Below, one piece after another: positions 1-64,000 of a stretch of DNA of 64,000 bases. The notes beneath the pieces are model-generated. The model saw only the letters and a program-made list of their open reading frames with translations. It was not told the DNA's origin and did not search any database. This stretch comes from Thermotoga profunda AZM34c06. Its GTDB lineage: Bacteria > Thermotogota > Thermotogae > Thermotogales > DSM-5069. The position numbers and the translations under genes were made by a program. Within the stretch, counting starts at the first letter, position 1. Every line of letters starts with the position of its first letter. The stretch spans positions 124,001 to 188,000 of the forward strand of contig NZ_AP014510.1 in NCBI RefSeq assembly GCF_000828675.1. The letters are read 5' to 3'.

Positions 1-221
1 CATCGTATATTGGCATAGGTCTAATCTTTTGGTATTCAAACTCAACGAGTGTATCACCAAAAATATAGTCATTATCTTAAGGATATATTACTCGTTAGAA
101 ATCTATCTTTATCCCAATTGATGATTTGGTCTCTCAGTTAGTAGTTTCTATTTTAAGGTTGATCTTCGAAACTTTTCTCAATAATCCTTGTGGTTAATGA
201 TCTCATGGATATGGTTTTATT
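1..221. other. Gene-free stretch at window start
   Basis: No convincing gene. Two forward frames are open from the window edge (to stops near 68 and 121), but their translations are short, AT-driven and resemble nothing I recognise; either could be the tail of a gene that begins outside the window. The stretch ends in an intrinsic terminator at 222-258, so a transcript probably enters from the left. Confidence 0.4.
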
Positions 222-258
222 CAAAGGCTACACCAGGAAAAAGGTGTGGCCTTTTTTT
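222..258 (+). terminator. Intrinsic terminator upstream of ruvC
   Basis: The arms AAGGCTACACC and GGTGTGGCCTTT form a hairpin with a short A-rich loop, followed by a run of T. It would end transcription entering from the left and isolate the ruvC-polC unit. Confidence 0.8.
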
Positions 259-329
259 GTTTTAACTTCAATGTTACATTAGATAGGACTTTGGAATCTT
301 CACAGAACTTTTAAAGGACAAGTAACAAC

Positions 330-354
330 TTGACAAGAACGGAAGGTCTATAAT
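330..354 (+). promoter_or_regulatory. Candidate promoter for ruvC-polC
   Basis: A perfect TATAAT lies at 349-354, 35 bases before the ruvC start. A perfect TTGACA lies at 330-335, but the spacer is only 13 bases, shorter than the usual 16-18, so the -35 assignment is uncertain. The -10 alone is well placed. Confidence 0.5.
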
Positions 355-388
355 GTGATTTGCCTACCAAAAAATCGAGGTGTGTACT

Positions 389-880
389 TTGACAATTCTT
401 GGTATCGACCCTGGATTTGGTATCTTGGGATATGGTATTCTTCGGGCCAGTGGTAACCTTTTTGAACATGTAACTCATGGGGTAATACAAACAAAAAAAG
501 AGCAAAACATAGCATTACGCTTGAAATATTTGTATGAAAACCTTTGTGATTTAATCGATGAATTCAAACCTGATGAAATCGCGATGGAAAAACTGTTTTT
601 TTCTCGAAATGTGACAACTGCGATATCTGTGGGTGAGGCAAGAGGAATTGTGTTGTTATCAGCAGCTCAAAGAAAGATAGAAGTCTATGAATACACACCA
701 CATGAGATAAAAAAAGCAGTAACTGGTGATGGTAGGGCTATGAAAAGAGACGTTCAAGAATGGATGAAGATCCTACTCAATCTATCGCAGATACCAAAGC
801 CAGATGATGCGGCTGATGCACTTGCCATTGCTTATTGTCATGGTGTAACCAGAAATTTCATTCGGAGGTTCAGCGTATGA
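389..880 (+). CDS. ruvC: Crossover junction endodeoxyribonuclease RuvC
   Basis: RuvC resolves Holliday junctions with RuvAB during recombination. The N-terminus carries LGIDPGFG with the first catalytic Asp; a conserved Glu follows in DEIAMEKLFF, and the C-terminal KPDDAADALAIA holds the last acidic residues of the RNase H-like fold. At 163 residues it has normal family length. I chose TTG at 389 because GAGGTG (377-382) lies 6 bases upstream; a GTG at 380 is inside that SD sequence. The stop overlaps the polC start as ATGA, so the two are translationally coupled. Confidence 0.96.
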   Translation: MTILGIDPGFGILGYGILRASGNLFEHVTHGVIQTKKEQNIALRLKYLYENLCDLIDEFKPDEIAMEKLFFSRNVTTAISVGEARGIVLLSAAQRKIEVYEYTPHEIKKAVTGDGRAMKRDVQEWMKILLNLSQIPKPDDAADALAIAYCHGVTRNFIRRFSV

Positions 881-3800
881 AGAGAGTCTTGGTAGAAGAT
901 CTGCAATTAACCTTTGGTGAATTTGCAAGCAAAATAGGGTTTCAATTTCCATGTGATTGTGTGGTTCAATCCATTGATTATGATAGCCAGACCAATACAT
1001 TGATCATAAGAACCGATAAACCAGTCAAGCTCACAAAAGAACTTTACAGGTCTCTGGAAGATTATTTTGAGACCTCTATTGTTTTTCAATCGATCGCCTC
1101 GAACGACTACATAGACCTTGATATGCTCAGAAAAGAACTCAACGGAAGTTTTCCTTACGTCCAATCTGCTATCGTTCAGCAGCAAAAGGTTGTATTGAAA
1201 GTGTCTGGGGAATTCGGTAAAGATAGAATCAACAGTAAAATGAAGCAAGTGAAACAAGTTGTTGGTCATTTACTTGGCAAAGATCTGGAGATAGAAGTCC
1301 AAGTCGAAGAACCAAAAGCACTGCTTGAAGAACCAAAGGTGATGGTAAAAAAGCAAGAACAGAAGAAAAAGGCGAAAAAAATAAACCAGTATCACACTCC
1401 ATCCGATCTACCCGAAGATACTGACAACGTGAAAATCGCTGGACAGATCTTCAAAATGGAACTCAGAGAAGGTAAAAAAAGGTTTGTTACGATTTACCTT
1501 ACAGATAAAAAGGATTCAATTACATGCCTTGTCTTCAACAGTGTTATCGATCAAGTGATCAACGAACTTCAGGAAAAAGATTGGGTGATCTTGGGGGGAA
1601 CTCTCAGATACGATGAATCTGGGGAACCTATTCTACATGTCAAAAACTTTGAGAAAATCGAACCGATGATCCGCATAGACGATGCGCCACAAAAGCGAGT
1701 CGAGTTGCATGCTCATAGTAAATTGAGCGATCTTGACAGCGTTTTAGATATAAATGAATACGTTGAAAGGGCTTCGCTTTGGGGATGGAAGGCTGTTGCT
1801 CTTACAGATCATGGCGTGGTCCAAGGAATACCGTATTTTTACGAAGCGTGTAAAAAAAATGGAATAAAACCTATATTCGGAGTCGAAGCTTACTTGGTCA
1901 ATGACTCAGATCCTGTAGTACTTGGCACCGATGATGTGAATATTGATAATAAAAGATTTGTAGTTCTGGACATCGAAACAACAGGCCTTCATCCTATGTT
2001 CTCGGAGATCATCGAAATAGGTGCGGTGGCAATTGAAGATGGTCAGGTAACAGAAAATTTTCACAGTCTTATAAAACCGCGGGAAAAGCTCAATAGTTTC
2101 ACGATTGAATTCACGAAGATAACGGACCAAATGCTCGAAGATCAACCATCCATAGAGGAGGTCCTTCCAAAATTTTTCGAGTTCTGTAAAGACAGTATTG
2201 TAGTTGCTCACAACGCCAATTTCGATTACAGATTTCTCAGGTATTGGATCGAAAAAATCATGAAAATAAACTGGAAGATACCAGTCGTGGACACATTGGC
2301 TCTCGCAAAAAGACTTGTGAAACTGTCAAGTTATAATCTTGAGAAGCTCGCCAATTACTTTAAGGTTGGAACATTTTCTCATCACAGGGCTTTGGAAGAT
2401 GCAAGAGTAACGGCACAGATTTTCATCGAATTGTTGAAAATTGCTAAGGAAAGAAATATAGAAACCTTTAAACAGATAGAAGGACTTCACAAAGAGTCTA
2501 TACTAAAACAATCAAAACCATTCCACGCAACGATACTCGTTCAAAACAAAGATGGTTTGAAAAATCTATACAAACTGATTTCCAGTGCTCATGTAAAGTA
2601 CTTTCATGGCGTCCCAAGGATTCCGAAAAGCGATCTTCAGTCATTGCGTAACGGTTTGTTAATAGGTAGTGGTTGTGTCACCGGTGAATTAATTCAAGAG
2701 ATGTTAGCCGGTGCAAATGAAAGTGAAATAGAAGAAACTCTGGCATTTTACGATTTTGTCGAGATAATGCCTTTAGACCTTCTTCCAATTAGCAATGACC
2801 TTGGTTTAACACGCGAGAGACTCCGTGAAATCTATGAGAAACTCTATGAAATCTGTGAAAAAATAGGTGTACCGGTTGTGATGACTGGCGATGTACACTT
2901 TCTGGATCCAGAGGACGAGAAAACCAGATCGGTTTTGCAAGCACCACAACAAGATAATATCCCAGAACAACCTGCAGCCTATTTGAGAACAACACAAGAG
3001 ATGCTTGAAGCGGCAAAAGAAATTTTACACGATGAACAAAAGGCCTTTAAAGTTGTTGTAGAGTATCCAAATCAAATAGCTTCAAGTGTGGAGGAAATCA
3101 CGCCTCTTGAGAAAAAACTCCACACACCAAGAATCGAAGGCGCAGAGGATCAGGTGAGATCTATTGCAACACACAGAGCCATACAACTGTATGGTGAACC
3201 ATTACCAGAGTTGATTGAAAAAAGATTGAACAAGGAACTCGATGCAATTATCAACCACGGTTATGCCGTTCTTTATTTAATAGCCAAGAAAATGGTCGAC
3301 AGATCATTACAAGACGGTTATGTTGTTGGATCACGTGGATCAGTGGGGTCTTCTTTTGTTGCATTCTTAATGGGTATTACCGAGGTCAACCCATTGCCTC
3401 CACACTATTTTTGTGCCAAGTGTCATTATATCGAGTTTGTACAGAACAATGGCTATGGTTCTGGTTATGACTTGCCACCAAAGAGATGTCCCAATTGTGG
3501 TGAGTTTTTGAACAGGAATGGACAAGACATTCCATTCGAGACTTTCATGGGTTTTGAAGGCGATAAGGTACCAGACATAGACTTGAACTTTTCTGGTGAT
3601 TATCAAGATGAGGCACATAAATTCATAGAAAAGCTCTTTGGAAAAGAGCATGTGTATCGTGCAGGGACTATAAATACGATAGCTTCAAGAACTGCTTATG
3701 GTTTTGTCAGAGCCTATGAAGAGAAAACTTCAAAAAAGGTCAGAAAAGCAGAAAGTGAAAGACTGGCCAATGCCATAACTGGTGTCAAGAGAACGACTGG

Positions 3801-4989
3801 ACAGCATCCTGGTGGTTTGATGATCATTCCGAAAGAGTACGAAGTTTACGATTTTACACCTATACAATACCCAGCCAATACGAAGGAAGCAATGGTTCTA
3901 ACAACACACTTTGATTATGAATCCATACACGATGACCTTGTGAAAATAGATGCGCTCGGTCATGATGATCCAACTTTCGTAAAACTCCTCAAAGATATAA
4001 CTGGTATTGATCCCATGGAAGTCCCAATGGATGATGAAAAAACAATAAAAATTTTCTCGACCTTAGAACCACTTGGTATAAAGCCAGACGATATAGGTAC
4101 AGATGTCGGTACACTTGGAATTCCCGAGTTCGGTACTCAGTTTGTTCGTGGGATGTTATCTGAAACACGACCGAAGAGTTTTGCGGAATTGGTCAGAATC
4201 TCAGGACTCTCTCATGGAACAGACGTGTGGTTGAATAACGCACAAGAATGGATAAGACAAAAGAAAGCCACTCTGTCAGATGTCATAGCTTGTCGTGACG
4301 ATATCATGAACTATCTCATAAAGAAGGGTATGAATGCCTCCAAAGCCTTCAAGATCATGGAAAATGTTAGAAAGGGTAAAGGGATATCCGAGGAAAATGA
4401 AAAAGATCTGAAAGACCTTGGCATACCTGAATGGTATATTGAATCTTGTAAGAGAATAAAATATCTATTTCCGAAAGCGCACGCAACGGCTTACGTGAGT
4501 ATGGCATTTAGAATTGCGTACTTCAAAGTACATTATCCGCTGGCATTTTATGCCGTCTATTTCACACTCAAAGGTGATGAATTCGATGTCGAAGCAGCAC
4601 TCGGTGGACCAGAGGTTGTGAAAAAAAGATTGGCGGAACTATCAACGATAATAGACAAAGATGTCAGAGAAAAGTCCAAGGAGACAACACTTGAATTGAT
4701 GCTTGAAATGTTTTGTAGGGGTTATTCCTTCTTACCGGTGAACATAAACAAATCAGACGCCAAGATCTTCATCATAGAAAATGGAAAATTGAGAATCCCA
4801 TTGAACAAATTGCCAAACCTTGGCGATAACGTAGCCGAATCAATTATCGTGGCAAGAAAAGAAAAACCATTCAGTTCCTTGGAAGATATAGTTAGACGAA
4901 CCAAGGTCAATAAATCTCACCTTGAAATTTTCAAAAAGATAGTTGAGTTGGAAGGATTACCAGAGAAAGAACAGATCAGCTTGTTTTAA
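877..4989 (+). CDS. polC: DNA polymerase III alpha subunit, PolC type
   Basis: Replicative polymerase with built-in proofreading, 1370 residues, close to the size I recall for Thermotoga PolC. Order of domains: N-terminal region and OB fold (about 190-265), PHP domain beginning near residue 274 (HAHSKLSD), a DnaQ-like 3'-5' exonuclease inserted in it (DIETTG near 365; HNANFD and HHRALEDA further on), a Cys4 zinc site (CAKC ... CPNC, about 845-875), the palm with PDIDLNF near 900, and fingers/thumb to the C-terminus. ATG 877 follows GGAGG at 863-867 and overlaps the ruvC stop. All exonuclease and polymerase signatures I can check are present. Confidence 0.98.
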   Translation: MKRVLVEDLQLTFGEFASKIGFQFPCDCVVQSIDYDSQTNTLIIRTDKPVKLTKELYRSLEDYFETSIVFQSIASNDYIDLDMLRKELNGSFPYVQSAIVQQQKVVLKVSGEFGKDRINSKMKQVKQVVGHLLGKDLEIEVQVEEPKALLEEPKVMVKKQEQKKKAKKINQYHTPSDLPEDTDNVKIAGQIFKMELREGKKRFVTIYLTDKKDSITCLVFNSVIDQVINELQEKDWVILGGTLRYDESGEPILHVKNFEKIEPMIRIDDAPQKRVELHAHSKLSDLDSVLDINEYVERASLWGWKAVALTDHGVVQGIPYFYEACKKNGIKPIFGVEAYLVNDSDPVVLGTDDVNIDNKRFVVLDIETTGLHPMFSEIIEIGAVAIEDGQVTENFHSLIKPREKLNSFTIEFTKITDQMLEDQPSIEEVLPKFFEFCKDSIVVAHNANFDYRFLRYWIEKIMKINWKIPVVDTLALAKRLVKLSSYNLEKLANYFKVGTFSHHRALEDARVTAQIFIELLKIAKERNIETFKQIEGLHKESILKQSKPFHATILVQNKDGLKNLYKLISSAHVKYFHGVPRIPKSDLQSLRNGLLIGSGCVTGELIQEMLAGANESEIEETLAFYDFVEIMPLDLLPISNDLGLTRERLREIYEKLYEICEKIGVPVVMTGDVHFLDPEDEKTRSVLQAPQQDNIPEQPAAYLRTTQEMLEAAKEILHDEQKAFKVVVEYPNQIASSVEEITPLEKKLHTPRIEGAEDQVRSIATHRAIQLYGEPLPELIEKRLNKELDAIINHGYAVLYLIAKKMVDRSLQDGYVVGSRGSVGSSFVAFLMGITEVNPLPPHYFCAKCHYIEFVQNNGYGSGYDLPPKRCPNCGEFLNRNGQDIPFETFMGFEGDKVPDIDLNFSGDYQDEAHKFIEKLFGKEHVYRAGTINTIASRTAYGFVRAYEEKTSKKVRKAESERLANAITGVKRTTGQHPGGLMIIPKEYEVYDFTPIQYPANTKEAMVLTTHFDYESIHDDLVKIDALGHDDPTFVKLLKDITGIDPMEVPMDDEKTIKIFSTLEPLGIKPDDIGTDVGTLGIPEFGTQFVRGMLSETRPKSFAELVRISGLSHGTDVWLNNAQEWIRQKKATLSDVIACRDDIMNYLIKKGMNASKAFKIMENVRKGKGISEENEKDLKDLGIPEWYIESCKRIKYLFPKAHATAYVSMAFRIAYFKVHYPLAFYAVYFTLKGDEFDVEAALGGPEVVKKRLAELSTIIDKDVREKSKETTLELMLEMFCRGYSFLPVNINKSDAKIFIIENGKLRIPLNKLPNLGDNVAESIIVARKEKPFSSLEDIVRRTKVNKSHLEIFKKIVELEGLPEKEQISLF

Positions 4990-5035
4990 GAGCTCTTAAA
5001 AACCATAGTGTACAATATAGCCAGGAGGTTTGAAA

Positions 5036-5797
5036 ATGCTCCTGGCTTTTATTTCAGATATTCACGCAAATCTTGAGGCACTTGAAACTGTGATGAACGA
5101 CATCAAAAGGAGAAATGTCGATAGAATCTATTGTCTTGGAGACCTTGTAGGTTATGGTCCAGATCCCGAAGAAACTGTCAAAAAATTGATCGATATCCCC
5201 ACTGTTGCCGGAAACTACGACGACGGCGTCGGTTATTCAAGATCCAGCTGCGGATGTCAATACAACCCCGGTAGAGAAACAGAAGTTGGTGAAATCTCAA
5301 TCAATTGGACCGTTCAAAATACTTCGGAAGAGGTTAAATCTCATCTTCGTTCACTGAAACACAGAATGGAGTTCGAAGTTGAGGGTGTGAATTTTCTTTT
5401 AGTACATGGAAGCCCCTTGAATGAATTGTTCGAATATGTTACTCCAGAAATCGATCAAGAAAGACTCAAAAAGTTCATTGAAAAAACCACAGCCGATGTA
5501 ATAATCAACGGTCACACGCACTTGCCAATGGTCAAATGCGTGAATGGTAAATTGATAATGAATGCCGGAAGTGTTGGAAGACCAAAAGACGGCGATCCAA
5601 GATCGTGTTATCTCCTTGTCGAAGTCAAAAAAGGAGTTCTCTCGTACGAATTTGTAAGAATTGCTTATGATGTGAAAAAAACCTGTGAAAAAATAGCACA
5701 AGTAGGCTTACCGGCAGAACTTGCTGTTGTCATATCCTTAGGTTGTACCTACGATATGGGCAAAAGTAAGATAATGAGGAATTTCTTCGTAGTATGA
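5036..5797 (+). CDS. Metallophosphoesterase (calcineurin-like, MPP/YfcE type)
   Basis: 253-residue cytosolic phosphodiesterase-fold protein. Metal-binding motifs are in order: SDIHANLEAL near the start, GDLVGYGPDP, GNYDD, and later HGSP and NGHTHLP. The family hydrolyses diverse phosphodiesters or phosphoproteins, so the substrate cannot be deduced. ATG 5036 lies 7 bases after AGGAGG (5023-5028); an in-frame TTG at 5030 is too close to it. The 46-base gap after polC has no terminator hairpin. The stop overlaps the rsmG start by 4 bases. Confidence 0.88.
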   Translation: MLLAFISDIHANLEALETVMNDIKRRNVDRIYCLGDLVGYGPDPEETVKKLIDIPTVAGNYDDGVGYSRSSCGCQYNPGRETEVGEISINWTVQNTSEEVKSHLRSLKHRMEFEVEGVNFLLVHGSPLNELFEYVTPEIDQERLKKFIEKTTADVIINGHTHLPMVKCVNGKLIMNAGSVGRPKDGDPRSCYLLVEVKKGVLSYEFVRIAYDVKKTCEKIAQVGLPAELAVVISLGCTYDMGKSKIMRNFFVV

Positions 5798-6477
5798 ATA
5801 TGAATAAGATACATCAAATTCTTCAAGAGTATGGATTAAAAATAGAGAGTGAAAAAGAAGAAAAACTATCAAAATATATCGATCTGTTGATAAAAGCACC
5901 CTTGAATTTAACATCTATTAGAGATTATCAAGAGGCAATCCACAAACACATTGTCGATGTATTACTACCTTTGGATTCCGTTGAGGGAGAAGTTTTAGAC
6001 GTTGGTACAGGAGGAGGAATACCAGGTATTGTTTATGCAATAGTCTTTCCAGTGAAGGTCACGTTGGTTGAGTCGATCAAGAAAAAGGTTGTTTGGCTGG
6101 AACAAACAATTGTCGAACTCGGTCTTGGTAACGTGAAAGTCATTTGCTCAAGAGCAGAGGAACTTGGCATTGAAATGAGAGAGAGGTTTGATATAGTAAC
6201 AGCAAGGGCTGTGGCGGAACTCAGGGTTCTTGTTGAGTTTTGCGCTCCATTTTGCAAAGTCGGAGGCAAATTATTTTTTTACAAAGGCCCCAAGTGGAAG
6301 GATGAATACAACAATGCACAAAACGCAATCAAAATACTTGGACTTGAGACAGAAAAGATTATTGAGTATTCACTCAAAACAGGTGAAGAAAGAGCATTAT
6401 TGAGATTTCGTAAAATAAAGAAAACCGGAGAAATCTTTCCAAGAAAAACCTCGATGATACTGAAAAAGCCACTATGA
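5794..6477 (+). CDS. rsmG: 16S rRNA (guanine-527 N7) methyltransferase RsmG
   Basis: RsmG (GidB) makes m7G527 in 16S rRNA using S-adenosylmethionine. The SAM-binding motif DVGTGGGIPGI is near residue 70, preceded by the characteristic PLNLTSI and H-x-VDVLLPL segments; VTARAVAEL matches the family. It has 227 residues, normal length. ATG 5794 overlaps the preceding TGA (ATGA), implying coupling to the phosphoesterase gene. Confidence 0.95.
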   Translation: MNMNKIHQILQEYGLKIESEKEEKLSKYIDLLIKAPLNLTSIRDYQEAIHKHIVDVLLPLDSVEGEVLDVGTGGGIPGIVYAIVFPVKVTLVESIKKKVVWLEQTIVELGLGNVKVICSRAEELGIEMRERFDIVTARAVAELRVLVEFCAPFCKVGGKLFFYKGPKWKDEYNNAQNAIKILGLETEKIIEYSLKTGEERALLRFRKIKKTGEIFPRKTSMILKKPL

Positions 6478-6486
6478 GGTGGTACA

Positions 6487-7224
6487 GTGAAAGTTATCAA
6501 AACTTGGAACATGCCAGGCAAGTTAAACATGGCTTTAGATGTGATATTAGCAGAAATATGTAAAGAACCCATTCTGAGATTTTACACATGGGCAAAACCT
6601 ACTCTGTCTTTGGGAAAGCATCAAAAAAGAATCAATCTCGACACAGAGTTTATGAGAGAAAAAAATATAGACTGTGTCGTTCGCCCAACTGGAGGTAGAG
6701 CAGTTCTCCACTGGGATGAATTGACTTATGCCTTGGTTCTGCCAATTGATCATCCAATAGCAAGAAGTAGCATTCTTGAAAGTTATCTTAAAATAAGCGG
6801 TTGTATTGCAAAAGCCCTTTATGAACTTGGCTTCAAAGTACACATAGAACCAGTCAAAAGATTGAAAGAAAACAGTGCGGCTTGCTTTGCTACACCATCT
6901 TCTTATGAGATAACAATAGATGGAAAAAAGATCGTTGGCAGTGCACAAAGGAGAAATGAAAAAAGCATTTTGCAACACGGCTCAATAGTTTTAAGACAGC
7001 ACACCGAGGAATATGCAAAGTGTTTGAAAGTAAACCAACAAGATCTCGAAAATAAATTGGCCGGACTTTTGGAATATCGTGAAATTTCAATAGAAGAACT
7101 CACAGAAACCCTGCAGAAACAATTCGAAATCACTTTTGGGAAAGCCGAAACATTCACCCCAGATCAAAAAACGATAGAGCTTGCCTTGAAAAGAGAGGAA
7201 GAATTCGCTTGGCTGGAAAGTTAA
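6487..7224 (+). CDS. LipM/LplA-family lipoyl- or octanoyl-transferase
   Basis: 245-residue member of the BPL/LplA/LipB fold, which attaches octanoyl or lipoyl groups to a lysine of GcvH and other lipoyl domains. RPTGGRAVLH is the acyl-binding motif and KKIVGSAQRR holds the conserved Lys. Cys133 in AACFATPSSYE sits where LipM-type octanoyl-ACP:GcvH transferases keep their catalytic Cys; LplA ligases lack it. This favours LipM, which would feed the GcvH at 42302-42676, but lipoate ligase remains possible. GTG 6487 follows GAGGTGG. The 3' end overlaps rsmI by 16 bases. Confidence 0.75.
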   Translation: MKVIKTWNMPGKLNMALDVILAEICKEPILRFYTWAKPTLSLGKHQKRINLDTEFMREKNIDCVVRPTGGRAVLHWDELTYALVLPIDHPIARSSILESYLKISGCIAKALYELGFKVHIEPVKRLKENSAACFATPSSYEITIDGKKIVGSAQRRNEKSILQHGSIVLRQHTEEYAKCLKVNQQDLENKLAGLLEYREISIEELTETLQKQFEITFGKAETFTPDQKTIELALKREEEFAWLES

Positions 7225-7901
7225 CTATTGTTTCAACTCCCATTGGAAACATGATGGATATAACGATAAGGGCAATTCGTGCGCTCAGAGAGGCAGATAT
7301 AATCGTTGCAGAAGACACCAGAAGAACGACAAAGCTCTTGAAATTTTTTCATATTGAAGGAAAACGACTGATCTCTTATGGAGTACACAATCAGACAAAG
7401 AATTTGCCCACGATTTTGAACCTTCTCAATCAAGGTAAAAAACTCTGTCTTGTCACAGACTCTGGCACACCTGCCGTGGCTGATCCTGGTGGTTTACTGG
7501 TCGATGCCTGTTGGAAAAAGAAAATACAAATCGACATCATGCCAGGACCCAGTGCCTTAACGAGTGCAATTGCCTTGTGTGGTTTTGATGCTTCAAAGGT
7601 GTTGTTTGTCGGATTTTTGCCACGCGATAAGAAAAGAAGAAGGCTATTCAGAGAGATCAAAGGAGAAAATTTACTCCTTGTGTTTTTCGAATCTGCATTG
7701 AGAATAACAAAAACATTAAACGACGCACTCGAAATTCTGGGAGATTGTGATATCTTTATTGCAAGGGAATTGACTAAACTTTTCCAACAACTGTACAGAG
7801 GAAAAATAAGTGAGGCCATAGAAATTTTCAAAGAGACGAAGGGTGAATTGACAGTGGCAATATACATCAAAGGGGGAAGGAGAATTGAAAAAAGAACTTG
7901 A
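7209..7901 (+). CDS. rsmI: 16S rRNA (cytidine-1402 2'-O) methyltransferase RsmI
   Basis: Tetrapyrrole-methylase-fold enzyme that 2'-O-methylates C1402 of 16S rRNA. Signatures: STPIGNMMDITIRA at the N-terminus, AEDTRRTTKLL, and TDSGTPAVADPG, then GPSALTSAIALCG. It has 230 residues; some bacterial RsmI carry a longer C-terminal tail. The TTG start at 7209 lies inside the previous gene. Three rRNA methyltransferase genes (rsmG, rsmI, rsmE) occur in this forward run. Confidence 0.94.
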   Translation: MAGKLTIVSTPIGNMMDITIRAIRALREADIIVAEDTRRTTKLLKFFHIEGKRLISYGVHNQTKNLPTILNLLNQGKKLCLVTDSGTPAVADPGGLLVDACWKKKIQIDIMPGPSALTSAIALCGFDASKVLFVGFLPRDKKRRRLFREIKGENLLLVFFESALRITKTLNDALEILGDCDIFIARELTKLFQQLYRGKISEAIEIFKETKGELTVAIYIKGGRRIEKRT

Positions 7902-8310
7902 AAAGATATTGAGAGATATCTGCTTCATAGTCAAGGTTGAAGGAAGACTTGTACTTAAAAATTATCCCATTACAGCGGCGCAGTTCGATTTACTGCAGAG
8001 ACTATATTTCAAAGGTCCAATGAAGATGACAGAGCTCAGTACGACCCTCGGTATAGCAAAGAGTACGTTGAGTGGAATCGTTCAGAGACTTGAGAACATA
8101 GGTTATGTTTCCAGAATTCGTGGAAAAGATAAACGAGTCTTCATGATTTCAGTCACAGAAGTAGGTAAGAGTGTCGTAAGAAGTGTTATAGAAAAGAGGG
8201 TCGAATTCATAGGAAGAGTAATCGATGCAATGGGAGAAGAACGTTCAATGGAACTTCTTAAGATCCTACAAAGATTCAAAGAGGAGATAGAAAAGTGCAG
8301 AAATTCATAG
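7885..8310 (+). CDS. MarR-family transcriptional regulator
   Basis: 141 residues with a winged helix: helix-turn-helix segment MKMTELSTTLGIAKSTLSGIV (about residues 46-66), then the wing VSRIRGKDKRVFMISVTEVG. MarR proteins are dimeric repressors released by small ligands or oxidation; neither ligand nor target can be read here. TTG 7885 follows the SD GGGGGAAGG and overlaps rsmI by 17 bases, and its own 3' end overlaps the PEGA gene by 16. That coupling suggests it is expressed with, and may control, the envelope genes that follow. Confidence 0.88.
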   Translation: MKKELEKILRDICFIVKVEGRLVLKNYPITAAQFDLLQRLYFKGPMKMTELSTTLGIAKSTLSGIVQRLENIGYVSRIRGKDKRVFMISVTEVGKSVVRSVIEKRVEFIGRVIDAMGEERSMELLKILQRFKEEIEKCRNS

Positions 8311-9701
8311 TTTTGCTCCTTTTTGCATCAACTTGTTTTGCGGTGAATGTAGTCACAAATCCACCAAACGTGGAGATACGATATCAACAAACAGTACTCG
8401 CAGTGACCGATAGATCTGGCTTTGCTTCTTTTGATATCACATTACCAGCTACAGTAGTTTTCTCAAAGCCAGGTTACTTACCAAAACAGATTTTCATAAC
8501 AGATGCATCTACCACTTATCATGTGGATCTAATACCTGCTGCGAGTCTAATGATCGATTCTCAGCCAAAAGACGCTGAAGTCTTTATAAATGGAAATCTA
8601 TGTGGAAGAACACCTATTGAAATAACTCTGCCACCTGGCGAACAGAATTTGATTCTTCGAAAAGATGGTTATTGTGAAATACAAGATAAGATAAACATCT
8701 CACCATTTGAAAGAAAGCAGATGAATTATCAACTCACTACAATCCCAACGGTTTTGATAAATTCTAATCCAGTTTCAACTGTCTGGATCGATGGAAAAGA
8801 GATCGGTAAGACTCCGATACAGATAGATCTTCCATCTGGAGATTATTCACTGACTCTCAAGGCAGATGATTTTTTCAGCCTCAATAAACAGATTCGAGTA
8901 AGTAATTTGCAGAAACAAATCTTTGATTTCTCACTCATTTCTTGCGCCACTGTGAAAATTCACGTGGTTCCAGATCATGCGGTTGTCGAGTTTGAAAATC
9001 AAAAGAAGCTTCAACCTGCTGTTTTTCCAGAAATTCCCTTGCAAGAAATCACCATGAAAATAAGTGCACAGGGTTACGAGACAAAGCAGATTACAATTAC
9101 ACCAAAGCAAGGTATGAACGAGCTGAGAGTTTATCTGGAACCCGACATAAAGATCTTGAATATCGAGGCCAACGACGATGCCATGGTGTATGTCGATGGC
9201 AAGGCTATTTCAAGAGGATCTTCGAAGATAAAGGTCTCTGGAGATCTTCACTGGATCGAAGCAAAACTCGGCGAAAGATCATGGGCGGGTTTGATAGATC
9301 TCATACAAACAGATTCCGTGAAGATCAACTTTGATTATGCAACTTTGATAATGCCAAAATTCAAAGATGTCAAATATATAGTTGAAGGTGTGACATTTTA
9401 CCCACTCGCGATAACTTATCTACCTGCAGGCTTTCACACAATTGAGATACAATCTGATACCGCGACTAAAAGAACAATCGAATTCAAAGCTGGTTCATTT
9501 AATATATTGAAACCAGACGGTGGATATGGTTATTTGTGTGTTTTCAGCGATGCAGTCACAAGGTGTTACATAAACCAAGAGTTTATCGGACTGACTCCTG
9601 TGTTATTCTATTCAGTGAAACCTGGCACTTATCTTGTACAAGTAGGAGGCAAGGAATTTCAGGTTGAAGTTGAGACTGGACAAATTGTTTATGTTCATTA
9701 G
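8295..9701 (+). CDS. Exported PEGA-repeat protein
   Basis: 468 residues. A signal peptide (hydrophobic FIVLLLFAST, likely cleavage after CFA) precedes at least three PEGA-like beta repeats near residues 92-135, 148-190 and 212-258; each has the pattern 'xxPxxAxVxINGxxxGxTPxxxxLPxGxxxLxLxxxGY'. The best two contain NGNLCGRTPIEI and DGKEIGKTPIQI. Further degenerate repeats follow to the C-terminus (YINQEFIGLTPVLF). PEGA domains are surface or periplasmic beta modules without enzymatic role. GTG 8295 lies inside the marR gene behind AGAGGAGA. Together with the next two genes it looks like an outer-sheath ('toga') component. Confidence 0.85.
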   Translation: MQKFIVLLLFASTCFAVNVVTNPPNVEIRYQQTVLAVTDRSGFASFDITLPATVVFSKPGYLPKQIFITDASTTYHVDLIPAASLMIDSQPKDAEVFINGNLCGRTPIEITLPPGEQNLILRKDGYCEIQDKINISPFERKQMNYQLTTIPTVLINSNPVSTVWIDGKEIGKTPIQIDLPSGDYSLTLKADDFFSLNKQIRVSNLQKQIFDFSLISCATVKIHVVPDHAVVEFENQKKLQPAVFPEIPLQEITMKISAQGYETKQITITPKQGMNELRVYLEPDIKILNIEANDDAMVYVDGKAISRGSSKIKVSGDLHWIEAKLGERSWAGLIDLIQTDSVKINFDYATLIMPKFKDVKYIVEGVTFYPLAITYLPAGFHTIEIQSDTATKRTIEFKAGSFNILKPDGGYGYLCVFSDAVTRCYINQEFIGLTPVLFYSVKPGTYLVQVGGKEFQVEVETGQIVYVH

Positions 9702-9716
9702 CTGGAGGTGATGAAA

Positions 9717-10871
9717 ATGCGAAAAACCCTCTTTTGTTTCTTTTTGAGTCTTGTGGTCTTCTCATTCTGTGCAGAGGTAAAGATTAAGGATGTTTCACCC
9801 GTCCTTGACATCTATGAACCTGTCTCGTTCATGATCGAAAACAAGATCATGGAACTGGATGAAAATGGTAATTTCAGAGGAGGTTTGTTAACCACAAGAT
9901 TTGATATCGCACAGTATTTATACAACATCTTGAAAAACTTCCAACTACAAGATTTCCCAAAAAAACTGAGTACTCTTGAAAAGAACCAGCAAGAACTGTC
10001 TACAAAGGTCCTTGGAATTGAAGCTGCATATAAGACATATGAACAGAGAATGAAAGATTTTGAAAATGCCCTATCACAGGTCCAAAGCCAATCCGACAAA
10101 CTGGCTCAGCAAATCTATGCCCAACTGCGCAAAGAATTCGACGAAGCTCTTAAAAACCAGCAACTACAGCTTTCAAGATATGAACCACTCTTCTCGAGAG
10201 TCGATGCCCTTGAACAACTGACTTCATCTCTCCAAAAACAACTTGCAAGTTCTGATAAAAGTATAGAGCTCCTGAACAACAAAGTCTCTACAATCGAAAC
10301 AAATCAATCGAACATTTCGAAAGATCTTTCTTCTATGAAAAACAGCATCGATACTATCACTTCAAAAACAAATGAAAACACACAAGCCATTCAGAAACTC
10401 AGAGATGACATGAACACCCAGCTTTATGCACAGGGAAAATTGTTCGACCAAAAATTACTCGATTTATCTACAAGATTGGATGTCTTGAGTAAGGGACTTC
10501 AAAATGATCTGTCTATGCAGAAAAAAATGCTGTCAGATTATGAGCAAAATCTGATGATCGTTAAGAACCAGGTTGAAGAACTTCAACGAAACATGAAAAT
10601 CCTTGAAACGCTCGCAAGCAAAGATCAGTTAATTGCCATGCAAAATTCAGTTGCAAACCTTTCGCAAAAAGTTGAGGACAATGAATCAAATCTTGCAAGA
10701 TTAGAACAGAAAGTCGAAGGAATGCAAACCGACGCTCTCCAAAAGAGAATAGCCGAGCTCGAAACCAAGCAGAAAAACCTCGAAGGAAATCTCTTAACGG
10801 CCTATCTCATTGGTGGGGTTGGTGTGGTCGTTGGTGTACTTGCCATTATCTTTACCATGGGACAGTTCTGA
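9717..10871 (+). CDS. Omp-alpha-like SLH/coiled-coil envelope protein
   Basis: 384 residues, laid out like the Omp-alpha spacer protein of the Thermotoga toga: signal peptide (cut after SFCA), one SLH-like domain (about residues 20-75, ending LLTTRFDIAQYLY), a long heptad-rich coiled coil (about 80-355, rich in Q, N, L, K, E, with no Pro over most of it), and a final hydrophobic segment (LIGGVGVVVGVLAIIF) that could anchor the C-terminus in the outer membrane. The SLH end would bind the cell wall, so the rod spans the periplasm. ATG 9717 lies 8 bases after GGAGG (9704-9708); GTG 9708 and ATG 9711 are too close. Confidence 0.82.
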   Translation: MRKTLFCFFLSLVVFSFCAEVKIKDVSPVLDIYEPVSFMIENKIMELDENGNFRGGLLTTRFDIAQYLYNILKNFQLQDFPKKLSTLEKNQQELSTKVLGIEAAYKTYEQRMKDFENALSQVQSQSDKLAQQIYAQLRKEFDEALKNQQLQLSRYEPLFSRVDALEQLTSSLQKQLASSDKSIELLNNKVSTIETNQSNISKDLSSMKNSIDTITSKTNENTQAIQKLRDDMNTQLYAQGKLFDQKLLDLSTRLDVLSKGLQNDLSMQKKMLSDYEQNLMIVKNQVEELQRNMKILETLASKDQLIAMQNSVANLSQKVEDNESNLARLEQKVEGMQTDALQKRIAELETKQKNLEGNLLTAYLIGGVGVVVGVLAIIFTMGQF

Positions 10872-10882
10872 GGTGAAAAGAT

Positions 10883-11506
10883 GTGAAAAAAATCATTGTT
10901 CTGTTTATCTGCTTTCTTGCGGTATTCTATTTTGCGAAAACCGTTCACATAGTTGCCGACTATGTTAAACCAGAGAAAGAACAAGCCTTTTACGAAGGAA
11001 ATGTGAAAGTTGAGATTGAAGAAGACAAGATAAAGGTTTATTGTGAATCTATGAAAGTATCTAAATACCAAAACGAATGGAGATTGGTTGATGCCAAAAA
11101 ATCAGAGGTGTTCTTCGAGGATGGAGTTGCCACTTCAACGGCATTGAAATATGACATAAAGCTCAAAACAGGTACAATGACAGACAATGTAAAAGCTGAA
11201 GTAATCGATAAGGAAAGTACTGATACAATACTAATAAACTGTGACAGTATGGATATCGATCTTGATAAAGATATCTTCAAAGGTAGTTCACAGGATGTAG
11301 TCAAGATATACAAAGGTAAAATCGAGGCAACGGCAAAGAGGTTTTCCTATGACAGAAAAAGCGGAAAGATAGAACTTGAAGGAAATGTTATTCTATTAGA
11401 TCACGATAAAAATATAAAAATGTGGGCTGATCGTGTTCAAATTACAACGGTTGATGATAAAATGGTTGCAACCAATGCTAAGGTGGAATTGATTGTGGAG
11501 GAGTGA
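10883..11506 (+). CDS. LptA/OstA-like exported protein
   Basis: 207 residues with an N-terminal signal peptide (IIVLFICFLAVFYFA) followed by repeated beta strands of the OstA/LptA type: 'AFYEGNVKVE', 'GTMTDNVKAEV', 'GKIELEGNVILLD', each with a G-x-V turn. LptA bridges lipopolysaccharide or another lipid across the periplasm; Thermotogales lack typical LPS, so here it may carry another amphiphile or assist outer-sheath assembly. GTG 10883 lies 7 bases after GAGGTG (10870-10875); ATG 10881 would run straight into a stop. The position 11 bases after the Omp-alpha gene supports an envelope role. Confidence 0.78.
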   Translation: MKKIIVLFICFLAVFYFAKTVHIVADYVKPEKEQAFYEGNVKVEIEEDKIKVYCESMKVSKYQNEWRLVDAKKSEVFFEDGVATSTALKYDIKLKTGTMTDNVKAEVIDKESTDTILINCDSMDIDLDKDIFKGSSQDVVKIYKGKIEATAKRFSYDRKSGKIELEGNVILLDHDKNIKMWADRVQITTVDDKMVATNAKVELIVEE

Positions 11507-11510
11507 TACA

Positions 11511-12785
11511 GTGATAGACATCAAATTGATTCGTGAGAAACCAGATTTTGTTAAACAGGCACTCTTAAACAGAAATTATGATACTAAGATCATCGATGAT
11601 ATTCTTTCATTAGATGCAAAGTTTCGTAATCTGACAAACCAGGTTAATCAATTACGTTCGCAGAGAAATACGATCTCAAAGCAGGTGGCGCAGAAAAAAG
11701 CATCTGGTCAGACAGATGAAGTGGAATTGTTGATGAACGAAGGCAAAAAAATTGGCGAGCAAATCGATTCGATCGAATCTCAGCTTAAAGAGATAGAGCA
11801 GCAGATAAACAGATTGATCCTTTTTGTTCCTAACATTCCTGATTCATCTGTTCCCGTTGGAAAAGATGAAACCTTCAATCCTCAGATACGCAAATGGGGA
11901 GAACCAAGAAAATTTGACTTCCCGGCTCAAGCTCACTGGGATCTTGGACCGGCTTTGGGTTTCATGGATTTCGATCGGGCTGCAAAGTTGAGTGGCTCAA
12001 GATTCACAGTGATGTACAATGCATTTGCAAAACTCGAGAGGGCGTTGATAAACTTCATGCTCGATCTACACACAAAAGAACACGGTTATACAGAAGTCTG
12101 GGTACCACATCTTGTTAAGAGAAGCACTATGACAACCACCGGGCAACTTCCAAAGTTCGAAGAAGAGGCATACAGAATCGAAGCAGATGATCTTTTCTTG
12201 ATACCGACCGCCGAGGTGCCATTGGTTGCACTGAGATCCGACGAAATTCTCGAAGAAAAAGATCTACCTTTGTTGTACACAGCTTATACACCATGCTATA
12301 GAAGAGAAGCTGGAAGTTATGGTAAAGACGTCCGTGGAATGATTCGACAACATCAATTTGATAAAGTCGAATTGGTTTGGATAACCACTCCAGAACGTTC
12401 CTTTGATGATCTTGAGAAACTCGTTTCTCATGCCGAAGAAGTTCTCAAAAGGCTCGAGTTACCATACAGAGTGATCCAACTGTGTACAGGAGATCTCGGC
12501 TTTGGAGCTGCAAAGACTTACGATCTTGAAGTATGGCTTCCTTCCTACAATGCCTATAAAGAGATATCTTCCTGCAGTAATGATACTGATTTTCAAGCAA
12601 GAAGAGGAAATATGAGATACAGGAGAAGGGATGGTAAACTTGCCTTCGTGCATACACTCAATGGCTCTGGTGTTGCGATAGGCAGAACTCTTGTAGCGAT
12701 TGTAGAGAATTATCAAAGACCAGATGGAAGAATAGATGTCCCCAAAGCGCTCCAACCATATCTTGGTTGCGAGGTGCTCGGATAG
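11511..12785 (+). CDS. serS: Seryl-tRNA synthetase
   Basis: 424 residues, normal for bacterial SerRS. An N-terminal antiparallel coiled-coil arm (about 25-105) binds the long variable arm of tRNA-Ser. The class II core shows motif 2 (TPCYRREAGSYGKDVRGM) and motif 3 (GSGVAIGRTLVAIVENYQ), plus the serine-pocket segment TAEVPL. GTG 11511 follows GGAGGAG (11497-11503); a further upstream in-frame GTG at 11493 overlaps the previous gene and has no SD. It overlaps neither neighbour; rsmE starts right after its stop. Confidence 0.97.
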   Translation: MIDIKLIREKPDFVKQALLNRNYDTKIIDDILSLDAKFRNLTNQVNQLRSQRNTISKQVAQKKASGQTDEVELLMNEGKKIGEQIDSIESQLKEIEQQINRLILFVPNIPDSSVPVGKDETFNPQIRKWGEPRKFDFPAQAHWDLGPALGFMDFDRAAKLSGSRFTVMYNAFAKLERALINFMLDLHTKEHGYTEVWVPHLVKRSTMTTTGQLPKFEEEAYRIEADDLFLIPTAEVPLVALRSDEILEEKDLPLLYTAYTPCYRREAGSYGKDVRGMIRQHQFDKVELVWITTPERSFDDLEKLVSHAEEVLKRLELPYRVIQLCTGDLGFGAAKTYDLEVWLPSYNAYKEISSCSNDTDFQARRGNMRYRRRDGKLAFVHTLNGSGVAIGRTLVAIVENYQRPDGRIDVPKALQPYLGCEVLG

Positions 12786-13460
12786 TTGCCTCATTTGTTC
12801 TTTGGAAAACCTAAGGGACGGTTCATCGATCTGGATGAACATGAGACACAACATCTGAAAGTGGTGAGATTCAAAATTGGACGATCATTGCTCATAACGG
12901 ATGGCAATGGTTATCTGTATGAATGTGAATTAGTTCAAATTGGCAAAGATAGATCTACGGCATCGATCAAAGAGTCTAAGAAAGTAGAGGAAAAAAATAA
13001 CGATGTAATTGTTTGTGTTGCATCTCAAAACTGGGATAGACTTCGTCTCTTGGTTGAAAAAGCAGTTGAGCTTGGTGTAGGTAAAATAGTAGTTTACAAA
13101 TCCCATCGAAGCAAATCCTACTCGTACAAGGAAGAAAAAATAAAATTGATTATTAGAGACTCAGCAAAACAATGTTTCAGATGTCTTTTTCCAGATCTCG
13201 AGATTGAAGAAGATTTCAGCTTTCTCAAAGACCAAGTTAGAACGATCGTACTTCACCAATCTGGCAGGCTTGCAACGATTGAAGATTTCAGAGGAAAAGT
13301 GAGGATAGTAGTCGGACCAGAGGGAGATTTTGAAAAAGGTGAACTTGATTTACTCAAACAAAGCGCAGAATTTTTGAGCTTGGGCAAAAAAATACTGAGA
13401 TTTGAGACGGCAGCAATCTTGGCTGTTGGGATGGCAAGCTTTTTGAATGGGAAGATATGA
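12786..13460 (+). CDS. rsmE: 16S rRNA (uracil-1498 N3) methyltransferase RsmE
   Basis: 224-residue SPOUT-class methyltransferase for U1498 of 16S rRNA. N-terminal PUA-like domain with HETQHLKVVRFKIG, then the knot: VGPEGDFEKGEL and LSLGKKILRFETAAILAV, which are diagnostic. TTG 12786 immediately follows the serS stop, so translation is probably re-initiated there. Confidence 0.94.
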   Translation: MPHLFFGKPKGRFIDLDEHETQHLKVVRFKIGRSLLITDGNGYLYECELVQIGKDRSTASIKESKKVEEKNNDVIVCVASQNWDRLRLLVEKAVELGVGKIVVYKSHRSKSYSYKEEKIKLIIRDSAKQCFRCLFPDLEIEEDFSFLKDQVRTIVLHQSGRLATIEDFRGKVRIVVGPEGDFEKGELDLLKQSAEFLSLGKKILRFETAAILAVGMASFLNGKI

Positions 13461-13476
13461 AAGGAGGGCCGGTTCA

Positions 13477-13863
13477 ATGAAAAAAGGCGAGAAAGTCCTA
13501 TCCTTTGTGAAGTTTGAAAAGGAGATTGAAAGCGCTTACAGAGAGAGACTGTCTAACACAAAGAGGCCCGAAGAAACAGGCGATGTTTTCCTGGAATTCG
13601 CCATTGGATTGCTGAGCAAAGTCAATCCCCAGATCACTCGAAACCACATTGATCAGATTTATTTTGAACCAGAAAGCGAAAATGGCTATCGCTTGTCACC
13701 CAACCTTGAAAAGATCTTAGGAGAAGAAGTGCTTAAAAAGAGTGATATAACCGCCATTTTAAAAAGAATGGCTCTGAATGCCGCACATCGTAGGAAAACT
13801 TTGATTGCAGATAATGAGAGGACAAATCTATTTCGCATGCAAGAAAGACCTGATCAGCGTTGA
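13477..13863 (+). CDS. Conserved-looking hypothetical protein
   Basis: 128 residues, charged and soluble, with no signal peptide or membrane segment and no motif I can name. It is mostly helical-looking, with a Lys/Arg-rich C-terminal third (AAHRRKTLIADNERTN). ATG 13477 has a strong SD, AAGGAGGG at 13461-13467. It ends the forward run and its last 10 bases overlap the 3' end of the MFS gene on the other strand. The strong SD and the codon use make it a real gene. Confidence 0.7.
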   Translation: MKKGEKVLSFVKFEKEIESAYRERLSNTKRPEETGDVFLEFAIGLLSKVNPQITRNHIDQIYFEPESENGYRLSPNLEKILGEEVLKKSDITAILKRMALNAAHRRKTLIADNERTNLFRMQERPDQR

Positions 13864-15011
13864 CAGAAAACCATAGTGAGTAAAGACCCAAAAAACATTA
13901 TCGTTGCCATAACAGCAAACATCAAGACAAAGGATATTTCGGAGAGTAAACCGGCAATCAATGGACCAAATAGACTTCCAAAAGAGCGGGCGGAGGTGAG
14001 CAATCCAAGAAACTCCGCCCGTCTGTTTTCTGGAACATTTTGAGAAACAAAATTGGTTGCACCGTTTATAAAGGCACCAAAACCTAAACCAGAAATGGCA
14101 TAAGCCAGTAAGACCATTATGTAATTTCCAGAAACTGCAAACAACATGGTACCAAGCCCAGAGAGAAACATTCCGATAACAGCTATATTTTTGGAAGAAA
14201 CCTTTTCAGCAAGCCAACCGAAAAATATGTGAGATGGTACCTGCAAGAATGGATTTGCTGAGGCAAACAAAACACTTTGAGCTTTGCTCAATCCTACTGT
14301 TTCAGTTAAGTACACTCCTATCAGAGCAAAAGTACCACCAACGCCGAGTTGCCTTAGAAAAGAACCAAGATACATTGCCCAAAGATTGTTCTTCTTAAGG
14401 ATTCTCTTTGAAGTTATAGCTGAAAAAATCCTCTGAAGATTTGTTCTGATGATCTCATAACGTTTGTGTTCAACATCAGGTGCAAAAAAAGAGAAAAAAA
14501 CTACGAATAGAGATAGAAAATACATGATATTCATCGTCCAAACAACACTAACAGCATTCAACAGAGGAGAAATGATTATTCTACCCAAACCCATTCCAAA
14601 TGAATTCGCGGCATTTAGTATAGAAACCGCTATATTCATTCTGAAACGGGATGATTCTATCATGATAGCTGTGCAAATGGGTTCGAAAACAGAAGAGAAA
14701 AAGGTGAAGAGAATGCCAACCAGAAAAAAATGAAAAGGTTTTATAGAAAAAGAATAAAATGGTAAGATCAAAAAAGCAACCATCAATGGCAGTAAAAGCG
14801 TTCTTTTCCTACTTTTCAATTCATCGCTAAGTGCTCCCCAGAATGGTGAGGACAAACTGCCAATGGCGCTTGTGATTGTTGAAAGTAGACCTATTGAGAA
14901 AAGGGAAGATGAGAGCTCTCTCATTCTAAACTGGAGCAACATATCATAGTTGAGCACGGTCATATTTCTGAAAAAAGAAGCAAGAACAAGACTCAGATTA
15001 TTCCCATTCAA
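13854..15011 (-). CDS. MFS transporter, 12 membrane segments
   Basis: 385 residues, hydrophobic throughout, with about 12 transmembrane segments and a central cytoplasmic loop (about 180-205). The loop GALSDELKSRKRTLL between segments 2 and 3 is the MFS motif A equivalent, repeated as GWLAEKVSSKNIAVIG in the second half. Substrate unknown; drug or sugar efflux are common in this family. The longest start, TTG 15011, overlaps guaA by 14 bases but has no clear SD. ATG 14963 is an alternative that would remove the first 16 residues. Confidence 0.85.
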   Translation of the reverse strand: MNGNNLSLVLASFFRNMTVLNYDMLLQFRMRELSSSLFSIGLLSTITSAIGSLSSPFWGALSDELKSRKRTLLLPLMVAFLILPFYSFSIKPFHFFLVGILFTFFSSVFEPICTAIMIESSRFRMNIAVSILNAANSFGMGLGRIIISPLLNAVSVVWTMNIMYFLSLFVVFFSFFAPDVEHKRYEIIRTNLQRIFSAITSKRILKKNNLWAMYLGSFLRQLGVGGTFALIGVYLTETVGLSKAQSVLFASANPFLQVPSHIFFGWLAEKVSSKNIAVIGMFLSGLGTMLFAVSGNYIMVLLAYAISGLGFGAFINGATNFVSQNVPENRRAEFLGLLTSARSFGSLFGPLIAGLLSEISFVLMFAVMATIMFFGSLLTMVFCQR

Positions 15012-16512
15012 TCGTCGCTGGGGGTTTTGAACTGATGTCGTAGACCACCCTCCCGATACCTTTTACAGAGTTAAGAATTCTTCTTGAAACAAGATCGAGA
15101 ATCTCGTGTGGAAGCCTTGACCAATCTGCCGTCATTCCTTCTACGCTGTCAACAGATCTCAATGCTAAAACATAGTCGTAAGCCCGCTGATCGCCTCTCA
15201 CTCCGACAGATTTAACGGGTAAAAGGACCGCAAACGCCTGCCAAGTTTTTTCGTACCACCCTGTTTCTTTCAAGGTCTCTATTAAGATACTGTCGGCTTC
15301 TTTGAGAATTTCGAGTTTTTCTTGTGTTATCTCTCCAACTATTCTCACACCAAGTCCAGGTCCGGGGAAGGGTTGACGGTGAATGATCGAACGTGGTATT
15401 CCCAAGATTTCACCTACGATTCTCACTTCGTCTTTGAAAAGATTCCTGAGTGGCTCAACGATTTGAAGATTCATCTTTTTTGGCAATCCTCCAACGTTGT
15501 GATGACTCTTTATCGCCGCTGTTTTTTTACCTGAATGCGCACTTTCAATCACGTCTGAATAGATAGTACCTTGGACTAAATGTGTCGCTCCATAATTTTG
15601 CGCCTGCTTCTCAAAGACCCTTATGAATTGTTCACCGATGATCTTTCTTTTGGTCTCTGGGTCGGTTATTCCTCTGAGTTTTTCAAGAAACAAATCCCTT
15701 GCATCTATTTTGATAAGATTCAAACCAAGCATTTCTCTGAAAACTCTTGGTACTTCGTTTTCTTCATTTTTTCTCAACAACCCGTGATCTACAAAAACGT
15801 TCAGAAGATTTTCACCGATCGCTTTATGAACAAGTACGCAAGCAACTGAAGAATCCACTCCTCCAGACAAAGCAGCAATGACTTTTTTTCCAGCAAGTTG
15901 TTCTTTGAGCTCATCAATCTTTTGTTTAACGAAATCTTCCAGATTCCAATTTGGAGAAAGTCCGCAAACCTTGGAAAGAAAATTTTCAATTATATCTCTA
16001 CCTCTGACTGTGTGCCTTACCTCTGGATGAAATTGCAAAAGCCAGAAACGTTTATCATCGGTTGCGGCCGCTATGATCCCATCTTTTGACTTTGCTGTGA
16101 CTCTGAAATTATCAGGCAACTTTTTAACATGATCTCCATGACTCATCCAGACTGTTTGTTGATCTTCTATTTCAGAGAAAATGAGATCTTTATCGACTAT
16201 CTGAATCTGAGTTCTACCATACTCTGCCACTCTACCAGGTTCGACAGTTCCTCCAAGTTCGTGTGAAATCAATTGCATGCCATAACATATTCCAAGTACT
16301 TTTCCTCTGTACCGATCAAACCACTTTGGTAATCTTGGCGCGTCTTTTTCATAAACACTCGCGGGACCTCCAGACAATACCAGTGCTCCGATATCCGATA
16401 TCTCTATATCTTCATCGAACTGGACAACCTGGCTGTAATAACCAAGTTCTCTTATAACTCGTGCTATGAGTTGCGTGTACTGAGAACCATAATCAACCAC
16501 TATTATCTTCAT
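14998..16512 (-). CDS. guaA: GMP synthase (glutamine-hydrolysing)
   Basis: 504 residues. Converts XMP to GMP with ATP and glutamine. N-terminal class I amidotransferase: nucleophile Cys in GICYGMQLISHELGG, catalytic His/Glu in HPEVRHT. The central ATP-pyrophosphatase has the P-loop SGGVDSSVA, and the C-terminal dimerisation domain ends PPATIEWE. ATG 16512 overlaps the kce stop by 4 bases and has GAGAGGTAATG as SD. It is embedded in an operon of transport and acyl-CoA genes, an unusual place for a purine gene. Confidence 0.97.
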   Translation of the reverse strand: MKIIVVDYGSQYTQLIARVIRELGYYSQVVQFDEDIEISDIGALVLSGGPASVYEKDAPRLPKWFDRYRGKVLGICYGMQLISHELGGTVEPGRVAEYGRTQIQIVDKDLIFSEIEDQQTVWMSHGDHVKKLPDNFRVTAKSKDGIIAAATDDKRFWLLQFHPEVRHTVRGRDIIENFLSKVCGLSPNWNLEDFVKQKIDELKEQLAGKKVIAALSGGVDSSVACVLVHKAIGENLLNVFVDHGLLRKNEENEVPRVFREMLGLNLIKIDARDLFLEKLRGITDPETKRKIIGEQFIRVFEKQAQNYGATHLVQGTIYSDVIESAHSGKKTAAIKSHHNVGGLPKKMNLQIVEPLRNLFKDEVRIVGEILGIPRSIIHRQPFPGPGLGVRIVGEITQEKLEILKEADSILIETLKETGWYEKTWQAFAVLLPVKSVGVRGDQRAYDYVLALRSVDSVEGMTADWSRLPHEILDLVSRRILNSVKGIGRVVYDISSKPPATIEWE

Positions 16513-17336
16513 TTTTCATTACCTCTCAATCTGAGTATCTGCCTTGCCTCGTCACAAGTAGCAATCGGCCGGCCGAGTTCTTTTGCGATCCTCACCACTT
16601 TTTCTACCAGTTCGGCATTTGATTTTGCAAGAATACCTTTGGATATGTATATATTATCTTCAAGACCAACTCTAACATTCCCACCCATCGCTATCGCCAT
16701 CGCAGCCATATTGAATTCATGCCTACCAATACCAGCTACAGACCAAGTAGCACCATCTGGTAAACTATCGACCATCGCGACGAGGTTTCGAGCATTCGCA
16801 GCAATTCCACCAGGGACACCCATCACAAAATCAAAATGTAAATGTCCTTCAACAAGCCCTTTCTTGACAAGCCGCATCGCATTTGCAATATGTCCCATAT
16901 CAAAACATTCAAACTCTGGCATGATTCCCTTTTCTTTCATAGTCACAGCAAACTTCTCGATCATCGGCATACTGTTCATGAAGACATCGTTCCCAAAATT
17001 CACAGTACCCGTTGTCAAAGTAGCCATATCTGGGTTTGCTTCTAAGGATTGAAGTCTCTCTTGTGCACTCATCCAGACAGCTCCGCCTGTGGATACCTGA
17101 ATGATCATGCCAGGACATCTTTCTCTGATCATACTCACAACCTTTTTGAATATCTCGGCATTTTGGGTTGGTTTACCTTCATCATCTCTGACATGCAAAT
17201 GAACTATCGAAGCACCCACTTGGTATGCCTCATAGGTTTGATGAGTGATTTCTTCAGGTGTCAATGGAATATAAGGAGTGTCTTGTCTTGTCACCTCAGC
17301 ACCACAAACGGCAACAGTTATGATCAATTTATCCAT
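16509..17336 (-). CDS. kce: 3-keto-5-aminohexanoate cleavage enzyme (BKACE family)
   Basis: 275 residues of the DUF849/BKACE family. Zn2+ ligands HLH at residues 46 and 48 ([10 protein letters not shown]), then STGGAVWMS and GVEDNIY-like [11 protein letters not shown] near the C-terminus. The reference reaction condenses a beta-keto acid with acetyl-CoA to give acetoacetate and a new CoA ester; for 3-keto-5-aminohexanoate the product is 3-aminobutyryl-CoA in lysine fermentation. The adjacent kal gene acts on exactly that product, which supports the assignment over other BKACE substrates. ATG 17336 has GGAAGGTGA upstream and overlaps kal by 8 bases. Confidence 0.88.
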
Positions 17337-17727
17337 TAGCTTTCACCTTCCTTTGCCTTTCCTTTGGAACCACGCAGGTCCCACTCGCCCTCAAGACCAA
17401 AATTGGTGGATCAAGAACATCGCATGCAGATTCGTGATTTGGTATATTGGCATTCGTGATCACTTTGTAGACTTCGAATTTCATCTTTCTTGATGTATTA
17501 CCAACCTCAACTATTTCACCATAAATTTCAAGAAAATCTCCTGCAAAAACTGGCTTGAGAAATTCTATAGAATCGTATGCTCTAAAAAGACCTTCATCTC
17601 CATCATGCCTTATCAAAAGTTCAGTAGCCACATCTCCTATTAATTGAAGAATTCTCGCACCATCTACAAGTCCTCCAGCGTAATGTGCATCATGTTGACT
17701 CATCCTTACCCGAAGAAAGGCTTTCAT
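17329..17727 (-). CDS. kal: 3-aminobutyryl-CoA ammonia-lyase
   Basis: 132-residue single hotdog domain. [19 protein letters not shown] and [14 protein letters not shown] are the hallmark of Kal, which removes ammonia from 3-aminobutyryl-CoA to give crotonyl-CoA. ATG 17727 is preceded by a strong GGAGGAGGA; longer in-frame upstream sequence encodes the transporter C-terminus in another frame. It overlaps the EamA gene by 38 bases. The remaining lysine fermentation genes (kamA, kamDE, kdd) are not in this window. Confidence 0.87.
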
Positions 17728-18571
17728 TGTTCCTCCTCCTTTCTTGTCTATTGAAAAGCCACAATCCAAGTATAACCAATCCACCTCCAAGAATAGTGTA
17801 GAAATTGGGCAGATTTTTGAGTAAAATCGCTTCGGCAATACTTGTGATCACAGGTATAAAATAAATCGTATTTGTTGTGTAGCGGGCACCAACACGCCTT
17901 ATACCAATGTTCCAAAATACATATGCGACTCCAGAGCAGACAATGCCAAGATATAGTAAAGATATAATCACCGGCACGGTCAAAGTAATCGGTGGTTTTT
18001 TTTCAAAAATTACAAAAGGAAAAAGTGTCAAAACACCCCACAGAGTTATATTTGTTACGCCCGTGAGTGAATCAGAATCTGTCATTTTCTCGACATGATA
18101 TGTATAAAAAACCCAAGCAAAAGCAGCCCCAAGGAGCATCAAATCACCCATCAAACTCACTTTCAAAACAAATCTCCCATTCATTATGACAACTGCGACT
18201 CCAAAGAAGGCAACCAGTGATGCAAGGTATTCAATGACGGATGTTTTTTTCTTTTGAATCAAATGAGAAAAAAGTGTGTATAAAATTGGTGCACTCGATA
18301 CAATGAGAGACGCATTTGTGGGATATGTGTAAACAAGCCCACTGTTCTCAAAGATAAAATACATTGTAACACCCCAAAAACCCGCAAAAAAACTGTGCCA
18401 ATTCAGAAGTTTTGGCATCTTTTTTGTAACCAAAATCAACGCAACAGATGCAATTAAAAATCTAACAAATGCCGCCGTGATTGGGGGAATGGAAAGCACC
18501 ACAATCCTTGTAGCCACAAAGGATATACCCCAGAAGAATACCACCGACCAAATCAACAATCTGTAGAGCAA
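17690..18571 (-). CDS. EamA/DMT-family transporter
   Basis: 293 residues with about ten transmembrane segments in two EamA repeats ([13 protein letters not shown] in the first, [14 protein letters not shown] at the end of the second). Family members export or import amino acids, nucleobases or other metabolites. TTG 18571 lies 8 bases after GGAGGG. It is the first gene of an operon with kal, kce, guaA and an MFS transporter, so an amino-acid or amine substrate is plausible but unproven. A second EamA gene lies at 49130-50020. Confidence 0.85.
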
Positions 18572-18594
18572 TCTTACACCCTCCTATATTTAAG

Positions 18595-18623
18595 ATTCTC
18601 GCATAAATCACTTTGAGTTACAA
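18595..18623 (-). promoter_or_regulatory. Candidate promoter of the EamA-kal-kce-guaA operon
   Basis: On the minus strand TTGTAA (18623-18618) and GAGAAT (18600-18595) are separated by 17 bases, 24 bases upstream of the EamA start. The -35 overlaps TACAAT at 18619-18624 on the plus strand, a possible -10 for the divergent FapA gene. Confidence 0.5.
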
Positions 18624-18641
18624 TATGATGGGGGATATGAG

Positions 18642-20273
18642 GTGGAGCGAAAGACCATAAAAGCCTCTTCAATCGAAGAACTTCTCTCTATTCTGGAAAA
18701 AGACTATGGACCAAATTGGTATGAGAAAATAACTGTTGAAATGATGGAAACAGCAGAACAGATCGAGGCTACTATCAAACCTGTAGAAATAATCGATCCA
18801 AAAATAGCTTTTGAAAAACTCTCTATGCTTCAAATTAAGTCTATCTCTCTGCCAGATCTGAGTAATGTCGAACAACAATATGCACAACCAATAGTAAAAG
18901 TCAATCTTTCCGAAGATAAAATGCAAGCAACTGTGTTGATAATACCAGGATTTGAAAGAATATTACCAACTGTCGAAGAAATCAAACAAGCGCTGTCTGA
19001 TTCAAAAGTTGTATACGGTATAGATGAAAAAGCAATTGAATCAATCATTGAAGAAAAAAAGATCTTCGCAGAGGTAATAGTTGCACGCGGAAAGAATCCC
19101 ATCCCTTCAAGGGATGCTTCTGTCGAATTTTTCTTTCCTCCATCGGGATTTGTTTGCGAAAAACACCAGCAAGAGACATTTGATCCAGCATCTTTTTACA
19201 AGATCTTCACCTGTAAAAAAGGTGATGTGCTTGCAATAAAAAAACCCGTAGAGTATGGTCAAGATGGCTTTACGGTCACTGGAGAGATAGTAAAAACTGA
19301 AAAACCTAAAGATATAAATTTAGCAACCTTTGTTGGAGAAAACGTAGAGATATCCGAGGACAACACAAAAATCGTGGCGACTTGCGATGGTCAACCTTAT
19401 TTGAAAAATTCAAAGATACACGTGAGAAATGTACTCGTGGTAGATGGCGATCTTGGCTATGAAACGGGAAATATCGACTTCAACGCAAGTGTTGTGATTC
19501 GTGGGAATGCGGAGGGACCTTTCAAGATAAATGCTGGTGGAGATGTGCTCATACTGGGTGTGCTTGGAGAGGTGCAGGTGAATTGTGGAGGATCACTCAG
19601 GGTTCAAGGTGGTGTTTTCGGTAGGGGTAAAGGGGTTGTGAAGGTAACAAAAGATTTTGCAGCAAAGTTTGTGAGTGAAGCACAGATTTTTTGTGGAGGA
19701 AATATTCTTGTTGAAGAATATATCATGAATTCAACTGTTATATGCAATGGTGATGTGAAAGTCTTTGGCAAAGGAGTCATAAGCGGAGGTGTTATCAAAG
19801 CTGCTGGAAATATCGAGGCAGGCGAGATAGGAAGTCCAGCGAATCTTCGCACAGTTGTTTTTGCTGGAATAGACTATGAGTATGAATCAAAGTACACCGA
19901 ACTTCAAAAAAGCCTTATCGAAACAATGAGACGTATAAACCTTCTTTCCAACACTGAAAATTCTATCAGGGCTCAACTGATGCAAGTGAAAGATATTCAG
20001 AAAAGAGGATCCTTAAAGCAACTTCTTGAGAAGATTCAAACGGCAAAATTCACTTTTGAGAAACAACTTCAAAAGATTCGAAATAGTTTAAATATACTCA
20101 AATTGAACATCCAGGTTGATAAATTGAAATTTGGAGCAAGAGTGAAAATAAGGAAGCTCTGTCATCCAAATGTTAAAGTGGGAATAGGCTTGATCAGTAA
20201 ACTCAACACTGATGAAATAAGATCTTGTGAATTTTTCTTGGACAGGAATTCGGGGAAGATCACGTACAAATGA
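18642..20273 (+). CDS. FapA (DUF342) family polymer protein
   Basis: 543 residues. An N-terminal Jag-like segment (EELLSILEKDYGPNWYEKI) is followed by the DUF342/FapA core: KKGDVLAIKKPVEYGQDG and TCDGQPYLKN, then a right-handed beta-helix with short repeating strands (about 255-415), and a C-terminal coiled coil (about 420-505). No membrane segment. FapA-type proteins are linked to flagellar assembly or cell polarity in other bacteria; none of those partners is nearby. GTG 18642 follows GGGG at 18631-18634; other starts are possible. It converges on the HD-GYP gene with only 3 bases between stops. Confidence 0.8.
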   Translation: MERKTIKASSIEELLSILEKDYGPNWYEKITVEMMETAEQIEATIKPVEIIDPKIAFEKLSMLQIKSISLPDLSNVEQQYAQPIVKVNLSEDKMQATVLIIPGFERILPTVEEIKQALSDSKVVYGIDEKAIESIIEEKKIFAEVIVARGKNPIPSRDASVEFFFPPSGFVCEKHQQETFDPASFYKIFTCKKGDVLAIKKPVEYGQDGFTVTGEIVKTEKPKDINLATFVGENVEISEDNTKIVATCDGQPYLKNSKIHVRNVLVVDGDLGYETGNIDFNASVVIRGNAEGPFKINAGGDVLILGVLGEVQVNCGGSLRVQGGVFGRGKGVVKVTKDFAAKFVSEAQIFCGGNILVEEYIMNSTVICNGDVKVFGKGVISGGVIKAAGNIEAGEIGSPANLRTVVFAGIDYEYESKYTELQKSLIETMRRINLLSNTENSIRAQLMQVKDIQKRGSLKQLLEKIQTAKFTFEKQLQKIRNSLNILKLNIQVDKLKFGARVKIRKLCHPNVKVGIGLISKLNTDEIRSCEFFLDRNSGKITYK

Positions 20274-20276
20274 AAA

Positions 20277-22301
20277 TCAAGAATGAGATATATTTTGACT
20301 CAAGATCATACTGATGAATTCTTCTGAAAGCTTAGGGTCAAACTGAGAGCCGCTGCAGCGTTTGATTTCTTCTACTGCTTCCTGAATGCTCATTGCTCTT
20401 TTATATGGTCTTGCTGTAGTCATCGCATCAAAACTATCTGCCAAACACAGTATTCTTGATTCAAAGGGTATTTGTTCTGCAACAAGGCCATCTGGATATC
20501 CTTTACCATCGAATCGCTCATGGTGATGTCTCACTATATGCGCGATATTCTCCAAACCTGCTTCTGTTAATAATTCATAACTCTTTACAGGGTGAATCTT
20601 CACATATTCATATTCCTCGGTTGAAAGATAACCATTTTTGTTCAGAATTTGTTGATTTACAAAGATCTTTCCCACATCGTGCACAAGACCTGCCCAGTAG
20701 AGTCTACGAATAATCTCTCTATCCAATTTCAGCCATTCTGCGAATTTTGCGGCATAATTTGCCACATTCTCCGAATGGCCTTTTGTATAGTAATCATAAT
20801 ACTCAAGCGCTTTTGTCATAACCACGAGCAATCTTCTGTGGAAAATTCCCTGCTCTCTTATGTAACTCCTCAAAGAAAGAAAAGTCGCTATGAAATTGGC
20901 AAGTCTTTGGAGATTATCCTTAGAAACAGATAAACTACCTGTATTGTAAAAAAGAACGCCATGAATTGTATTTGGTGACTGTATCAATTGCAATTGACAA
21001 TCATTTTCTTGAATTGGCTCTTTGCAAATCTGTGACACGGACTTCTTTATCGTCTCAGCCAAATGTTGATCTTGAAAATCCATGGTTTCATCGACTCTCT
21101 GAGATATCAACTCATCCTTGTCGCGACATATAACAAAAAGCGTCTTACCTTTTTCACTCGATCTGAGAGCTACTCCGATCAAATCTATTTCATTTGCATA
21201 TTCTTTAAAGACTTTGAGTAATTCAAACAAAAAATCTTTCTCTTGAATACTCTCATAGGTCATCTTTGAGGCAATATCCAAGAGTTTTAAAAACGCATCT
21301 TGAAAAGCCAATGCCTGTTTGGTTTTTTCTTCAAGTTCTTTATTCGTATTGGTGAGCTCTTCATTCATTGCTTCCATTTCTTGGAATGAAGCCCTCAATT
21401 CTTGGTTCAAAGCATCGAGCTCCTCATTTGCCGCGACTAATTCTTGATTTTTCCTGTTCAATTCTTCTGTTCTTTTAGCCACTATCCTTGCAAGATAACG
21501 ATTCAAAAGCAAAACTGTCATAAAAATGATGACAAAAACTGCGGTACCGATTATCAAAAGATACCAAAACCACACTGGTATAAGATGAGTTGGTTTGGCA
21601 AAGGGACCTATTATTTTCTGCATCTCCTGTCTGCTTATTTCAGACAAGCCTTTGTTTATAAGTTGAGCAATATCATGTCTATCTATGGGAAAAGCAAAAT
21701 AGATTTGCTGAATCGAAATGGGATTGAGCGTTGAAAATTCGTGAAAGATTTCTTCTTTGATCAAATAGTACTGTGCGGGAAGATCTTCCATAACAAAAAC
21801 ATCGATATTACCAGACTTGGCAGCCAGAATGAGTTCTTCACTGTTTGCGTAATACTTAAAAGTTATAGAAGAATTTCTTTGTCTGAGTAGTTTTTCATTC
21901 GCATCAGATTCCACTACTCCCACCAGATAAGGTGTTAGATCCGAGAAAGACTTTATGTTCAAAGACTTTCTGAAATACACTCTACTCTCAACATTCATCA
22001 CCGGTTCTGAAAAAAGAAAGACCTTCTCTCTTTCGGGAGTTTTGAAAATGAAATTGATCATATCCGCTTGCCCTGTTTGTAGCTTTTCCAAAGCCTGTGA
22101 GAATGGTAGAAGTTCTATATCAAAAGAGATGCCAAGTTTTTTCTCAAGTAATTGGAGTATCTGAACTGTTATTCCTGCAGGTTTTCCCGTTTCATCTATC
22201 CAGATAAACGGTGGATATTCTTCTCCACTCACGAATTTGACCTTTAAACCGAAAATAAATGTCACGAAAGTCAGAAGAAAAACAACAGATATTTTTTTCA
22301 C
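20277..22301 (-). CDS. Membrane HD-GYP phosphodiesterase with solute-binding sensor
   Basis: 674 residues. Signal/TM segment at the N-terminus, then an amino-acid-binding type periplasmic domain (SBP_bac_3, about 22-255; [18 protein letters not shown]), a membrane helix ([17 protein letters not shown]), a coiled coil rich in E, L and N, a GAF-like region, and a C-terminal HD-GYP domain with HDVGK and [11 protein letters not shown] intact. HD-GYP enzymes hydrolyse cyclic di-GMP, so this probably lowers c-di-GMP in response to an extracellular solute. I chose GTG 22301 with GGGGGT upstream; a longer frame runs into the proS promoter. The GGDEF gene at 46484 could be a counterpart. Confidence 0.9.
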
Positions 22302-22356
22302 ATGAAAGTACCCCCAAGTCAAATAATCTAATGATGATTTTATCACAAACAACTGA

Positions 22357-22362
22357 TATAAT
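22357..22362 (+). promoter_or_regulatory. Candidate -10 of proS
   Basis: A perfect TATAAT sits 26 bases before the proS start in the 86-base divergent region. No good -35 is visible at the expected distance, so this is a tentative call. Confidence 0.4.
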
Positions 22363-22387
22363 CTGTGAAAGAATGGAGGTGTCAGGT

Positions 22388-24115
22388 GTGAGATTTTCTC
22401 AACTATATGCACCTACTTTGAAGGAGGCTCCTTCGGATGCCGAGGTCATAAGCCATGCCCTTTTGTACAGGGCAGGTTTCATAAGAAAAGTTGCTGCAGG
22501 TGTTTATTCGTATCTACCATTAGCAAAAAGAACACTTTCAAAAATCGAAAAGATAGTGAGAGAAGAAATGAACGCCATAGGTGCCCAAGAAGTTTCTATG
22601 CCCATAATCCAACCGGCGGAGTTGTGGAAGATCACAGGACGATGGGAAGATTATGGTCCAGAAATGATGAAATTGAGAGATAGGCATGATAGAGAATTCA
22701 CATTAGGACCAACACACGAAGAGGTATTCACACAAGTTGTCAAGGATGAACTTCGTTCCTACAAACAGCTGCCTGTTTTTCTATACCAAATAGGTTCAAA
22801 ATACAGAGATGAAATAAGACCGAGGTTCGGTCTTCTCAGAGCAAGGGAATTCATCATGAAAGATGGTTACAGTTTTCATGATAGTCAGGAATCTTTGAAC
22901 GAAGCTTACGAAGCATGTAGAAGAGCTTACAGCAAGATCACTGAAAGGATTGGTTTGGAATATGCCATCACCGAAGCTGCTTCTGGTGCTATAGGTGGTA
23001 GCGAATCTCATGAATTTGTGAGTTTTGCTCCGGTGGGAGAGACAAATCTCTTAAAGTGCGAAAGATGTGGATATTCATCAAATGATGAACAAGCACCCTA
23101 TAAAGGTGAATACACAAAGAACGACGATATCGAAAAACCTTTAAACTTAGTTCATACACCGAACGTGAAAACCGTTGAGCAAGTTGCCAATTTCTTAAAT
23201 GTCAAACCAAGTCAAATAGTAAAATCTCTTCTCTTTGTTGGAAGGAATGGCTTTGTGATGGCACTGATCCAGGGTGATAGAGAGCTGAATGTGGAAAAGT
23301 TAAAGGTACATGTGAACGATCAATCACTTAGACTTGCTGAGCCAAATGAAGTTTTTGAAACTTTCAATGTTCCAATAGGTTTTATAGGACCTGTCGGTAT
23401 CAAAGATGTCCGGGTGATAGCCGATCATGGAATCAAATACATGAAGAACGTTGTCGTTGGAGGAATGAAGCAAGATTATCACTACGTCAATGCCAACCTC
23501 AGCAGAGATTTTTCTGCAGATTCTTACACAGATCTTCGTGTAGTGCAGGCAGGTGATCCTTGTCCAAATTGTGGAGCACCTTTGATCGGTTCTAAGGGGA
23601 TAGAACTTGGCCATGTTTTCAAACTCGGCACAAAGTATTCGAAGTCGATGAGTGCAATGTACATGGATCAAAATGGTGATCTGAAGCCTTTCATAATGGG
23701 ATGTTATGGCTGGGGTGTCTCAAGAACAATGGCTGCTGTCGTTGAACAATTGCACGATGAAGATGGGATCATCTGGCCAAGATCGATTTCACCATTTGAA
23801 GTCATCATAACAGTTGTCTCAATACAAGATCAAAACCAAAAAATTCTTGCCGAGCGTATTTACAAAGACCTAACGGAAAAAGGCGTGGAAGTTCTTTTGG
23901 ACGACAGAGAACTTTCACCTGGAATGAAATTTAAAGATGCCGATTTAATCGGTTTTCCACTGAGAATAACAGTTGGAAAAACCCTTACAGAAGGGTTTGT
24001 AGAATTGAAACTGAGAAATCAAATAAAACCACAAAAAATAAGAGTCGAAGGCAACGATGTTGTTTCAAAAACCATCGAAATGCTCAATAACTACAATCCA
24101 CACAAGAAGGTGTAG
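22388..24115 (+). CDS. proS: Prolyl-tRNA synthetase (bacterial type with editing domain)
   Basis: 575 residues. Class II synthetase: motif 1 (SYLPLAKR ... [17 protein letters not shown]), motif 2 ([23 protein letters not shown]) and motif 3 ([17 protein letters not shown]) are present, with a C-terminal anticodon-binding domain. Between motifs 2 and 3 lies an inserted YbaK-like domain (about 225-385) that deacylates Ala-tRNA-Pro. GTG 22388 is 7 bases after GGAGGT (22375-22380). ftsY follows after 3 bases. Confidence 0.97.
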
Positions 24116-24118
24116 AAA

Positions 24119-25003
24119 ATGGGATTTTTCGAAAAACTAAAAGCAGGACTTTCAAAGGCAAGAAAGACATTTTTTGAAGGTCTCTCACAACTGTTAAAAG
24201 GTAAAAGAATAAGTAATGAGATACTTGAAGAACTCGAAGAGAGATTGATAGCAGCAGATGTGGGATATGAAACAACGCATTATATACTTGAAAAACTAAA
24301 ACAAATTCAAACAGATGACGCATACAATGCACTCAAGGAAATTCTCATAGAACTTCTTTCAAATGGCAACGAAATCGACTTGAAATCACATTCGCCATTT
24401 GTAATAACAATCGTTGGAGTCAACGGTACTGGGAAAACCACAACCGCGGCAAAGTTAGGTGCGTATTTTCAATCACTTGGAAAAACAGTTGTTCTTGGGG
24501 CGGCAGATACCTTCAGGGCTGCCGCGATTGAACAACTGGAAGAGTGGGGACGCAGAATTGGATGTACTGTGATAAGCCACAACGAAGGTGCAGATTCAGC
24601 AGCAGTTGCATTTGACACAGTCAATCATGCAAAAGCAAGACAAAAAGACATAGTAATAATCGACACTGCTGGAAGGTTACATACAAAGAAAAATCTCATG
24701 GAAGAATTGAGAAAGGTCCACAGAGTTATCAATAAAGTCGTCGAAGGAGCACCACATGAGGTTCTCTTGGTGATAGATGCAACCACAGGGCAAAATGGAC
24801 TTGTACAAGCCAGGATTTTCAAAGAAATGGTCAATGTAACTGGTGTCGTGATAACCAAACTTGATGGCACAGCGAAAGGTGGTATAGCTCTGGCTATCAA
24901 AAAAGAACTCGGTCTTCCAATAAAATTCATAGGAATTGGAGAAGACGTTGAAGATCTCAGACCCTTCAACGCAAAAGAATTCGTAGATGCTCTCTTAGAT
25001 TGA
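24119..25003 (+). CDS. ftsY: Signal recognition particle receptor FtsY
   Basis: 294-residue SRP-family GTPase that delivers ribosome-nascent chains to the membrane. Short N-terminal part without the acidic A domain of E. coli, then the helical N domain and the G domain: GVNGTGKTT (P-loop), DTFRAAAIEQL, DTAGRLHTKKNLMEEL, TKLDGTAKGG. ATG 24119. It converges with the DUF2804 gene with one base between stops and no terminator. Confidence 0.96.
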   Translation: MGFFEKLKAGLSKARKTFFEGLSQLLKGKRISNEILEELEERLIAADVGYETTHYILEKLKQIQTDDAYNALKEILIELLSNGNEIDLKSHSPFVITIVGVNGTGKTTTAAKLGAYFQSLGKTVVLGAADTFRAAAIEQLEEWGRRIGCTVISHNEGADSAAVAFDTVNHAKARQKDIVIIDTAGRLHTKKNLMEELRKVHRVINKVVEGAPHEVLLVIDATTGQNGLVQARIFKEMVNVTGVVITKLDGTAKGGIALAIKKELGLPIKFIGIGEDVEDLRPFNAKEFVDALLD

Positions 25004-25004
25004 T

Positions 25005-26024
25005 CTACCAGCGGGCATGGTGTTCTTCAGCCCAACCAATAGCATCTCTGACTATGTATGTTTTTCTATTTTCATCTCTCACGAAACCTTTAAAAGTTCC
25101 TATCATTTGGTGAACCTTTGAATAAAGCAACAAGAGATTTGTCTTGGCTGTGCGGTGATAAATTGGATGGAATTCCAAGTCGATATCATCTGAATCTTTT
25201 GAATATATATGCCACGGCTTCATCAAATCATTTTTATCGTATTGAAAAACAACATCGCTTGCAATTTTGTTGAGTTTTCCATTTATCAGGACTCCATTTT
25301 CGTTTGTCCCAGTCTGGTCGGTCCAGCCAGCTCCCAGATTTGCACCCAGAACTATTTCATCGTCTAAATTGGCAGCAAAGCTCGCCCAATTCCAAAAAGT
25401 AGAATATTTCCAGACACCTCTTCCAAAATCCAGTGTAGCAAATGTTTTACTCGAATCAAGGTTATAAACCCTGTCATCAACAGAGATCTGTCCTTGCGCT
25501 TGCAAGCAAAATTGCTTACTTGTATACTGGAACCTTCGCCAACTCCACGGGACGACCACATTCAAAGATTCGGTATTGGCGTGAAAAACTTCAATGTTGG
25601 CTTTTATATTTTTCTTTTCAGAAGTTATAAACTGCGCTTCAATGACCGTTGTCCCAGAATGTCTCTTGAAACTCACATTCATTTTCTTTGAATTGAAAAC
25701 CACATCTTCATCGATCCCATTCGGCACATCACATCCAATACCAAATGGTGTCACAACGGTTTCTTCGAAAAACTCCTTGGTACGGAGATCAAGAAAATAA
25801 CAAAAGACAACGCCAATGTAATCCAAGTTAGAAATCGTTGCTGAGAAAAGACACTCTTGATTAAAAACAGCCCAGTAATTCCATTTCTTTTTTCTAAGAA
25901 AATGATCTGTCAAATTACACTGAATCAATGGCTTTCTTGACCAACCAAGTGCCGATGGGTTCAATCTACCACCCTTCAGACATAAATTTACAGGCTCAGT
26001 TATCTCGACACTCTCTTTTTTCAC
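25005..26024 (-). CDS. DUF2804 family protein
   Basis: 339 residues, aromatic-rich, beta-rich in appearance, with no signal peptide. The C-terminal GWAEEHHARW and the WNWASFAANL region are typical of DUF2804, a family of unknown function with a lipocalin-like look. ATG at 26024 overlaps the sdaAA stop by 4 bases, so it is the last gene of the hppA-sdaA operon. Nothing links it biochemically to serine metabolism. Confidence 0.75.
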   Translation of the reverse strand: MKKESVEITEPVNLCLKGGRLNPSALGWSRKPLIQCNLTDHFLRKKKWNYWAVFNQECLFSATISNLDYIGVVFCYFLDLRTKEFFEETVVTPFGIGCDVPNGIDEDVVFNSKKMNVSFKRHSGTTVIEAQFITSEKKNIKANIEVFHANTESLNVVVPWSWRRFQYTSKQFCLQAQGQISVDDRVYNLDSSKTFATLDFGRGVWKYSTFWNWASFAANLDDEIVLGANLGAGWTDQTGTNENGVLINGKLNKIASDVVFQYDKNDLMKPWHIYSKDSDDIDLEFHPIYHRTAKTNLLLLYSKVHQMIGTFKGFVRDENRKTYIVRDAIGWAEEHHARW

Positions 26025-26884
26025 AACAATTCACCTCTTATTTTTTCCATAAGGGAGATAGCTGTCTTGGTCGAAGCTATTCCACCCATGCCTGTCTCAC
26101 GGAGTTCTTCTGCCAACAGTCCACCAACTCTTGACATTGCTTGAACAACTTCATCAAAGGGTATAACACTTTCTATACCTGAAAGCGCCATCTCTGCTGT
26201 AGCAATAGCGATGTTCACCGCCACTGCATTTCTTTTCACACATGGTACCTCGACAAAACCACCCACTGGATCGCAAACAAGCCCCATCAGAGATTTCAGA
26301 GAAAGAGCAGCAGCATGGGACACTTTCGTACTATTTTTGGATAAGCTATACACTGCCATTGAACTTGCCATCGCAGTAGCAGTACCGATTTCTGCTTGAC
26401 AACCGGCAACGGCTCCGGAAATTGAAACCTTCTGAGCTATACAAGTTCCTATCGCACCAGCAACTATTAAACCATCAACGAGTGATTCTTCAGGTATATT
26501 CTTCACTTTTCTGAGAGCATAAGCCATAGCCGGTACAATTCCACAGGAACCAGCCGTTGGACAGGCAACTATCTTGCCCATCGAGGCATTAGCTTCAGAG
26601 ATAGAAAGTGCAGCAACTGTTGCTATGTAATTGAACTCTCCCATCATTTGAGGTCGGTACTGACCAAACAGAAAAGCATTGTCACCACAAAGACCTGTGA
26701 GAGTCTTCTGGCTTTTGGCAAAATTCTTTTCAGATATCTCGAGCATCGTTCTCAAAAATATCCTTGTTTTATTTCTAAGTTCAATGGGATCTGAACCATC
26801 CTCCATCATTTGAGACAGCAAAATCACTTCATGCAAAGGTTGTCCTAATTTATGCTCTAATTCAATCAACTCACTGAAGTTCAT
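26021..26884 (-). CDS. sdaAA: L-serine dehydratase, alpha subunit (iron-sulfur)
   Basis: 287 residues. With SdaAB it deaminates L-serine to pyruvate and ammonia using an oxygen-labile [4Fe-4S] cluster. Cluster cysteines are in ACPTAGSCGIVPA and LVCDPVGGFVEVPC; the family motif EANASMGKIV is intact. ATG 26884 has CAGGTG six bases upstream; GTG 26893 lies inside that SD. Twenty bases separate it from sdaAB. Confidence 0.94.
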   Translation of the reverse strand: MNFSELIELEHKLGQPLHEVILLSQMMEDGSDPIELRNKTRIFLRTMLEISEKNFAKSQKTLTGLCGDNAFLFGQYRPQMMGEFNYIATVAALSISEANASMGKIVACPTAGSCGIVPAMAYALRKVKNIPEESLVDGLIVAGAIGTCIAQKVSISGAVAGCQAEIGTATAMASSMAVYSLSKNSTKVSHAAALSLKSLMGLVCDPVGGFVEVPCVKRNAVAVNIAIATAEMALSGIESVIPFDEVVQAMSRVGGLLAEELRETGMGGIASTKTAISLMEKIRGELL

Positions 26885-26904
26885 AAATATCACCTGAAAA
26901 GATT

Positions 26905-27558
26905 CTACAGGAAATCGTCTTTTGGTACAAAATAATACTCAAGAACGGGAGAAAGTTTTGAAAGCTCTTGAAAATTCTCAACGGGTGAGTCGAGTTCTAT
27001 TATGGTCAAAGCCTTGGCTTGAAGTAGATTTATTCTTCTGAGATAAAGATTTGCAATATTTGTTCTTATGCCACTCAAAATTCTCGAAAGAGCTCCTGGT
27101 TCATCTTTATTAACGATTATCAATGTATCATAATGCCAGCTCAAATTACATTCAACATCATCTATCTTAGTGATCTTAATCGCTCCACCACCGATTGAAC
27201 ATCCTTCTACTTCATGTTGGTTTTTATCTGTCTGGATCTTTATTTTCACTGTATTTGGATGAACGTTGCCAAGGTCAGTTACAGTAAAAAAATAATTCAA
27301 ACCAATCTTTTTTGCCAAGAGATATGAATCTTTTATCCTTTCATCGTCATATCTCAATCCCATAATACCAGCCAGTAAGGCTCTATCTGTTCCATGTCCC
27401 TTAAAGGTCTTGGCAAAAGACCCATGTAAGAGAAAATCAACCTGCTTTGGTACCTGTCCGATCATCTTGTATACGAATCTTGAGATTCTCATTGCACCGA
27501 GTGTGTGAGAACTCGATGGTCCTACCATCACAGGACCTATAATCTCTAAAAAATTCAC
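26905..27558 (-). CDS. sdaAB: L-serine dehydratase, beta subunit
   Basis: 217 residues. The N-terminal IGPVMVGPSSSHTLGA is diagnostic of the SdaB-type beta domain, and an ACT domain occupies about 140-210 (TLIIVNKDEPGALSRILSG), likely binding serine. Two-gene serine dehydratases occur in Firmicutes and Thermotogae. It follows the atypical PFK gene after 9 bases, with AGGTGG-type SD at 27560-27566 on the minus strand. Confidence 0.93.
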   Translation of the reverse strand: MNFLEIIGPVMVGPSSSHTLGAMRISRFVYKMIGQVPKQVDFLLHGSFAKTFKGHGTDRALLAGIMGLRYDDERIKDSYLLAKKIGLNYFFTVTDLGNVHPNTVKIKIQTDKNQHEVEGCSIGGGAIKITKIDDVECNLSWHYDTLIIVNKDEPGALSRILSGIRTNIANLYLRRINLLQAKALTIIELDSPVENFQELSKLSPVLEYYFVPKDDFL

Positions 27559-27567
27559 AAAACCACC

Positions 27568-28578
27568 TCAGTAGAAAAGTTTTGCCAGACTTCTCAGATA
27601 TTCATCGACTACTTTCACATTGACCATTGTTTCAGAATATGGCACCTCCGTCACAGTCAATCCTCTCATACCGAGCGCATGATAAACCCTTGCGGATTTG
27701 ACCATCTCTACAGCACGCGTTGACATTTGGGTGGCAATTATTCTATCCATGCAAACAGGGCTACCACCTCTTTGCAAATATCCGAGGTTTGTATATCTCC
27801 ACTCTATTCCAATATCTTTTAGTTGTTTTTCAATATAAATACCTATGACTTGTGCTGCTGGCGTTCTTTCGTCGGTACCAGTCATCTCGTACATCTCCTT
27901 GGGCAAGATTGTGCCACTCTCAACAACAACAATTGAAAATCTCTTTTGACTCTCATAGCGACTGCGAATCTTATTTAGAAGATCTTCTTGATTAATGGGT
28001 TCGGCATCAGTTATAACATAATCGGCTCCACCAGCGAGCCCGCCGGTCACTGCTATCCATCCACTTGGTTTTCCCATGGTCTCAACAATCATAACTCTGT
28101 GGTGTGATTCTGCGGTTGCATGAAGCATGTCAAGTGCTTCTCTGACATGTTCGATAGCAGTAAAAAAGCCTATTGAAAAATCTGTAAACGGCAAATCATT
28201 GTCTATAGTCGCTGGGACAAGAATAGAAGGAATGTTTACTTTGGCAAGCTTCAAGGCGGCTTTTGCACCAAGTCTGCCACCGAGTATGAGAAAAGAAGTT
28301 ACAGAGTACTGTTCAAATTTTTTCATGATCTTCTTGATTTCCTCATCTTCTTGAGGGACAAAGAGAGATGTGCCAAGGATTGTTCCTCCACGGTGAAGTA
28401 TGCCAGAAACCGAAGACTTAGTCATAACATCGAGTTTGTCGGTGAGGAGTCCTTCAAAACCATCTTTAACACCAACAATTTCAATACCAACTTCACAGCC
28501 TTTCATCACCGCTGCCCTGATAGCTGCATTCAATCCAGGGCAATCATTTCCCACACACAGTACAGCTATTCTCTTCAT
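27568..28578 (-). CDS. Atypical 6-phosphofructokinase-family protein
   Basis: 336 residues aligning along its whole length with bacterial PfkA. Substrate-site residues are kept: TIDND at 124-128 with the catalytic Asp126, RGGT near 63-66, ETMGKPSG, the sugar-side Glu in VVVESG, and LQRGGSP. The phosphoryl-donor loop is broken: the usual GGDGS (ATP) or GGDD (PPi) reads GGRLG at 100-104, and the N-terminal GGDAPG reads GNDCPG. It may use another donor, another substrate, or be a regulatory pseudoenzyme. ATG 28578 has GGGAGGT upstream and lies 4 bases after hppA. Confidence 0.8.
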   Translation of the reverse strand: MKRIAVLCVGNDCPGLNAAIRAAVMKGCEVGIEIVGVKDGFEGLLTDKLDVMTKSSVSGILHRGGTILGTSLFVPQEDEEIKKIMKKFEQYSVTSFLILGGRLGAKAALKLAKVNIPSILVPATIDNDLPFTDFSIGFFTAIEHVREALDMLHATAESHHRVMIVETMGKPSGWIAVTGGLAGGADYVITDAEPINQEDLLNKIRSRYESQKRFSIVVVESGTILPKEMYEMTGTDERTPAAQVIGIYIEKQLKDIGIEWRYTNLGYLQRGGSPVCMDRIIATQMSTRAVEMVKSARVYHALGMRGLTVTEVPYSETMVNVKVVDEYLRSLAKLFY

Positions 28579-28582
28579 AAAT

Positions 28583-30538
28583 CTACCTCCCAATCAGAGA
28601 AACTATTACAACCGATGTAATCGCCATGAGCTTGATGAGAATATTGATTGAAGGTCCCGATGTATCTTTGAGAGGATCTCCAACGGTATCCCCTATCACC
28701 GCTGCTTTGTGTGCTATCGAACCCTTTCCACCATAATGCCCTTCTTCAACATACTTTTTGGCGTTATCCCATGCTCCACCTGAATTTGCCATGAAGATTG
28801 CAACCATAACTCCGCAGACCGTTGAACCAATGAGCAATCCTGCGGTTCCGGCAGTTCCCAGTATGAGATAGCTCAAAATAGGGCTTACAATTGCAAGCAA
28901 AGATGGAAAGACCATTCTTCTAAGAGCTCCCCTTGTCGCAATTTGAATGCAACGATTGTAATTTGGTTTTGTCTGTCCTGATACTAAACCTGGGATCTCT
29001 TTGATCTGTCTTCTTATCTCTTCTACCATTTCATTCGCGGCATCCCCAACTGCCTTCATGGTTAGAGCACAGAACAGGAATGGGAGCATCGCACCAATCA
29101 AAGCCCCCGTGAAAAGAGAAGGATCTTTTATATCAAGAGCGCTCAGATGAGTGACATTTGCATAATTAGAGAAAAGTGCAAGTGAAGTCAATGCCGCAGA
29201 TGTTATTGCAAAACCCTTTCCCATTGCCGCGGTGGTGTTACCAACAGCATCGAGTTGATCTGTGATTTGTCTTGCATTCTCTTCAAGTTTCGCCATTTGA
29301 GCGATTCCACCCGCATTGTCCGCTATAGGACCATAAGCATCGATTGAAAGATTCATACCAAGTGTGGATAACATCCCCACAGCGGATAACGCCACTCCAA
29401 AAAGTCCAAGTAGCTTGTGAGAAAGTAAAACAGCGGCAACTATGAATATAGTGACAACGGTGGTAGATTCCATACCAAGCGCAATACCGTTGATCAATAT
29501 ATTCGATGGTCCTGTCAATGCAGATTTTGCAAGACTTGCAATCTTTTTTCCAGAAGTATACAGTTCAGTCAAAAACCCAACTCCAATCCCAACAAAGACT
29601 CCACACAAGACCACGAAAAAGACTTCAAACCAAGACAAATAAATCGAGTAAATCAAAACCGAACCGAGCAATAAAACGCTGGATAAAATTGTTCCAAATC
29701 TCAACGCTGTGGCGGGACTTTTGAATCTCTGAAGGGTGAGAGAAGTTGTAATCACAGAGATGACAGAACTCAATAGTCCAAAGATCACAATGAACAATAC
29801 GACATTAACAGCCTTTTCATTGTTCATAAAGCTGGCAAGTGCGAGTGCTGAGAAGATCGAGCCAACATAAGATTCATAGAGATCGGCACCCATTCCAGCT
29901 ACATCACCAACATTATCACCAACATTATCTGCAATCACCGCTGGGTTTCTGGGATCATCTTCTGGAAGATTTGCTTCGGTTTTTCCAACGATGTCGGCTC
30001 CAACATCGGCTGCCTTTGTGTATATACCACCACCGACTCTTGCAAAAAGAGCTACAAAGGATGCCCCAAGCGAATAATAACTGACACAAGTCATATCACC
30101 TGTTAATTCATAAACAAATCCAAGACCGAGCAAACCGAGCGCAGAAACCGTGAGACCCATCGCTGCACCACCACTAAAGGCTACTTTCAAAGCCTTCGTC
30201 ATACCAGATAGTGCAGCCCAGCTTGTGCGTGCATTGGATTTGGTTGCAATGGTCATCCCAAAAAAACCAGCAAGCGTTGAGAAAACAGCACCAATGAGAA
30301 ATGAAACAGCTACAGTCCATCCGAGAAAAGCAAACAAAAGGATGGCAAGAACAAAGACTACAGGAAAGAAAACCAAGTATTCTCCAATCAAAAATGATCT
30401 GGCACCTTTTTGAATAATCTGTGAAAGCTCTATTGTCTGTGCATTCCCAGGACTATTGTCGAGAATTTTGAAGGTCAGTAAAATCACATATGCTATCGTA
30501 AATATGGTTGCAGTGAATAGTACCAACAAAGCCTGCAC
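28583..30538 (-). CDS. hppA: Membrane ion-translocating pyrophosphatase, K+-dependent type
   Basis: 651 residues, about 16 membrane helices. Hydrolyses PPi and pumps Na+ (or H+). Catalytic loops: GGGIYTKAADVGADIVGKTE, NLPEDDPRNPA, ADNVGDNVGD, YGPIADNAGGIAQM, and GDTVGDPLKDTSGPS. GNTTAA has Ala at the position that is Lys in K+-independent enzymes, so a K+-requiring class is expected, consistent with the Na+ pump known in T. maritima. GTG 30538 directly abuts the SD AAGGGG; TTG codons 4 or 5 are better spaced, so the true start may be 9-12 bases later. Confidence 0.96.
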   Translation of the reverse strand: MQALLVLFTATIFTIAYVILLTFKILDNSPGNAQTIELSQIIQKGARSFLIGEYLVFFPVVFVLAILLFAFLGWTVAVSFLIGAVFSTLAGFFGMTIATKSNARTSWAALSGMTKALKVAFSGGAAMGLTVSALGLLGLGFVYELTGDMTCVSYYSLGASFVALFARVGGGIYTKAADVGADIVGKTEANLPEDDPRNPAVIADNVGDNVGDVAGMGADLYESYVGSIFSALALASFMNNEKAVNVVLFIVIFGLLSSVISVITTSLTLQRFKSPATALRFGTILSSVLLLGSVLIYSIYLSWFEVFFVVLCGVFVGIGVGFLTELYTSGKKIASLAKSALTGPSNILINGIALGMESTTVVTIFIVAAVLLSHKLLGLFGVALSAVGMLSTLGMNLSIDAYGPIADNAGGIAQMAKLEENARQITDQLDAVGNTTAAMGKGFAITSAALTSLALFSNYANVTHLSALDIKDPSLFTGALIGAMLPFLFCALTMKAVGDAANEMVEEIRRQIKEIPGLVSGQTKPNYNRCIQIATRGALRRMVFPSLLAIVSPILSYLILGTAGTAGLLIGSTVCGVMVAIFMANSGGAWDNAKKYVEEGHYGGKGSIAHKAAVIGDTVGDPLKDTSGPSINILIKLMAITSVVIVSLIGR

Positions 30539-30577
30539 CCCCTTGAAAAATTTCCTGATAGTTATATGATATCCAAA

Positions 30578-31663
30578 TCAACTCAATTGTTCAAGAATTT
30601 CGAAAAAAAGTTCACCTGCCACTTCAATTAACTCATCTGAAGGCAAAAACCAAGGGCTGTGCAGGCCATAAGATCTTTCTTTTTTCGTACCAAACCAATA
30701 CATAAGCGTTGGAAAATGCCCAGAAAAATATCCAAAATCTTCAGCAGTCAACTTGATGGGAGATTCAATGAACTTCATATCCTTTCTTACAGCTATTTTT
30801 CTCAGCAACCAATAGAGATTTTCTTCAACTTCAACCTGTCTGTAGACAGATCCCTTGATCAATTCGCAAGTTGCTCCAGAAACTTCACAAGACTCTTGTG
30901 CAATCTGTTTGATCTGAATCAATCTGTTTTCAACAGATTTTAGATCTTTGGATCTAACCGTTCCCTGTACTAAGGCCCTATCTGCAACTATATTTCTTGC
31001 AGATCCAGCTTCTAATCTACCAAACCAGACTAAGTCATCTGTCCAATTTGTTTGGTATATCTTTTGTAGAAAATCTACACACGATCTGATCGCATCTCTA
31101 CCTTCTTTATGAAATGCAGCGTGAGCGGCAACACCTTTAAAGACGACATCTACTTCGCATGATGCACTAAAGAGTACGCCCACTCGAGATGCGATCGTCC
31201 CAGCTTCGTATTCATCGGTCACATGCATCGCAATTGCTGCAGATATTTCCATATTCTCTTTTTTGAGATAATCCAAGATTTGAATAGCACCAGCACCTGA
31301 TTCTTCTGCAGGTTGAAATACAAAAATGTAATTACCTTTCAAATCATTCTCAATCACTTTGCGCATCGCCCAACAAACAGATGCCATGTGAAAATCATGA
31401 CCACATGCATGCATAAAATTGTTCTGTGATTGAAAGGTACAATTAGTTTTCTCAACGATCGGTAGGCCATCCATTTCGGCGCGAAGTAGTACAAATGGGC
31501 CTTGCGAGGTCTTTTTTACGACAACGATACCCGTCCCTATTTTTCTTACGTCTTTATAACCTAATTGCTCAATGTAATCAACTAAGATTTTTTGCGTTTC
31601 GTACTCATTAAAAGCGAGCTCAGGCTTTTGATGCAAAAGATGTCTCAATTCTATTTCGTTCAA
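30578..31663 (-). CDS. M20-family amidohydrolase, probable N-acetyldiaminopimelate deacetylase
   Basis: 361-residue zinc amidohydrolase. Metal ligands in HACGHDFH and QPAEESGAG, His in AIAMHVTDEY, and the dimerisation/lid domain in the middle. In its operon it would deacetylate N-acetyl-LL-diaminopimelate, the last step of the acetylase branch begun by DapH; hippurate or aminoacyl-amide hydrolysis is the general alternative. TTG 31663 is 6 bases after AGGAGG (31675-31670); a longer ATG at 31690 lies upstream of that SD. It overlaps the aminotransferase gene by 44 bases. Confidence 0.85.
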   Translation of the reverse strand: MNEIELRHLLHQKPELAFNEYETQKILVDYIEQLGYKDVRKIGTGIVVVKKTSQGPFVLLRAEMDGLPIVEKTNCTFQSQNNFMHACGHDFHMASVCWAMRKVIENDLKGNYIFVFQPAEESGAGAIQILDYLKKENMEISAAIAMHVTDEYEAGTIASRVGVLFSASCEVDVVFKGVAAHAAFHKEGRDAIRSCVDFLQKIYQTNWTDDLVWFGRLEAGSARNIVADRALVQGTVRSKDLKSVENRLIQIKQIAQESCEVSGATCELIKGSVYRQVEVEENLYWLLRKIAVRKDMKFIESPIKLTAEDFGYFSGHFPTLMYWFGTKKERSYGLHSPWFLPSDELIEVAGELFFEILEQLS

Positions 31664-32801
31664 AGTCAACCTCCTTAATGCTATTTTCAAACAATTCTAC
31701 TATCATGTCTATCTCTTTATAATCAATATTCAACGGTGGTAAGAAACGCACAACATTCCGATTAACTATATTCAACAAAAGTCCATTTTTGAAAGCCACC
31801 TGCTTCAGTCTTTCTGGATCAACACTCACTTCGACACCAATCATTAAACCAAGCCCCCTGACCTCCTTTACCAGTCCATTATTTATGAATTTGAGTTCAT
31901 TTTTCAGGTATTCACCCTTTTGTCTTACTTGAGAGATCAATGTATCATCGATTTTTTTCAGTACAACACTGGCACCTGCCAAAGCAACTGGATTTGGTGC
32001 AAATGTTGAACCGTGTTCTGAATACTTAAAGACATCCATTATCTCGTCCAAAAAGATCGTTGCTCCAAGTGGGAGCCCTCCTCCAAGTGCTTTTGCAACA
32101 GTGATGATATCTGGTTTCAATCCAAAGTGTTCATAACAGAAAAATCTACCAGTCCTACCAAGTCCAGATTGAACTTCATCGGCAACGAGTAGAAAACCTT
32201 TCTTCTCTTTCATTTCCATAATAGTTCTTGCCATGTTATTTGAGATCGATTTTAAACCTCCAGTACCAAGAAGGCTTTCGACAAATACACCTGCTATTTG
32301 GTTTTGTTCCACAAATTGTCTGAACAGTTCTGGATTGTTATGTGGCAGAAAAACTATATCTGGCAAGAGTGGAGTGAATGGTTCCCTAAGATTTGGAAAT
32401 CCTGTTATTGAAAGAGATCCAAGAGTCCTGCCATGAAAATCTTGTTCGAATGCAATAATTGTACCTTTCTTCAATTTTTTTATGGCTTTCAATGCCGCTT
32501 CATTTGCTTCTGCTCCAGAGTTTGAAAAGAAAACCTTTCCTTGACGTCTTGTTCTTTGGATTAGATTCATTGCCACGGTCTCAGTGTCTTCATCAAGAAA
32601 AAAATTGGAGATATGAGTGTACCGCTTCATCTTTTGGATCATCGCATTCTCAATATCTCTATCACAATGACCAAAAGCCAAAACACCTATACCAGAAAAC
32701 GTATCAATGAATTTCTTCCCATCTTTTGTATAAATATATATACCCTGTGCATGATCGATCTGCAAATCAAAAGGTTTGTAAACACCACATAAGTGATTCA
32801 C
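31620..32801 (-). CDS. Class III aminotransferase, probable N-acetyl-DAP aminotransferase
   Basis: 393-residue PLP enzyme of the ArgD/LysJ group. [11 protein letters not shown] is the phosphate-cup region, [13 protein letters not shown] holds the Asp that bonds the pyridine N, and [12 protein letters not shown] carries the Schiff-base Lys; [11 protein letters not shown] follows. Position between dapH and the deacetylase argues for N-acetyl-2-amino-6-oxopimelate transamination. Acetylornithine aminotransferase is the sequence-based alternative, and the acetylated DAP pathway often uses a class I enzyme instead, so this pairing is noteworthy. GTG 32801 overlaps the dapH stop by 4 bases. Confidence 0.82.
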
Positions 32802-33562
32802 AAGAATACCCCCCGTTCTGTCGGCAAACTTCTAAGAGCTTCTACGATTTTGGTTTTTTCCTTAGTCTTTTCATCAACCTTTTTGATGAATCTTGCTGGG
32901 ATGCCTGCGACAACCGTGAACGGTTCTACATCGTTGATGACAACTGCACCGGCTGCAACAACTGCACCTCTACCCACTGTGACTCCCTCTAAAACGACTG
33001 CATTTGCACCAACCACGACATCATCTTCGATGACTACAGGTTTTGCACTCGGTGGTTCTATAACTCCTGCTATTACTGCACCAGCACCGATATGGCAATT
33101 TTTCCCGATGATCGCCCTCCCACCAATTACAGTGTTCATGTCAATCATTGTTTTTTCACCTATAATTGCACCGATATTTATGACAGCACCCATCATGATA
33201 ACTGCGCCATCGCCGATTTGCACAAGATCTCGGATAATTGCTCCTGGTTCAATCCGTGCATTGTATTTTGTAAGATCTGCCAGAGGAAGTGCGGAATTTC
33301 TTGCGTGCACTTCGATGTGAATATCCTGGATTCTGTGTTGGTTTTCCTGAATAAATTTTTTGAGTTCTTCATATTCACCAACGATTATTCCAAAATTCTG
33401 AGTTCCAAAAAAATGGAGATTACCAAGATCAACCTTTCTAAAGTCTCCTTTCACGTAAGCAGTAACTGGGGTTTTTTTCTTAGATTTGCTGATCAACTCG
33501 ATAATTGCGTTGGTTGTCAAGTTTTGTGTAAAATTTTCACTTTCAACCTGAACCTCTGTCAT
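32798..33562 (-). CDS. dapH: Tetrahydrodipicolinate N-acetyltransferase
   Basis: 254 residues. An N-terminal alpha/beta domain (about 1-90) precedes a left-handed beta-helix made of hexapeptide repeats ([20 protein letters not shown] and onward). [10 protein letters not shown] and [24 protein letters not shown] are characteristic of DapH rather than DapD (succinyl type). It acetylates tetrahydrodipicolinate in DAP/lysine synthesis. ATG 33562 has AAGGGGG 8 bases upstream. First structural gene after the attenuator. Confidence 0.93.
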
Positions 33563-33610
33563 CCAAATACCCCCTTTTGAAGAGTAAAATCTTTTCTAAA
33601 AAATCCCTTA

Positions 33611-33648
33611 TAAAAAGAAAACCGGGCTACCTTTTTGGTAGCCCGGTG
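33611..33648 (-). terminator. Intrinsic terminator in the dap operon leader
   Basis: Perfect 11-base-pair hairpin: arms ACCGGGCTACC and GGTAGCCCGGT (33647-33637 and 33631-33621 on the minus strand), loop AAAAA, then TTTCTTTTT. It lies 50 bases before dapH, so it stops transcription before the operon unless its 5' arm is taken by the antiterminator (33700-33710). Confidence 0.88.
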
Positions 33649-33713
33649 ATCTTTTTCCCTTAAGCCTGTGTGCTACAACGCATGCACACCGCCTTGTGTG
33701 ACCACCGGGCGGT
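33641..33713 (-). promoter_or_regulatory. Antiterminator and competing hairpins of the dap attenuator
   Basis: GCCCGGTGGTC (33710-33700, minus) can pair with GATCACCGGGC (33651-33641), the 5' arm of the terminator plus three bases: 10 Watson-Crick pairs and one G-U. A competing hairpin, ACCGCC (33713-33708) with GGCGGT (33693-33688), uses part of the same segment, and GTGTGC (33689-33684) with GCACAC (33673-33668) spans the leader stop codon. The structures are mutually exclusive, the signature of transcription attenuation. Seen in sequence; not tested by folding. Confidence 0.65.
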
Positions 33714-33771
33714 TGCACTTCTTAGCATTCTTCATTTGTATAGAAATTTGTTCAACAAGATCTTTTACCAT
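33673..33771 (-). CDS. Putative 32-residue leader peptide of the dap operon
   Basis: ATG 33771 follows a good SD (AAGGAAGGAGAG). The peptide begins MVKDLVEQIS and contains MKNAKKCNRP, ending at TAG 33675-33673. Four of 32 residues are Lys; the tandem AAG AAG codons (17-18, 33723-33718) stand 7 bases before the antiterminator segment, which codons 21-24 encode. A ribosome paused there would cover the sequestering arm 33713-33708 and free the antiterminator. The peptide has no recognised domain. Its reality is inferred from SD, position and codon arrangement. Confidence 0.6.
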   Translation of the reverse strand: MVKDLVEQISIQMKNAKKCNRPVVTQGGVHAL

Positions 33772-33801
33772 ATTTGGAAAACTCTCCTTCCTTTTGGCAA
33801 T

Positions 33802-33807
33802 ATCATA
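33802..33807 (-). promoter_or_regulatory. Candidate -10 of the dap operon leader
   Basis: TATGAT (33807-33802, minus) would start transcription near 33795, just before the leader peptide SD. No good -35 is visible 16-18 bases upstream, so confidence is low. Confidence 0.35.
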
Positions 33808-33863
33808 CTATCTTGATCACCCATCTGTGATTGAAGATATAGAAAAAAATCATTGAAGAAATT

Positions 33864-33958
33864 GTTAACGCAAAACTCTTCTCTTCGATTTTCATTTGAA
33901 TATCAACACAAATTAATAAAGAAATGCCAGTTTTCATCATCACTATAGTTAACGTAAA
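33864..33958. repeat. Pair of GTTAACG-type direct repeats, possible operators
   Basis: GTTAACGCAAA at 33864-33874 and GTTAACGTAAA at 33948-33958 differ by one base and are 84 bases apart, start to start, in the divergent region between the dap leader and the PPi-PFK gene. The second overlaps the putative -35 of that gene. GTTAAC is itself palindromic. Confidence 0.4.
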
Positions 33959-33976
33959 CCAGAGATAGGTTATAAT
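33949..33976 (+). promoter_or_regulatory. Candidate promoter of the PPi-PFK gene
   Basis: TTAACG (33949-33954) and a perfect TATAAT (33971-33976) with a 16-base spacer, 36 bases before the start codon. Confidence 0.6.
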
Positions 33977-34011
33977 TAGTCAGATAAACTCATGTGAAGG
34001 GGTGTGTACAA

Positions 34012-35274
34012 ATGGCTGAAAGAGTTGCGATACTTGTCGGTGGAGGCCCTGCACCTGGTATCAACAGCGTTATAAATGCTGTCACTATTGAGGCAGTCAA
34101 TAACGATCTGGAGGTAATAGGAATCTACGATGGCTTTGAGCATTTGATGAAAGGTCGAACTGATATGATCCGCCCACTTAATATTTCAGATGTTTCTCGC
34201 ATTCACATCGAAGGTGGATCGATCCTGAGAACTTCAAGGGCAAATCCAACCAAGAAAACCGAAGATCTTCAAAATGTTTTGAAAAGCCTTAAAGATCTCA
34301 AGATCAGTTATTTGGTAACCATTGGTGGAGACGATACCGCCTTTTCGGCTTCCGCCGTATCAAAGGTAAGCGGAGGTACGATCCGTGTCGCACATGTTCC
34401 AAAGACAATCGATAACGATCTACCTTTACCTGGTGGTATGCCAACATTTGGGTTTGAAACCGCACGCCACCTTGGAACCGAACTTGTGTACAATCTGATG
34501 CAGGACTCAAGAACAACAAACAGGTGGTATTTCGTCGTTGCAATGGGTAGAAAAGCAGGACATCTGGCTTTGGGAATAGGAAAATCTGCGAGTGCGGCTT
34601 TAACTATTATTGGTGAAGAGTTCAGAAAGGAAAAAATAACACTCTCGGAAGTTTGTGATGTACTTGAGACGACAATACTCAAAAGACGTGTGCTTGGAAG
34701 AAACGATGGTCTTGCGATAATAGCCGAGGGTATAGGAGAGATGATAGATCCACAAGAATTGGCGAATATCCCTGGTGTGACAGTTGAGCGAGACCCACAT
34801 GGACACATAAGACTGAGTGAGATACCTTTGGCTACCATATTAAAACGTGAAATTCAGAAACGTTTTGCTCAAAGGGGAGAAAAGATCAACATCATAGACG
34901 TCACATTGGGTTATGAGTTAAGGTGCGCAAGACCAATTCCATTTGACATCGATTACACCAGAACCCTTGGATACGGTGCCGTGAGATTCTTACTCGGAGA
35001 TTTTGAAAAACACCTATCTGGTGGCATGATCTGTGTTGAAAATGGAAGAATCAGAATATTACCTTTTGAAGAACTCATCGATCCAGCAACCGGCAGGACA
35101 AAGGTGCGAATGGTAGATATCAACTCAGAACACTACCGCGTTGCTCGTGGTTATATGATAAGGCTCACCAAAAAAGATTTACAAGATACCACTATGCTCT
35201 CAAAACTGGCAAATGCAGCAAAGATGAATGTTGAAGAGTTCCTCAAAAGATTTTCATGGGTTACAGAAATATGA
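34012..35274 (+). CDS. Pyrophosphate-dependent phosphofructokinase
   Basis: 420 residues, the length I recall for the T. maritima PPi-PFK. Donor specificity is readable: GGDDT near residues 105-109 has the second Asp that blocks ATP, and PKTIDND has the Lys typical of PPi enzymes; VGGGPAPGINSVIN and MGRKAGHLALG complete the site. It interconverts fructose 6-phosphate and the 1,6-bisphosphate with PPi/Pi. ATG 34012 has AAGGGGTG upstream; an ATG at 33994 lacks an SD. Monocistronic, ended by the terminator at 35277. Confidence 0.95.
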   Translation: MAERVAILVGGGPAPGINSVINAVTIEAVNNDLEVIGIYDGFEHLMKGRTDMIRPLNISDVSRIHIEGGSILRTSRANPTKKTEDLQNVLKSLKDLKISYLVTIGGDDTAFSASAVSKVSGGTIRVAHVPKTIDNDLPLPGGMPTFGFETARHLGTELVYNLMQDSRTTNRWYFVVAMGRKAGHLALGIGKSASAALTIIGEEFRKEKITLSEVCDVLETTILKRRVLGRNDGLAIIAEGIGEMIDPQELANIPGVTVERDPHGHIRLSEIPLATILKREIQKRFAQRGEKINIIDVTLGYELRCARPIPFDIDYTRTLGYGAVRFLLGDFEKHLSGGMICVENGRIRILPFEELIDPATGRTKVRMVDINSEHYRVARGYMIRLTKKDLQDTTMLSKLANAAKMNVEEFLKRFSWVTEI

Positions 35275-35276
35275 GC

Positions 35277-35304
35277 AAATCCCCCGGGCTTTACCGGGGG
35301 ATTT
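35277..35304. terminator. Bidirectional intrinsic terminator
   Basis: AAATCCCCCGG and CCGGGGGATTT form a perfect 11-pair stem with a six-base loop. It directly follows the PPi-PFK stop on the plus strand and, read on the minus strand, follows the small ORF at 35307-35387. Confidence 0.85.
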
Positions 35305-35306
35305 TG

Positions 35307-35387
35307 TCATTTCTTTGGCTTTTCTTTTTTCGTTTCCTTTGGTTTTTCTTCGGGTTTCTTTGGTTCAGGATTCTTTCCACAAGGCAT
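35307..35387 (-). CDS. Tiny Lys/Pro/Glu-rich ORF (26 residues)
   Basis: ATG 35387 to TGA 35307, with GGGGGGTG about 6 bases upstream. The peptide starts MPCGKNPEPKKPEEK and continues only in K, P, E and T: 11 Lys, 6 Pro, 5 Glu and a single Cys. It sits 20 bases after a HAD gene and directly before a terminator, so it would be the last cistron of that operon. No family recognised; a metal-binding or nucleic-acid-binding peptide is possible. Confidence 0.5.
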   Translation of the reverse strand: MPCGKNPEPKKPEEKPKETKKEKPKK

Positions 35388-35407
35388 CTTCACACCCCCC
35401 ATCTTAC

Positions 35408-36091
35408 CTAAGAGTATAACTCATCTCTTTGGAAGTGCAATATCTTCTGCAAGAAAAAAGAGAAAATCTCTGGTGGTTTTTGTACGTATTTGGCACCTGC
35501 TTCGATCAAAGACTGGGGATGATTGCGATCATGCAACACGCCAAAAACAACTACAATTCCAGCATTAATAGCTGATCTGATGCCATTGACTGAATCTTCA
35601 AATACAACCACTCGAGATCCTTCAACTCCTAATTTTTTCAAGGTATGGAGATATATCTCGGGGTCTGGTTTACTCTTGAGTACTTCATCACCAAAGATCA
35701 TAACATCAAAAAAATCTATTAAACCAGTCCTTTGAAGTCTTTTCAGTGCTGCATTTTTCACCGTTGATGTGGCAACGGCTACTTTCTTGTTCAACATTTT
35801 GAGAGCTTTTATAGTTTCCATAACTCCTTCTCTTGGTTGCAATTGTTGTGAAAATCTGTCAAAAACCTCGTAGATTTTCTCTATGAACTGTTTTTCATTT
35901 AAAGGTAGGTTGAATTCCCTTATGATCTTTTCTGCACCACCTTTTTCAAGCGTGGTTCCAGTTAATTGAAGGAAAAAATCATCTGAGAATGGCACATTAT
36001 ACTGTGAAAGGATTTCCTTGAATGTTTCTCTGTATATACTCTCAGTCTCAATCAAGACACCGTCCATATCAAAAATAATTGCATCCACCAC
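35408..36091 (-). CDS. HAD hydrolase, beta-phosphoglucomutase/phosphatase-like
   Basis: 227 residues, HAD subfamily IA. Motif I FDMDGVLIETE (nucleophile and acid Asp), motif II VAVATSTV, motif III Lys in LKSKPDPEIYL, motif IV VVFEDSVNGIRSA. A helical cap lies between motifs I and II. This pattern fits beta-phosphoglucomutase or a sugar-phosphate phosphatase; the substrate is not determined. GTG 36091 or the next GTG are both possible starts behind AGGTGAT. Last large gene of a four-gene run. Confidence 0.85.
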   Translation of the reverse strand: MVDAIIFDMDGVLIETESIYRETFKEILSQYNVPFSDDFFLQLTGTTLEKGGAEKIIREFNLPLNEKQFIEKIYEVFDRFSQQLQPREGVMETIKALKMLNKKVAVATSTVKNAALKRLQRTGLIDFFDVMIFGDEVLKSKPDPEIYLHTLKKLGVEGSRVVVFEDSVNGIRSAINAGIVVVFGVLHDRNHPQSLIEAGAKYVQKPPEIFSFFLQKILHFQRDELYS

Positions 36092-36095
36092 ATGA

Positions 36096-36665
36096 TCACC
36101 TACTAAAACTCGGATCGATCAACTTGATGAATTCTCCAAGGGTCTTAACGCGCGGAAGATTTGTAATATGTCTGTTGTAAGACCAGTCCATCACCACCGC
36201 TGAGATGCCATGATTCATTAGATCTTCTATGTGATGAGGAGCATCATCGAGAGCAAGATCGATTTTAAGTTCCCTGCAAAATATCCCTTTTTTGGACGTG
36301 ACAAAAACTCTTGGTTTAATACCCACATATCTTTCTATCCAAAGAACGGTTTGTTCCTCGACTGTTCTACCTCTTGTGGGAAAGCGAGAGGTGATAAAAA
36401 AGACCTCATAGTCGGTTTTCTGAATAAAATCTTTTAACATCAATAAATCTTCCTGCGATGCATAGGCAGGAAGCGTTTCGTAGAAATTCTCTGTTTCCTT
36501 GATTTTTTCCCACACAATCTGTTCCATTTCATAACTCAATCCAGGAACACATTTGTAGAAATCCCACACTGTTATCTGAACATCTAACGGAGTCCCAAAA
36601 AGCCGATGACTCAATTCCAAAAATGCCTTGTTGAAATTGGTGAGTACATCATCGACATCTATCAT
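36096..36665 (-). CDS. 5'(3')-nucleotidase-like HAD protein (NT5C family)
   Basis: 189 residues. MIDVDDVLTNFNKAF carries the HAD nucleophile motif, FFITSRFP is motif II, and DLALDDAPHHIEDL is motif IV; WDFY and VWEKIKETENFYETLPAY are typical of the NT5C family. Members dephosphorylate deoxynucleoside monophosphates. ATG 36665 has only a weak GAGAG upstream; a CTG at 36674 would be better spaced from GGTGAT, but a CTG start is rare. Confidence 0.75.
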   Translation of the reverse strand: MIDVDDVLTNFNKAFLELSHRLFGTPLDVQITVWDFYKCVPGLSYEMEQIVWEKIKETENFYETLPAYASQEDLLMLKDFIQKTDYEVFFITSRFPTRGRTVEEQTVLWIERYVGIKPRVFVTSKKGIFCRELKIDLALDDAPHHIEDLMNHGISAVVMDWSYNRHITNLPRVKTLGEFIKLIDPSFSR

Positions 36666-36670
36666 TACTC

Positions 36671-37405
36671 TCAGAAATTGATCACCTGCCTGAGTTTTTG
36701 ATCTGCGTCGATGTATTGGTTGATCTCGTCGGAAAGTTTTATCAAAAGATACCACCAATAAATGCCTATAGTCACGATCACCAAGAGAATGAAGATCCCA
36801 ACATTCCTCTGTTTTATATAGCTCAACATAGGTGAAGAGATACCCAACATGGGATACATGGCGTTCTTAATCTCTTCCAATCTTTTTGCAACGGTGAAGA
36901 CGCTTTGTAAATATATCGACAAAAATACAACTGCTAAAATTGCAAAGACAAAAGAAGCCATTGGCACAATGAAGGAAATGATGTAGAAAGCCATGTAAAC
37001 CCAATAAGCCCAGATGTTCAGATTCAACGCAGAGAGATGTCCTTCAAGAACACTCAAGTTGATCTGCTTATCGGCATCGACTTTTTGCTTGAGATAACTA
37101 AGCAAAACTTTCGTATTTTGGATGTTTTCATTCAAAGTGTTGCTCCATTGATTCAACACTATCAGAGTAAAGATGGCTGCTAATATACCAAGAAGACCGG
37201 AGATCAATGTTATAAACATACCTCCAAACATCCTCGCGTAACCATATCCATGACCAAAACCTCCATTAAAGATACCTTCAAACATACCCCTCAGAACATT
37301 GGCAGCGCCTATCATTCCTACAAAACCTGCGATAATTGAAAAAACCACAGCCAAGACTGCAAAACTACTGTTAACCTTCCTCTCACTCAACAAGGTTGGA
37401 ACCAT
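36671..37405 (-). CDS. Membrane protein of unknown function
   Basis: 244 residues with about five hydrophobic segments. The first pair flanks a Gly/Phe/Tyr-rich loop (FNGGFGHGYGYARMFGG), a soluble stretch spans about 90-125, two further helices follow, and the last ends IGIYWWYLLIKLSDEIN, which resembles DUF4234-type proteins. No signal peptide. ATG 37405 follows GGGGGTGAG and overlaps the upstream HAD gene by 23 bases. Confidence 0.65.
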   Translation of the reverse strand: MVPTLLSERKVNSSFAVLAVVFSIIAGFVGMIGAANVLRGMFEGIFNGGFGHGYGYARMFGGMFITLISGLLGILAAIFTLIVLNQWSNTLNENIQNTKVLLSYLKQKVDADKQINLSVLEGHLSALNLNIWAYWVYMAFYIISFIVPMASFVFAILAVVFLSIYLQSVFTVAKRLEEIKNAMYPMLGISSPMLSYIKQRNVGIFILLVIVTIGIYWWYLLIKLSDEINQYIDADQKLRQVINF

Positions 37406-38042
37406 CCAGCTCACCCCCTGTGATAATCTTCTCAACCGATAGATACTTCATACCAACTTTTTCACAACTCCTGTCAAACAGATCATCATTCCCAATCATG
37501 AGACATTCGCTTGGTTTCACATCGATTATAGAGCATATTTGTAGAAAATACCTCGGATCTGGTTTGCAAAAATGGAAATTTTCCATGTGTGTTATTAGAT
37601 CAAAATCCGATTCTCCAAGATCTATCCAGCTCATCCTTTTTATCACGGCTATCTTTGGAAAGACAGGATTTGTGGCGAGTACGACTTTATGACCGCTCTG
37701 TTTGAATTCTTTCAAAAGTTCTAAAGCACGAAGATTTGGTTTTATTAGAACTTTTAGGCTGTCAAAGAACTCACTTTGATAAAACTCATCAAAGATATTT
37801 TTCCAATCAGCAGAAAAATCATATTTTTTTGAAAAACAGGATAGAAATCTTTCGTAGTTATTTTTCTTTCCATCGGCAACCTTGGTTATATGTTCAACAC
37901 ATTCAAGAATATCTTTACTTGAAATCGTCAAAGAATAGTTTTCATAAACGAAATTCTTGAGTTTTTGAAAATATTTTTGGGTAAACTCATTCTCATCAAC
38001 CAATGCAAGTGTTCCATCATAGTCCAATAAAAGCGCCTTCAC
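37383..38042 (-). CDS. HAD-superfamily hydrolase
   Basis: 219 residues. Motif I is LLLDYDGTLA, motif II VVLATNPVFP, motif III Lys in HFCKPDPRYF and motif IV CLMIGNDDLFDRS. The LDYDGT nucleophile motif and two-helix cap fit phosphatases of unknown substrate. GTG 38042 has AAGGAG 7 bases upstream; ATG 38048 is only 2 bases from it. First gene of the minus-strand run, divergent from the lipoprotein gene. Confidence 0.82.
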   Translation of the reverse strand: MKALLLDYDGTLALVDENEFTQKYFQKLKNFVYENYSLTISSKDILECVEHITKVADGKKNNYERFLSCFSKKYDFSADWKNIFDEFYQSEFFDSLKVLIKPNLRALELLKEFKQSGHKVVLATNPVFPKIAVIKRMSWIDLGESDFDLITHMENFHFCKPDPRYFLQICSIIDVKPSECLMIGNDDLFDRSCEKVGMKYLSVEKIITGGELDGSNLVE

Positions 38043-38078
38043 CCACATTCTCCTTTCTTTGGAATAACTACCTGTGGT

Positions 38079-38110
38079 ACAATTTTATCAGTTATTGATA
38101 AATTGTGCCA
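38079..38110. promoter_or_regulatory. Palindrome with divergent promoter elements
   Basis: ACAATTTTATCA and TGATAAATTGT (38079-38106) form an inverted repeat around GTTAT. On the minus strand TTGGCA (38110-38105) and TAAAAT (38086-38081) with an 18-base spacer make a promoter for the HAD operon; on the plus strand TACAAT (38078-38083) could serve the lipoprotein gene. A repressor bound here would cover both. Confidence 0.5.
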
Positions 38111-38125
38111 AAAGGGGGTTAAAAA

Positions 38126-39496
38126 ATGAAGAACAGATGGTATATTTTGCCAACGATTTTTCTGTTGGTAATGATGCTCCTTCAGGGTTGTGCTGGAATA
38201 GGTGACTGGTTCGGAGGCGGGGGTCAAACGTCGACTAATAGAGCACCTAACAAACCAACATTGATTGGACCCGCGAACGGCGATACATTGAGTACAGTCT
38301 ATGTGACCTTCAAATGGAGTTGTACAGATCCAGATCAAGATACGTTGACCTATGATCTTTATCTCTCCGAAGAAGGTCAAAGTCTTTCCCTTTACAAAGG
38401 AGGAATCAGTGACACCCAATATTCGATAAGTTTAGAACCTGGTAAGAGTTATCAATGGAAAATCATCGCAAAAGATTCTAAAAACGCGAGCACACCAAGT
38501 GATGTATACAAATTTTCTATTTCAAAATTCACCAAACCTGTAAACGTGTGGGATTATCTGTACGTTGCAGGTGCATCGAATGGGCTTTTGATTTATGATG
38601 TCACAAGGTACAATGATATCGATTACCCAGAGTCATTTAAACAGCAGATTTCGAGTATAAAAGAAGTCGTTGTTTTTGGTGAATGGGCTTACGTGATCGA
38701 TTCCTCCGAAAATATAGTATGTGCAAACTTAGCAGAATACCTGTCTGGCAAAGATCCACAAACCTATGTCATCTCGTCATTTGGTAGTTATCCTGCCAAT
38801 GCAAAGAGAATTGAGGCTGGTACCTTTAGTCAATCGAATTATCTGATCGTCGCAAATGATGATAGAGTCTTTGCTTATAACATTAGCACAAAATCGAGTA
38901 CCTCATACAGTGGTTTGAAATCCACCAACGCGATAGCGATTGGTTCAAACAACATGATCTATCTGGCTGGTTTTCAGAATAATCAACCTACACTCGTCAA
39001 ATTAAAACTTGGTACAGATGGCAGCTTGAATTTCCAAGGAAAGGTTAATCTGAATTATTCACCATTGGACATGGCTTTAAAAGATGGGTATGTGTTATTA
39101 GTTGGAGAGGATTCAAGATCGTTATATCTGGAGGCATACGACGATCTGACACCTTATGCAACGAGCGTCGAACTTGGAAAACTTTCAGAAGACTTTGCTG
39201 GAATAACAACCCATGGCGATAGAATCTTCGTGGCTGCGGGAAGCGGTGGAATTGTCAGCTTTAATTTTGCTGATCTTTTAAACAACTTAGAAGAAACCGA
39301 AATAGCTACGTCTGATCAATGGGAAGAGACAAGTTATGCAAGAGACGTAATAGTTAGAGCATACACAAATGGTTTATATGCATACGTTTCAGCAAATGAT
39401 GGTTTATATGTTTTTGATGTGGATGATGTGCCAGAACTAATAACAGAGGTAGCATTTGTCTCACCACTTTACAGAATCTCTGCACCTCAACAATAA
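38126..39496 (+). CDS. Lipoprotein with FN3-like and beta-propeller-like domains
   Basis: 456 residues. Lipobox LLQGC at about residue 22 marks a lipid-anchored exported protein. A fibronectin III-like domain follows (about 40-140: NKPTLIGPANGDTL, WSCTDPDQDTLTYDLYLS), then repeated strands of a propeller of the LVIVD kind (DYLYVAGASNGLLIYDVTRY, YAYVSANDGLYVFDVDDV) to the C-terminus. Probably a cell-surface binding protein. ATG 38126 follows GGGGG. It is monocistronic. Confidence 0.82.
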   Translation: MKNRWYILPTIFLLVMMLLQGCAGIGDWFGGGGQTSTNRAPNKPTLIGPANGDTLSTVYVTFKWSCTDPDQDTLTYDLYLSEEGQSLSLYKGGISDTQYSISLEPGKSYQWKIIAKDSKNASTPSDVYKFSISKFTKPVNVWDYLYVAGASNGLLIYDVTRYNDIDYPESFKQQISSIKEVVVFGEWAYVIDSSENIVCANLAEYLSGKDPQTYVISSFGSYPANAKRIEAGTFSQSNYLIVANDDRVFAYNISTKSSTSYSGLKSTNAIAIGSNNMIYLAGFQNNQPTLVKLKLGTDGSLNFQGKVNLNYSPLDMALKDGYVLLVGEDSRSLYLEAYDDLTPYATSVELGKLSEDFAGITTHGDRIFVAAGSGGIVSFNFADLLNNLEETEIATSDQWEETSYARDVIVRAYTNGLYAYVSANDGLYVFDVDDVPELITEVAFVSPLYRISAPQQ

Positions 39497-39524
39497 AAAA
39501 GGGGGCTTTGAGCCCCCCTTTTTT
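39495..39524. terminator. Bidirectional terminator between convergent genes
   Basis: AAAAAAGGGGGCT, loop TTG, AGCCCCCCTTTTTT: a perfect hairpin with A and T tails on either side. It serves the lipoprotein gene and, on the other strand, gcvPB. Confidence 0.9.
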
Positions 39525-39537
39525 GATCGAGAGTGAG

Positions 39538-40974
39538 TTATTTTTTCCATCTGTAGATAGGTTTCTTGGTTGCTGTGACATCGTCGAGTCTTCTTACAGG
39601 AGTTTTATATGGAGCATTCTTTACAAGTTCTGGGTTTGTTTTTGACTCTTCGATTATCGCCTCTAAAATTTTTGCAAACCTATCCAGGGTATCTTTACTC
39701 TCTGTTTCAGTCGGTTCTATCATCATGTCCTCGTGAACTATTAGTGGAAAATAAACAGTTGGTGCGTGAACACCATAGTCGAGTAATCTTTTTGCAACAT
39801 CCAAGATCTTCACATTTGTTTGCTTGACAAAATCGCTACCATCGACAACAAATTCGTGCATACAAACTCTTGGGGAGGCAATTTTTAGAAATCTTGAGAT
39901 CAGTGCCCTCAGATAATTTGCGTTTAAAACAGCCATTCGAGAAGCGTGAGTAAGTCCGTCTTTGCCCATTATTAGTATATAGGTGTATGCCTTGACCAGT
40001 ACAGAGAAGTTTCCATAGAAACTCCTTGTTCTTCCTATGCTCTTGGGCAAATTGAAATCTGGATAGTAGGTCTCATTTTCTTTTCGAATAACAGGTATTG
40101 GCAAAAACTCTGCTAAGAACTTTTTAACTCCAACGGGTCCACTACCAGGGCCACCCATTCCATGCGGCGCAGAAAAGGTTTTGTGGAGATTCAGATGCAC
40201 TATATCAAAACCGGTATCGCCAGGTCTCACTCTACCCATTATGGCGTTGAGATTTGCACCATCATAGTAGAGCAATGCTCCAACATCGTGAACCATCTGT
40301 GCGATTTTTATGATGTCTTTTTCAAATAAACCCAACGTATTGGGATTTGTCAACATCAAAACGGCTACTTCTTCGTTCAAATATCTTTTCAGTTCTTCAA
40401 GATCAACCAAACCATCTTCAGTTGATTTGAGTTCTATCACATCAAATCCTGCCATTGCCGCTGAAGCAGGGTTTGTTCCGTGAGCCGAATCGGGAACGAG
40501 TGCTATGTGTCTTTTTGTATCATTTCTGGACAGGTGATATGCCCTTGCGATCAACATACCTGTGAGCTCTCCGTGAGCACCAGCAGCTGGTTGAAGTGTC
40601 ATATCATCCATCCCTGTGATTTCACACAGGGCTTCCTTGAGCTCAAACATCAGTTTGAGAGATCCTTGTGTGAATTCCCATGGTTGATAGGGATGTATTT
40701 CTGTAAAACCTTCCAAGGACGCTGTATATTCATTTACTTTTGGGTTGTATTTCATGGTACACGAACCGAGTGGATAAAATCCCTTATCGACTGAATAGTT
40801 CTTACCTGCTAATTCTGTATAATGCCTGACCACATCTGGTTCAGAGAGTTCTGGGAGATTCAATGGCTTTTGTCTTGTCAAATGAGTTGGAAAATCATAT
40901 TCTCTTTCTTTGACATCTGATTTGGGTAATCTAAAGCCCATTCTACCCGTTGTTGATTTTTCAAATACTGTCAT
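39538..40974 (-). CDS. gcvPB: Glycine dehydrogenase (decarboxylating), subunit 2
   Basis: 478 residues, the PLP-carrying half of the split P protein of the glycine cleavage system. [10 protein letters not shown] and [10 protein letters not shown] lie in the cofactor region, and [17 protein letters not shown] holds the Schiff-base Lys. It transfers the aminomethyl group to lipoylated GcvH and releases CO2. ATG 40974 overlaps the gcvPA stop by 4 bases. Split P proteins are usual in Thermotogae and Firmicutes. Confidence 0.97.
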
Positions 40975-42305
40975 AACTCATCACATCCCAAGAGTTCCAC
41001 AAATTCGTCGATACTTTGTTTTGTATTTACTTCCGTTGCACAAGCAAGACCACAGTCTCTGTATTCTTCAAAATACCAACCCAACGGAAGCGGTCCAAGT
41101 ACACCACGTTCAAAGATCTTTCTCCATTTTGAATCATAGTCTCTTGTGAATCTCACAGCGAATTCATTGAAGAACGGCCCATCAAATAACAGATTGAAGC
41201 CTTTTTCTTTCATCCTGTCCGCAAGATAATGGGCATTTGAATAACTCCTCTTTGCGACTTCCCTCAAACCATCCGGACCCATTGTGCTCATGAATATAGC
41301 ATTGGTAACAGCCATCAAAGCATGATTGGTGCAGATATTCGAGGTTGCCTTTTCTCTTCTAATATGCTGCTCTCTTGTTTGAAGGATCATCACATAACCA
41401 GTGTTTCCTTCGATGTCTTTCGTCTCACCTATTAACCTACCAGGCATCTTGCGAACATGTTTTTCGAGTGTAGCTAAAAATCCCACCGTAGGTCCTCCAT
41501 AATTCATGGGAATACCGAGAGGCTGTCCATCACCAACAACGATATCTGCGCCAAAGGTTGCCGGTGATTCAAGTACCGACAATGCAAAAGGTTCTACAAC
41601 GACAATAAAAACAGCATCTTTGATGTTCTCTTTTATTGCTTTGAGGTCTTCTATCACTCCAAAAAAATTTGGATATTGAATCACAACGGCGCAGGTGTTT
41701 TCATCAATAGATTCCTTAAGTATTTGAAGATCTGTTCTACCAAAATTATCAAGCGGTATTTGCTTAAAGGAAAGTTTCTGTGCAGATGCATAAGTGTGGC
41801 TGGTTTGGACATATTCAGGGTGGACGGCTTTGCTCATGAGAATTTTATGTTTTCCATTTATTCTGTGAGCCATCAAAATAGCTTCAGCGAGAGCAGATGC
41901 CCCATCATACATCGAAGAATTTGCGACTTCCATACCCGTTAATTCACAAATCATCGTCTGATATTCAAACAAGGCTTGAAGGGTTCCCTGAGAAACCTCT
42001 GCTTGGTAAGGTGTATATGCGGTTACAAATTCAGGTCTTGAAGCCAAAGCTTTCACAACCTGGGGAATGTAATGAGCATATATGCCTGCGCCCATGAATA
42101 TTTTTGATTTTTCTATGACTTTGTTTTTATCTGCGAGAGATTTCAACAAAGAAACAACAGTGAATTCGTCGAGCCCTTCTGGAATCCTTAGATCTTTTAT
42201 GGTTACTGGGACATCTTTGTACAAATCATCGAGATGTTGCACACCTATTGTGTGTAACATCTGTTTAATTTCTTCATCTGTATGAGGAATATAAGGGTGC
42301 ATCAT
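40971..42305 (-). CDS. gcvPA: Glycine dehydrogenase (decarboxylating), subunit 1
   Basis: 444 residues, partner of Gcv[38 protein letters not shown] and [12 protein letters not shown] are family signatures, and [15 protein letters not shown] is conserved. Two adjacent ATGs (42305, 42302) follow AGGAGG; the first overlaps the gcvH stop as ATGA. Confidence 0.97.
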
Positions 42306-42676
42306 CCTTCCTCCTCGCAGAGTTTCTTGTAAGCCTCCTCATCAAGAAGGTCGTTGAGCTCTGCTTGATTAACCATCTCGATTTTGACAAGCCAGCCCTC
42401 ACCTTCTGGATCTTTATTCACAAGCTCTGGTTGGTCATTGAGTTTTGTGTTCACTTGGACTACTTTACCGCTCACCGGTGCGTAGATATCGCTCGCTGCT
42501 TTGACAGATTCAATGCTCATGAATGCAGTACCTTTTTTTACTTCTTTACCTACTTGGGGTAGATCGACATAAACTACATCACCAAGTTTGTCTTGAGCGA
42601 AGTTCGTTATCCCTACTGTTGCAATTTTTCCATCGACTTTTACCCACTCATGTGTCTTTGCATATTTCTTCATCAT
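42302..42676 (-). CDS. gcvH: Glycine cleavage system H protein
   Basis: 124 residues, the lipoylated carrier shuttling the aminomethyl group among P, T and L proteins. The lipoyl Lys is residue 59 in ESVKAASD; GDVVYVDLPQVG precedes it and NKDPEGEGWL follows. ATG 42676 and 42673 are both behind AGGAGGTGTGA. The LipM/LplA protein at 6487-7224 is its likely modifier. Confidence 0.97.
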   Translation of the reverse strand: MMKKYAKTHEWVKVDGKIATVGITNFAQDKLGDVVYVDLPQVGKEVKKGTAFMSIESVKAASDIYAPVSGKVVQVNTKLNDQPELVNKDPEGEGWLVKIEMVNQAELNDLLDEEAYKKLCEEEG

Positions 42677-42685
42677 TCACACCTC

Positions 42686-43774
42686 CTATGAAATTTTGAC
42701 CGAACCTCTATAAAATGGCAATTTGACGATCCTTGCCTTTACTCTTGTACCCCTTATATCAACTTCAACTTCGTCTGAAATCTTCAGTTGACTATCCAGC
42801 ATAGCCAATGCGATCGATTTGCCAAGGGTTGGTGAGAAAGTGCCACTGGTTATCACACCAACTTTTTCTCCATTTTTGAAAATCTCCATACCATGTCTTG
42901 CAATTTTCTTGTCCAAAATTTCAAGTCCCCTAATCCTTTTTTTCAAACCTTCTTCTTTTTGCTTCAAAAGATTTTCTTTACCTATGAAATCTTTTTCAAA
43001 CTTCACAACCCATGAAAGACCTGCTTCCAAAGGTGTTGTATTTTCATCCATGTCATTACCATAAAGCATATAGGAAGCTTCAAGTCTGCAGACATCACGA
43101 GCTCCAAGTCCGGCCGGTTTAACACTAAAATTTTCTCCGCGTGTAAGAAGTTCTTCCCATATAAATGGCGTATCGTTCCATTTACAGTAGATCTCAAAAC
43201 CATCTTCACCAGTATAACCCGTCCTGGAAATGATGCAATACTTGCCAAAGATGGTGTAACTGGCAAAGGTGTAATAAGACAAATTGATGACATCTGGCGC
43301 AAACCTTCTTAGAAATTCTTCACTTGTTGGACCTTGAACAGCTATGAGTCCATAATCCATTGAAAGATCAGAAACCTTCACGTTAAAAGTTGCTGATTTT
43401 TCGACAATCCAATTGAAATCTTTTTGTGTGTTAGCGGCATTCACAACGAGCATCGCTCGATTTTCACCTAATCTGTAAGTAAGTAGATCATCGATGATTC
43501 CACCTTTTTCATTGCACATAGTTGTGTACATTACCTGACCAATTTTCATAGATCCAAAAGAGTTTGTGAGTAGATAATCGACGAACTTTGCCGTGTCATC
43601 ACCCTCGATGAGTATTTCACCCATGTGAGAAACATCGAAAATTCCTATATTTTTTCTTACACTCATCACTTCATTGGTGATACTCTCGTATTGAATAGGC
43701 ATTTCCCAACCTGCAAAATCAACCATCTTTGCATTCAAAACGATGTGATTTTCATAAAGAGGGGTTCTCTTCAT
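42686..43774 (-). CDS. gcvT: Aminomethyltransferase (glycine cleavage T protein)
   Basis: 362 residues. Transfers the methylene group from GcvH to tetrahydrofolate and releases ammonia. MVDFAGWEMPIQY and FDVSHMGEI are at the N-terminus; ISRTGYTGEDGFEIYC and GARDVCRLEASYMLYG are folate-site and core signatures. ATG 43774 lies 9 bases after AGGAGG; a TTG at 43780 is too close. It overlaps the DUF2007 gene by 23 bases. Confidence 0.96.
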   Translation of the reverse strand: MKRTPLYENHIVLNAKMVDFAGWEMPIQYESITNEVMSVRKNIGIFDVSHMGEILIEGDDTAKFVDYLLTNSFGSMKIGQVMYTTMCNEKGGIIDDLLTYRLGENRAMLVVNAANTQKDFNWIVEKSATFNVKVSDLSMDYGLIAVQGPTSEEFLRRFAPDVINLSYYTFASYTIFGKYCIISRTGYTGEDGFEIYCKWNDTPFIWEELLTRGENFSVKPAGLGARDVCRLEASYMLYGNDMDENTTPLEAGLSWVVKFEKDFIGKENLLKQKEEGLKKRIRGLEILDKKIARHGMEIFKNGEKVGVITSGTFSPTLGKSIALAMLDSQLKISDEVEVDIRGTRVKARIVKLPFYRGSVKIS

Positions 43775-43976
43775 CTCCAAGCGCCTCCTTTATAATTTCT
43801 TGAGCTTTTTCCAAATCATCTTGCATTACCATTATTTGAACCAAGCCACCCTGACCAAAGATGACCGGGTCAAAGCTGCCGGGTTTGATCAGAACTTCTA
43901 TACCATTGTCTTGCAGTAGAGATTTTATAATATTAGCTGTTGTTAGATCTATCTCTTGTATCAATACCTTCCACAA
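43752..43976 (-). CDS. DUF2007 small protein
   Basis: 74 residues with the DUF2007 pattern: a beta strand, [23 protein letters not shown], then [30 protein letters not shown]. The family is called a putative signal transducer without proven function. I chose TTG 43976, 8 bases after GGGGG; further upstream the frame reads through the pfkA region antisense and is not coding. It leads the gcv operon, and I recall a small hypothetical gene at the same place in T. maritima. Confidence 0.75.
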
Positions 43977-43994
43977 GATAAATTCCCCCTGTTG

Positions 43995-44015
43995 TATAAT
44001 CAATCCAGTATTGAT
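43995..44015 (+). promoter_or_regulatory. pfkA-pyk -10 and overlapping palindrome
   Basis: TATAAT (43995-44000) precedes pfkA, and the inverted repeat ATCAATCCAGTATTGAT (43999-44015) begins inside it, so a bound dimer would block the promoter. The divergent gcv operon starts 19 bases away on the other strand. No good -35 was seen. Confidence 0.5.
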
Positions 44016-44037
44016 TTTACACCAGGAGGTGTTAGAA

Positions 44038-44997
44038 ATGAAAACCATAGGTGTACTCACCAGTGGTGGAGATTCACCCGGTATGAATGCAGCCATCAGA
44101 GCTGTTGTGAGATTTGGAGTAAGAAACAACCTGAGAGTCATTGGCATAGAAAGAGGATATTGTGGGTTGATAGATGGTGCATTCAGAGAGATGAATTTTC
44201 CCAATGTAGCAGGGATCATGGAGAGAGGCGGAACTATTCTCAGAACGAGTAGATGTGGAGAATTTTACACAAAAGAAGGTAGAGCAAAGGCAGCAGAACA
44301 ACTGAGAAGTGCTGGTATAGAAGGACTTGTTGTCATAGGTGGTGAAGGAAGTTTAACGGGTGCAAAACTCCTGTACGAGGAGCACAAAATACCCGTTGTT
44401 GGTATACCAGGAACCATAGATAATGACATATCACTTACCGATATGTGTGTTGGTGTAGATACATGCTTGAACACCGTTGTTGAAGCCATTCAAAAACTAA
44501 AAGACACTGCAACTTCACACGAGCGAGCATTTATAGTTGAAGTGATGGGAAGATCATCTGGCTATATCGCACTCTGTGCCGCACTTGCAACTGGAGCAGA
44601 GGCTGCAATCGTACCTGAGATTCCAATCGATTGGGAGAAATTATCTGCGAGATTGTTTGAAGAAAGAAAAAGGGGAAAAATAAACTGTATCATAGTAGTT
44701 GCAGAAGGCGCTGGAGGAGCATTCCACGTGGCAAAAAACCTTGAAAACAGAATCGGATACGAGACACGGGTATCGATACTCGGTCATATACAACGCGGAG
44801 GAAGTCCAACGGCATTCGATAGAATCTTAGCAACTCGAATGGGCGCAGAAGCTGTGAAGGCACTTATGGAGAAAAAGAATTGTGTGATGACAGCGTTACA
44901 GCTTGGTAGGGTTGTAACTGTACCAATAGAAGAAGTACTCAAAGAGAAGAAACCACTCGATATGAATCTCTATCAATTGGCACATCTTCTCTCTTAA
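44038..44997 (+). CDS. pfkA: ATP-dependent 6-phosphofructokinase
   Basis: 319 residues, the standard length. [15 protein letters not shown] binds ATP phosphates, RGGTILRTS and [13 protein letters not shown] bind fructose 6-phosphate, and PGTIDND carries the catalytic Asp. The donor loop is GGEGS (101-105): Gly104 indicates ATP rather than PPi; Glu103 replaces the usual Asp, a conservative change. ATG 44038 is 7 bases after AGGAGGT. It forms an operon with pyk. Confidence 0.96.
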
Positions 44998-45007
44998 GGT
45001 GAGAAGG

Positions 45008-46426
45008 ATGCGAAAATCAAAGATAATATGCACAATCGGTCCAAAAACAGAAGAACTTGAAACAATAAAACAATTGATGCAAATTGGTGTGAATGGCATC
45101 AGACTCAGTGCCGTTCACTATGACACGGAAAAACTCAAAAAGATCATAAATCTTATAAAAGAAATCAGAGATGATATGAATATACCCTTGGCAATTATCG
45201 TGGATCTTCCAGGTTCTAAATTGAGAACCGGTGAACAAAAAGAAGATTCCATCGAACTCTTAGCCGGTGAAAAGGTGGTAATAACGACAGAAAAAACTAT
45301 CTCCACAAAGGGATTGATCAGTATCGACTATCCCAGACTCGCACAAGAAATAAAGGTGGATGATCCCATACTGATCGACGACGGAAAAATAAGACTGAGA
45401 GTAACAAAGATTTCTGGCAAGAAAATAGAGTGCATTGTCGAAGTTCCGGGAATTATTAAACAAAATCATGGTGTAAACCTACCAGAGACCGATCTATCAA
45501 TTCCAGCGTTGACCGAAGAGGATAAAAGAATAATCACCGAGTGTGGAAAAATAGGAGTCAATTTCTTTTGTCTGTCATTTGTCAAGAATTCAAAGGATGT
45601 GAAAGAAGCAAGAAAAATGATCGAATCGATAGACCCAAATGCTGGAATACTTGCAAAGATAGAGACTAAGAAGGCAATTGATGACATTGATCAAATCTGT
45701 GAAAATAGCGACGGAATAATTATCGCAAGAGGAGATCTTGCAGTAGAAACCTCACTTGAGGATCTACCCGTTGTTCAGAAAAAAATCATACAAACGGCTG
45801 CTAAATACAAAGTACCTGTCATTATAGCAACACAGATCCTCGGATCAATGGTCGAAAATCCAATCCCCACAAGAGCAGAGGTGATAGATGTAGCCAGTGC
45901 CATTTTTGATGCGGCTGATGCCCTTTTGTTCACATCAGAAACAGCTGTGGGAAATTATCCTCTACAGGTTGTCGAAATGGCAAACAAGATCATTGAGAGT
46001 GTTGAAGGACATCTGAAAGAAGTCAAAACAATCTTCTTCGAAAGAGGTTTTGAAAAAACAGAAGATCCATCAGAAGCGATAGCAAAATCTTGCTGTTATA
46101 TTGCTGAAGAAATAGGAGCGAAGGCGATAATAACCTCAACTGCTTCCGGGAGTACAGCCAGAAGAGTAGCTCATTTCAGACCACTCTGCCCAATCATCGC
46201 AACGACTCCGGATCAAGATACATTCAACCAACTCTCAATTGTGTGGGGGGTCACACCGATACTCGTTCCAGAGGTCCATTCAACAGACATCATGATCCAT
46301 GTGGCAGTTGAAAAAGTCAAATCCCTTGGATATGTAGAAAGTTCCGATGTCGTTGTTGTAACCTCTGGTGCGCCATGCGGAGTCGTGGGTACAACGAATA
46401 TGTTAAAGGTTCATGTGGTGGAATAG
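45008..46426 (+). CDS. pyk: Pyruvate kinase, divergent nucleotide/K+ site
   Basis: 472 residues with the full A, B and C domains. Conserved: TIGPKTE, Lys217 and Glu219 in LAKIETKKAI, ARGDLAVE with the metal-binding Asp243, ATQILGSMVENPIPTRAEV. Unusual: the first active-site motif, RLNFSHG or RINTSHG in typical enzymes, reads RLSAVHY at 32-38, so the Asn34 and Ser36 ligands are lost. GSKLRTG has Lys71, the residue associated with K+-independent enzymes. ATG 45008 follows AAGGTGA; it starts 10 bases after pfkA. The reading frame is intact, so this is not a frameshift. Confidence 0.9.
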   Translation: MRKSKIICTIGPKTEELETIKQLMQIGVNGIRLSAVHYDTEKLKKIINLIKEIRDDMNIPLAIIVDLPGSKLRTGEQKEDSIELLAGEKVVITTEKTISTKGLISIDYPRLAQEIKVDDPILIDDGKIRLRVTKISGKKIECIVEVPGIIKQNHGVNLPETDLSIPALTEEDKRIITECGKIGVNFFCLSFVKNSKDVKEARKMIESIDPNAGILAKIETKKAIDDIDQICENSDGIIIARGDLAVETSLEDLPVVQKKIIQTAAKYKVPVIIATQILGSMVENPIPTRAEVIDVASAIFDAADALLFTSETAVGNYPLQVVEMANKIIESVEGHLKEVKTIFFERGFEKTEDPSEAIAKSCCYIAEEIGAKAIITSTASGSTARRVAHFRPLCPIIATTPDQDTFNQLSIVWGVTPILVPEVHSTDIMIHVAVEKVKSLGYVESSDVVVVTSGAPCGVVGTTNMLKVHVVE

Positions 46427-46483
46427 GAGTGATCTTAAACGGAACGGATTTCTGATCAGACACTTTTATTTTTACTCGAATTA

Positions 46484-47845
46484 GTGGGTGTTCCTGTGGC
46501 AGTTTTTGACGAAAATCTCATGGTTTATTTTGCCAACAAAGAGATGTGTGAATTGATCGGTTTTTCGAAGGAAGAATTGCAAAAGATGAATTGGACTGAT
46601 CTTGTACATCCCAAAGATTTTGAAAAAATGAAACAATACCACCAGTTGAAAAGAGAAAACTTACCCGCCCCAGATCGATTCTATCTCACGTTGAGAAATC
46701 CCAACAAAAATGAAATCAAGGAAATTTTGGTACACATTAAAACAATCCCTGGTACTCAGAAGTCCTTAGTTTCAATGACTGATGTGACAGAATTGAAACA
46801 ATTGACAGAGAAACTCTCAAGAAAAAACAAATGTCAACAAGTCATTCTTCAAGTCATCACAAAGATTCTCAAAGATGGTATAGAAAATCCGTATCAATTC
46901 ATATTGGAAAAAGCAGTTGAGAATGTACCTAAGGTACAAGCAGGCAGTGTTCTTGTTGAAGAGAAAGGTGTTTATGTGTACAAAGCCGCTGTTGGTTATA
47001 ACCTTTTAGAACTTTCAGAGGTCTTTTTCCACAAAAATGAATTGGCACAAGGATTGGCAAAAGATGTGATGATAGTGACAGATTTTTCAATTAATGAAAG
47101 ATTGGATGAGAAAAGAAGAAAAATCCTTGAGAAAGTAGGTAGGTTTAGACAAATCAAAGCGATGATGACAATACCCATCGTTGTTCGCGAAAAGACCATA
47201 GGTTTTTTCAACCTTGATAATTTCGAAGATCCAAATGCCTTTGATGAGGAATCAATTGATTTTGCAAAAATTTTTGCTGTGCAAATAGGAGTGATTTTTG
47301 AAAGATTAGAATTAGAAGAGCAAATCAAAAATCAAGCTGAGCAAATGCGTTTTCTTTCATATCATGATCCACTCACTGGCCTTGCAAACAGAAGATTTCT
47401 TCAAGAAGAAGCCGAAAGAATTTTAGCTCTCTCAAGCAGACAAGAAGAACCCGTGAGTATTCTTTACCTGGACTTGATGAATTTCAAAAGGATAAACGAT
47501 AATTCTGGCCATCAAGTAGGCGATGTGGTTTTGAGTGTCATAGCAAAAAGGTTGAAAAGATGCACAAGGAAAAGTGATTTCGTAGCGAGAATCGGTGGAG
47601 ATGAATTTGTCTTTCTGTTAACAGGAACGCCTAAGGATCTTGCAATACATTTTGCCAAGAGATTGATCGATCAAGTTGAAGCTCCGATAATCATCGGTGA
47701 TCAGAAAATTCAAATCTCAGCTAACATCGGCATCGCAGAATATCCAATAGATGGTGATGATTTTGAAAAAATCCTGCGCAATGCCGACAGGGCCATGTAT
47801 TGTGCCAAAAACCAGAACAAACCTTATTGCATCTTCCAAAGTTGA
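46484..47845 (+). CDS. PAS-GAF-GGDEF diguanylate cyclase
   Basis: 453 residues from the first canonical start. A PAS domain (about 1-105: VAVFDENLMVYFANKEMCELIGFSKEEL), a GAF domain (about 120-280), then GGDEF (about 285-450: HDPLTGLANRRFL, RIGGDEFVFLL). The active site is intact, so it should make c-di-GMP; the inhibitory RxxD is not evident. GTG 46484 has no SD, and PAS-like coding sequence continues in frame upstream to a TAA at 46436-46438 without ATG, GTG or TTG; AGGAG lies at 46425-46429. The true start may be a non-canonical codon (ACG 46439 or ATT 46448). No membrane segment. Confidence 0.85.
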   Translation: MGVPVAVFDENLMVYFANKEMCELIGFSKEELQKMNWTDLVHPKDFEKMKQYHQLKRENLPAPDRFYLTLRNPNKNEIKEILVHIKTIPGTQKSLVSMTDVTELKQLTEKLSRKNKCQQVILQVITKILKDGIENPYQFILEKAVENVPKVQAGSVLVEEKGVYVYKAAVGYNLLELSEVFFHKNELAQGLAKDVMIVTDFSINERLDEKRRKILEKVGRFRQIKAMMTIPIVVREKTIGFFNLDNFEDPNAFDEESIDFAKIFAVQIGVIFERLELEEQIKNQAEQMRFLSYHDPLTGLANRRFLQEEAERILALSSRQEEPVSILYLDLMNFKRINDNSGHQVGDVVLSVIAKRLKRCTRKSDFVARIGGDEFVFLLTGTPKDLAIHFAKRLIDQVEAPIIIGDQKIQISANIGIAEYPIDGDDFEKILRNADRAMYCAKNQNKPYCIFQS

Positions 47846-48681
47846 TTGATGATATCACAGGCAAGCTTTACATTGTTTTTGAGAAGTTCTACGTTGCTTT
47901 GAACTGTTTTGCCATTCGAATAATGAGCCAGTCTTGAGAGTAGAAATGGCGTGACATTCTTGCCTTCGACATTACAATTTTGAAGATCTTTTTCTGCCAT
48001 CTTTTGCCATTGCTCAAAAACTTCTTGGCTGATTGCGTATTCATCTGGGATCGGATTGAAGACAAGCAACGAGCCAGGTAAATCCATTTTCTCCTTATGC
48101 AAGAAAATAGAAGCTATCTGTTCAGTATCTTCGACTCTCGCAATGGGAAAGTCGGTGGACTTACAGTAAAAAGCAGGCAGTCTATCTGTTTTATAACCAA
48201 CAACTGTAACCTGTAAAGTCTCAAGCATCTCAATGGTTGACTTGAGATCCAAAATCGATTTTGGCCCGGCACTCACAACTATCATCCTTGTCCTTGCAAG
48301 TTCCAAAAGATCCTGAGACACATCCCAATGTTCAGTCGAATGAACGCCACCTATACCTCCAGTTGCAAAGACTTTTATTCCATTTGAATGTGCTATGCGC
48401 ATTGTCGCGCTCACTGTCGTTGCAGCCCATTTTCTTAAAGTTACCGCAATTGCTATTTCAGCGGTACCAACCTTCATCACATCTTTTCTTGTACCAATTT
48501 CAGTTATCTCTTTTTCAGTTAAACCAACTCTGATTTGTCCGTCGATTATACCTATAGTATATGGTGTGCAATTGTTTTGCCTTGCTATTTTCTCGAGTTC
48601 TAACGCAACATTTATATTGAATGGTTTGGGCAAACCGTGGGCGATAACCGTGGATTCGAGCGCGAGTTTTTTCTCAAACAT
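47824..48681 (-). CDS. psuG: Pseudouridine-5'-phosphate glycosidase
   Basis: 285 residues. Cleaves pseudouridine 5'-phosphate to uracil and ribose 5-phosphate (reversible). ALESTVIAHGLPKPFN, VGTAEIAIAVTLRKWAATTVSAT and VFATGGIGGVH are hallmarks, the Lys of the first strand pair being catalytic; the Mn2+ site Asp lies further on. No psuK kinase is adjacent. The 3' end overlaps the GGDEF gene by 22 bases in opposite orientation. Confidence 0.95.
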   Translation of the reverse strand: MFEKKLALESTVIAHGLPKPFNINVALELEKIARQNNCTPYTIGIIDGQIRVGLTEKEITEIGTRKDVMKVGTAEIAIAVTLRKWAATTVSATMRIAHSNGIKVFATGGIGGVHSTEHWDVSQDLLELARTRMIVVSAGPKSILDLKSTIEMLETLQVTVVGYKTDRLPAFYCKSTDFPIARVEDTEQIASIFLHKEKMDLPGSLLVFNPIPDEYAISQEVFEQWQKMAEKDLQNCNVEGKNVTPFLLSRLAHYSNGKTVQSNVELLKNNVKLACDIINQLWKMQ

Positions 48682-48684
48682 CGT

Positions 48685-49185
48685 CTACCATCTCTCAAAA
48701 TGAATGCGTTCTTTTTTGAATCTATCAACAGGTTCGGGTTTTTCAGCAGGATATCCCACACAAACCAATGAAAATGCCACCACATTTTCCGGCAGATTCA
48801 ACACTTTTCTTAAATTCTCTACTCTCTCTTGATCAGGATAAATACCGCACCACACAGCACCAAGTCCAAGTTCCGTTGCTCTCAAAAGAATATTTTGTGT
48901 TGCCGCTGAACAATCCTGAACCCAAAAGTCTCTGAATTTGGCAAGGTTTAGATCGGCACAGACAACAATAGAAACCGGTGATTTTAAGAGCATCTTCGCA
49001 TAAGGATGCACTTGAACGATTTTTTCTTTTGTCTCTTTGTTTTTCACTACAACAAAATGCCAAGGTTGTTCATTTCCTGCGGAAGGTGCGTGCATCCCAG
49101 CTCTTATGATCTCTAAGACAAGTTCATCATCAACATCCCTTTCCTGATACTTTCTGATACTCCTTCTTTGATAAATGATACTCAT
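48685..49185 (-). CDS. Nitroreductase-family flavoprotein
   Basis: 166 residues, FMN-dependent nitroreductase fold. RRSIRKY near the N-terminus and APSAGNEQPWHFVVV bind FMN; GLGAVWCGIYPDQER and LVCVGYPAEKPEP end the domain. Physiological substrate unknown. ATG 49185 has GGAGGTGG upstream. It overlaps the 3' end of the EamA gene by 56 bases. Confidence 0.9.
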   Translation of the reverse strand: MSIIYQRRSIRKYQERDVDDELVLEIIRAGMHAPSAGNEQPWHFVVVKNKETKEKIVQVHPYAKMLLKSPVSIVVCADLNLAKFRDFWVQDCSAATQNILLRATELGLGAVWCGIYPDQERVENLRKVLNLPENVVAFSLVCVGYPAEKPEPVDRFKKERIHFERW

Positions 49186-50020
49186 TAGAACCACCTCCAC
49201 GGTATGACTTGATAGTTCCCATGATCATGGCTGAAATCAATAAGATCATACCAAAAAATTGAATCAGAGACATTTTTTCAGACAGAATTATGAATGAAAA
49301 CAAGGCTGCAAAAATCGGTTCCCCAACATATATAATGGCAGAAACATTCGAACCAACGTGTTTTTGAAATTTGAGTTGCACCCAAATCGCAAAGATCGTT
49401 GCGAAAAATGCTGTGAATAAAAGGGCACAAGTCATTGCAAGATTTATCTTCAAACTACCACCTAACGGAATCAAAACAGAGTTGATACCAGATGTCAGCA
49501 AAAACTGTGGAACAAGAAGTGACACCTCATCATCACTGGTTTTTGTAAAGTGAGTTATCAACACCACGTGAATCGCAAAAGCCACTGCACACACCAATGT
49601 CAAAAAATCGCCGAGATTGAAAGGATCTTTTGAAGGATCGTTGAGCATATAGAGCCCGACGATAGAAGCCAAAAACGAGATGATTTGGAACAAAGTCGGT
49701 CTGTTTTTCTCGATGATGTACGAAAAAAATGGTACAAATGGTATATACAAAGATGTTATAAATCCGCTTTTGGTTGAACTCGTTATCTTCAAACCACTCG
49801 TTTGAGCTGCATATGCAATACCCAGGAAAAGACCTAAGATCAATCCCTTTTTCCAAGAAGACTTTCTCCTGAAAAAAATAACCGCCAAAAGAAATGCAAC
49901 TAAAAACCTCAAGCAATTGTAGAAAAATGGATTAATACCTTCCAATGCTATTTTCTGTATAGGAAAGGTCAAACCCCATATGAATGTAACAACGAGCAAC
50001 AAAAGTACAGCTCTTTTCAT
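49130..50020 (-). CDS. EamA/DMT-family transporter
   Basis: 296 residues, ten membrane helices in two EamA repeats (FIWGLTFPIQKIAL ... GLFLGIAYAAQTSGL, and GEPIFAALFSFIILSEKMS ... GMILLISAMIM). Substrate unknown. ATG 50020 overlaps the LacI regulator stop by 4 bases, so the regulator and transporter are co-expressed. The tail is unusually basic and polar (KSYRGGGSNEYHLSKKEYQK). Confidence 0.86.
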   Translation of the reverse strand: MKRAVLLLLVVTFIWGLTFPIQKIALEGINPFFYNCLRFLVAFLLAVIFFRRKSSWKKGLILGLFLGIAYAAQTSGLKITSSTKSGFITSLYIPFVPFFSYIIEKNRPTLFQIISFLASIVGLYMLNDPSKDPFNLGDFLTLVCAVAFAIHVVLITHFTKTSDDEVSLLVPQFLLTSGINSVLIPLGGSLKINLAMTCALLFTAFFATIFAIWVQLKFQKHVGSNVSAIIYVGEPIFAALFSFIILSEKMSLIQFFGMILLISAMIMGTIKSYRGGGSNEYHLSKKEYQKVSGKGC

Positions 50021-50910
50021 AGGCTACTTTCTCTTTTCACCAGTCTTGTGCTCAAAACTATCTTTTTGGGTATCTCTTCACCGTTGATCATCTTGAGGAT
50101 GTATTGGCCACAAATCCTCCCAGTTTCTTCATTCATATATTCTACACTGCTCAAAGATGGACCCAAAAGACTTCCACAGGAAAAATTTCCATACCCAATG
50201 ATGGAAACTTGCTGTGGTATCTTTATCCCCTCGTCTTTAAAGGCTTTCATAACACCTGCCGCTATTTCATCTTTACTGCACAAAATCGCACCGGGCAAAA
50301 TAGACAACTCTTTAGCGACATCATAAGGATCTTTTGAATTGAGCATCTTTATTTCATAGGATTCAATTTTATGGTGAAACATGATCTTCATAAATGCACC
50401 GTACAGCTTGCAAGCCCTGTAGTTTGATAAACCTTCACATAGGAAAGCAAAACTATCTATTCCCTTACTCAATAGTTCACTCACTATCAAATTCAACGTT
50501 GAAAAATGATCAAAGACAACTGAACAAGATGACAATTCCTGTCCAATAGTCATTGAAGCATTCAGCTTATCGTCGAAGTCCTCGCCAATTGCAACAACGA
50601 AATCACCAAGGTTGTTCAAGTTCGTCTTAGGAATAACGGAAATTTGCTGCTCTCCTAAGCTCTCAGTCAATCCACGAAGTACCCGAAGATAATGTTCTTC
50701 CCATTTACTTAATACCACATCAATTTGCATTGAACTTTTTCTGAAAGAACGAGCAAAACTACTCGGCTGGAAATTGGTATCTTTTATCACTTGTAAAACT
50801 CTTTCCTTCAACTGTGGATCGACATTTCCTTTTCCATTCAAAACGCGGGATACTGTAGAAATAGACACACCCGCGATATTCGCGATATCTTTGATGGTTA
50901 CCTTTTTCAA
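50017..50910 (-). CDS. LacI/GalR-family regulator
   Basis: 297 residues, somewhat shorter than typical (about 330). The N-terminal helix-turn-helix is textbook: VTIKDIANIAGVSISTVSRV, then the hinge NFQPSSFARSFR. The effector domain is recognisable but divergent, with CSKDEIAAGVMKAFKDEGIKIPQ and SSVEYMNEETGR near the end. TTG 50910 follows GGGGGG. Co-transcribed transporter, nitroreductase and psuG genes are plausible targets; the ligand is unknown. Confidence 0.9.
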   Translation of the reverse strand: MKKVTIKDIANIAGVSISTVSRVLNGKGNVDPQLKERVLQVIKDTNFQPSSFARSFRKSSMQIDVVLSKWEEHYLRVLRGLTESLGEQQISVIPKTNLNNLGDFVVAIGEDFDDKLNASMTIGQELSSCSVVFDHFSTLNLIVSELLSKGIDSFAFLCEGLSNYRACKLYGAFMKIMFHHKIESYEIKMLNSKDPYDVAKELSILPGAILCSKDEIAAGVMKAFKDEGIKIPQQVSIIGYGNFSCGSLLGPSLSSVEYMNEETGRICGQYILKMINGEEIPKKIVLSTRLVKRESSL

Positions 50911-50933
50911 GAACAGCCCCCCACGGCTTTGTT

Positions 50934-51623
50934 TTAATCTCTTCTGCCAAATGCACCGGCGATTAGAAGCATTCTCAACAATTGCAAGATTGACATAGCA
51001 GTTGCTGCAACGTATGTCAAAGCCGCTGCACTCAGAACTTTCTTGACTCCTTTGAGTTCTTCCTCAGACATCATGATGTTTTCCCTGAGTAATTTCATTG
51101 CCTTTCTGCTTGCGTCGTATTCCACGGGCAGTGTTATCAAACTGAACAGTACAGCTAAAGCAAAGAGCACGATTCCAAATTGCCAAAGAGCAGGCAATGC
51201 AAAGACAAGGCCCATTATGAACAAAATCCAGGCGAGTGATGATCCAAGATTTGCAACTGGTGCGAGTATAGTTCTGAAGACAAGGGCTGGATTTTTCTCA
51301 GCATGCTGGATTGCATGACCTATTTCATGAGCCACAACACCAAGAGCGGCAACGGAAGGACTCGCATAGGTTGAAGAAGATAATCTTACAACCTTTGTTC
51401 TTGGATCGTAATGATCTGTCAGATGACCGGGCAATGATTCAACACGTACGTCGTATATGCCGGCACTATCCAGTAATCTCATTGCAAGTTGACTGCCCGT
51501 GAAACCCGTTACCGATCTTACCTTTGAATATTCAGAGAAGGCGGCACTAACTTTGATCTGAGCCCATACTGCCAATAACAAGGCAGGTATAAGAATTATG
51601 AAAGTCGGATCGTAAAAGAACAC
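50934..51623 (-). CDS. Neutral zinc membrane metallopeptidase (YugP type)
   Basis: 229 residues. A membrane helix at the N-terminus, then the HEIGH zinc motif (His99, Glu100, His103) in VVAHEIGHAIQHAEK, two or three further membrane segments, and the downstream EYDASRKAMKLL that supplies the third ligand. The family is found widely in Firmicutes and Thermotogae; substrates are unknown. GTG 51623 follows AGGAGGTG. Confidence 0.88.
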   Translation of the reverse strand: MFFYDPTFIILIPALLLAVWAQIKVSAAFSEYSKVRSVTGFTGSQLAMRLLDSAGIYDVRVESLPGHLTDHYDPRTKVVRLSSSTYASPSVAALGVVAHEIGHAIQHAEKNPALVFRTILAPVANLGSSLAWILFIMGLVFALPALWQFGIVLFALAVLFSLITLPVEYDASRKAMKLLRENIMMSEEELKGVKKVLSAAALTYVAATAMSILQLLRMLLIAGAFGRRD

Positions 51624-51686
51624 ATTTTCACCTCCTTCAGTTAGGACATTTTATCTTCAAAAACCGTTCGAAACTTTGCTGAATTT

Positions 51687-52922
51687 TCAAATTAAATGAA
51701 CAAAAAGTCCACTTTTCAGTTTTGGTTCAAACCAAGTTGATTTTGGTGGCATTATCTTCCCAGAATCTGAGATTTTCATCAAATCTTCTATCGATGTTGG
51801 ATACAATGAAAACGCTACAGCCCATCCCTTTTTATCAATGTAATCTTGTAAAGCCTGTAAACCATGGACACCACCTACGAAGTCTATTCTTTTGTCGGTC
51901 CTTGGATCTTTTATTCCGAGAATTCTATCTAAAACATGTTCTTGCAGAACCGAGACATCCAAGGCTTTAATAGGATCAGAATCATCCACCAATTCTTTCT
52001 TGAGTGCCAATCTATACCACGTTCTGTTCAAATACATCCCAAATTCGTGCTTCATCTTAGGTTTGTAAACGCCTTCCTTTGATATGGATACATCAAAGAT
52101 CTTTTCGATTTTTGATAAAAATTCATATTCGCTCATACCATTTAAATCTTTGACGACTCGGTTATAATCATATATACGTAGGTGTTTGTGTGGAAAAAGA
52201 ACAGCCAAGAAGAAATTGTACTCTTCATTTCCTGTGTGTACTCTGTTTTCTTCTCTGAGAAGCTGAGCAACTCTCACTGCAGAGGCAGCACGATGATGAC
52301 CATCCGCGATATAAAAACTATCTACTTTATCAAAGAGCGTTTTTATCTCCTCGATAATCTTTTTATCCTGTACCACGTAAACAATTTGTCTAACACCATC
52401 CTCGTCAATGAAATCATACTCAGCTTCACCTTGAGCGAGATTTTCTATATATCTGTCTATTTCTTCAGAGGAACGGTACATCAAAAAAACCGGTCCAGTT
52501 TGTGCCCTCAAATGGTATATATGTTTTGCTCTTTCTTCCTCCTTATCTTTTCTGGTCAGTTCGTGCTTTTTTATTTTACCTGACAGATATTCATCAACTG
52601 AGAATGTCGCAACTAAACCTATCTGAGTGTGGTCTTTTGCGATTTGTTTGTATATGTAGAAAGATTCACGATCCTGAAAGAAAACACCAGAGTCAACAAA
52701 CCATTGAAGATTTTTCTTTGCTGCTTCGAGTGCTATTTCTGAACTCGGTTCAATTTGCATATCAAAATTCACTTCAGGCTTTGTTACTTTATAGAATGTA
52801 TATTCATTGTTTTGCGCGACCTTTTTTGCATCCTCGGAACTTATTACATCGTAAGGTTTTACAGCGACCTTTTGGGCAAATTCCTTCTTAGGTCTCAGCG
52901 CCATGAATGGCTTAACTATCAT
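51687..52922 (-). CDS. DUF1015 family protein
   Basis: 411 residues. KPFMALRPKKEFAQKVAVKPYDV at the start, ADGHHRAASA in the middle and GVHGLQALQDY near the end are the DUF1015 signature; the DGHHR motif resembles a catalytic or ligand site. Function is unproven, although members often lie near serine or phosphoserine genes. ATG 52922 lies behind AGGAGGTT and overlaps ybeY by 11 bases. Confidence 0.88.
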   Translation of the reverse strand: MIVKPFMALRPKKEFAQKVAVKPYDVISSEDAKKVAQNNEYTFYKVTKPEVNFDMQIEPSSEIALEAAKKNLQWFVDSGVFFQDRESFYIYKQIAKDHTQIGLVATFSVDEYLSGKIKKHELTRKDKEEERAKHIYHLRAQTGPVFLMYRSSEEIDRYIENLAQGEAEYDFIDEDGVRQIVYVVQDKKIIEEIKTLFDKVDSFYIADGHHRAASAVRVAQLLREENRVHTGNEEYNFFLAVLFPHKHLRIYDYNRVVKDLNGMSEYEFLSKIEKIFDVSISKEGVYKPKMKHEFGMYLNRTWYRLALKKELVDDSDPIKALDVSVLQEHVLDRILGIKDPRTDKRIDFVGGVHGLQALQDYIDKKGWAVAFSLYPTSIEDLMKISDSGKIMPPKSTWFEPKLKSGLFVHLI

Positions 52923-53334
52923 ATCGTTCAACCTCCTTGAGGTATTCTTCTTGTTTGATAAACATTTCCTTTGATCTGTTATCACTCAGCTCATGATCAT
53001 AGCCGCTCAGGTGAAGACAGGAATGTATCACGACTCTAATTAATTCAGTCAGATAAGGCTGTTTATATTTTGTAGCATTTTTTTCTACCTGTCTTGGACA
53101 GATGAATATCTCTCCAAACAAATCTTGGTCTTTATAAAGAAAGGTGAGTACATCTGTTGGTGAATCGATATCTCTATAATCTCTGTTGAGATCTTTTATG
53201 TGCCTTTCCCCAACAAAAATCACGTTGACTTTCACTTCACCAATCTCATTCTTTAGAACTCTATCCACTATTTTCTTTATCAAGGTTTTGTTTATTGAAC
53301 TTCTTGTTTTGTTGATTATCTGGATTTTGGGCAA
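52912..53334 (-). CDS. ybeY: Endoribonuclease YbeY
   Basis: 140 residues. Zinc-dependent RNase acting in 16S rRNA 3'-end maturation and ribosome quality control. Zinc ligands His104, His108 and His114 in HSCLHLSGYDH; the upstream SPTDVLTFLY is conserved. TTG 53334 follows AAGGTGATC. It overlaps the HD-protein gene by 74 bases. Confidence 0.94.
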   Translation of the reverse strand: MPKIQIINKTRSSINKTLIKKIVDRVLKNEIGEVKVNVIFVGERHIKDLNRDYRDIDSPTDVLTFLYKDQDLFGEIFICPRQVEKNATKYKQPYLTELIRVVIHSCLHLSGYDHELSDNRSKEMFIKQEEYLKEVERYDS

Positions 53335-54691
53335 GACTGATCACCTTCTTTATCTCTTCCTTTGGATATTCTATACGACTCTTGAACATGTTCAGCAAGA
53401 CCTTGGTGAATTCTTCAGCAATGGCTTCTAAGTCCTTCAAAGTCAATCCAGATTCATCGAGCTCTCTCTCGTTGTATATTCCTGATATTATCTCTTCAAC
53501 CATTGCTTGAACACGACCTGCCGAAGGATTCTTTAAGCTCCTTGCGGCCGCTTCGACTGCGTCTGCCAACATTATTATACCTGCTTCTTTGAATTGTGGT
53601 TTTGGTCCTGGATATCGAAACTCATTTTCACTCAATTCTTCCCCAAGTTCCTTTGATTTGTGGTAGAAATATTTCTGTACACGCGTACCATGATGCTGCG
53701 GGATCACATCTTGGACAAGGAGTGGTAACCTATTCCTTCTTGCCATTTCTAAGCCTGACTTGACATGATCTTGAATAACCAAATGACTCAACTTCGGGTT
53801 GAGTTCATCGTGGGGATTTTCCTGATAAATGTTTTCAGTGTAAAAATATGGCCTTTTTGCCTTACCAACGTCGTGAAAATACGAAGCTGTCCTTGCCAAA
53901 ATGGCATTTGCTCCTATTCTTTGAGCTGCGGCTTCGGCAAGGTTCGCAACCATTGATGAATGGTAGTAAGTACCAGGAGCCCTCAGAGAAAGTGTTTTTA
54001 GCAATGGGTTATTCAAATTCCCAAGTTCTATCAAATCGATATTAGAATATATCATACTGGCATATTCTATAAACGGAATGACACCTATGCAAATAATTGA
54101 AGAGATAAAAGGTGTGACAAAGGCAATAGCAATTTGTAAATAATCGAACTTTGCACCTTGCAATTTCACATGTAATAGATAGAAAATCACCGAGATCGCA
54201 GCGACGATAAAAGCGGATTTCGCAACTTGCATACGTTTCTCTATTTTTGAGCTCGCCACTGCTGTGATTAAACAAGTGCTCAGCATTAAGGTAAACCCCA
54301 GGCTGTTGAATCCTAAAGTCGTTGAAAAAACAATTGCCAAGTAAACTGATGCTGCCACAGCCACTTCTTTGCTATACAAAAGAGCTATCAACGTGATCGG
54401 AATAAAAAAAGGGGATGAATAAGAACCAAATTGTCTCACTATCACCTTTGACATGAGAGCGCCGAACAAGATGATAAGACAGAACAAAATAAAATATGAC
54501 CTGTGCAAAACGAAAGGTCTTTCATTGATTTTTGGTTTAACGATCACAAACCACAAGATCAATGCAACAACATAGACATTCACCAGAACGAGTGGGTTTG
54601 GTAAGTGTGGTAACTCGATTAGGAAAAAACACAGGAAAACAACGACAAAATCAAGCCAGTTTGACCAGAAGAAATTAGCTACTTTTTTCAT
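53261..54691 (-). CDS. PgpH-like membrane HD phosphohydrolase lacking the extracellular domain
   Basis: 476 residues. Seven hydrophobic helices fill about 10-220, followed by a cytosolic HD domain with YYHSSMV, YFHDVGK, and HGTRVQKYFYH. PgpH enzymes hydrolyse cyclic di-AMP. The usual proteins also carry a 7TMR-HDED extracellular domain between helices 1 and 2; here helices begin immediately and no such domain fits. ATG 54691 has AAAGGA 7 bases upstream; ATG 54706 is the alternative. Its C-terminus is long and polar (QNKKFNKQNLDKENSG). Confidence 0.88.
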   Translation of the reverse strand: MKKVANFFWSNWLDFVVVFLCFFLIELPHLPNPLVLVNVYVVALILWFVIVKPKINERPFVLHRSYFILFCLIILFGALMSKVIVRQFGSYSSPFFIPITLIALLYSKEVAVAASVYLAIVFSTTLGFNSLGFTLMLSTCLITAVASSKIEKRMQVAKSAFIVAAISVIFYLLHVKLQGAKFDYLQIAIAFVTPFISSIICIGVIPFIEYASMIYSNIDLIELGNLNNPLLKTLSLRAPGTYYHSSMVANLAEAAAQRIGANAILARTASYFHDVGKAKRPYFYTENIYQENPHDELNPKLSHLVIQDHVKSGLEMARRNRLPLLVQDVIPQHHGTRVQKYFYHKSKELGEELSENEFRYPGPKPQFKEAGIIMLADAVEAAARSLKNPSAGRVQAMVEEIISGIYNERELDESGLTLKDLEAIAEEFTKVLLNMFKSRIEYPKEEIKKVISLAQNPDNQQNKKFNKQNLDKENSG

Positions 54692-55649
54692 GTCTGTTCC
54701 TTTCATAATTTTCGTATGCTTTGATGATCTCTTTGACAACAGGATGTCTCACAACATCGGATTCAGATAAATAAACAAAACCTATACCATCGATACCTTT
54801 GAGAATATTCTCACATTCTATTAAGCCCGAATTGCCCCTGTCTATATCTATTTGAGTCACATCTCCTGTTATAACTGCTTTGGAGTTGAAGCCAATTCTT
54901 GTCAAAAACATCTTCATCTGTTGATGAGTTGCATTTTGTGCTTCATCAAGGATTACAAAACAGTTGTTCAATGTCCTTCCACGCATGAATGCAAGTGGCG
55001 CAATTTCAATTATTCCCTTTTGTCTGTAAGTGTAAAATTTTTCAGCAGGCATCATATCCATTATGGCATCGTAAATAGGTCTGAGATACGGATCCACCTT
55101 TTCAACCAGATCACCAGGCAGGAATCCCAATCTTTCGCCGGCTTCAACAGCAGGTCTTGTGAGTATGATTCTCTGAACAATTCCCGACTTGAGATAATCC
55201 AAAGCCATCGCCACTGCAAGGTATGTTTTACCTGTTCCTGCAGGTCCTATCGAAAACACAACATCGAATCTTCTCATTGCATCGATGTATTCAACTTGAC
55301 CTTTTGTCTTGGGTCTGATTCTACCTGATAAAATAGTTTCCTGAGAACTCTGTGCTGAAGATCCATCCCATGATGAATAAAAATCAACTAAGGATTCAAA
55401 TTCACTCCAATCCATAACGTAACCTTTTCTGGCAGCAGTGACAACTTGGGAGATTATATTCTCAACTGTTTCAACTATAGATTCATCGTTACCAGTCACC
55501 GTGATTTTCTTGTCCGAGATATCTATATTCACAGAAAACCTTTTTCTTAGAAATCTCAGCTTATTATCGTATTGCCCTAAGACAACTACCATATCAACAT
55601 TATTTGGAACTTCAATAATCTTTGATGCCAGTTTCACACCACCTCTCAT
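54675..55649 (-). CDS. phoH: PhoH-like ATPase (YbeZ)
   Basis: 324 residues. N-terminal KH-like region (about 1-70), then the P-loop ATPase: GPAGTGKTYLA (Walker A), CFVILDEAQNAT (Walker B) and TGDVTQIDID. PhoH cooperates with YbeY in RNA handling, and the genes are near neighbours here, separated by the HD gene. The ATG at 55649 has GAGGT about 10 bases upstream; GTG 55637 is an alternative. Confidence 0.94.
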   Translation of the reverse strand: MRGGVKLASKIIEVPNNVDMVVVLGQYDNKLRFLRKRFSVNIDISDKKITVTGNDESIVETVENIISQVVTAARKGYVMDWSEFESLVDFYSSWDGSSAQSSQETILSGRIRPKTKGQVEYIDAMRRFDVVFSIGPAGTGKTYLAVAMALDYLKSGIVQRIILTRPAVEAGERLGFLPGDLVEKVDPYLRPIYDAIMDMMPAEKFYTYRQKGIIEIAPLAFMRGRTLNNCFVILDEAQNATHQQMKMFLTRIGFNSKAVITGDVTQIDIDRGNSGLIECENILKGIDGIGFVYLSESDVVRHPVVKEIIKAYENYERNRHEKSS

Positions 55650-55661
55650 GATTATTTTACC

Positions 55662-56840
55662 TCATCCCTGCTGATCAAGCAGAGAAAAGAGAGATTTTAG
55701 GTACTTACTTCTCGAAGGATGTCTTAGTTTTCTCAAAGCCTTAACCTCTATCTGTCTGATTCTTTCTCTTGTGACATTGAAATATTGCCCAACCTCTTCT
55801 AAAGTCTTGGCTTTTCCATCAAGTAATCCATATCTCATTTTTAAAACCATCGCTTCTCTTGGATTGAGAGTTTTCAAAACCTTTTCGAGTTCTTCACGCA
55901 TCAACATTCTCATGGCTTCCTTTTTGGGAGATGCTATGTTCTCATCTGCTACGAAATCTCCCACAGTTGAATCTTCATCCTCACCAACTGGTGCTTCTAA
56001 TGAAACTGTTTCCTTAGATGCTTGAAGTATCTCTTCTATTTTGTCGACAGGTCTATCCATGAGTTTGGCGAGTTCATCGAGTGAAGGTTGTTCACCATAT
56101 TTTTGGTAATATTCTCTTGTTATTCTATTGAGTTTGTTAATGGTTTCAACCATGTGAACTGGTATCCTTATAGTTCTCGCCTGATCAGCTATTGCACGTG
56201 TGATAGCCTGCCTGATCCACCACGTGGCATACGTACTGAATTTATATCCTTTTCTCCAGTCAAATTTTTCTACAGCCTTCAATAAACCTATATTACCTTC
56301 TTGAATCAGATCGAGGAAAGGTAAACCGCGCCCTATATATCTTTTAGCTATGCTCACCACTAATCTAAGGTTTGACTCAACAAGCTTTCTCTTGGCTCTT
56401 TCATTGCCAACCTGTGCACGTCTCGCAAGTTCCCGTTCTTGCGACGGAGTCAACAGAGGTATCTTTCCAATCTCACGCAGATACATCTTAATAGGATCTT
56501 TCAAAGCCACGTTGTCATATACTTCTGGACCCTCTTCAAGAAGACTTGGGATTTCGGATTCTATAGTGCCATCTTCCAAATCTTCCAGGGCTTCGGGTTC
56601 TGTATCCTGAATATTGATCTTGTTTTTTTCGAGCTCTTCGTATATCCGTTCTATCAAAGAGGTGTCAAAACCTTCGTAATCTGGCGGAAAGGCTTTGTCT
56701 ATGTCATCATACGTTATGAATCCTTTTTTCTTACCGGTTTTTATAAGAGATTTTATTCTCTTTTCTATTTCTTCACTTGTCATAACTTGCTTTTGCTCGT
56801 TTTTCTCTTCGATTTCTTCTTTGATTTCCTCGTGACCCAT
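55662..56840 (-). CDS. rpoD: Primary RNA polymerase sigma factor (sigma-A)
   Basis: 392 residues. Region 1.2 ([17 protein letters not shown]), region 2 ([39 protein letters not shown]), region 3, and region 4 with the -35 helix-turn-helix [20 protein letters not shown]. There is an acidic 1.1 region but no large non-conserved insert. ATG 56840 is 8 bases after GGAGG. It lies immediately after dnaG, as in the macromolecular synthesis operon of many bacteria. Confidence 0.98.
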
Positions 56841-56841
56841 C

Positions 56842-58506
56842 TCAATCACCTCCGGTCATTTTAATCAACTTCAACCTTTCTTGCAAAAGTTCTTTTCTTT
56901 CTTCATCACTCTTGCAATTGGCAAGTTTACCGTCTATCTGTGACAAACGCTTTTCAATTGTTTTTCTTGCAAAGCGCTTTTTTATGTCTTCAAATATTTT
57001 CAAAGAATCTCCAGAAGGTATCCTCGACATTAAATCAAAGACATATCTTCTAATCTCTTCATCTTGATCGGATATATCAAGATCTTTCTCGAGTATTTCA
57101 AGGATTTTTCTTGTTCTATCGCTCATAACAGATTTATCTATTTTGGATAGCTCATTTCTCAGATCTTCCTGAGTTATGTAAAGATATATCACATAATCTT
57201 CATCACTTGGAAGGTTTGTTTTCGTAGTTTGCTCTTTATAAAAACTGTCATTTCTGTAATAACTCATGAGCTGAGCTGTTGAAAATTTCACCTTTGTTGA
57301 AATTGCCTTCAGTAAATTCTCATATCTCTGGATCCTTTGAGTACTCAATAGAGATTGTACCCAAGTCTTGAGCTGGTCCAAGAACCTCTCACAACCAGCA
57401 GCCGATGAAAGATCAAAAAATTTCGAGTAAAAATCGACTATGTATTCCTCGAAAGGCACGGCTTTTTTCAATACCTTCTTCAGATTCTCTGAACCTTCTG
57501 TCCTGAAAACTTCATCTGGATCTTTCTCTTGAAATAAGGCAACTGCTACGTCAAAAGACATGTCTATTAATGTTTTCAAAGATTTCAGTGTTGCCCTTTG
57601 TCCTGCTTCATCTGTGTCAAAACAGAGTATCACGTTTTTGGTCAATGATCCAAGTTTTGATAAATGCTCCTTGGAAAGATTCGTTCCAAGTACTGCTACT
57701 GCATTCGTAACTCCAGCTCTGTGGAATGCTATCGCATCGAAATATCCTTCTGTGATGACTGCAAAATTGACACTTTTGATCACTTTTTTCGCCCTGTCCA
57801 ATAAGAAAAATATTGAACGCTTTGAAAAATAATTCGTTTCAGGAGAATTGAGGTATTTGGGCTCACGATTGTCAATCGATCTGCCTCCGAAGGCTATGAT
57901 TCTTCCGAGATCGTCTTTTATCGGAATTACTATCCTTCCTTCAAAAAGATCTGAATATTCTTGTGTCTTAGTCTTTTTTATAACACCGTATTGAATAACC
58001 TTCGATATTGGAACAGAAAGCTTAGTCGCAACCTGCAAAGTCAGCTTCGAATCGACTGGACAATAACCAAACTCATAGTACTCTATTTCGTCTTCTTTGA
58101 AACCACGGTCTAATAAATATTTCATTGCCCTTTGATTTTGTTTCAACTGTTTCTTGTATTCAGTATGAATCTTTGTTAGAAAATCAATATACCTTTCCTT
58201 GTCAGACTGCTTGGTGTCAAAGTTTATCTCTATGTTGATCATTCGACCAAGTTTTTGCAAAGCTTCCTGGAAAGAAAGATGTTCGATTTCCTGAATGAAT
58301 TTTATGACATCACCAGAAGCCCCACAACCAAAACAGTGGTACAACTTAAGAACTGGGTTAACATGGAAAGAAGGGGTTTTTTCACTGTGAAATGGGCACA
58401 AACCTCTATAACTCGAACCAACTTTTTGCAACGAAATATATTGTGAGATGACCTGAACTATGTCTATCTCACGCTTGATCTTTTCAATAATCTCTTTGCT
58501 CACCAT
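56842..58506 (-). CDS. dnaG: DNA primase
   Basis: 554 residues. N-terminal zinc ribbon with Cys37, His40, Cys58, Cys61 (CPFH ... CFGC), then the primase core with TOPRIM motifs [13 protein letters not shown] and [11 protein letters not shown], and a helical C-terminus for DnaB. ATG 58506 has no SD, but the promoter described at 58513-58542 would start the transcript at about this A, so the message is probably leaderless. Confidence 0.97.
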
Positions 58507-58512
58507 CGTGAA

Positions 58513-58542
58513 ATTCTAACGTCCCAAGAAAGAAGTTGTCAG
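58513..58542 (-). promoter_or_regulatory. Promoter of dnaG-rpoD operon (leaderless start)
   Basis: CTGACA (58542-58537, minus) and TAGAAT (58518-58513) with an 18-base spacer. Six bases follow before the ATG of dnaG at 58506, the normal distance from -10 to the transcription start, so transcription would begin at the initiation codon. Confidence 0.6.
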
Positions 58543-58632
58543 AAAACCTTCCTCCCGTCGGACAGAAAGGTAGCAATCTGCGGAATCTTAATACCAGATA
58601 CTTTTGACTGATTTTATAGAAAAAAGTTCATC

Positions 58633-58658
58633 AAAAGGGGTGTCGTATTTGACACCCC
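58633..58658 (-). terminator. Terminator after rpsI
   Basis: GGGGTGTC and GACACCCC form a perfect 8-base-pair stem with loop AAATAC, then TTTT on the minus strand, just downstream of rpsI. The T-run is short. Confidence 0.75.
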
Positions 58659-58666
58659 AAAAAAGA

Positions 58667-59071
58667 TTAACGTTTCGAATACTGAGGAGCCCTTCGAGCT
58701 TTTTTCAAACCGTATTTCTTTCTCTCAACCATGCGTGGATCTCTCGTTAACAAACCTTGAGCTTTCAATGTAGGTCTCAAATCAGGATCGAGTTTTACAA
58801 GAGCACGTGCAATTGCTAACCTTACTGCACCAGCTTGACCCGAGAGCCCTCCTCCTTCGACCCTTACGAAAACATCAAATTTATCATTCATCTTCGTGAT
58901 AAACAACGGTTCAAAGGCTTGCCTTGCCCTCACTTGGTCTTTGAAGTATTCCTCTGCGGAATTAAAGAGCTTATCATTTATCGTCAGCTTACCTTGACCA
59001 GGAAAGAGATAGACTCTTGCTACAGAAGTTTTTCTCCTACCCAAACCATGATATACTACTTTCTCTGGCAT
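58667..59071 (-). CDS. rpsI: 30S ribosomal protein uS9
   Basis: 134 residues. [14 protein letters not shown] is the family signature and the basic tail ends [11 protein letters not shown], whose last residues reach the ribosomal P site. The second of two adjacent ATGs (59074, 59071) is better spaced from GGAGGG. Cotranscribed with rplM. Confidence 0.96.
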
Positions 59072-59085
59072 CATTTACCCTCCCA

Positions 59086-59529
59086 TCAAAGCTTTAGAGG
59101 CTGAGGATTTTGAGCCTCATGTGGATGTTCATTTCCAGCATAGACCTTGAGTCTCTTTAAATACTTATCTCCAAGTGCGGCTTTTGGAAGCATCCTTTTG
59201 ACAGCAAGATATAGCAATCTCTCTGGATGCTTTTCAAGAATCTGCCTTGCACTGTTTTCCTTCAAACCACCAGGATACCCGGAGTAGCGATAGTATATCT
59301 TTTTATCGAGTTTATCACCAGTTAGCACAACTTTTTCTGCATTTATAACCACAACATAATTACCTGTATCGACTCCTGGAAAGAAGGTGGGTTCATTTTT
59401 CCCCATTAAATATTTTGCAATTTGGCTTGCGAGTCTACCAAGCACCTTCCCAGAAGCATCAACCAAATACCACTTTTTCCCAGCTTCTCTATTAACCGTA
59501 GTTTTCTGTATCGGAAATGGACGCGCCAT
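59086..59529 (-). CDS. rplM: 50S ribosomal protein uL13
   Basis: 147 residues. [29 protein letters not shown] and [13 protein letters not shown] are conserved in uL13. ATG 59529 has AGGAGG upstream. It precedes rpsI by 14 bases, the classical rplM-rpsI pair, here directly after rpmA. Confidence 0.97.
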
Positions 59530-59541
59530 GACGATTCCTCC

Positions 59542-59811
59542 TCACTCTTGGGGTATAACATCAACGAATTTCCTGTTGTTTTTCACATAGAACTTCACAA
59601 TACCATCTCTTAGAGCATAAAGGGTAAAATCCTTGCCGCAGGCCACATTTTTTCCAGAATGTATTTTAGTTCCCCTCTGCCTAACGATGATATTACCTGT
59701 CAGAACCTTCTGACCATCTCCAACTTTGACACCCAAATACTTTGGTCGACTGTCCCGGCCATTGGTACTACCACTTTTTCTATGAGCAAACATTTGTATA
59801 TCGATTCGCAT
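59542..59811 (-). CDS. rpmA: 50S ribosomal protein bL27 with N-terminal extension
   Basis: 89 residues. The mature sequence begins [13 protein letters not shown]; it is preceded by MRIDIQMF, resembling the extension that Prp cleaves after the Phe in bacteria where bL27 is processed. Prp is encoded directly upstream, and the bL27 N-terminus enters the peptidyl transferase centre, so processing would be essential. ATG 59811 is 9 bases after GGAGG; ATG 59817 is too close. Confidence 0.95.
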
Positions 59812-60115
59812 CCTCATTCACCTCCACAGAAAGATTCGAGGAAAATTGTTCCTGCAGATCATACAGACTCTTGTACAATTCATCTATCAATATGTCAGAC
59901 AGTTCACTCGGGTTTCTCAATAAAACTTCGAGTTTTCCATGGGATTTCTTAACAACTGCTTCACAACGATCATGAAGAATTCTGGCAGTATGCTGAACCA
60001 ACGAACTAACTGCAGCACATACTATATCTTTACCTTTAACATCAAAATGACTATGTCCACGAGCAATAAAAGAAAGATAATGCTCAGATAACTTGCAAAA
60101 CGTAATCTTTATCAC
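59780..60115 (-). CDS. prp: Ribosomal-processing cysteine protease Prp
   Basis: 111 residues. RGHSHF with His21 and [11 protein letters not shown] with Cys33 match the catalytic His/Cys of Prp, the protease that trims bL27. GTG 60115 shares a base with the rplU stop and has GGTGA 6 bases upstream; the 3' end overlaps rpmA by 32 bases. Position between rplU and rpmA is where Prp (formerly YsxB) lies in Firmicutes. Confidence 0.9.
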
Positions 60116-60435
60116 TATGCTTCACCAGTCTGTATCTTTTCAATCTTCACTAATGTGAACCACTGTCTGTGGCCTCGCTCGCGACGATAATTTTTTCGAG
60201 ATTTGTACTTTACGATCGTCACCTTTTTAGCCTTTTCATGAGTCATCACAGTACCAATAACTGTGCAACCTTCCAAATAGGGTTTGCCTATCTTTGCACC
60301 TGAGTCCGTCGAAAGATGAAGTACACGCTCAAAAACGACTTGTTCTCCTTGTTGTTGTGGCAATTTCTCAACTGCGATAGTATCTCCTTCTGTAACCTTG
60401 TACTGCTTTCCTCCAGTTTCGATAATCGCGTACAA
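60115..60435 (-). CDS. rplU: 50S ribosomal protein bL21
   Basis: 106 residues. Begins MYAIIETGGKQYKV, the bL21 pattern, and has KKVTIVKYKSRKNYRRERGHRQWFT. TTG 60435 gives this N-terminus and lies 8 bases after GGAGG; GTG 60438 adds one residue and is equally reachable. First gene of the rplU-prp-rpmA-rplM-rpsI run. Confidence 0.95.
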   Translation of the reverse strand: MYAIIETGGKQYKVTEGDTIAVEKLPQQQGEQVVFERVLHLSTDSGAKIGKPYLEGCTVIGTVMTHEKAKKVTIVKYKSRKNYRRERGHRQWFTLVKIEKIQTGEA

Positions 60436-60463
60436 CACATTCACCTCCTTGGCAACATGCACT

Positions 60464-60509
60464 GAAAAATGTAGCTCCTTTTATAAAAGGAACTTTTCTC
60501 ACATTTTTC
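60464..60509 (-). ncRNA. Candidate bL21 leader hairpin
   Basis: The 5' leader of rplU can fold with an outer 9-pair stem (GAAAAATGT, 60509-60501 minus, with ACATTTTTC, 60472-60464) and an inner palindrome TCCTTTTATAAAAGGA at 60476-60491. It stands about 20 bases before the rplU SD, a plausible site for autogenous control by a ribosomal protein. Confidence 0.5.
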
Positions 60510-60624
60510 AAGTGCTTCTGCAAATTTTACGCTTTGATATTTTACCACCTACTTAGTTAAAATAATGAAACTTTAAGATTACACATTGAATGGTCTAACC
60601 GTGTTGTGTTCAATTATTATAAGA

Positions 60625-60640
60625 TATAATTTGATAAAAT
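60625..60640 (+). promoter_or_regulatory. Candidate -10 elements for the 60676 operon
   Basis: Two overlapping candidates in a very AT-rich stretch: TATAAT (60625-60630) and TAAAAT (60635-60640), 46 and 36 bases before the start codon. TTGTGT at 60604-60609 could serve as -35 with a 15-base spacer. The choice cannot be made by eye. Confidence 0.4.
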
Positions 60641-60675
60641 ATAAAATATCACTTTGAATTTTTGGAGGTGAGTAG

Positions 60676-61191
60676 ATGTACTTAGCAATAGTTCTCGTTT
60701 TGGCGGGTGTTTGCTTGATTTTCTTAGGGGCGAAAGTCTTCTTTGGGGTCATATTCATTGCGCTTGGGGCTTATATACTGACTGAAATATTCTCTCACTA
60801 CGCGAAAAACGCCAAAAAGGCAAAACAAATCAGAGAAGCACTCAGAGATAAATTGAAAGATAAACTCAACCCAGAGGACCTTCAGTGGGTTGAAGACATC
60901 ATAACTCCCCCATTTGGAAAGAAATTTTTTATTCTGGTAGACGACAGCAAGGATTCAGTTCGTGTGAAAGTAGCGATACCTTTCTCATTAATTATAGTTT
61001 TAAAACCATTCATAAGACCACTTTTGCCTTTTTTCTTCAAATTTTTCAAAGACAAAGTTTCGTTCGATGAAAAATCTTTTCAAGTTTTTCAGGACATCTT
61101 TGTTTCATGCATTGATGAATTGATGAATTTTTCTGGCGACTTCATTAGCATTGAGAGCAAAGGAACAACGGTGAGGATAGGCATTGTGTGA
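60676..61191 (+). CDS. Membrane protein with SHOCT-cluster C-terminal domain
   Basis: 171 residues. Two membrane helices at about 4-19 and 21-38, then a basic/acidic stretch (AKKAKQIREALRDKLK), and a C-terminal region (about 88-171, ending ESKGTTVRIGIV) resembling the C-terminal half of the third gene (SGDGTTVRIFI-like ending, a VRVKVAIPFSL / VDMKIPVGLA pair and a central LLPF / LPAL segment). ATG 60676 follows GGAGGTGAG. No known function; likely an envelope-associated regulator. Confidence 0.65.
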   Translation: MYLAIVLVLAGVCLIFLGAKVFFGVIFIALGAYILTEIFSHYAKNAKKAKQIREALRDKLKDKLNPEDLQWVEDIITPPFGKKFFILVDDSKDSVRVKVAIPFSLIIVLKPFIRPLLPFFFKFFKDKVSFDEKSFQVFQDIFVSCIDELMNFSGDFISIESKGTTVRIGIV

Positions 61192-61200
61192 GGTGAAACA

Positions 61201-61572
61201 ATGAATCAGTTCTTCGCGAAATGTCCATTTTGCAATGGACAAGTTGTAATAGTTTCATATAGGTGCAAAAATTGCAACACCAAGATCGAGGGTCAATTTG
61301 CACCGAATGAATTCAATAATTTAACACAAGAAGATCTGAATTTTCTCAGATTATATCTCAAAAACAGAGGGAACTTAACAAAAGTAGCGGAAAAGTTGGG
61401 TGTTTCTTATCCCACGGTACATTCTTATTTCAGTAGAGTTTTGGCAAATCTGGGTTATTCATCGTCTGAAGAAGACAGTTACTCAAGTGTCTTGGAAAAA
61501 CTCGAAAACAATCAGATCGATTTTTCCACTGCTATTTCTATTATCAAAGGAGAAAAGGAGGTTAAATCATGA
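61201..61572 (+). CDS. DUF2089 family zinc-ribbon/HTH protein
   Basis: 123 residues. CPFC and CKNC (about residues 8-24) form a zinc ribbon; EFNNLTQEDLNFLRLYLKNRGNLTKVAEKLGVSYPTVHSYF is the DUF2089 helix-turn-helix, and the tail VLEKLENNQIDFSTAISIIKG is a SHOCT-like helical pair. It is probably a DNA-binding regulator of its own operon. ATG 61201 comes 10 bases after the preceding stop; the 3' end overlaps the third gene by 4 bases (ATGA). Confidence 0.85.
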   Translation: MNQFFAKCPFCNGQVVIVSYRCKNCNTKIEGQFAPNEFNNLTQEDLNFLRLYLKNRGNLTKVAEKLGVSYPTVHSYFSRVLANLGYSSSEEDSYSSVLEKLENNQIDFSTAISIIKGEKEVKS

Positions 61573-61940
61573 GAGACGAACTTCTTAGGATTATGAATTT
61601 AGTGAAAGATGGAAAACTCACACCAGAACAAGCACTTGAACTTGCCGAGACGATGGGTCTTTTCTCTGAACCAAAGCAACAAACAACTGGAAAGAAAAAG
61701 ATGCTCTACATTCAAGTCAGGGGTAACGATGGAGACAAAGTAGACATGAAAATCCCTGTTGGTTTGGCACAGATACTCAAACTCTCTTTACCCGCTCTGC
61801 AAGAAAAGGTTCCAAATGTCGATTTGAATCTCTTATCAGAGCAACTCGATGAAGCTATGAAAAATCTGTCGGAGATAGAAGGAGATGTCTTAAACGTCAC
61901 CGGTTCTGATGGGACAACAGTTCGTATATTCATTGATTAG
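61569..61940 (+). CDS. SHOCT/YvlB-like protein
   Basis: 123 residues. N-terminal helical pair NLVKDGKLTPEQALELAETMG (SHOCT-like), a linker, and a beta-rich C-terminus that resembles the first gene of the operon. DUF2089 next to SHOCT/DUF4097 proteins is a recurrent arrangement; the role is unknown. ATG 61569 overlaps the DUF2089 stop. Confidence 0.75.
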   Translation: MRDELLRIMNLVKDGKLTPEQALELAETMGLFSEPKQQTTGKKKMLYIQVRGNDGDKVDMKIPVGLAQILKLSLPALQEKVPNVDLNLLSEQLDEAMKNLSEIEGDVLNVTGSDGTTVRIFID

Positions 61941-61961
61941 TCATATATTTTTTGCTAAAAT
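61933..61961 (+). promoter_or_regulatory. Promoter of valS
   Basis: TTGATT (61933-61938) and TAAAAT (61956-61961) with a 17-base spacer, predicted start near 61968. The -35 overlaps the end of the previous gene. No T-box or other leader fits in the remaining 28 bases, so valS is probably not attenuated. Confidence 0.75.
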
Positions 61962-61995
61962 CATGGCATAAGATCTATTTGGAGGTGCTATAGAA

Positions 61996-64000
61996 ATGGA
62001 CCTTGGAACTCGGTATTTACCAGAACAAATCGAGAAAAAGTGGTATCAAAAGTGGGTACAAAAGGGATATTTCACTCCTAAGGGAAGTGGAGAACCGTTC
62101 GTGGTCGTTATACCACCTCCAAATATAACAGGACGTATTCACATGGGACATGCACTCAACATAACTCTGCAAGATATCTTGGTGCGATACAAAAGAATGC
62201 GTGGCTTTGACACTTTGTGGGTACCTGGTGAAGATCATGCCGGTATCGCGACGCAAAATGCCGTCGAAAGGTATATAGAAACTCAGGGTAAGAGGCGTGA
62301 AGAGCTTGGAAGAGATAAATTTCTTGAGATAGTTTGGCAGTGGGCTCAAAAATACAGGTTTGAGATACGACAACAAATAGAAACCTTAGGTGCATCAGTT
62401 GACTGGACAAGAGAAAGATTTACCTTAGATGAAGGACTCTCTAACGCAGTTAGAAAAGTGTTCGTTGAACTATACAGACAGGGATTTATCTACAAGGGCA
62501 AATACATGGTGAATTGGTGCCCAAGGTGTAAGACGGTTTTGTCAGATGAAGAGGTTGAGCACGAAGAAAAAAAATCCAAACTTTACTATGTGAAATATCC
62601 ATTTGTAGATGGTGATGGTTATATCGCGGTGGCAACTACAAGACCAGAAACAATGCTCGGAGATACGGCCGTCGCCGTCAATCCAAAGGACGATCGATAC
62701 AGGAACATCGTTGGTAAGAAAGTAATCTTACCTTTGGTTAACAGGGAGATACCAATAATAGTCGACGAGTATGTTGATACGCAATTTGGTACCGGTGCTG
62801 TCAAAATAACCCCATCCCACGATCCAAACGATTTCGAAGTTGCAAAAAGACACAATCTCCCATTTATCGATATATTTGATGACGAGGCAAGAGTAAATGA
62901 AAACGGTGGAAAGTATAAAGGACTCGATCGCTACAAGGCAAGAGAAATCATTGTGAAAGATCTCGAAAATGAAGGCTATTTGATCAAAGTTGAAGATATA
63001 GACCATGCCGTTGGTCATTGCTATAGATGCGACAGAGAAATCGAACCAAGGGTTATGGATCAGTGGTTTGTGAGCATGAAGCCCTTGGCTCAAAAGGCAA
63101 TAGAAGCAGTCGAAACAGGACAAGTTCGATTTGTACCAGATAGATGGAAAAAGGTCTATTTACACTGGATGTACAATGTGCGAGATTGGTGTATAAGTAG
63201 ACAGCTCTGGTGGGGTCATAGAATACCGGTTTGGTATTGTGACGATTGTAACGAGATCATCGTTTCAGAAACCGATGTTGAAGAATGTCCAAAATGCCAT
63301 TCAAAGTCTATAAGACAAGATGAAGATGTCCTTGATACATGGTTTTCCTCGGCATTGTGGCCCTTCTCAACTCTCGGTTGGCCTGAAAAAACAAAAGATC
63401 TCGATAAGTACTACCCAACATCGGTTCTTGTAACAGGTTTTGATATCATCTTCTTCTGGGTTGCGAGAATGATCGTCATGGGATACCAATTTATGAACGA
63501 AAAACCATTCACGGATGTTTATATCCATCAATTAATAAGAGACAAGTACGGAAGAAAAATGAGTAAATCCCTTGGAAATGGTATAGATCCAATAGATATG
63601 TCCACAAAGTACGGTACCGATCCAGTGAGGTTCACATTGGCAATCCTTGCAGCTCAAGGTAGTGATATAAAACTCGACGAGAGATACTTTGACACATACA
63701 GAAAGTTCGCCAACAAGATCTGGAATGCAACCAGGTTTGCTCTTATCAACCTCGATGGTTATGAAAAAAAGCCGCTTGATAAACTTTCACTCTCAGATAA
63801 ATGGATCCTTTCAAGACTTCAAAGAACCATCTTGGCTGTTACGCAAGCCCTTGAAAATTACGAATTCAACATAGCCGCAAAATCTATTTATGAGTTTTTC
63901 TGGAATGAATTTTGTGATTGGTATATAGAATCGGCAAAACCAAGGTTAAACAACGAAGATAGAATCACAACTCAAAATGTCTTGGTGAAGGTACTCGACT
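61996..64000 (+). CDS. valS: Valyl-tRNA synthetase, 3' end outside window
   Basis: At least 668 residues; the frame is still open at 64000. Class I: PPPNITGRIHMGHAL is the HIGH-type motif (near residue 40), KMSKSLGNGIDP near 520 is the KMSKS loop, and the editing domain between them carries ATTRPETMLGDTAVAVNP, with a zinc-type CPRC and CDRE/CDDC in the insert. GTG-type alternatives are not needed: ATG 61996 has GGAGGTG at 61981-61987. The anticodon domain and C-terminal coiled coil are outside the window. Confidence 0.97.
   Translation, partial: MDLGTRYLPEQIEKKWYQKWVQKGYFTPKGSGEPFVVVIPPPNITGRIHMGHALNITLQDILVRYKRMRGFDTLWVPGEDHAGIATQNAVERYIETQGKRREELGRDKFLEIVWQWAQKYRFEIRQQIETLGASVDWTRERFTLDEGLSNAVRKVFVELYRQGFIYKGKYMVNWCPRCKTVLSDEEVEHEEKKSKLYYVKYPFVDGDGYIAVATTRPETMLGDTAVAVNPKDDRYRNIVGKKVILPLVNREIPIIVDEYVDTQFGTGAVKITPSHDPNDFEVAKRHNLPFIDIFDDEARVNENGGKYKGLDRYKAREIIVKDLENEGYLIKVEDIDHAVGHCYRCDREIEPRVMDQWFVSMKPLAQKAIEAVETGQVRFVPDRWKKVYLHWMYNVRDWCISRQLWWGHRIPVWYCDDCNEIIVSETDVEECPKCHSKSIRQDEDVLDTWFSSALWPFSTLGWPEKTKDLDKYYPTSVLVTGFDIIFFWVARMIVMGYQFMNEKPFTDVYIHQLIRDKYGRKMSKSLGNGIDPIDMSTKYGTDPVRFTLAILAAQGSDIKLDERYFDTYRKFANKIWNATRFALINLDGYEKKPLDKLSLSDKWILSRLQRTILAVTQALENYEFNIAAKSIYEFFWNEFCDWYIESAKPRLNNEDRITTQNVLVKVLD

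Follow-up and report, generated by a model that had tools for sequence, protein, structure and literature searches.

A putative ribosome-mediated attenuator with lysine codons ahead of the dapH operon of Thermotoga profunda, and related leaders in other Thermotogota

The window analyzed here is a stretch of 64,000 nucleotides of the Thermotoga profunda AZM34c06 genome, and positions without another label refer to it. On its minus strand lies an operon that starts with dapH; the gene of a class-III aminotransferase overlaps dapH, and the gene of an M20 amidohydrolase then follows (Table 1). The operon likely encodes the enzymes that the acetylated branch of diaminopimelate (DAP) synthesis would require, the roles of aminotransferase and deacetylase being probable assignments only. 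The DAP/lysine operon named in the earlier note is hence corrected: dapH, the aminotransferase, and the M20 deacetylase cover the middle of the pathway only, without a recognizable dapA or dapB. No DapB_C match indicating dapB was obtained in the complete T. profunda genome, and within the family dapB occurs in the genomes G002, G004, and G008 only. Likewise, dapA is unrecognizable in T. profunda; the assignment of dapA to one of three DapA-family paralogs was rejected since all of them score under the dapA cut-off. The asd gene of T. profunda is of a different type and is sited apart from the lysine genes; the genome retains lysA and a DapF-family gene. A double role of the aminotransferase as ArgD, by which the operon would be retained, was also rejected, as a separate argD above the cut-off exists. 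The persistence of a lysine attenuator on dapH without recognizable dapA and dapB remains a weak point of the interpretation below, and we have no explanation for its retention. Elsewhere in the genome (locus L265, 8168–9076; G000:C1:2098167–2099075), a protein with a diaminopimelate dehydrogenase C-terminal domain (PF16654) adjoins the DapF-family gene, in surroundings that resemble an amino-acid degradation cluster.

The leader of this operon features a short ORF with two tandem lysine codons, a set of competing helices, and an intrinsic terminator ahead of the first gene. The candidate promoter has 9 of 12 consensus matches in a consensus scan with a weak −35 box, and its −10 box TATGAT is identical in the relatives G009 and G010. 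A purine-rich Shine–Dalgarno (SD) sequence ahead of the leader ORF is also present in most relatives. The masking hairpin pairs 33713–33708 with 33693–33688 and can be extended past a one-base bulge by three pairs (33716–33714 with 33686–33684); this helix ties up the start of the antiterminator 5′ arm. The antiterminator consists of 11 pairs, one of them G–U, between 33710–33700 and 33651–33641. In addition, a 6-bp hairpin at the stop codon fits inside the antiterminator and is in partial competition with the masking arm. A perfect 11-bp stem (33647–33637 with 33631–33621) with a U run behind it forms the terminator. Terminator-like sites number two—one palindrome, counted on both strands—versus 0.3 expected in shuffles, and the folding z-score is −7.6. 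Since the neighboring phosphofructokinase gene upstream of the leader is divergent, the minus strand has no upstream gene for which the terminator could act. The earlier note had described a 32-codon minus-strand leader ORF with a good SD, a perfect 11-pair terminator with a 5′ arm that alternatively pairs over 11 bases with codons 21–24, and a 6-pair masking hairpin, and all of these held. It had placed the end of the ORF 35 bases before the terminator, which failed: the gap from the end of the stop codon to the terminator stem is 25 nt. The stop-codon hairpin was missing from its elements. A transcript start downstream of the terminator would have refuted it; no promoter-like site was found between the terminator and dapH, as judged by a consensus scan of the sequence only.

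Table 1. Features of the dapH operon and its leader in the T. profunda window
Feature	Sequence	Position	Strand	Basis or remark
Candidate sigma-70 promoter	−35-like ATCACA (33831–33826), −10 TATGAT (33807–33802)	33802..33831	minus	
Shine–Dalgarno of leader ORF	AAGGAAGGAGAG	33782..33793	minus	from sequence
Leader peptide ORF, 32 codons	MVKDLVEQISIQMKNAKKCNRPVVTQGGVHAL*	33673..33771	minus	open in 25 leaders
Regulatory codons 17–18 (Lys-Lys)	AAG AAG	33718..33723	minus	tandem Lys invariant in nine family-1 dapH leaders
Masking helix 5′ arm (segment 1)	GCAACCGCC	33708..33716	minus	pairs with 33693–33684; covariation, 25 leaders
Masking helix 3′ arm (segment 2)	GGCGGTGTGC	33684..33693	minus	folding and covariation
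Antiterminator 5′ arm, codons 21–24	GCCCGGTGGTC	33700..33710	minus	pairing across relatives
Antiterminator 3′ arm	GATCACCGGGC	33641..33651	minus	common to terminator 5′ arm
Stop-codon hairpin	GTGTGC (33689–33684) with GCACAC (33673–33668)	33668..33689	minus	folding, relatives
Intrinsic terminator	ACCGGGCTACC-AAAAA-GGTAGCCCGGT then TTTCTTTTTA	33611..33647	minus	kept in all relatives
dapH, tetrahydrodipicolinate N-acetyltransferase, first operon gene		32798..33562	minus	TIGR03532 359 bits (cut-off 232); PF08503
Class-III aminotransferase, ArgD-like, probable N-acetyl-DAP aminotransferase		31620..32801	minus	PF00202; under argD cut-off
M20 amidohydrolase, probable N-acetyl-DAP deacetylase		30578..31690	minus	PF01546; TIGR01891 above cut-off

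The RNA folding proposed in the earlier note as a check confirms, by model, that the antiterminator and the masking helix with the terminator are mutually exclusive. At 37 °C, the energies amount to −22.7 kcal/mol for the terminator, −12.8 kcal/mol for the masking helix, −28.0 kcal/mol for the antiterminator with the stop-codon hairpin, and −35.5 kcal/mol for the masking helix with the terminator, so that the complete transcript favors the terminated state; the two full states rank identically at 60 and 70 °C. In ribosome-free RNA before the terminator 3′ arm exists, the antiterminator is favored over the masking helix at equilibrium (−28.0 versus −12.8 kcal/mol), from which we infer that the off state depends on the masking helix forming first. 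The 3′ edge of a ribosome usually lies about 15 nt past the start of the P-site codon. A ribosome that holds codon 17 in its A site leaves the RNA free from 33710, exactly where the antiterminator arm begins, and covers half of the masking arm; with codon 18 in the A site, the RNA is free from 33707, the masking arm is wholly covered, and 8 of the 11 antiterminator pairs are left. Upon removal of the RNA upstream of the ribosome edge and with the terminator 3′ arm unmade, the antiterminator folds in all 25 leaders of the comparative set described below. That a stalled ribosome frees the antiterminator is a prediction of this model, based on geometry and truncated folds only. A ribosome waiting at the stop codon covers, at its usual footprint, the masking 3′ arm, and the off state therefore probably needs quick ribosome release, as has been suggested for Shewanella leuA (PMC2659441).

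The family containing T. profunda (family 1) comprises 11 genomes, ten of them with dapH, and the leader lies directly upstream of dapH in nine of these ten. The tenth, G008, carries ahead of dapF-dapH a diverged leader (..N I K R Y C P V I..), in which the stall site holds only one Lys codon and a masking helix is not clearly discernible. The core AAGAAG(TGCAAC or CGCAGC)CGCCCGGTG(A/G)TC is found again ahead of dapH in eight further genomes of the family, which shows that the leader is not a product of chance. In the dapH leader of G002, the Cys-Asn codons are replaced by Arg-Ser, and Lys-Lys is kept. Insertions and deletions among the family leaders measure 3 or 6 nt inside the ORF and 1–2 nt past the stop. 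The N-terminal half of the leader peptide is unconserved, with leader lengths of 22 to 44 codons, and the conserved residues fall on RNA arms. The constraint that these arms put on the codons accounts for the conserved Cys, Asn, and Pro after the lysine site—a regulatory role of these residues is not needed.

Leaders of this design are not confined to this family. A narrow, family-only distribution had been suggested by an exact-motif search of the phylum and was overturned by reading the upstream regions of DAP operons. In G002, G004, and G008, dapA-dapB lies elsewhere in the genome, and each operon carries its own leader of different sequence and the same plan, with the peptides ..IIIIKKRNRPP.., ..ENKKAKRSHP.., and ..IIKKTKHNCP.., respectively. 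The lineages f2-g5/g6, f5, and f8, all without an L-box, feature leaders before asd or dapF (..KKAKRSCPL.. or KSKAKRSCPL, ..KKAKHSRLV.., and ..KKYVKCPPG..). Leaders of the same design also precede asd-dapFAB-dapH and aspartokinase genes. All 25 DAP leaders have an open ORF in which the predicted stall site carries a Lys codon, and at least two Lys codons lie near this site in 24 of them. Over the 25 leaders, Lys exceeds all other residues in enrichment (4.9-fold) within the ten codons of this site. The T. profunda leader by itself has 4 Lys among 32 residues (P = 0.14) and 3 of 10 near the site (P = 0.024). The lysine count is unremarkable in any single leader, and the lysine link is strong once relatives are compared; it is, in reversal of the earlier note, which had called it the weaker part, the strong part of the reading. 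The comparison with related species proposed in that note finds the ORF, the Lys codons, and the pairing all conserved. A pattern scan across GTDB gave scattered matches in many phyla and was too loose to bear on the distribution outside Thermotogota.

The pairing is supported by covariation. The 25 leaders were aligned by MAFFT from sequence alone (alignment A4), and RNAalifold recovered the masking helix and the terminator from this alignment unaided. For both helices together, 93.7% of the cells are paired and 12 of 19 pairs change on both sides; the masking helix contributes 7 such pairs out of 9. Cells with changes on both sides number 63, whereas shuffles average 25 and not one of 500 attained the observed number; in slid controls, pairing collapses to 26–39%. 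As the shuffles disregard relatedness, agreement across lineages weighs more than these counts. The terminator 5′ arm pairs alternatively with the leader ORF in each of the 25 leaders; antiterminator cells are paired to 100% in family 1 and to 98.9% for the shared part over the 25 leaders. At one position, a joint switch between G-C-G and C-G-C involves the antiterminator arm and the 5′ and 3′ arms of the terminator. Within family 1 alone, no significant covariation was found because the arms are too conserved, and the antiterminator duplex is only marginal against shuffles (p 0.05–0.13 for dapH leaders).

A covariance model built from the 25 leaders (R1) was run on 103 genomes of the phylum. 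Most of the new matches, which were not chosen by gene content, are located ahead of amino-acid genes. In G002, a leader before hom-thrC-thrB (L306, G002:C1:390989–391116, minus strand; E 1.8e-10) reads ..SGTTTTSNCPP.. and is paralogous to the dapA leader of the same genome: the terminators are near-identical, and Lys-Lys is exchanged for four Thr codons. Of all the evidence, this swap points most strongly to the codons as the sensor. Before aspartokinase, G024 and G025 carry the leader NKKQVKYSPGG. In the T. profunda genome itself, a leader ..EIKHHAKYSP.. (..VEIKHHAKYSPVDP..) lies upstream of an amino-acid ABC transporter (L305, G000:C1:409129–409253, plus strand), for which the closest NCBIfam family to its SBP_bac_3 protein is Lys/Arg/Orn-binding, under the cut-off. 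Further leaders of amino-acid ABC transporters read ..NIKKHVKRCCPG.. and ..NKKHHVKYPPGG.., and the motif KKHHVK occurs among the transporter leaders. The L305-type transporter leader was also observed in G008, G009, and G010.

Weaker R1 matches (E 0.02–0.06) in several family genomes concern an operon of a TrpX-like ABC transporter with lysA, with the leader ..SYAYWWFRG.., which is likely an aromatic amino-acid attenuator. Conserved Tyr-Ala-Tyr-Trp(-Trp) codons and a switchable terminator are seen before the TrpX-like operon with lysA at L266 of the T. profunda genome (G000:C1:23318–23477, minus strand) and at L269 and L274. As separate observations, leaders with Arg/His runs (NERRDHR and NERRHHR) precede a peptide-binding ABC protein (SBP_bac_5) at L310 and L313 of G018 and G021, and a Tyr-Tyr-Phe-Trp-Tyr leader precedes an ABC operon with a permease resembling the TrpX-linked one (L319, G016:C24:24701). 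No credible leader was found at G031:1308381, an examined match of E > 1e-4, most such matches having been left out.

Peptide-leader attenuation had been called unusual for lysine genes. The L-box (RF00168) is found in 57 of the 103 phylum genomes, in 0 of the 11 genomes of the T. profunda family, and in 0 of the 23 genomes in which R1 matches at E ≤ 1e-7; no RF00168 match occurs in the 64-kb window, the T. profunda genome, or its family. L-boxes are described in most Thermotogales (PMC3766115) and upstream of the lysine operon in the Thermotogae species examined in PMC5584792. No T-box model of Rfam reaches its gathering score in the window, and none matches at E ≤ 1 in the leader loci; the Rfam amino-acid leader families (His, Leu, Thr, Trp) have no match in the window either, nor at E ≤ 1 in the leader loci. 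In family f11 (L111, L112), a DAP operon was observed with neither an L-box nor a clear leader upstream of asd. The dapH tree mostly tracks families, and the attenuator-bearing genes need 4 changes on it. A single origin of the attenuator-bearing dapH, put as a single clade, was rejected moderately only (AU p = 0.019; some long branches). It is therefore probable that an inherited operon underwent more than one change of regulator. The leaders are alike and, hence, are argued to be homologous; it is possible that both hold, if the two RNAs coexisted early or the leaders moved alone.

Three other readings were weighed. The leader may be a real attenuator that, the lysine pathway of T. profunda being broken, senses basic amino acids or the general translation state there. 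The absence of dapA and dapB matches from the complete genome speaks for this, as do the Cys, Asn, and Arg after Lys-Lys and the mixture of Lys with His in related transporter leaders. However, G002 changed Cys-Asn to Arg-Ser and kept Lys-Lys, the residues after Lys-Lys are set by RNA arms, and the three family members with dapA-dapB have Lys leaders there too, whereas the hom leader has Thr; we regard this reading as very improbable. A ligand-binding riboswitch or protein-binding leader with an incidental ORF would be in line with the very strong conservation of core nucleotides in the family and with the common L-box control of lysine genes in the phylum. Yet no Rfam family matches even at E ≤ 1, the sequence varies across lineages while ORF, Lys codons, and pairing persist, in-ORF insertions and deletions are multiples of three, the codons vary with the target gene, and the switch helices alone are conserved, without an aptamer-like core. 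This leaves next to no room for that explanation. The same degree of doubt applies to a small functional protein with the hairpin as its ordinary terminator: the SD of the ORF and the conservation of its C-terminal half would suit it, but the N-terminal half is unconserved at variable lengths, and the conserved residues match RNA arms, with the terminator 5′ arm pairing with the ORF in every leader of the set.

The preferred reading is a ribosome-mediated transcription attenuator that senses charged tRNA-Lys. The leader ORF, the tandem Lys codons, the masking helix, the antiterminator, and the terminator are shown, as are their conservation and covariation; the function is inferred without expression data, and we hold it to be very likely. 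The leader fulfills what defines this class: a short ORF with an SD between promoter and terminator (its translation being inferred from sequence alone), codons for the end product (weak on the T. profunda leader alone), an intrinsic terminator before the first gene, and an exclusive, conserved or covarying antiterminator. When charged tRNA-Lys is short, the ribosome would stall at codons 17–18 and cover the masking 5′ arm; the antiterminator, with the stop-codon hairpin nested inside, would then sequester the terminator 5′ arm, which would allow transcription of dapH and of the aminotransferase and deacetylase genes. When lysine is plentiful, the ribosome would finish and leave, and the masking helix would re-form before the terminator arm emerges, leading to termination. 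Without translation, the masking helix should form too, so that the system would be off by default. The stall at the tandem AAG codons and the resulting expression, as proposed in the earlier note, are supported at this inferred level.

The mechanism as such is known. The his, thr, leu, trp, ilv, and pheA attenuators of Proteobacteria likewise feature a leader ORF with cognate codons, a U run before a biosynthetic operon, and mutually exclusive antiterminator and terminator, whereas the T. profunda leader is lysine-specific, resides in a Thermotogota host, and matches no Rfam leader family. Specificities listed in PMC3766115 are His, Leu, Thr, and Trp in Rfam and, in addition, Ile/Val and Phe. 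Closest in design is Shewanella leuA (PMC2659441), in which an anti-antiterminator is likewise formed from leader-ORF sequence and half of the antiterminator, and the system switches off when the ribosome has left at the stop codon and the masking stem has formed anew; it differs in its leucine codons, sequence, and phylum, and the nested stop-codon hairpin is an extra feature of the lysine leader. The uORFC-8-2 candidate at cysS (PMC8632094), also found by comparative genomics outside the classical set, similarly joins tandem cognate codons (Cys-Cys) in a uORF to a terminator but concerns cysteine in Rhodobacterales. The Thermotogota L-box has the same position and DAP operon target, and lysine lowers expression by termination as it would here; unlike the lysine leader, it binds lysine directly and without an ORF. 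Lysine specificity and phylum are, as far as the literature searched shows, new. No lysine attenuator was found in it—a provisional statement, since Lopatovskaya et al. 2010 (cited in PMC4833913) could contain one.

In this view, the same element would regulate DAP genes in four Thermotogota lineages without an L-box, and threonine synthesis and amino-acid transport appear to be controlled by related elements that carry other codons. A bolder reading is that of a homologous, modular attenuator family of Thermotogota, in which the stall codons were exchanged as copies moved between operons—Lys for DAP and aspartokinase genes, Thr for hom-thrCB, Lys/His for basic amino-acid transporters, and possibly Tyr/Trp for the TrpX-like transporter—and of which the Lys version was repeatedly exchanged with the L-box on lysine operons passed on by vertical descent. 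Taken jointly, these claims have the balance of the evidence slightly on their side.

Lysine synthesis is the textbook riboswitch case in Thermotogota, and attenuation by charged tRNA had been listed for other amino acids only, and mainly in other phyla. A sensor of free lysine and an unrelated sensor of charged tRNA-Lys on one operon in sister lineages would make the replacement of a regulatory RNA directly testable, and the Lys-to-Thr swap between paralogous leaders of one genome would be a natural experiment on how attenuator specificity changes. An attenuator of this kind would also imply effective coupling of transcription and translation in thermophiles.
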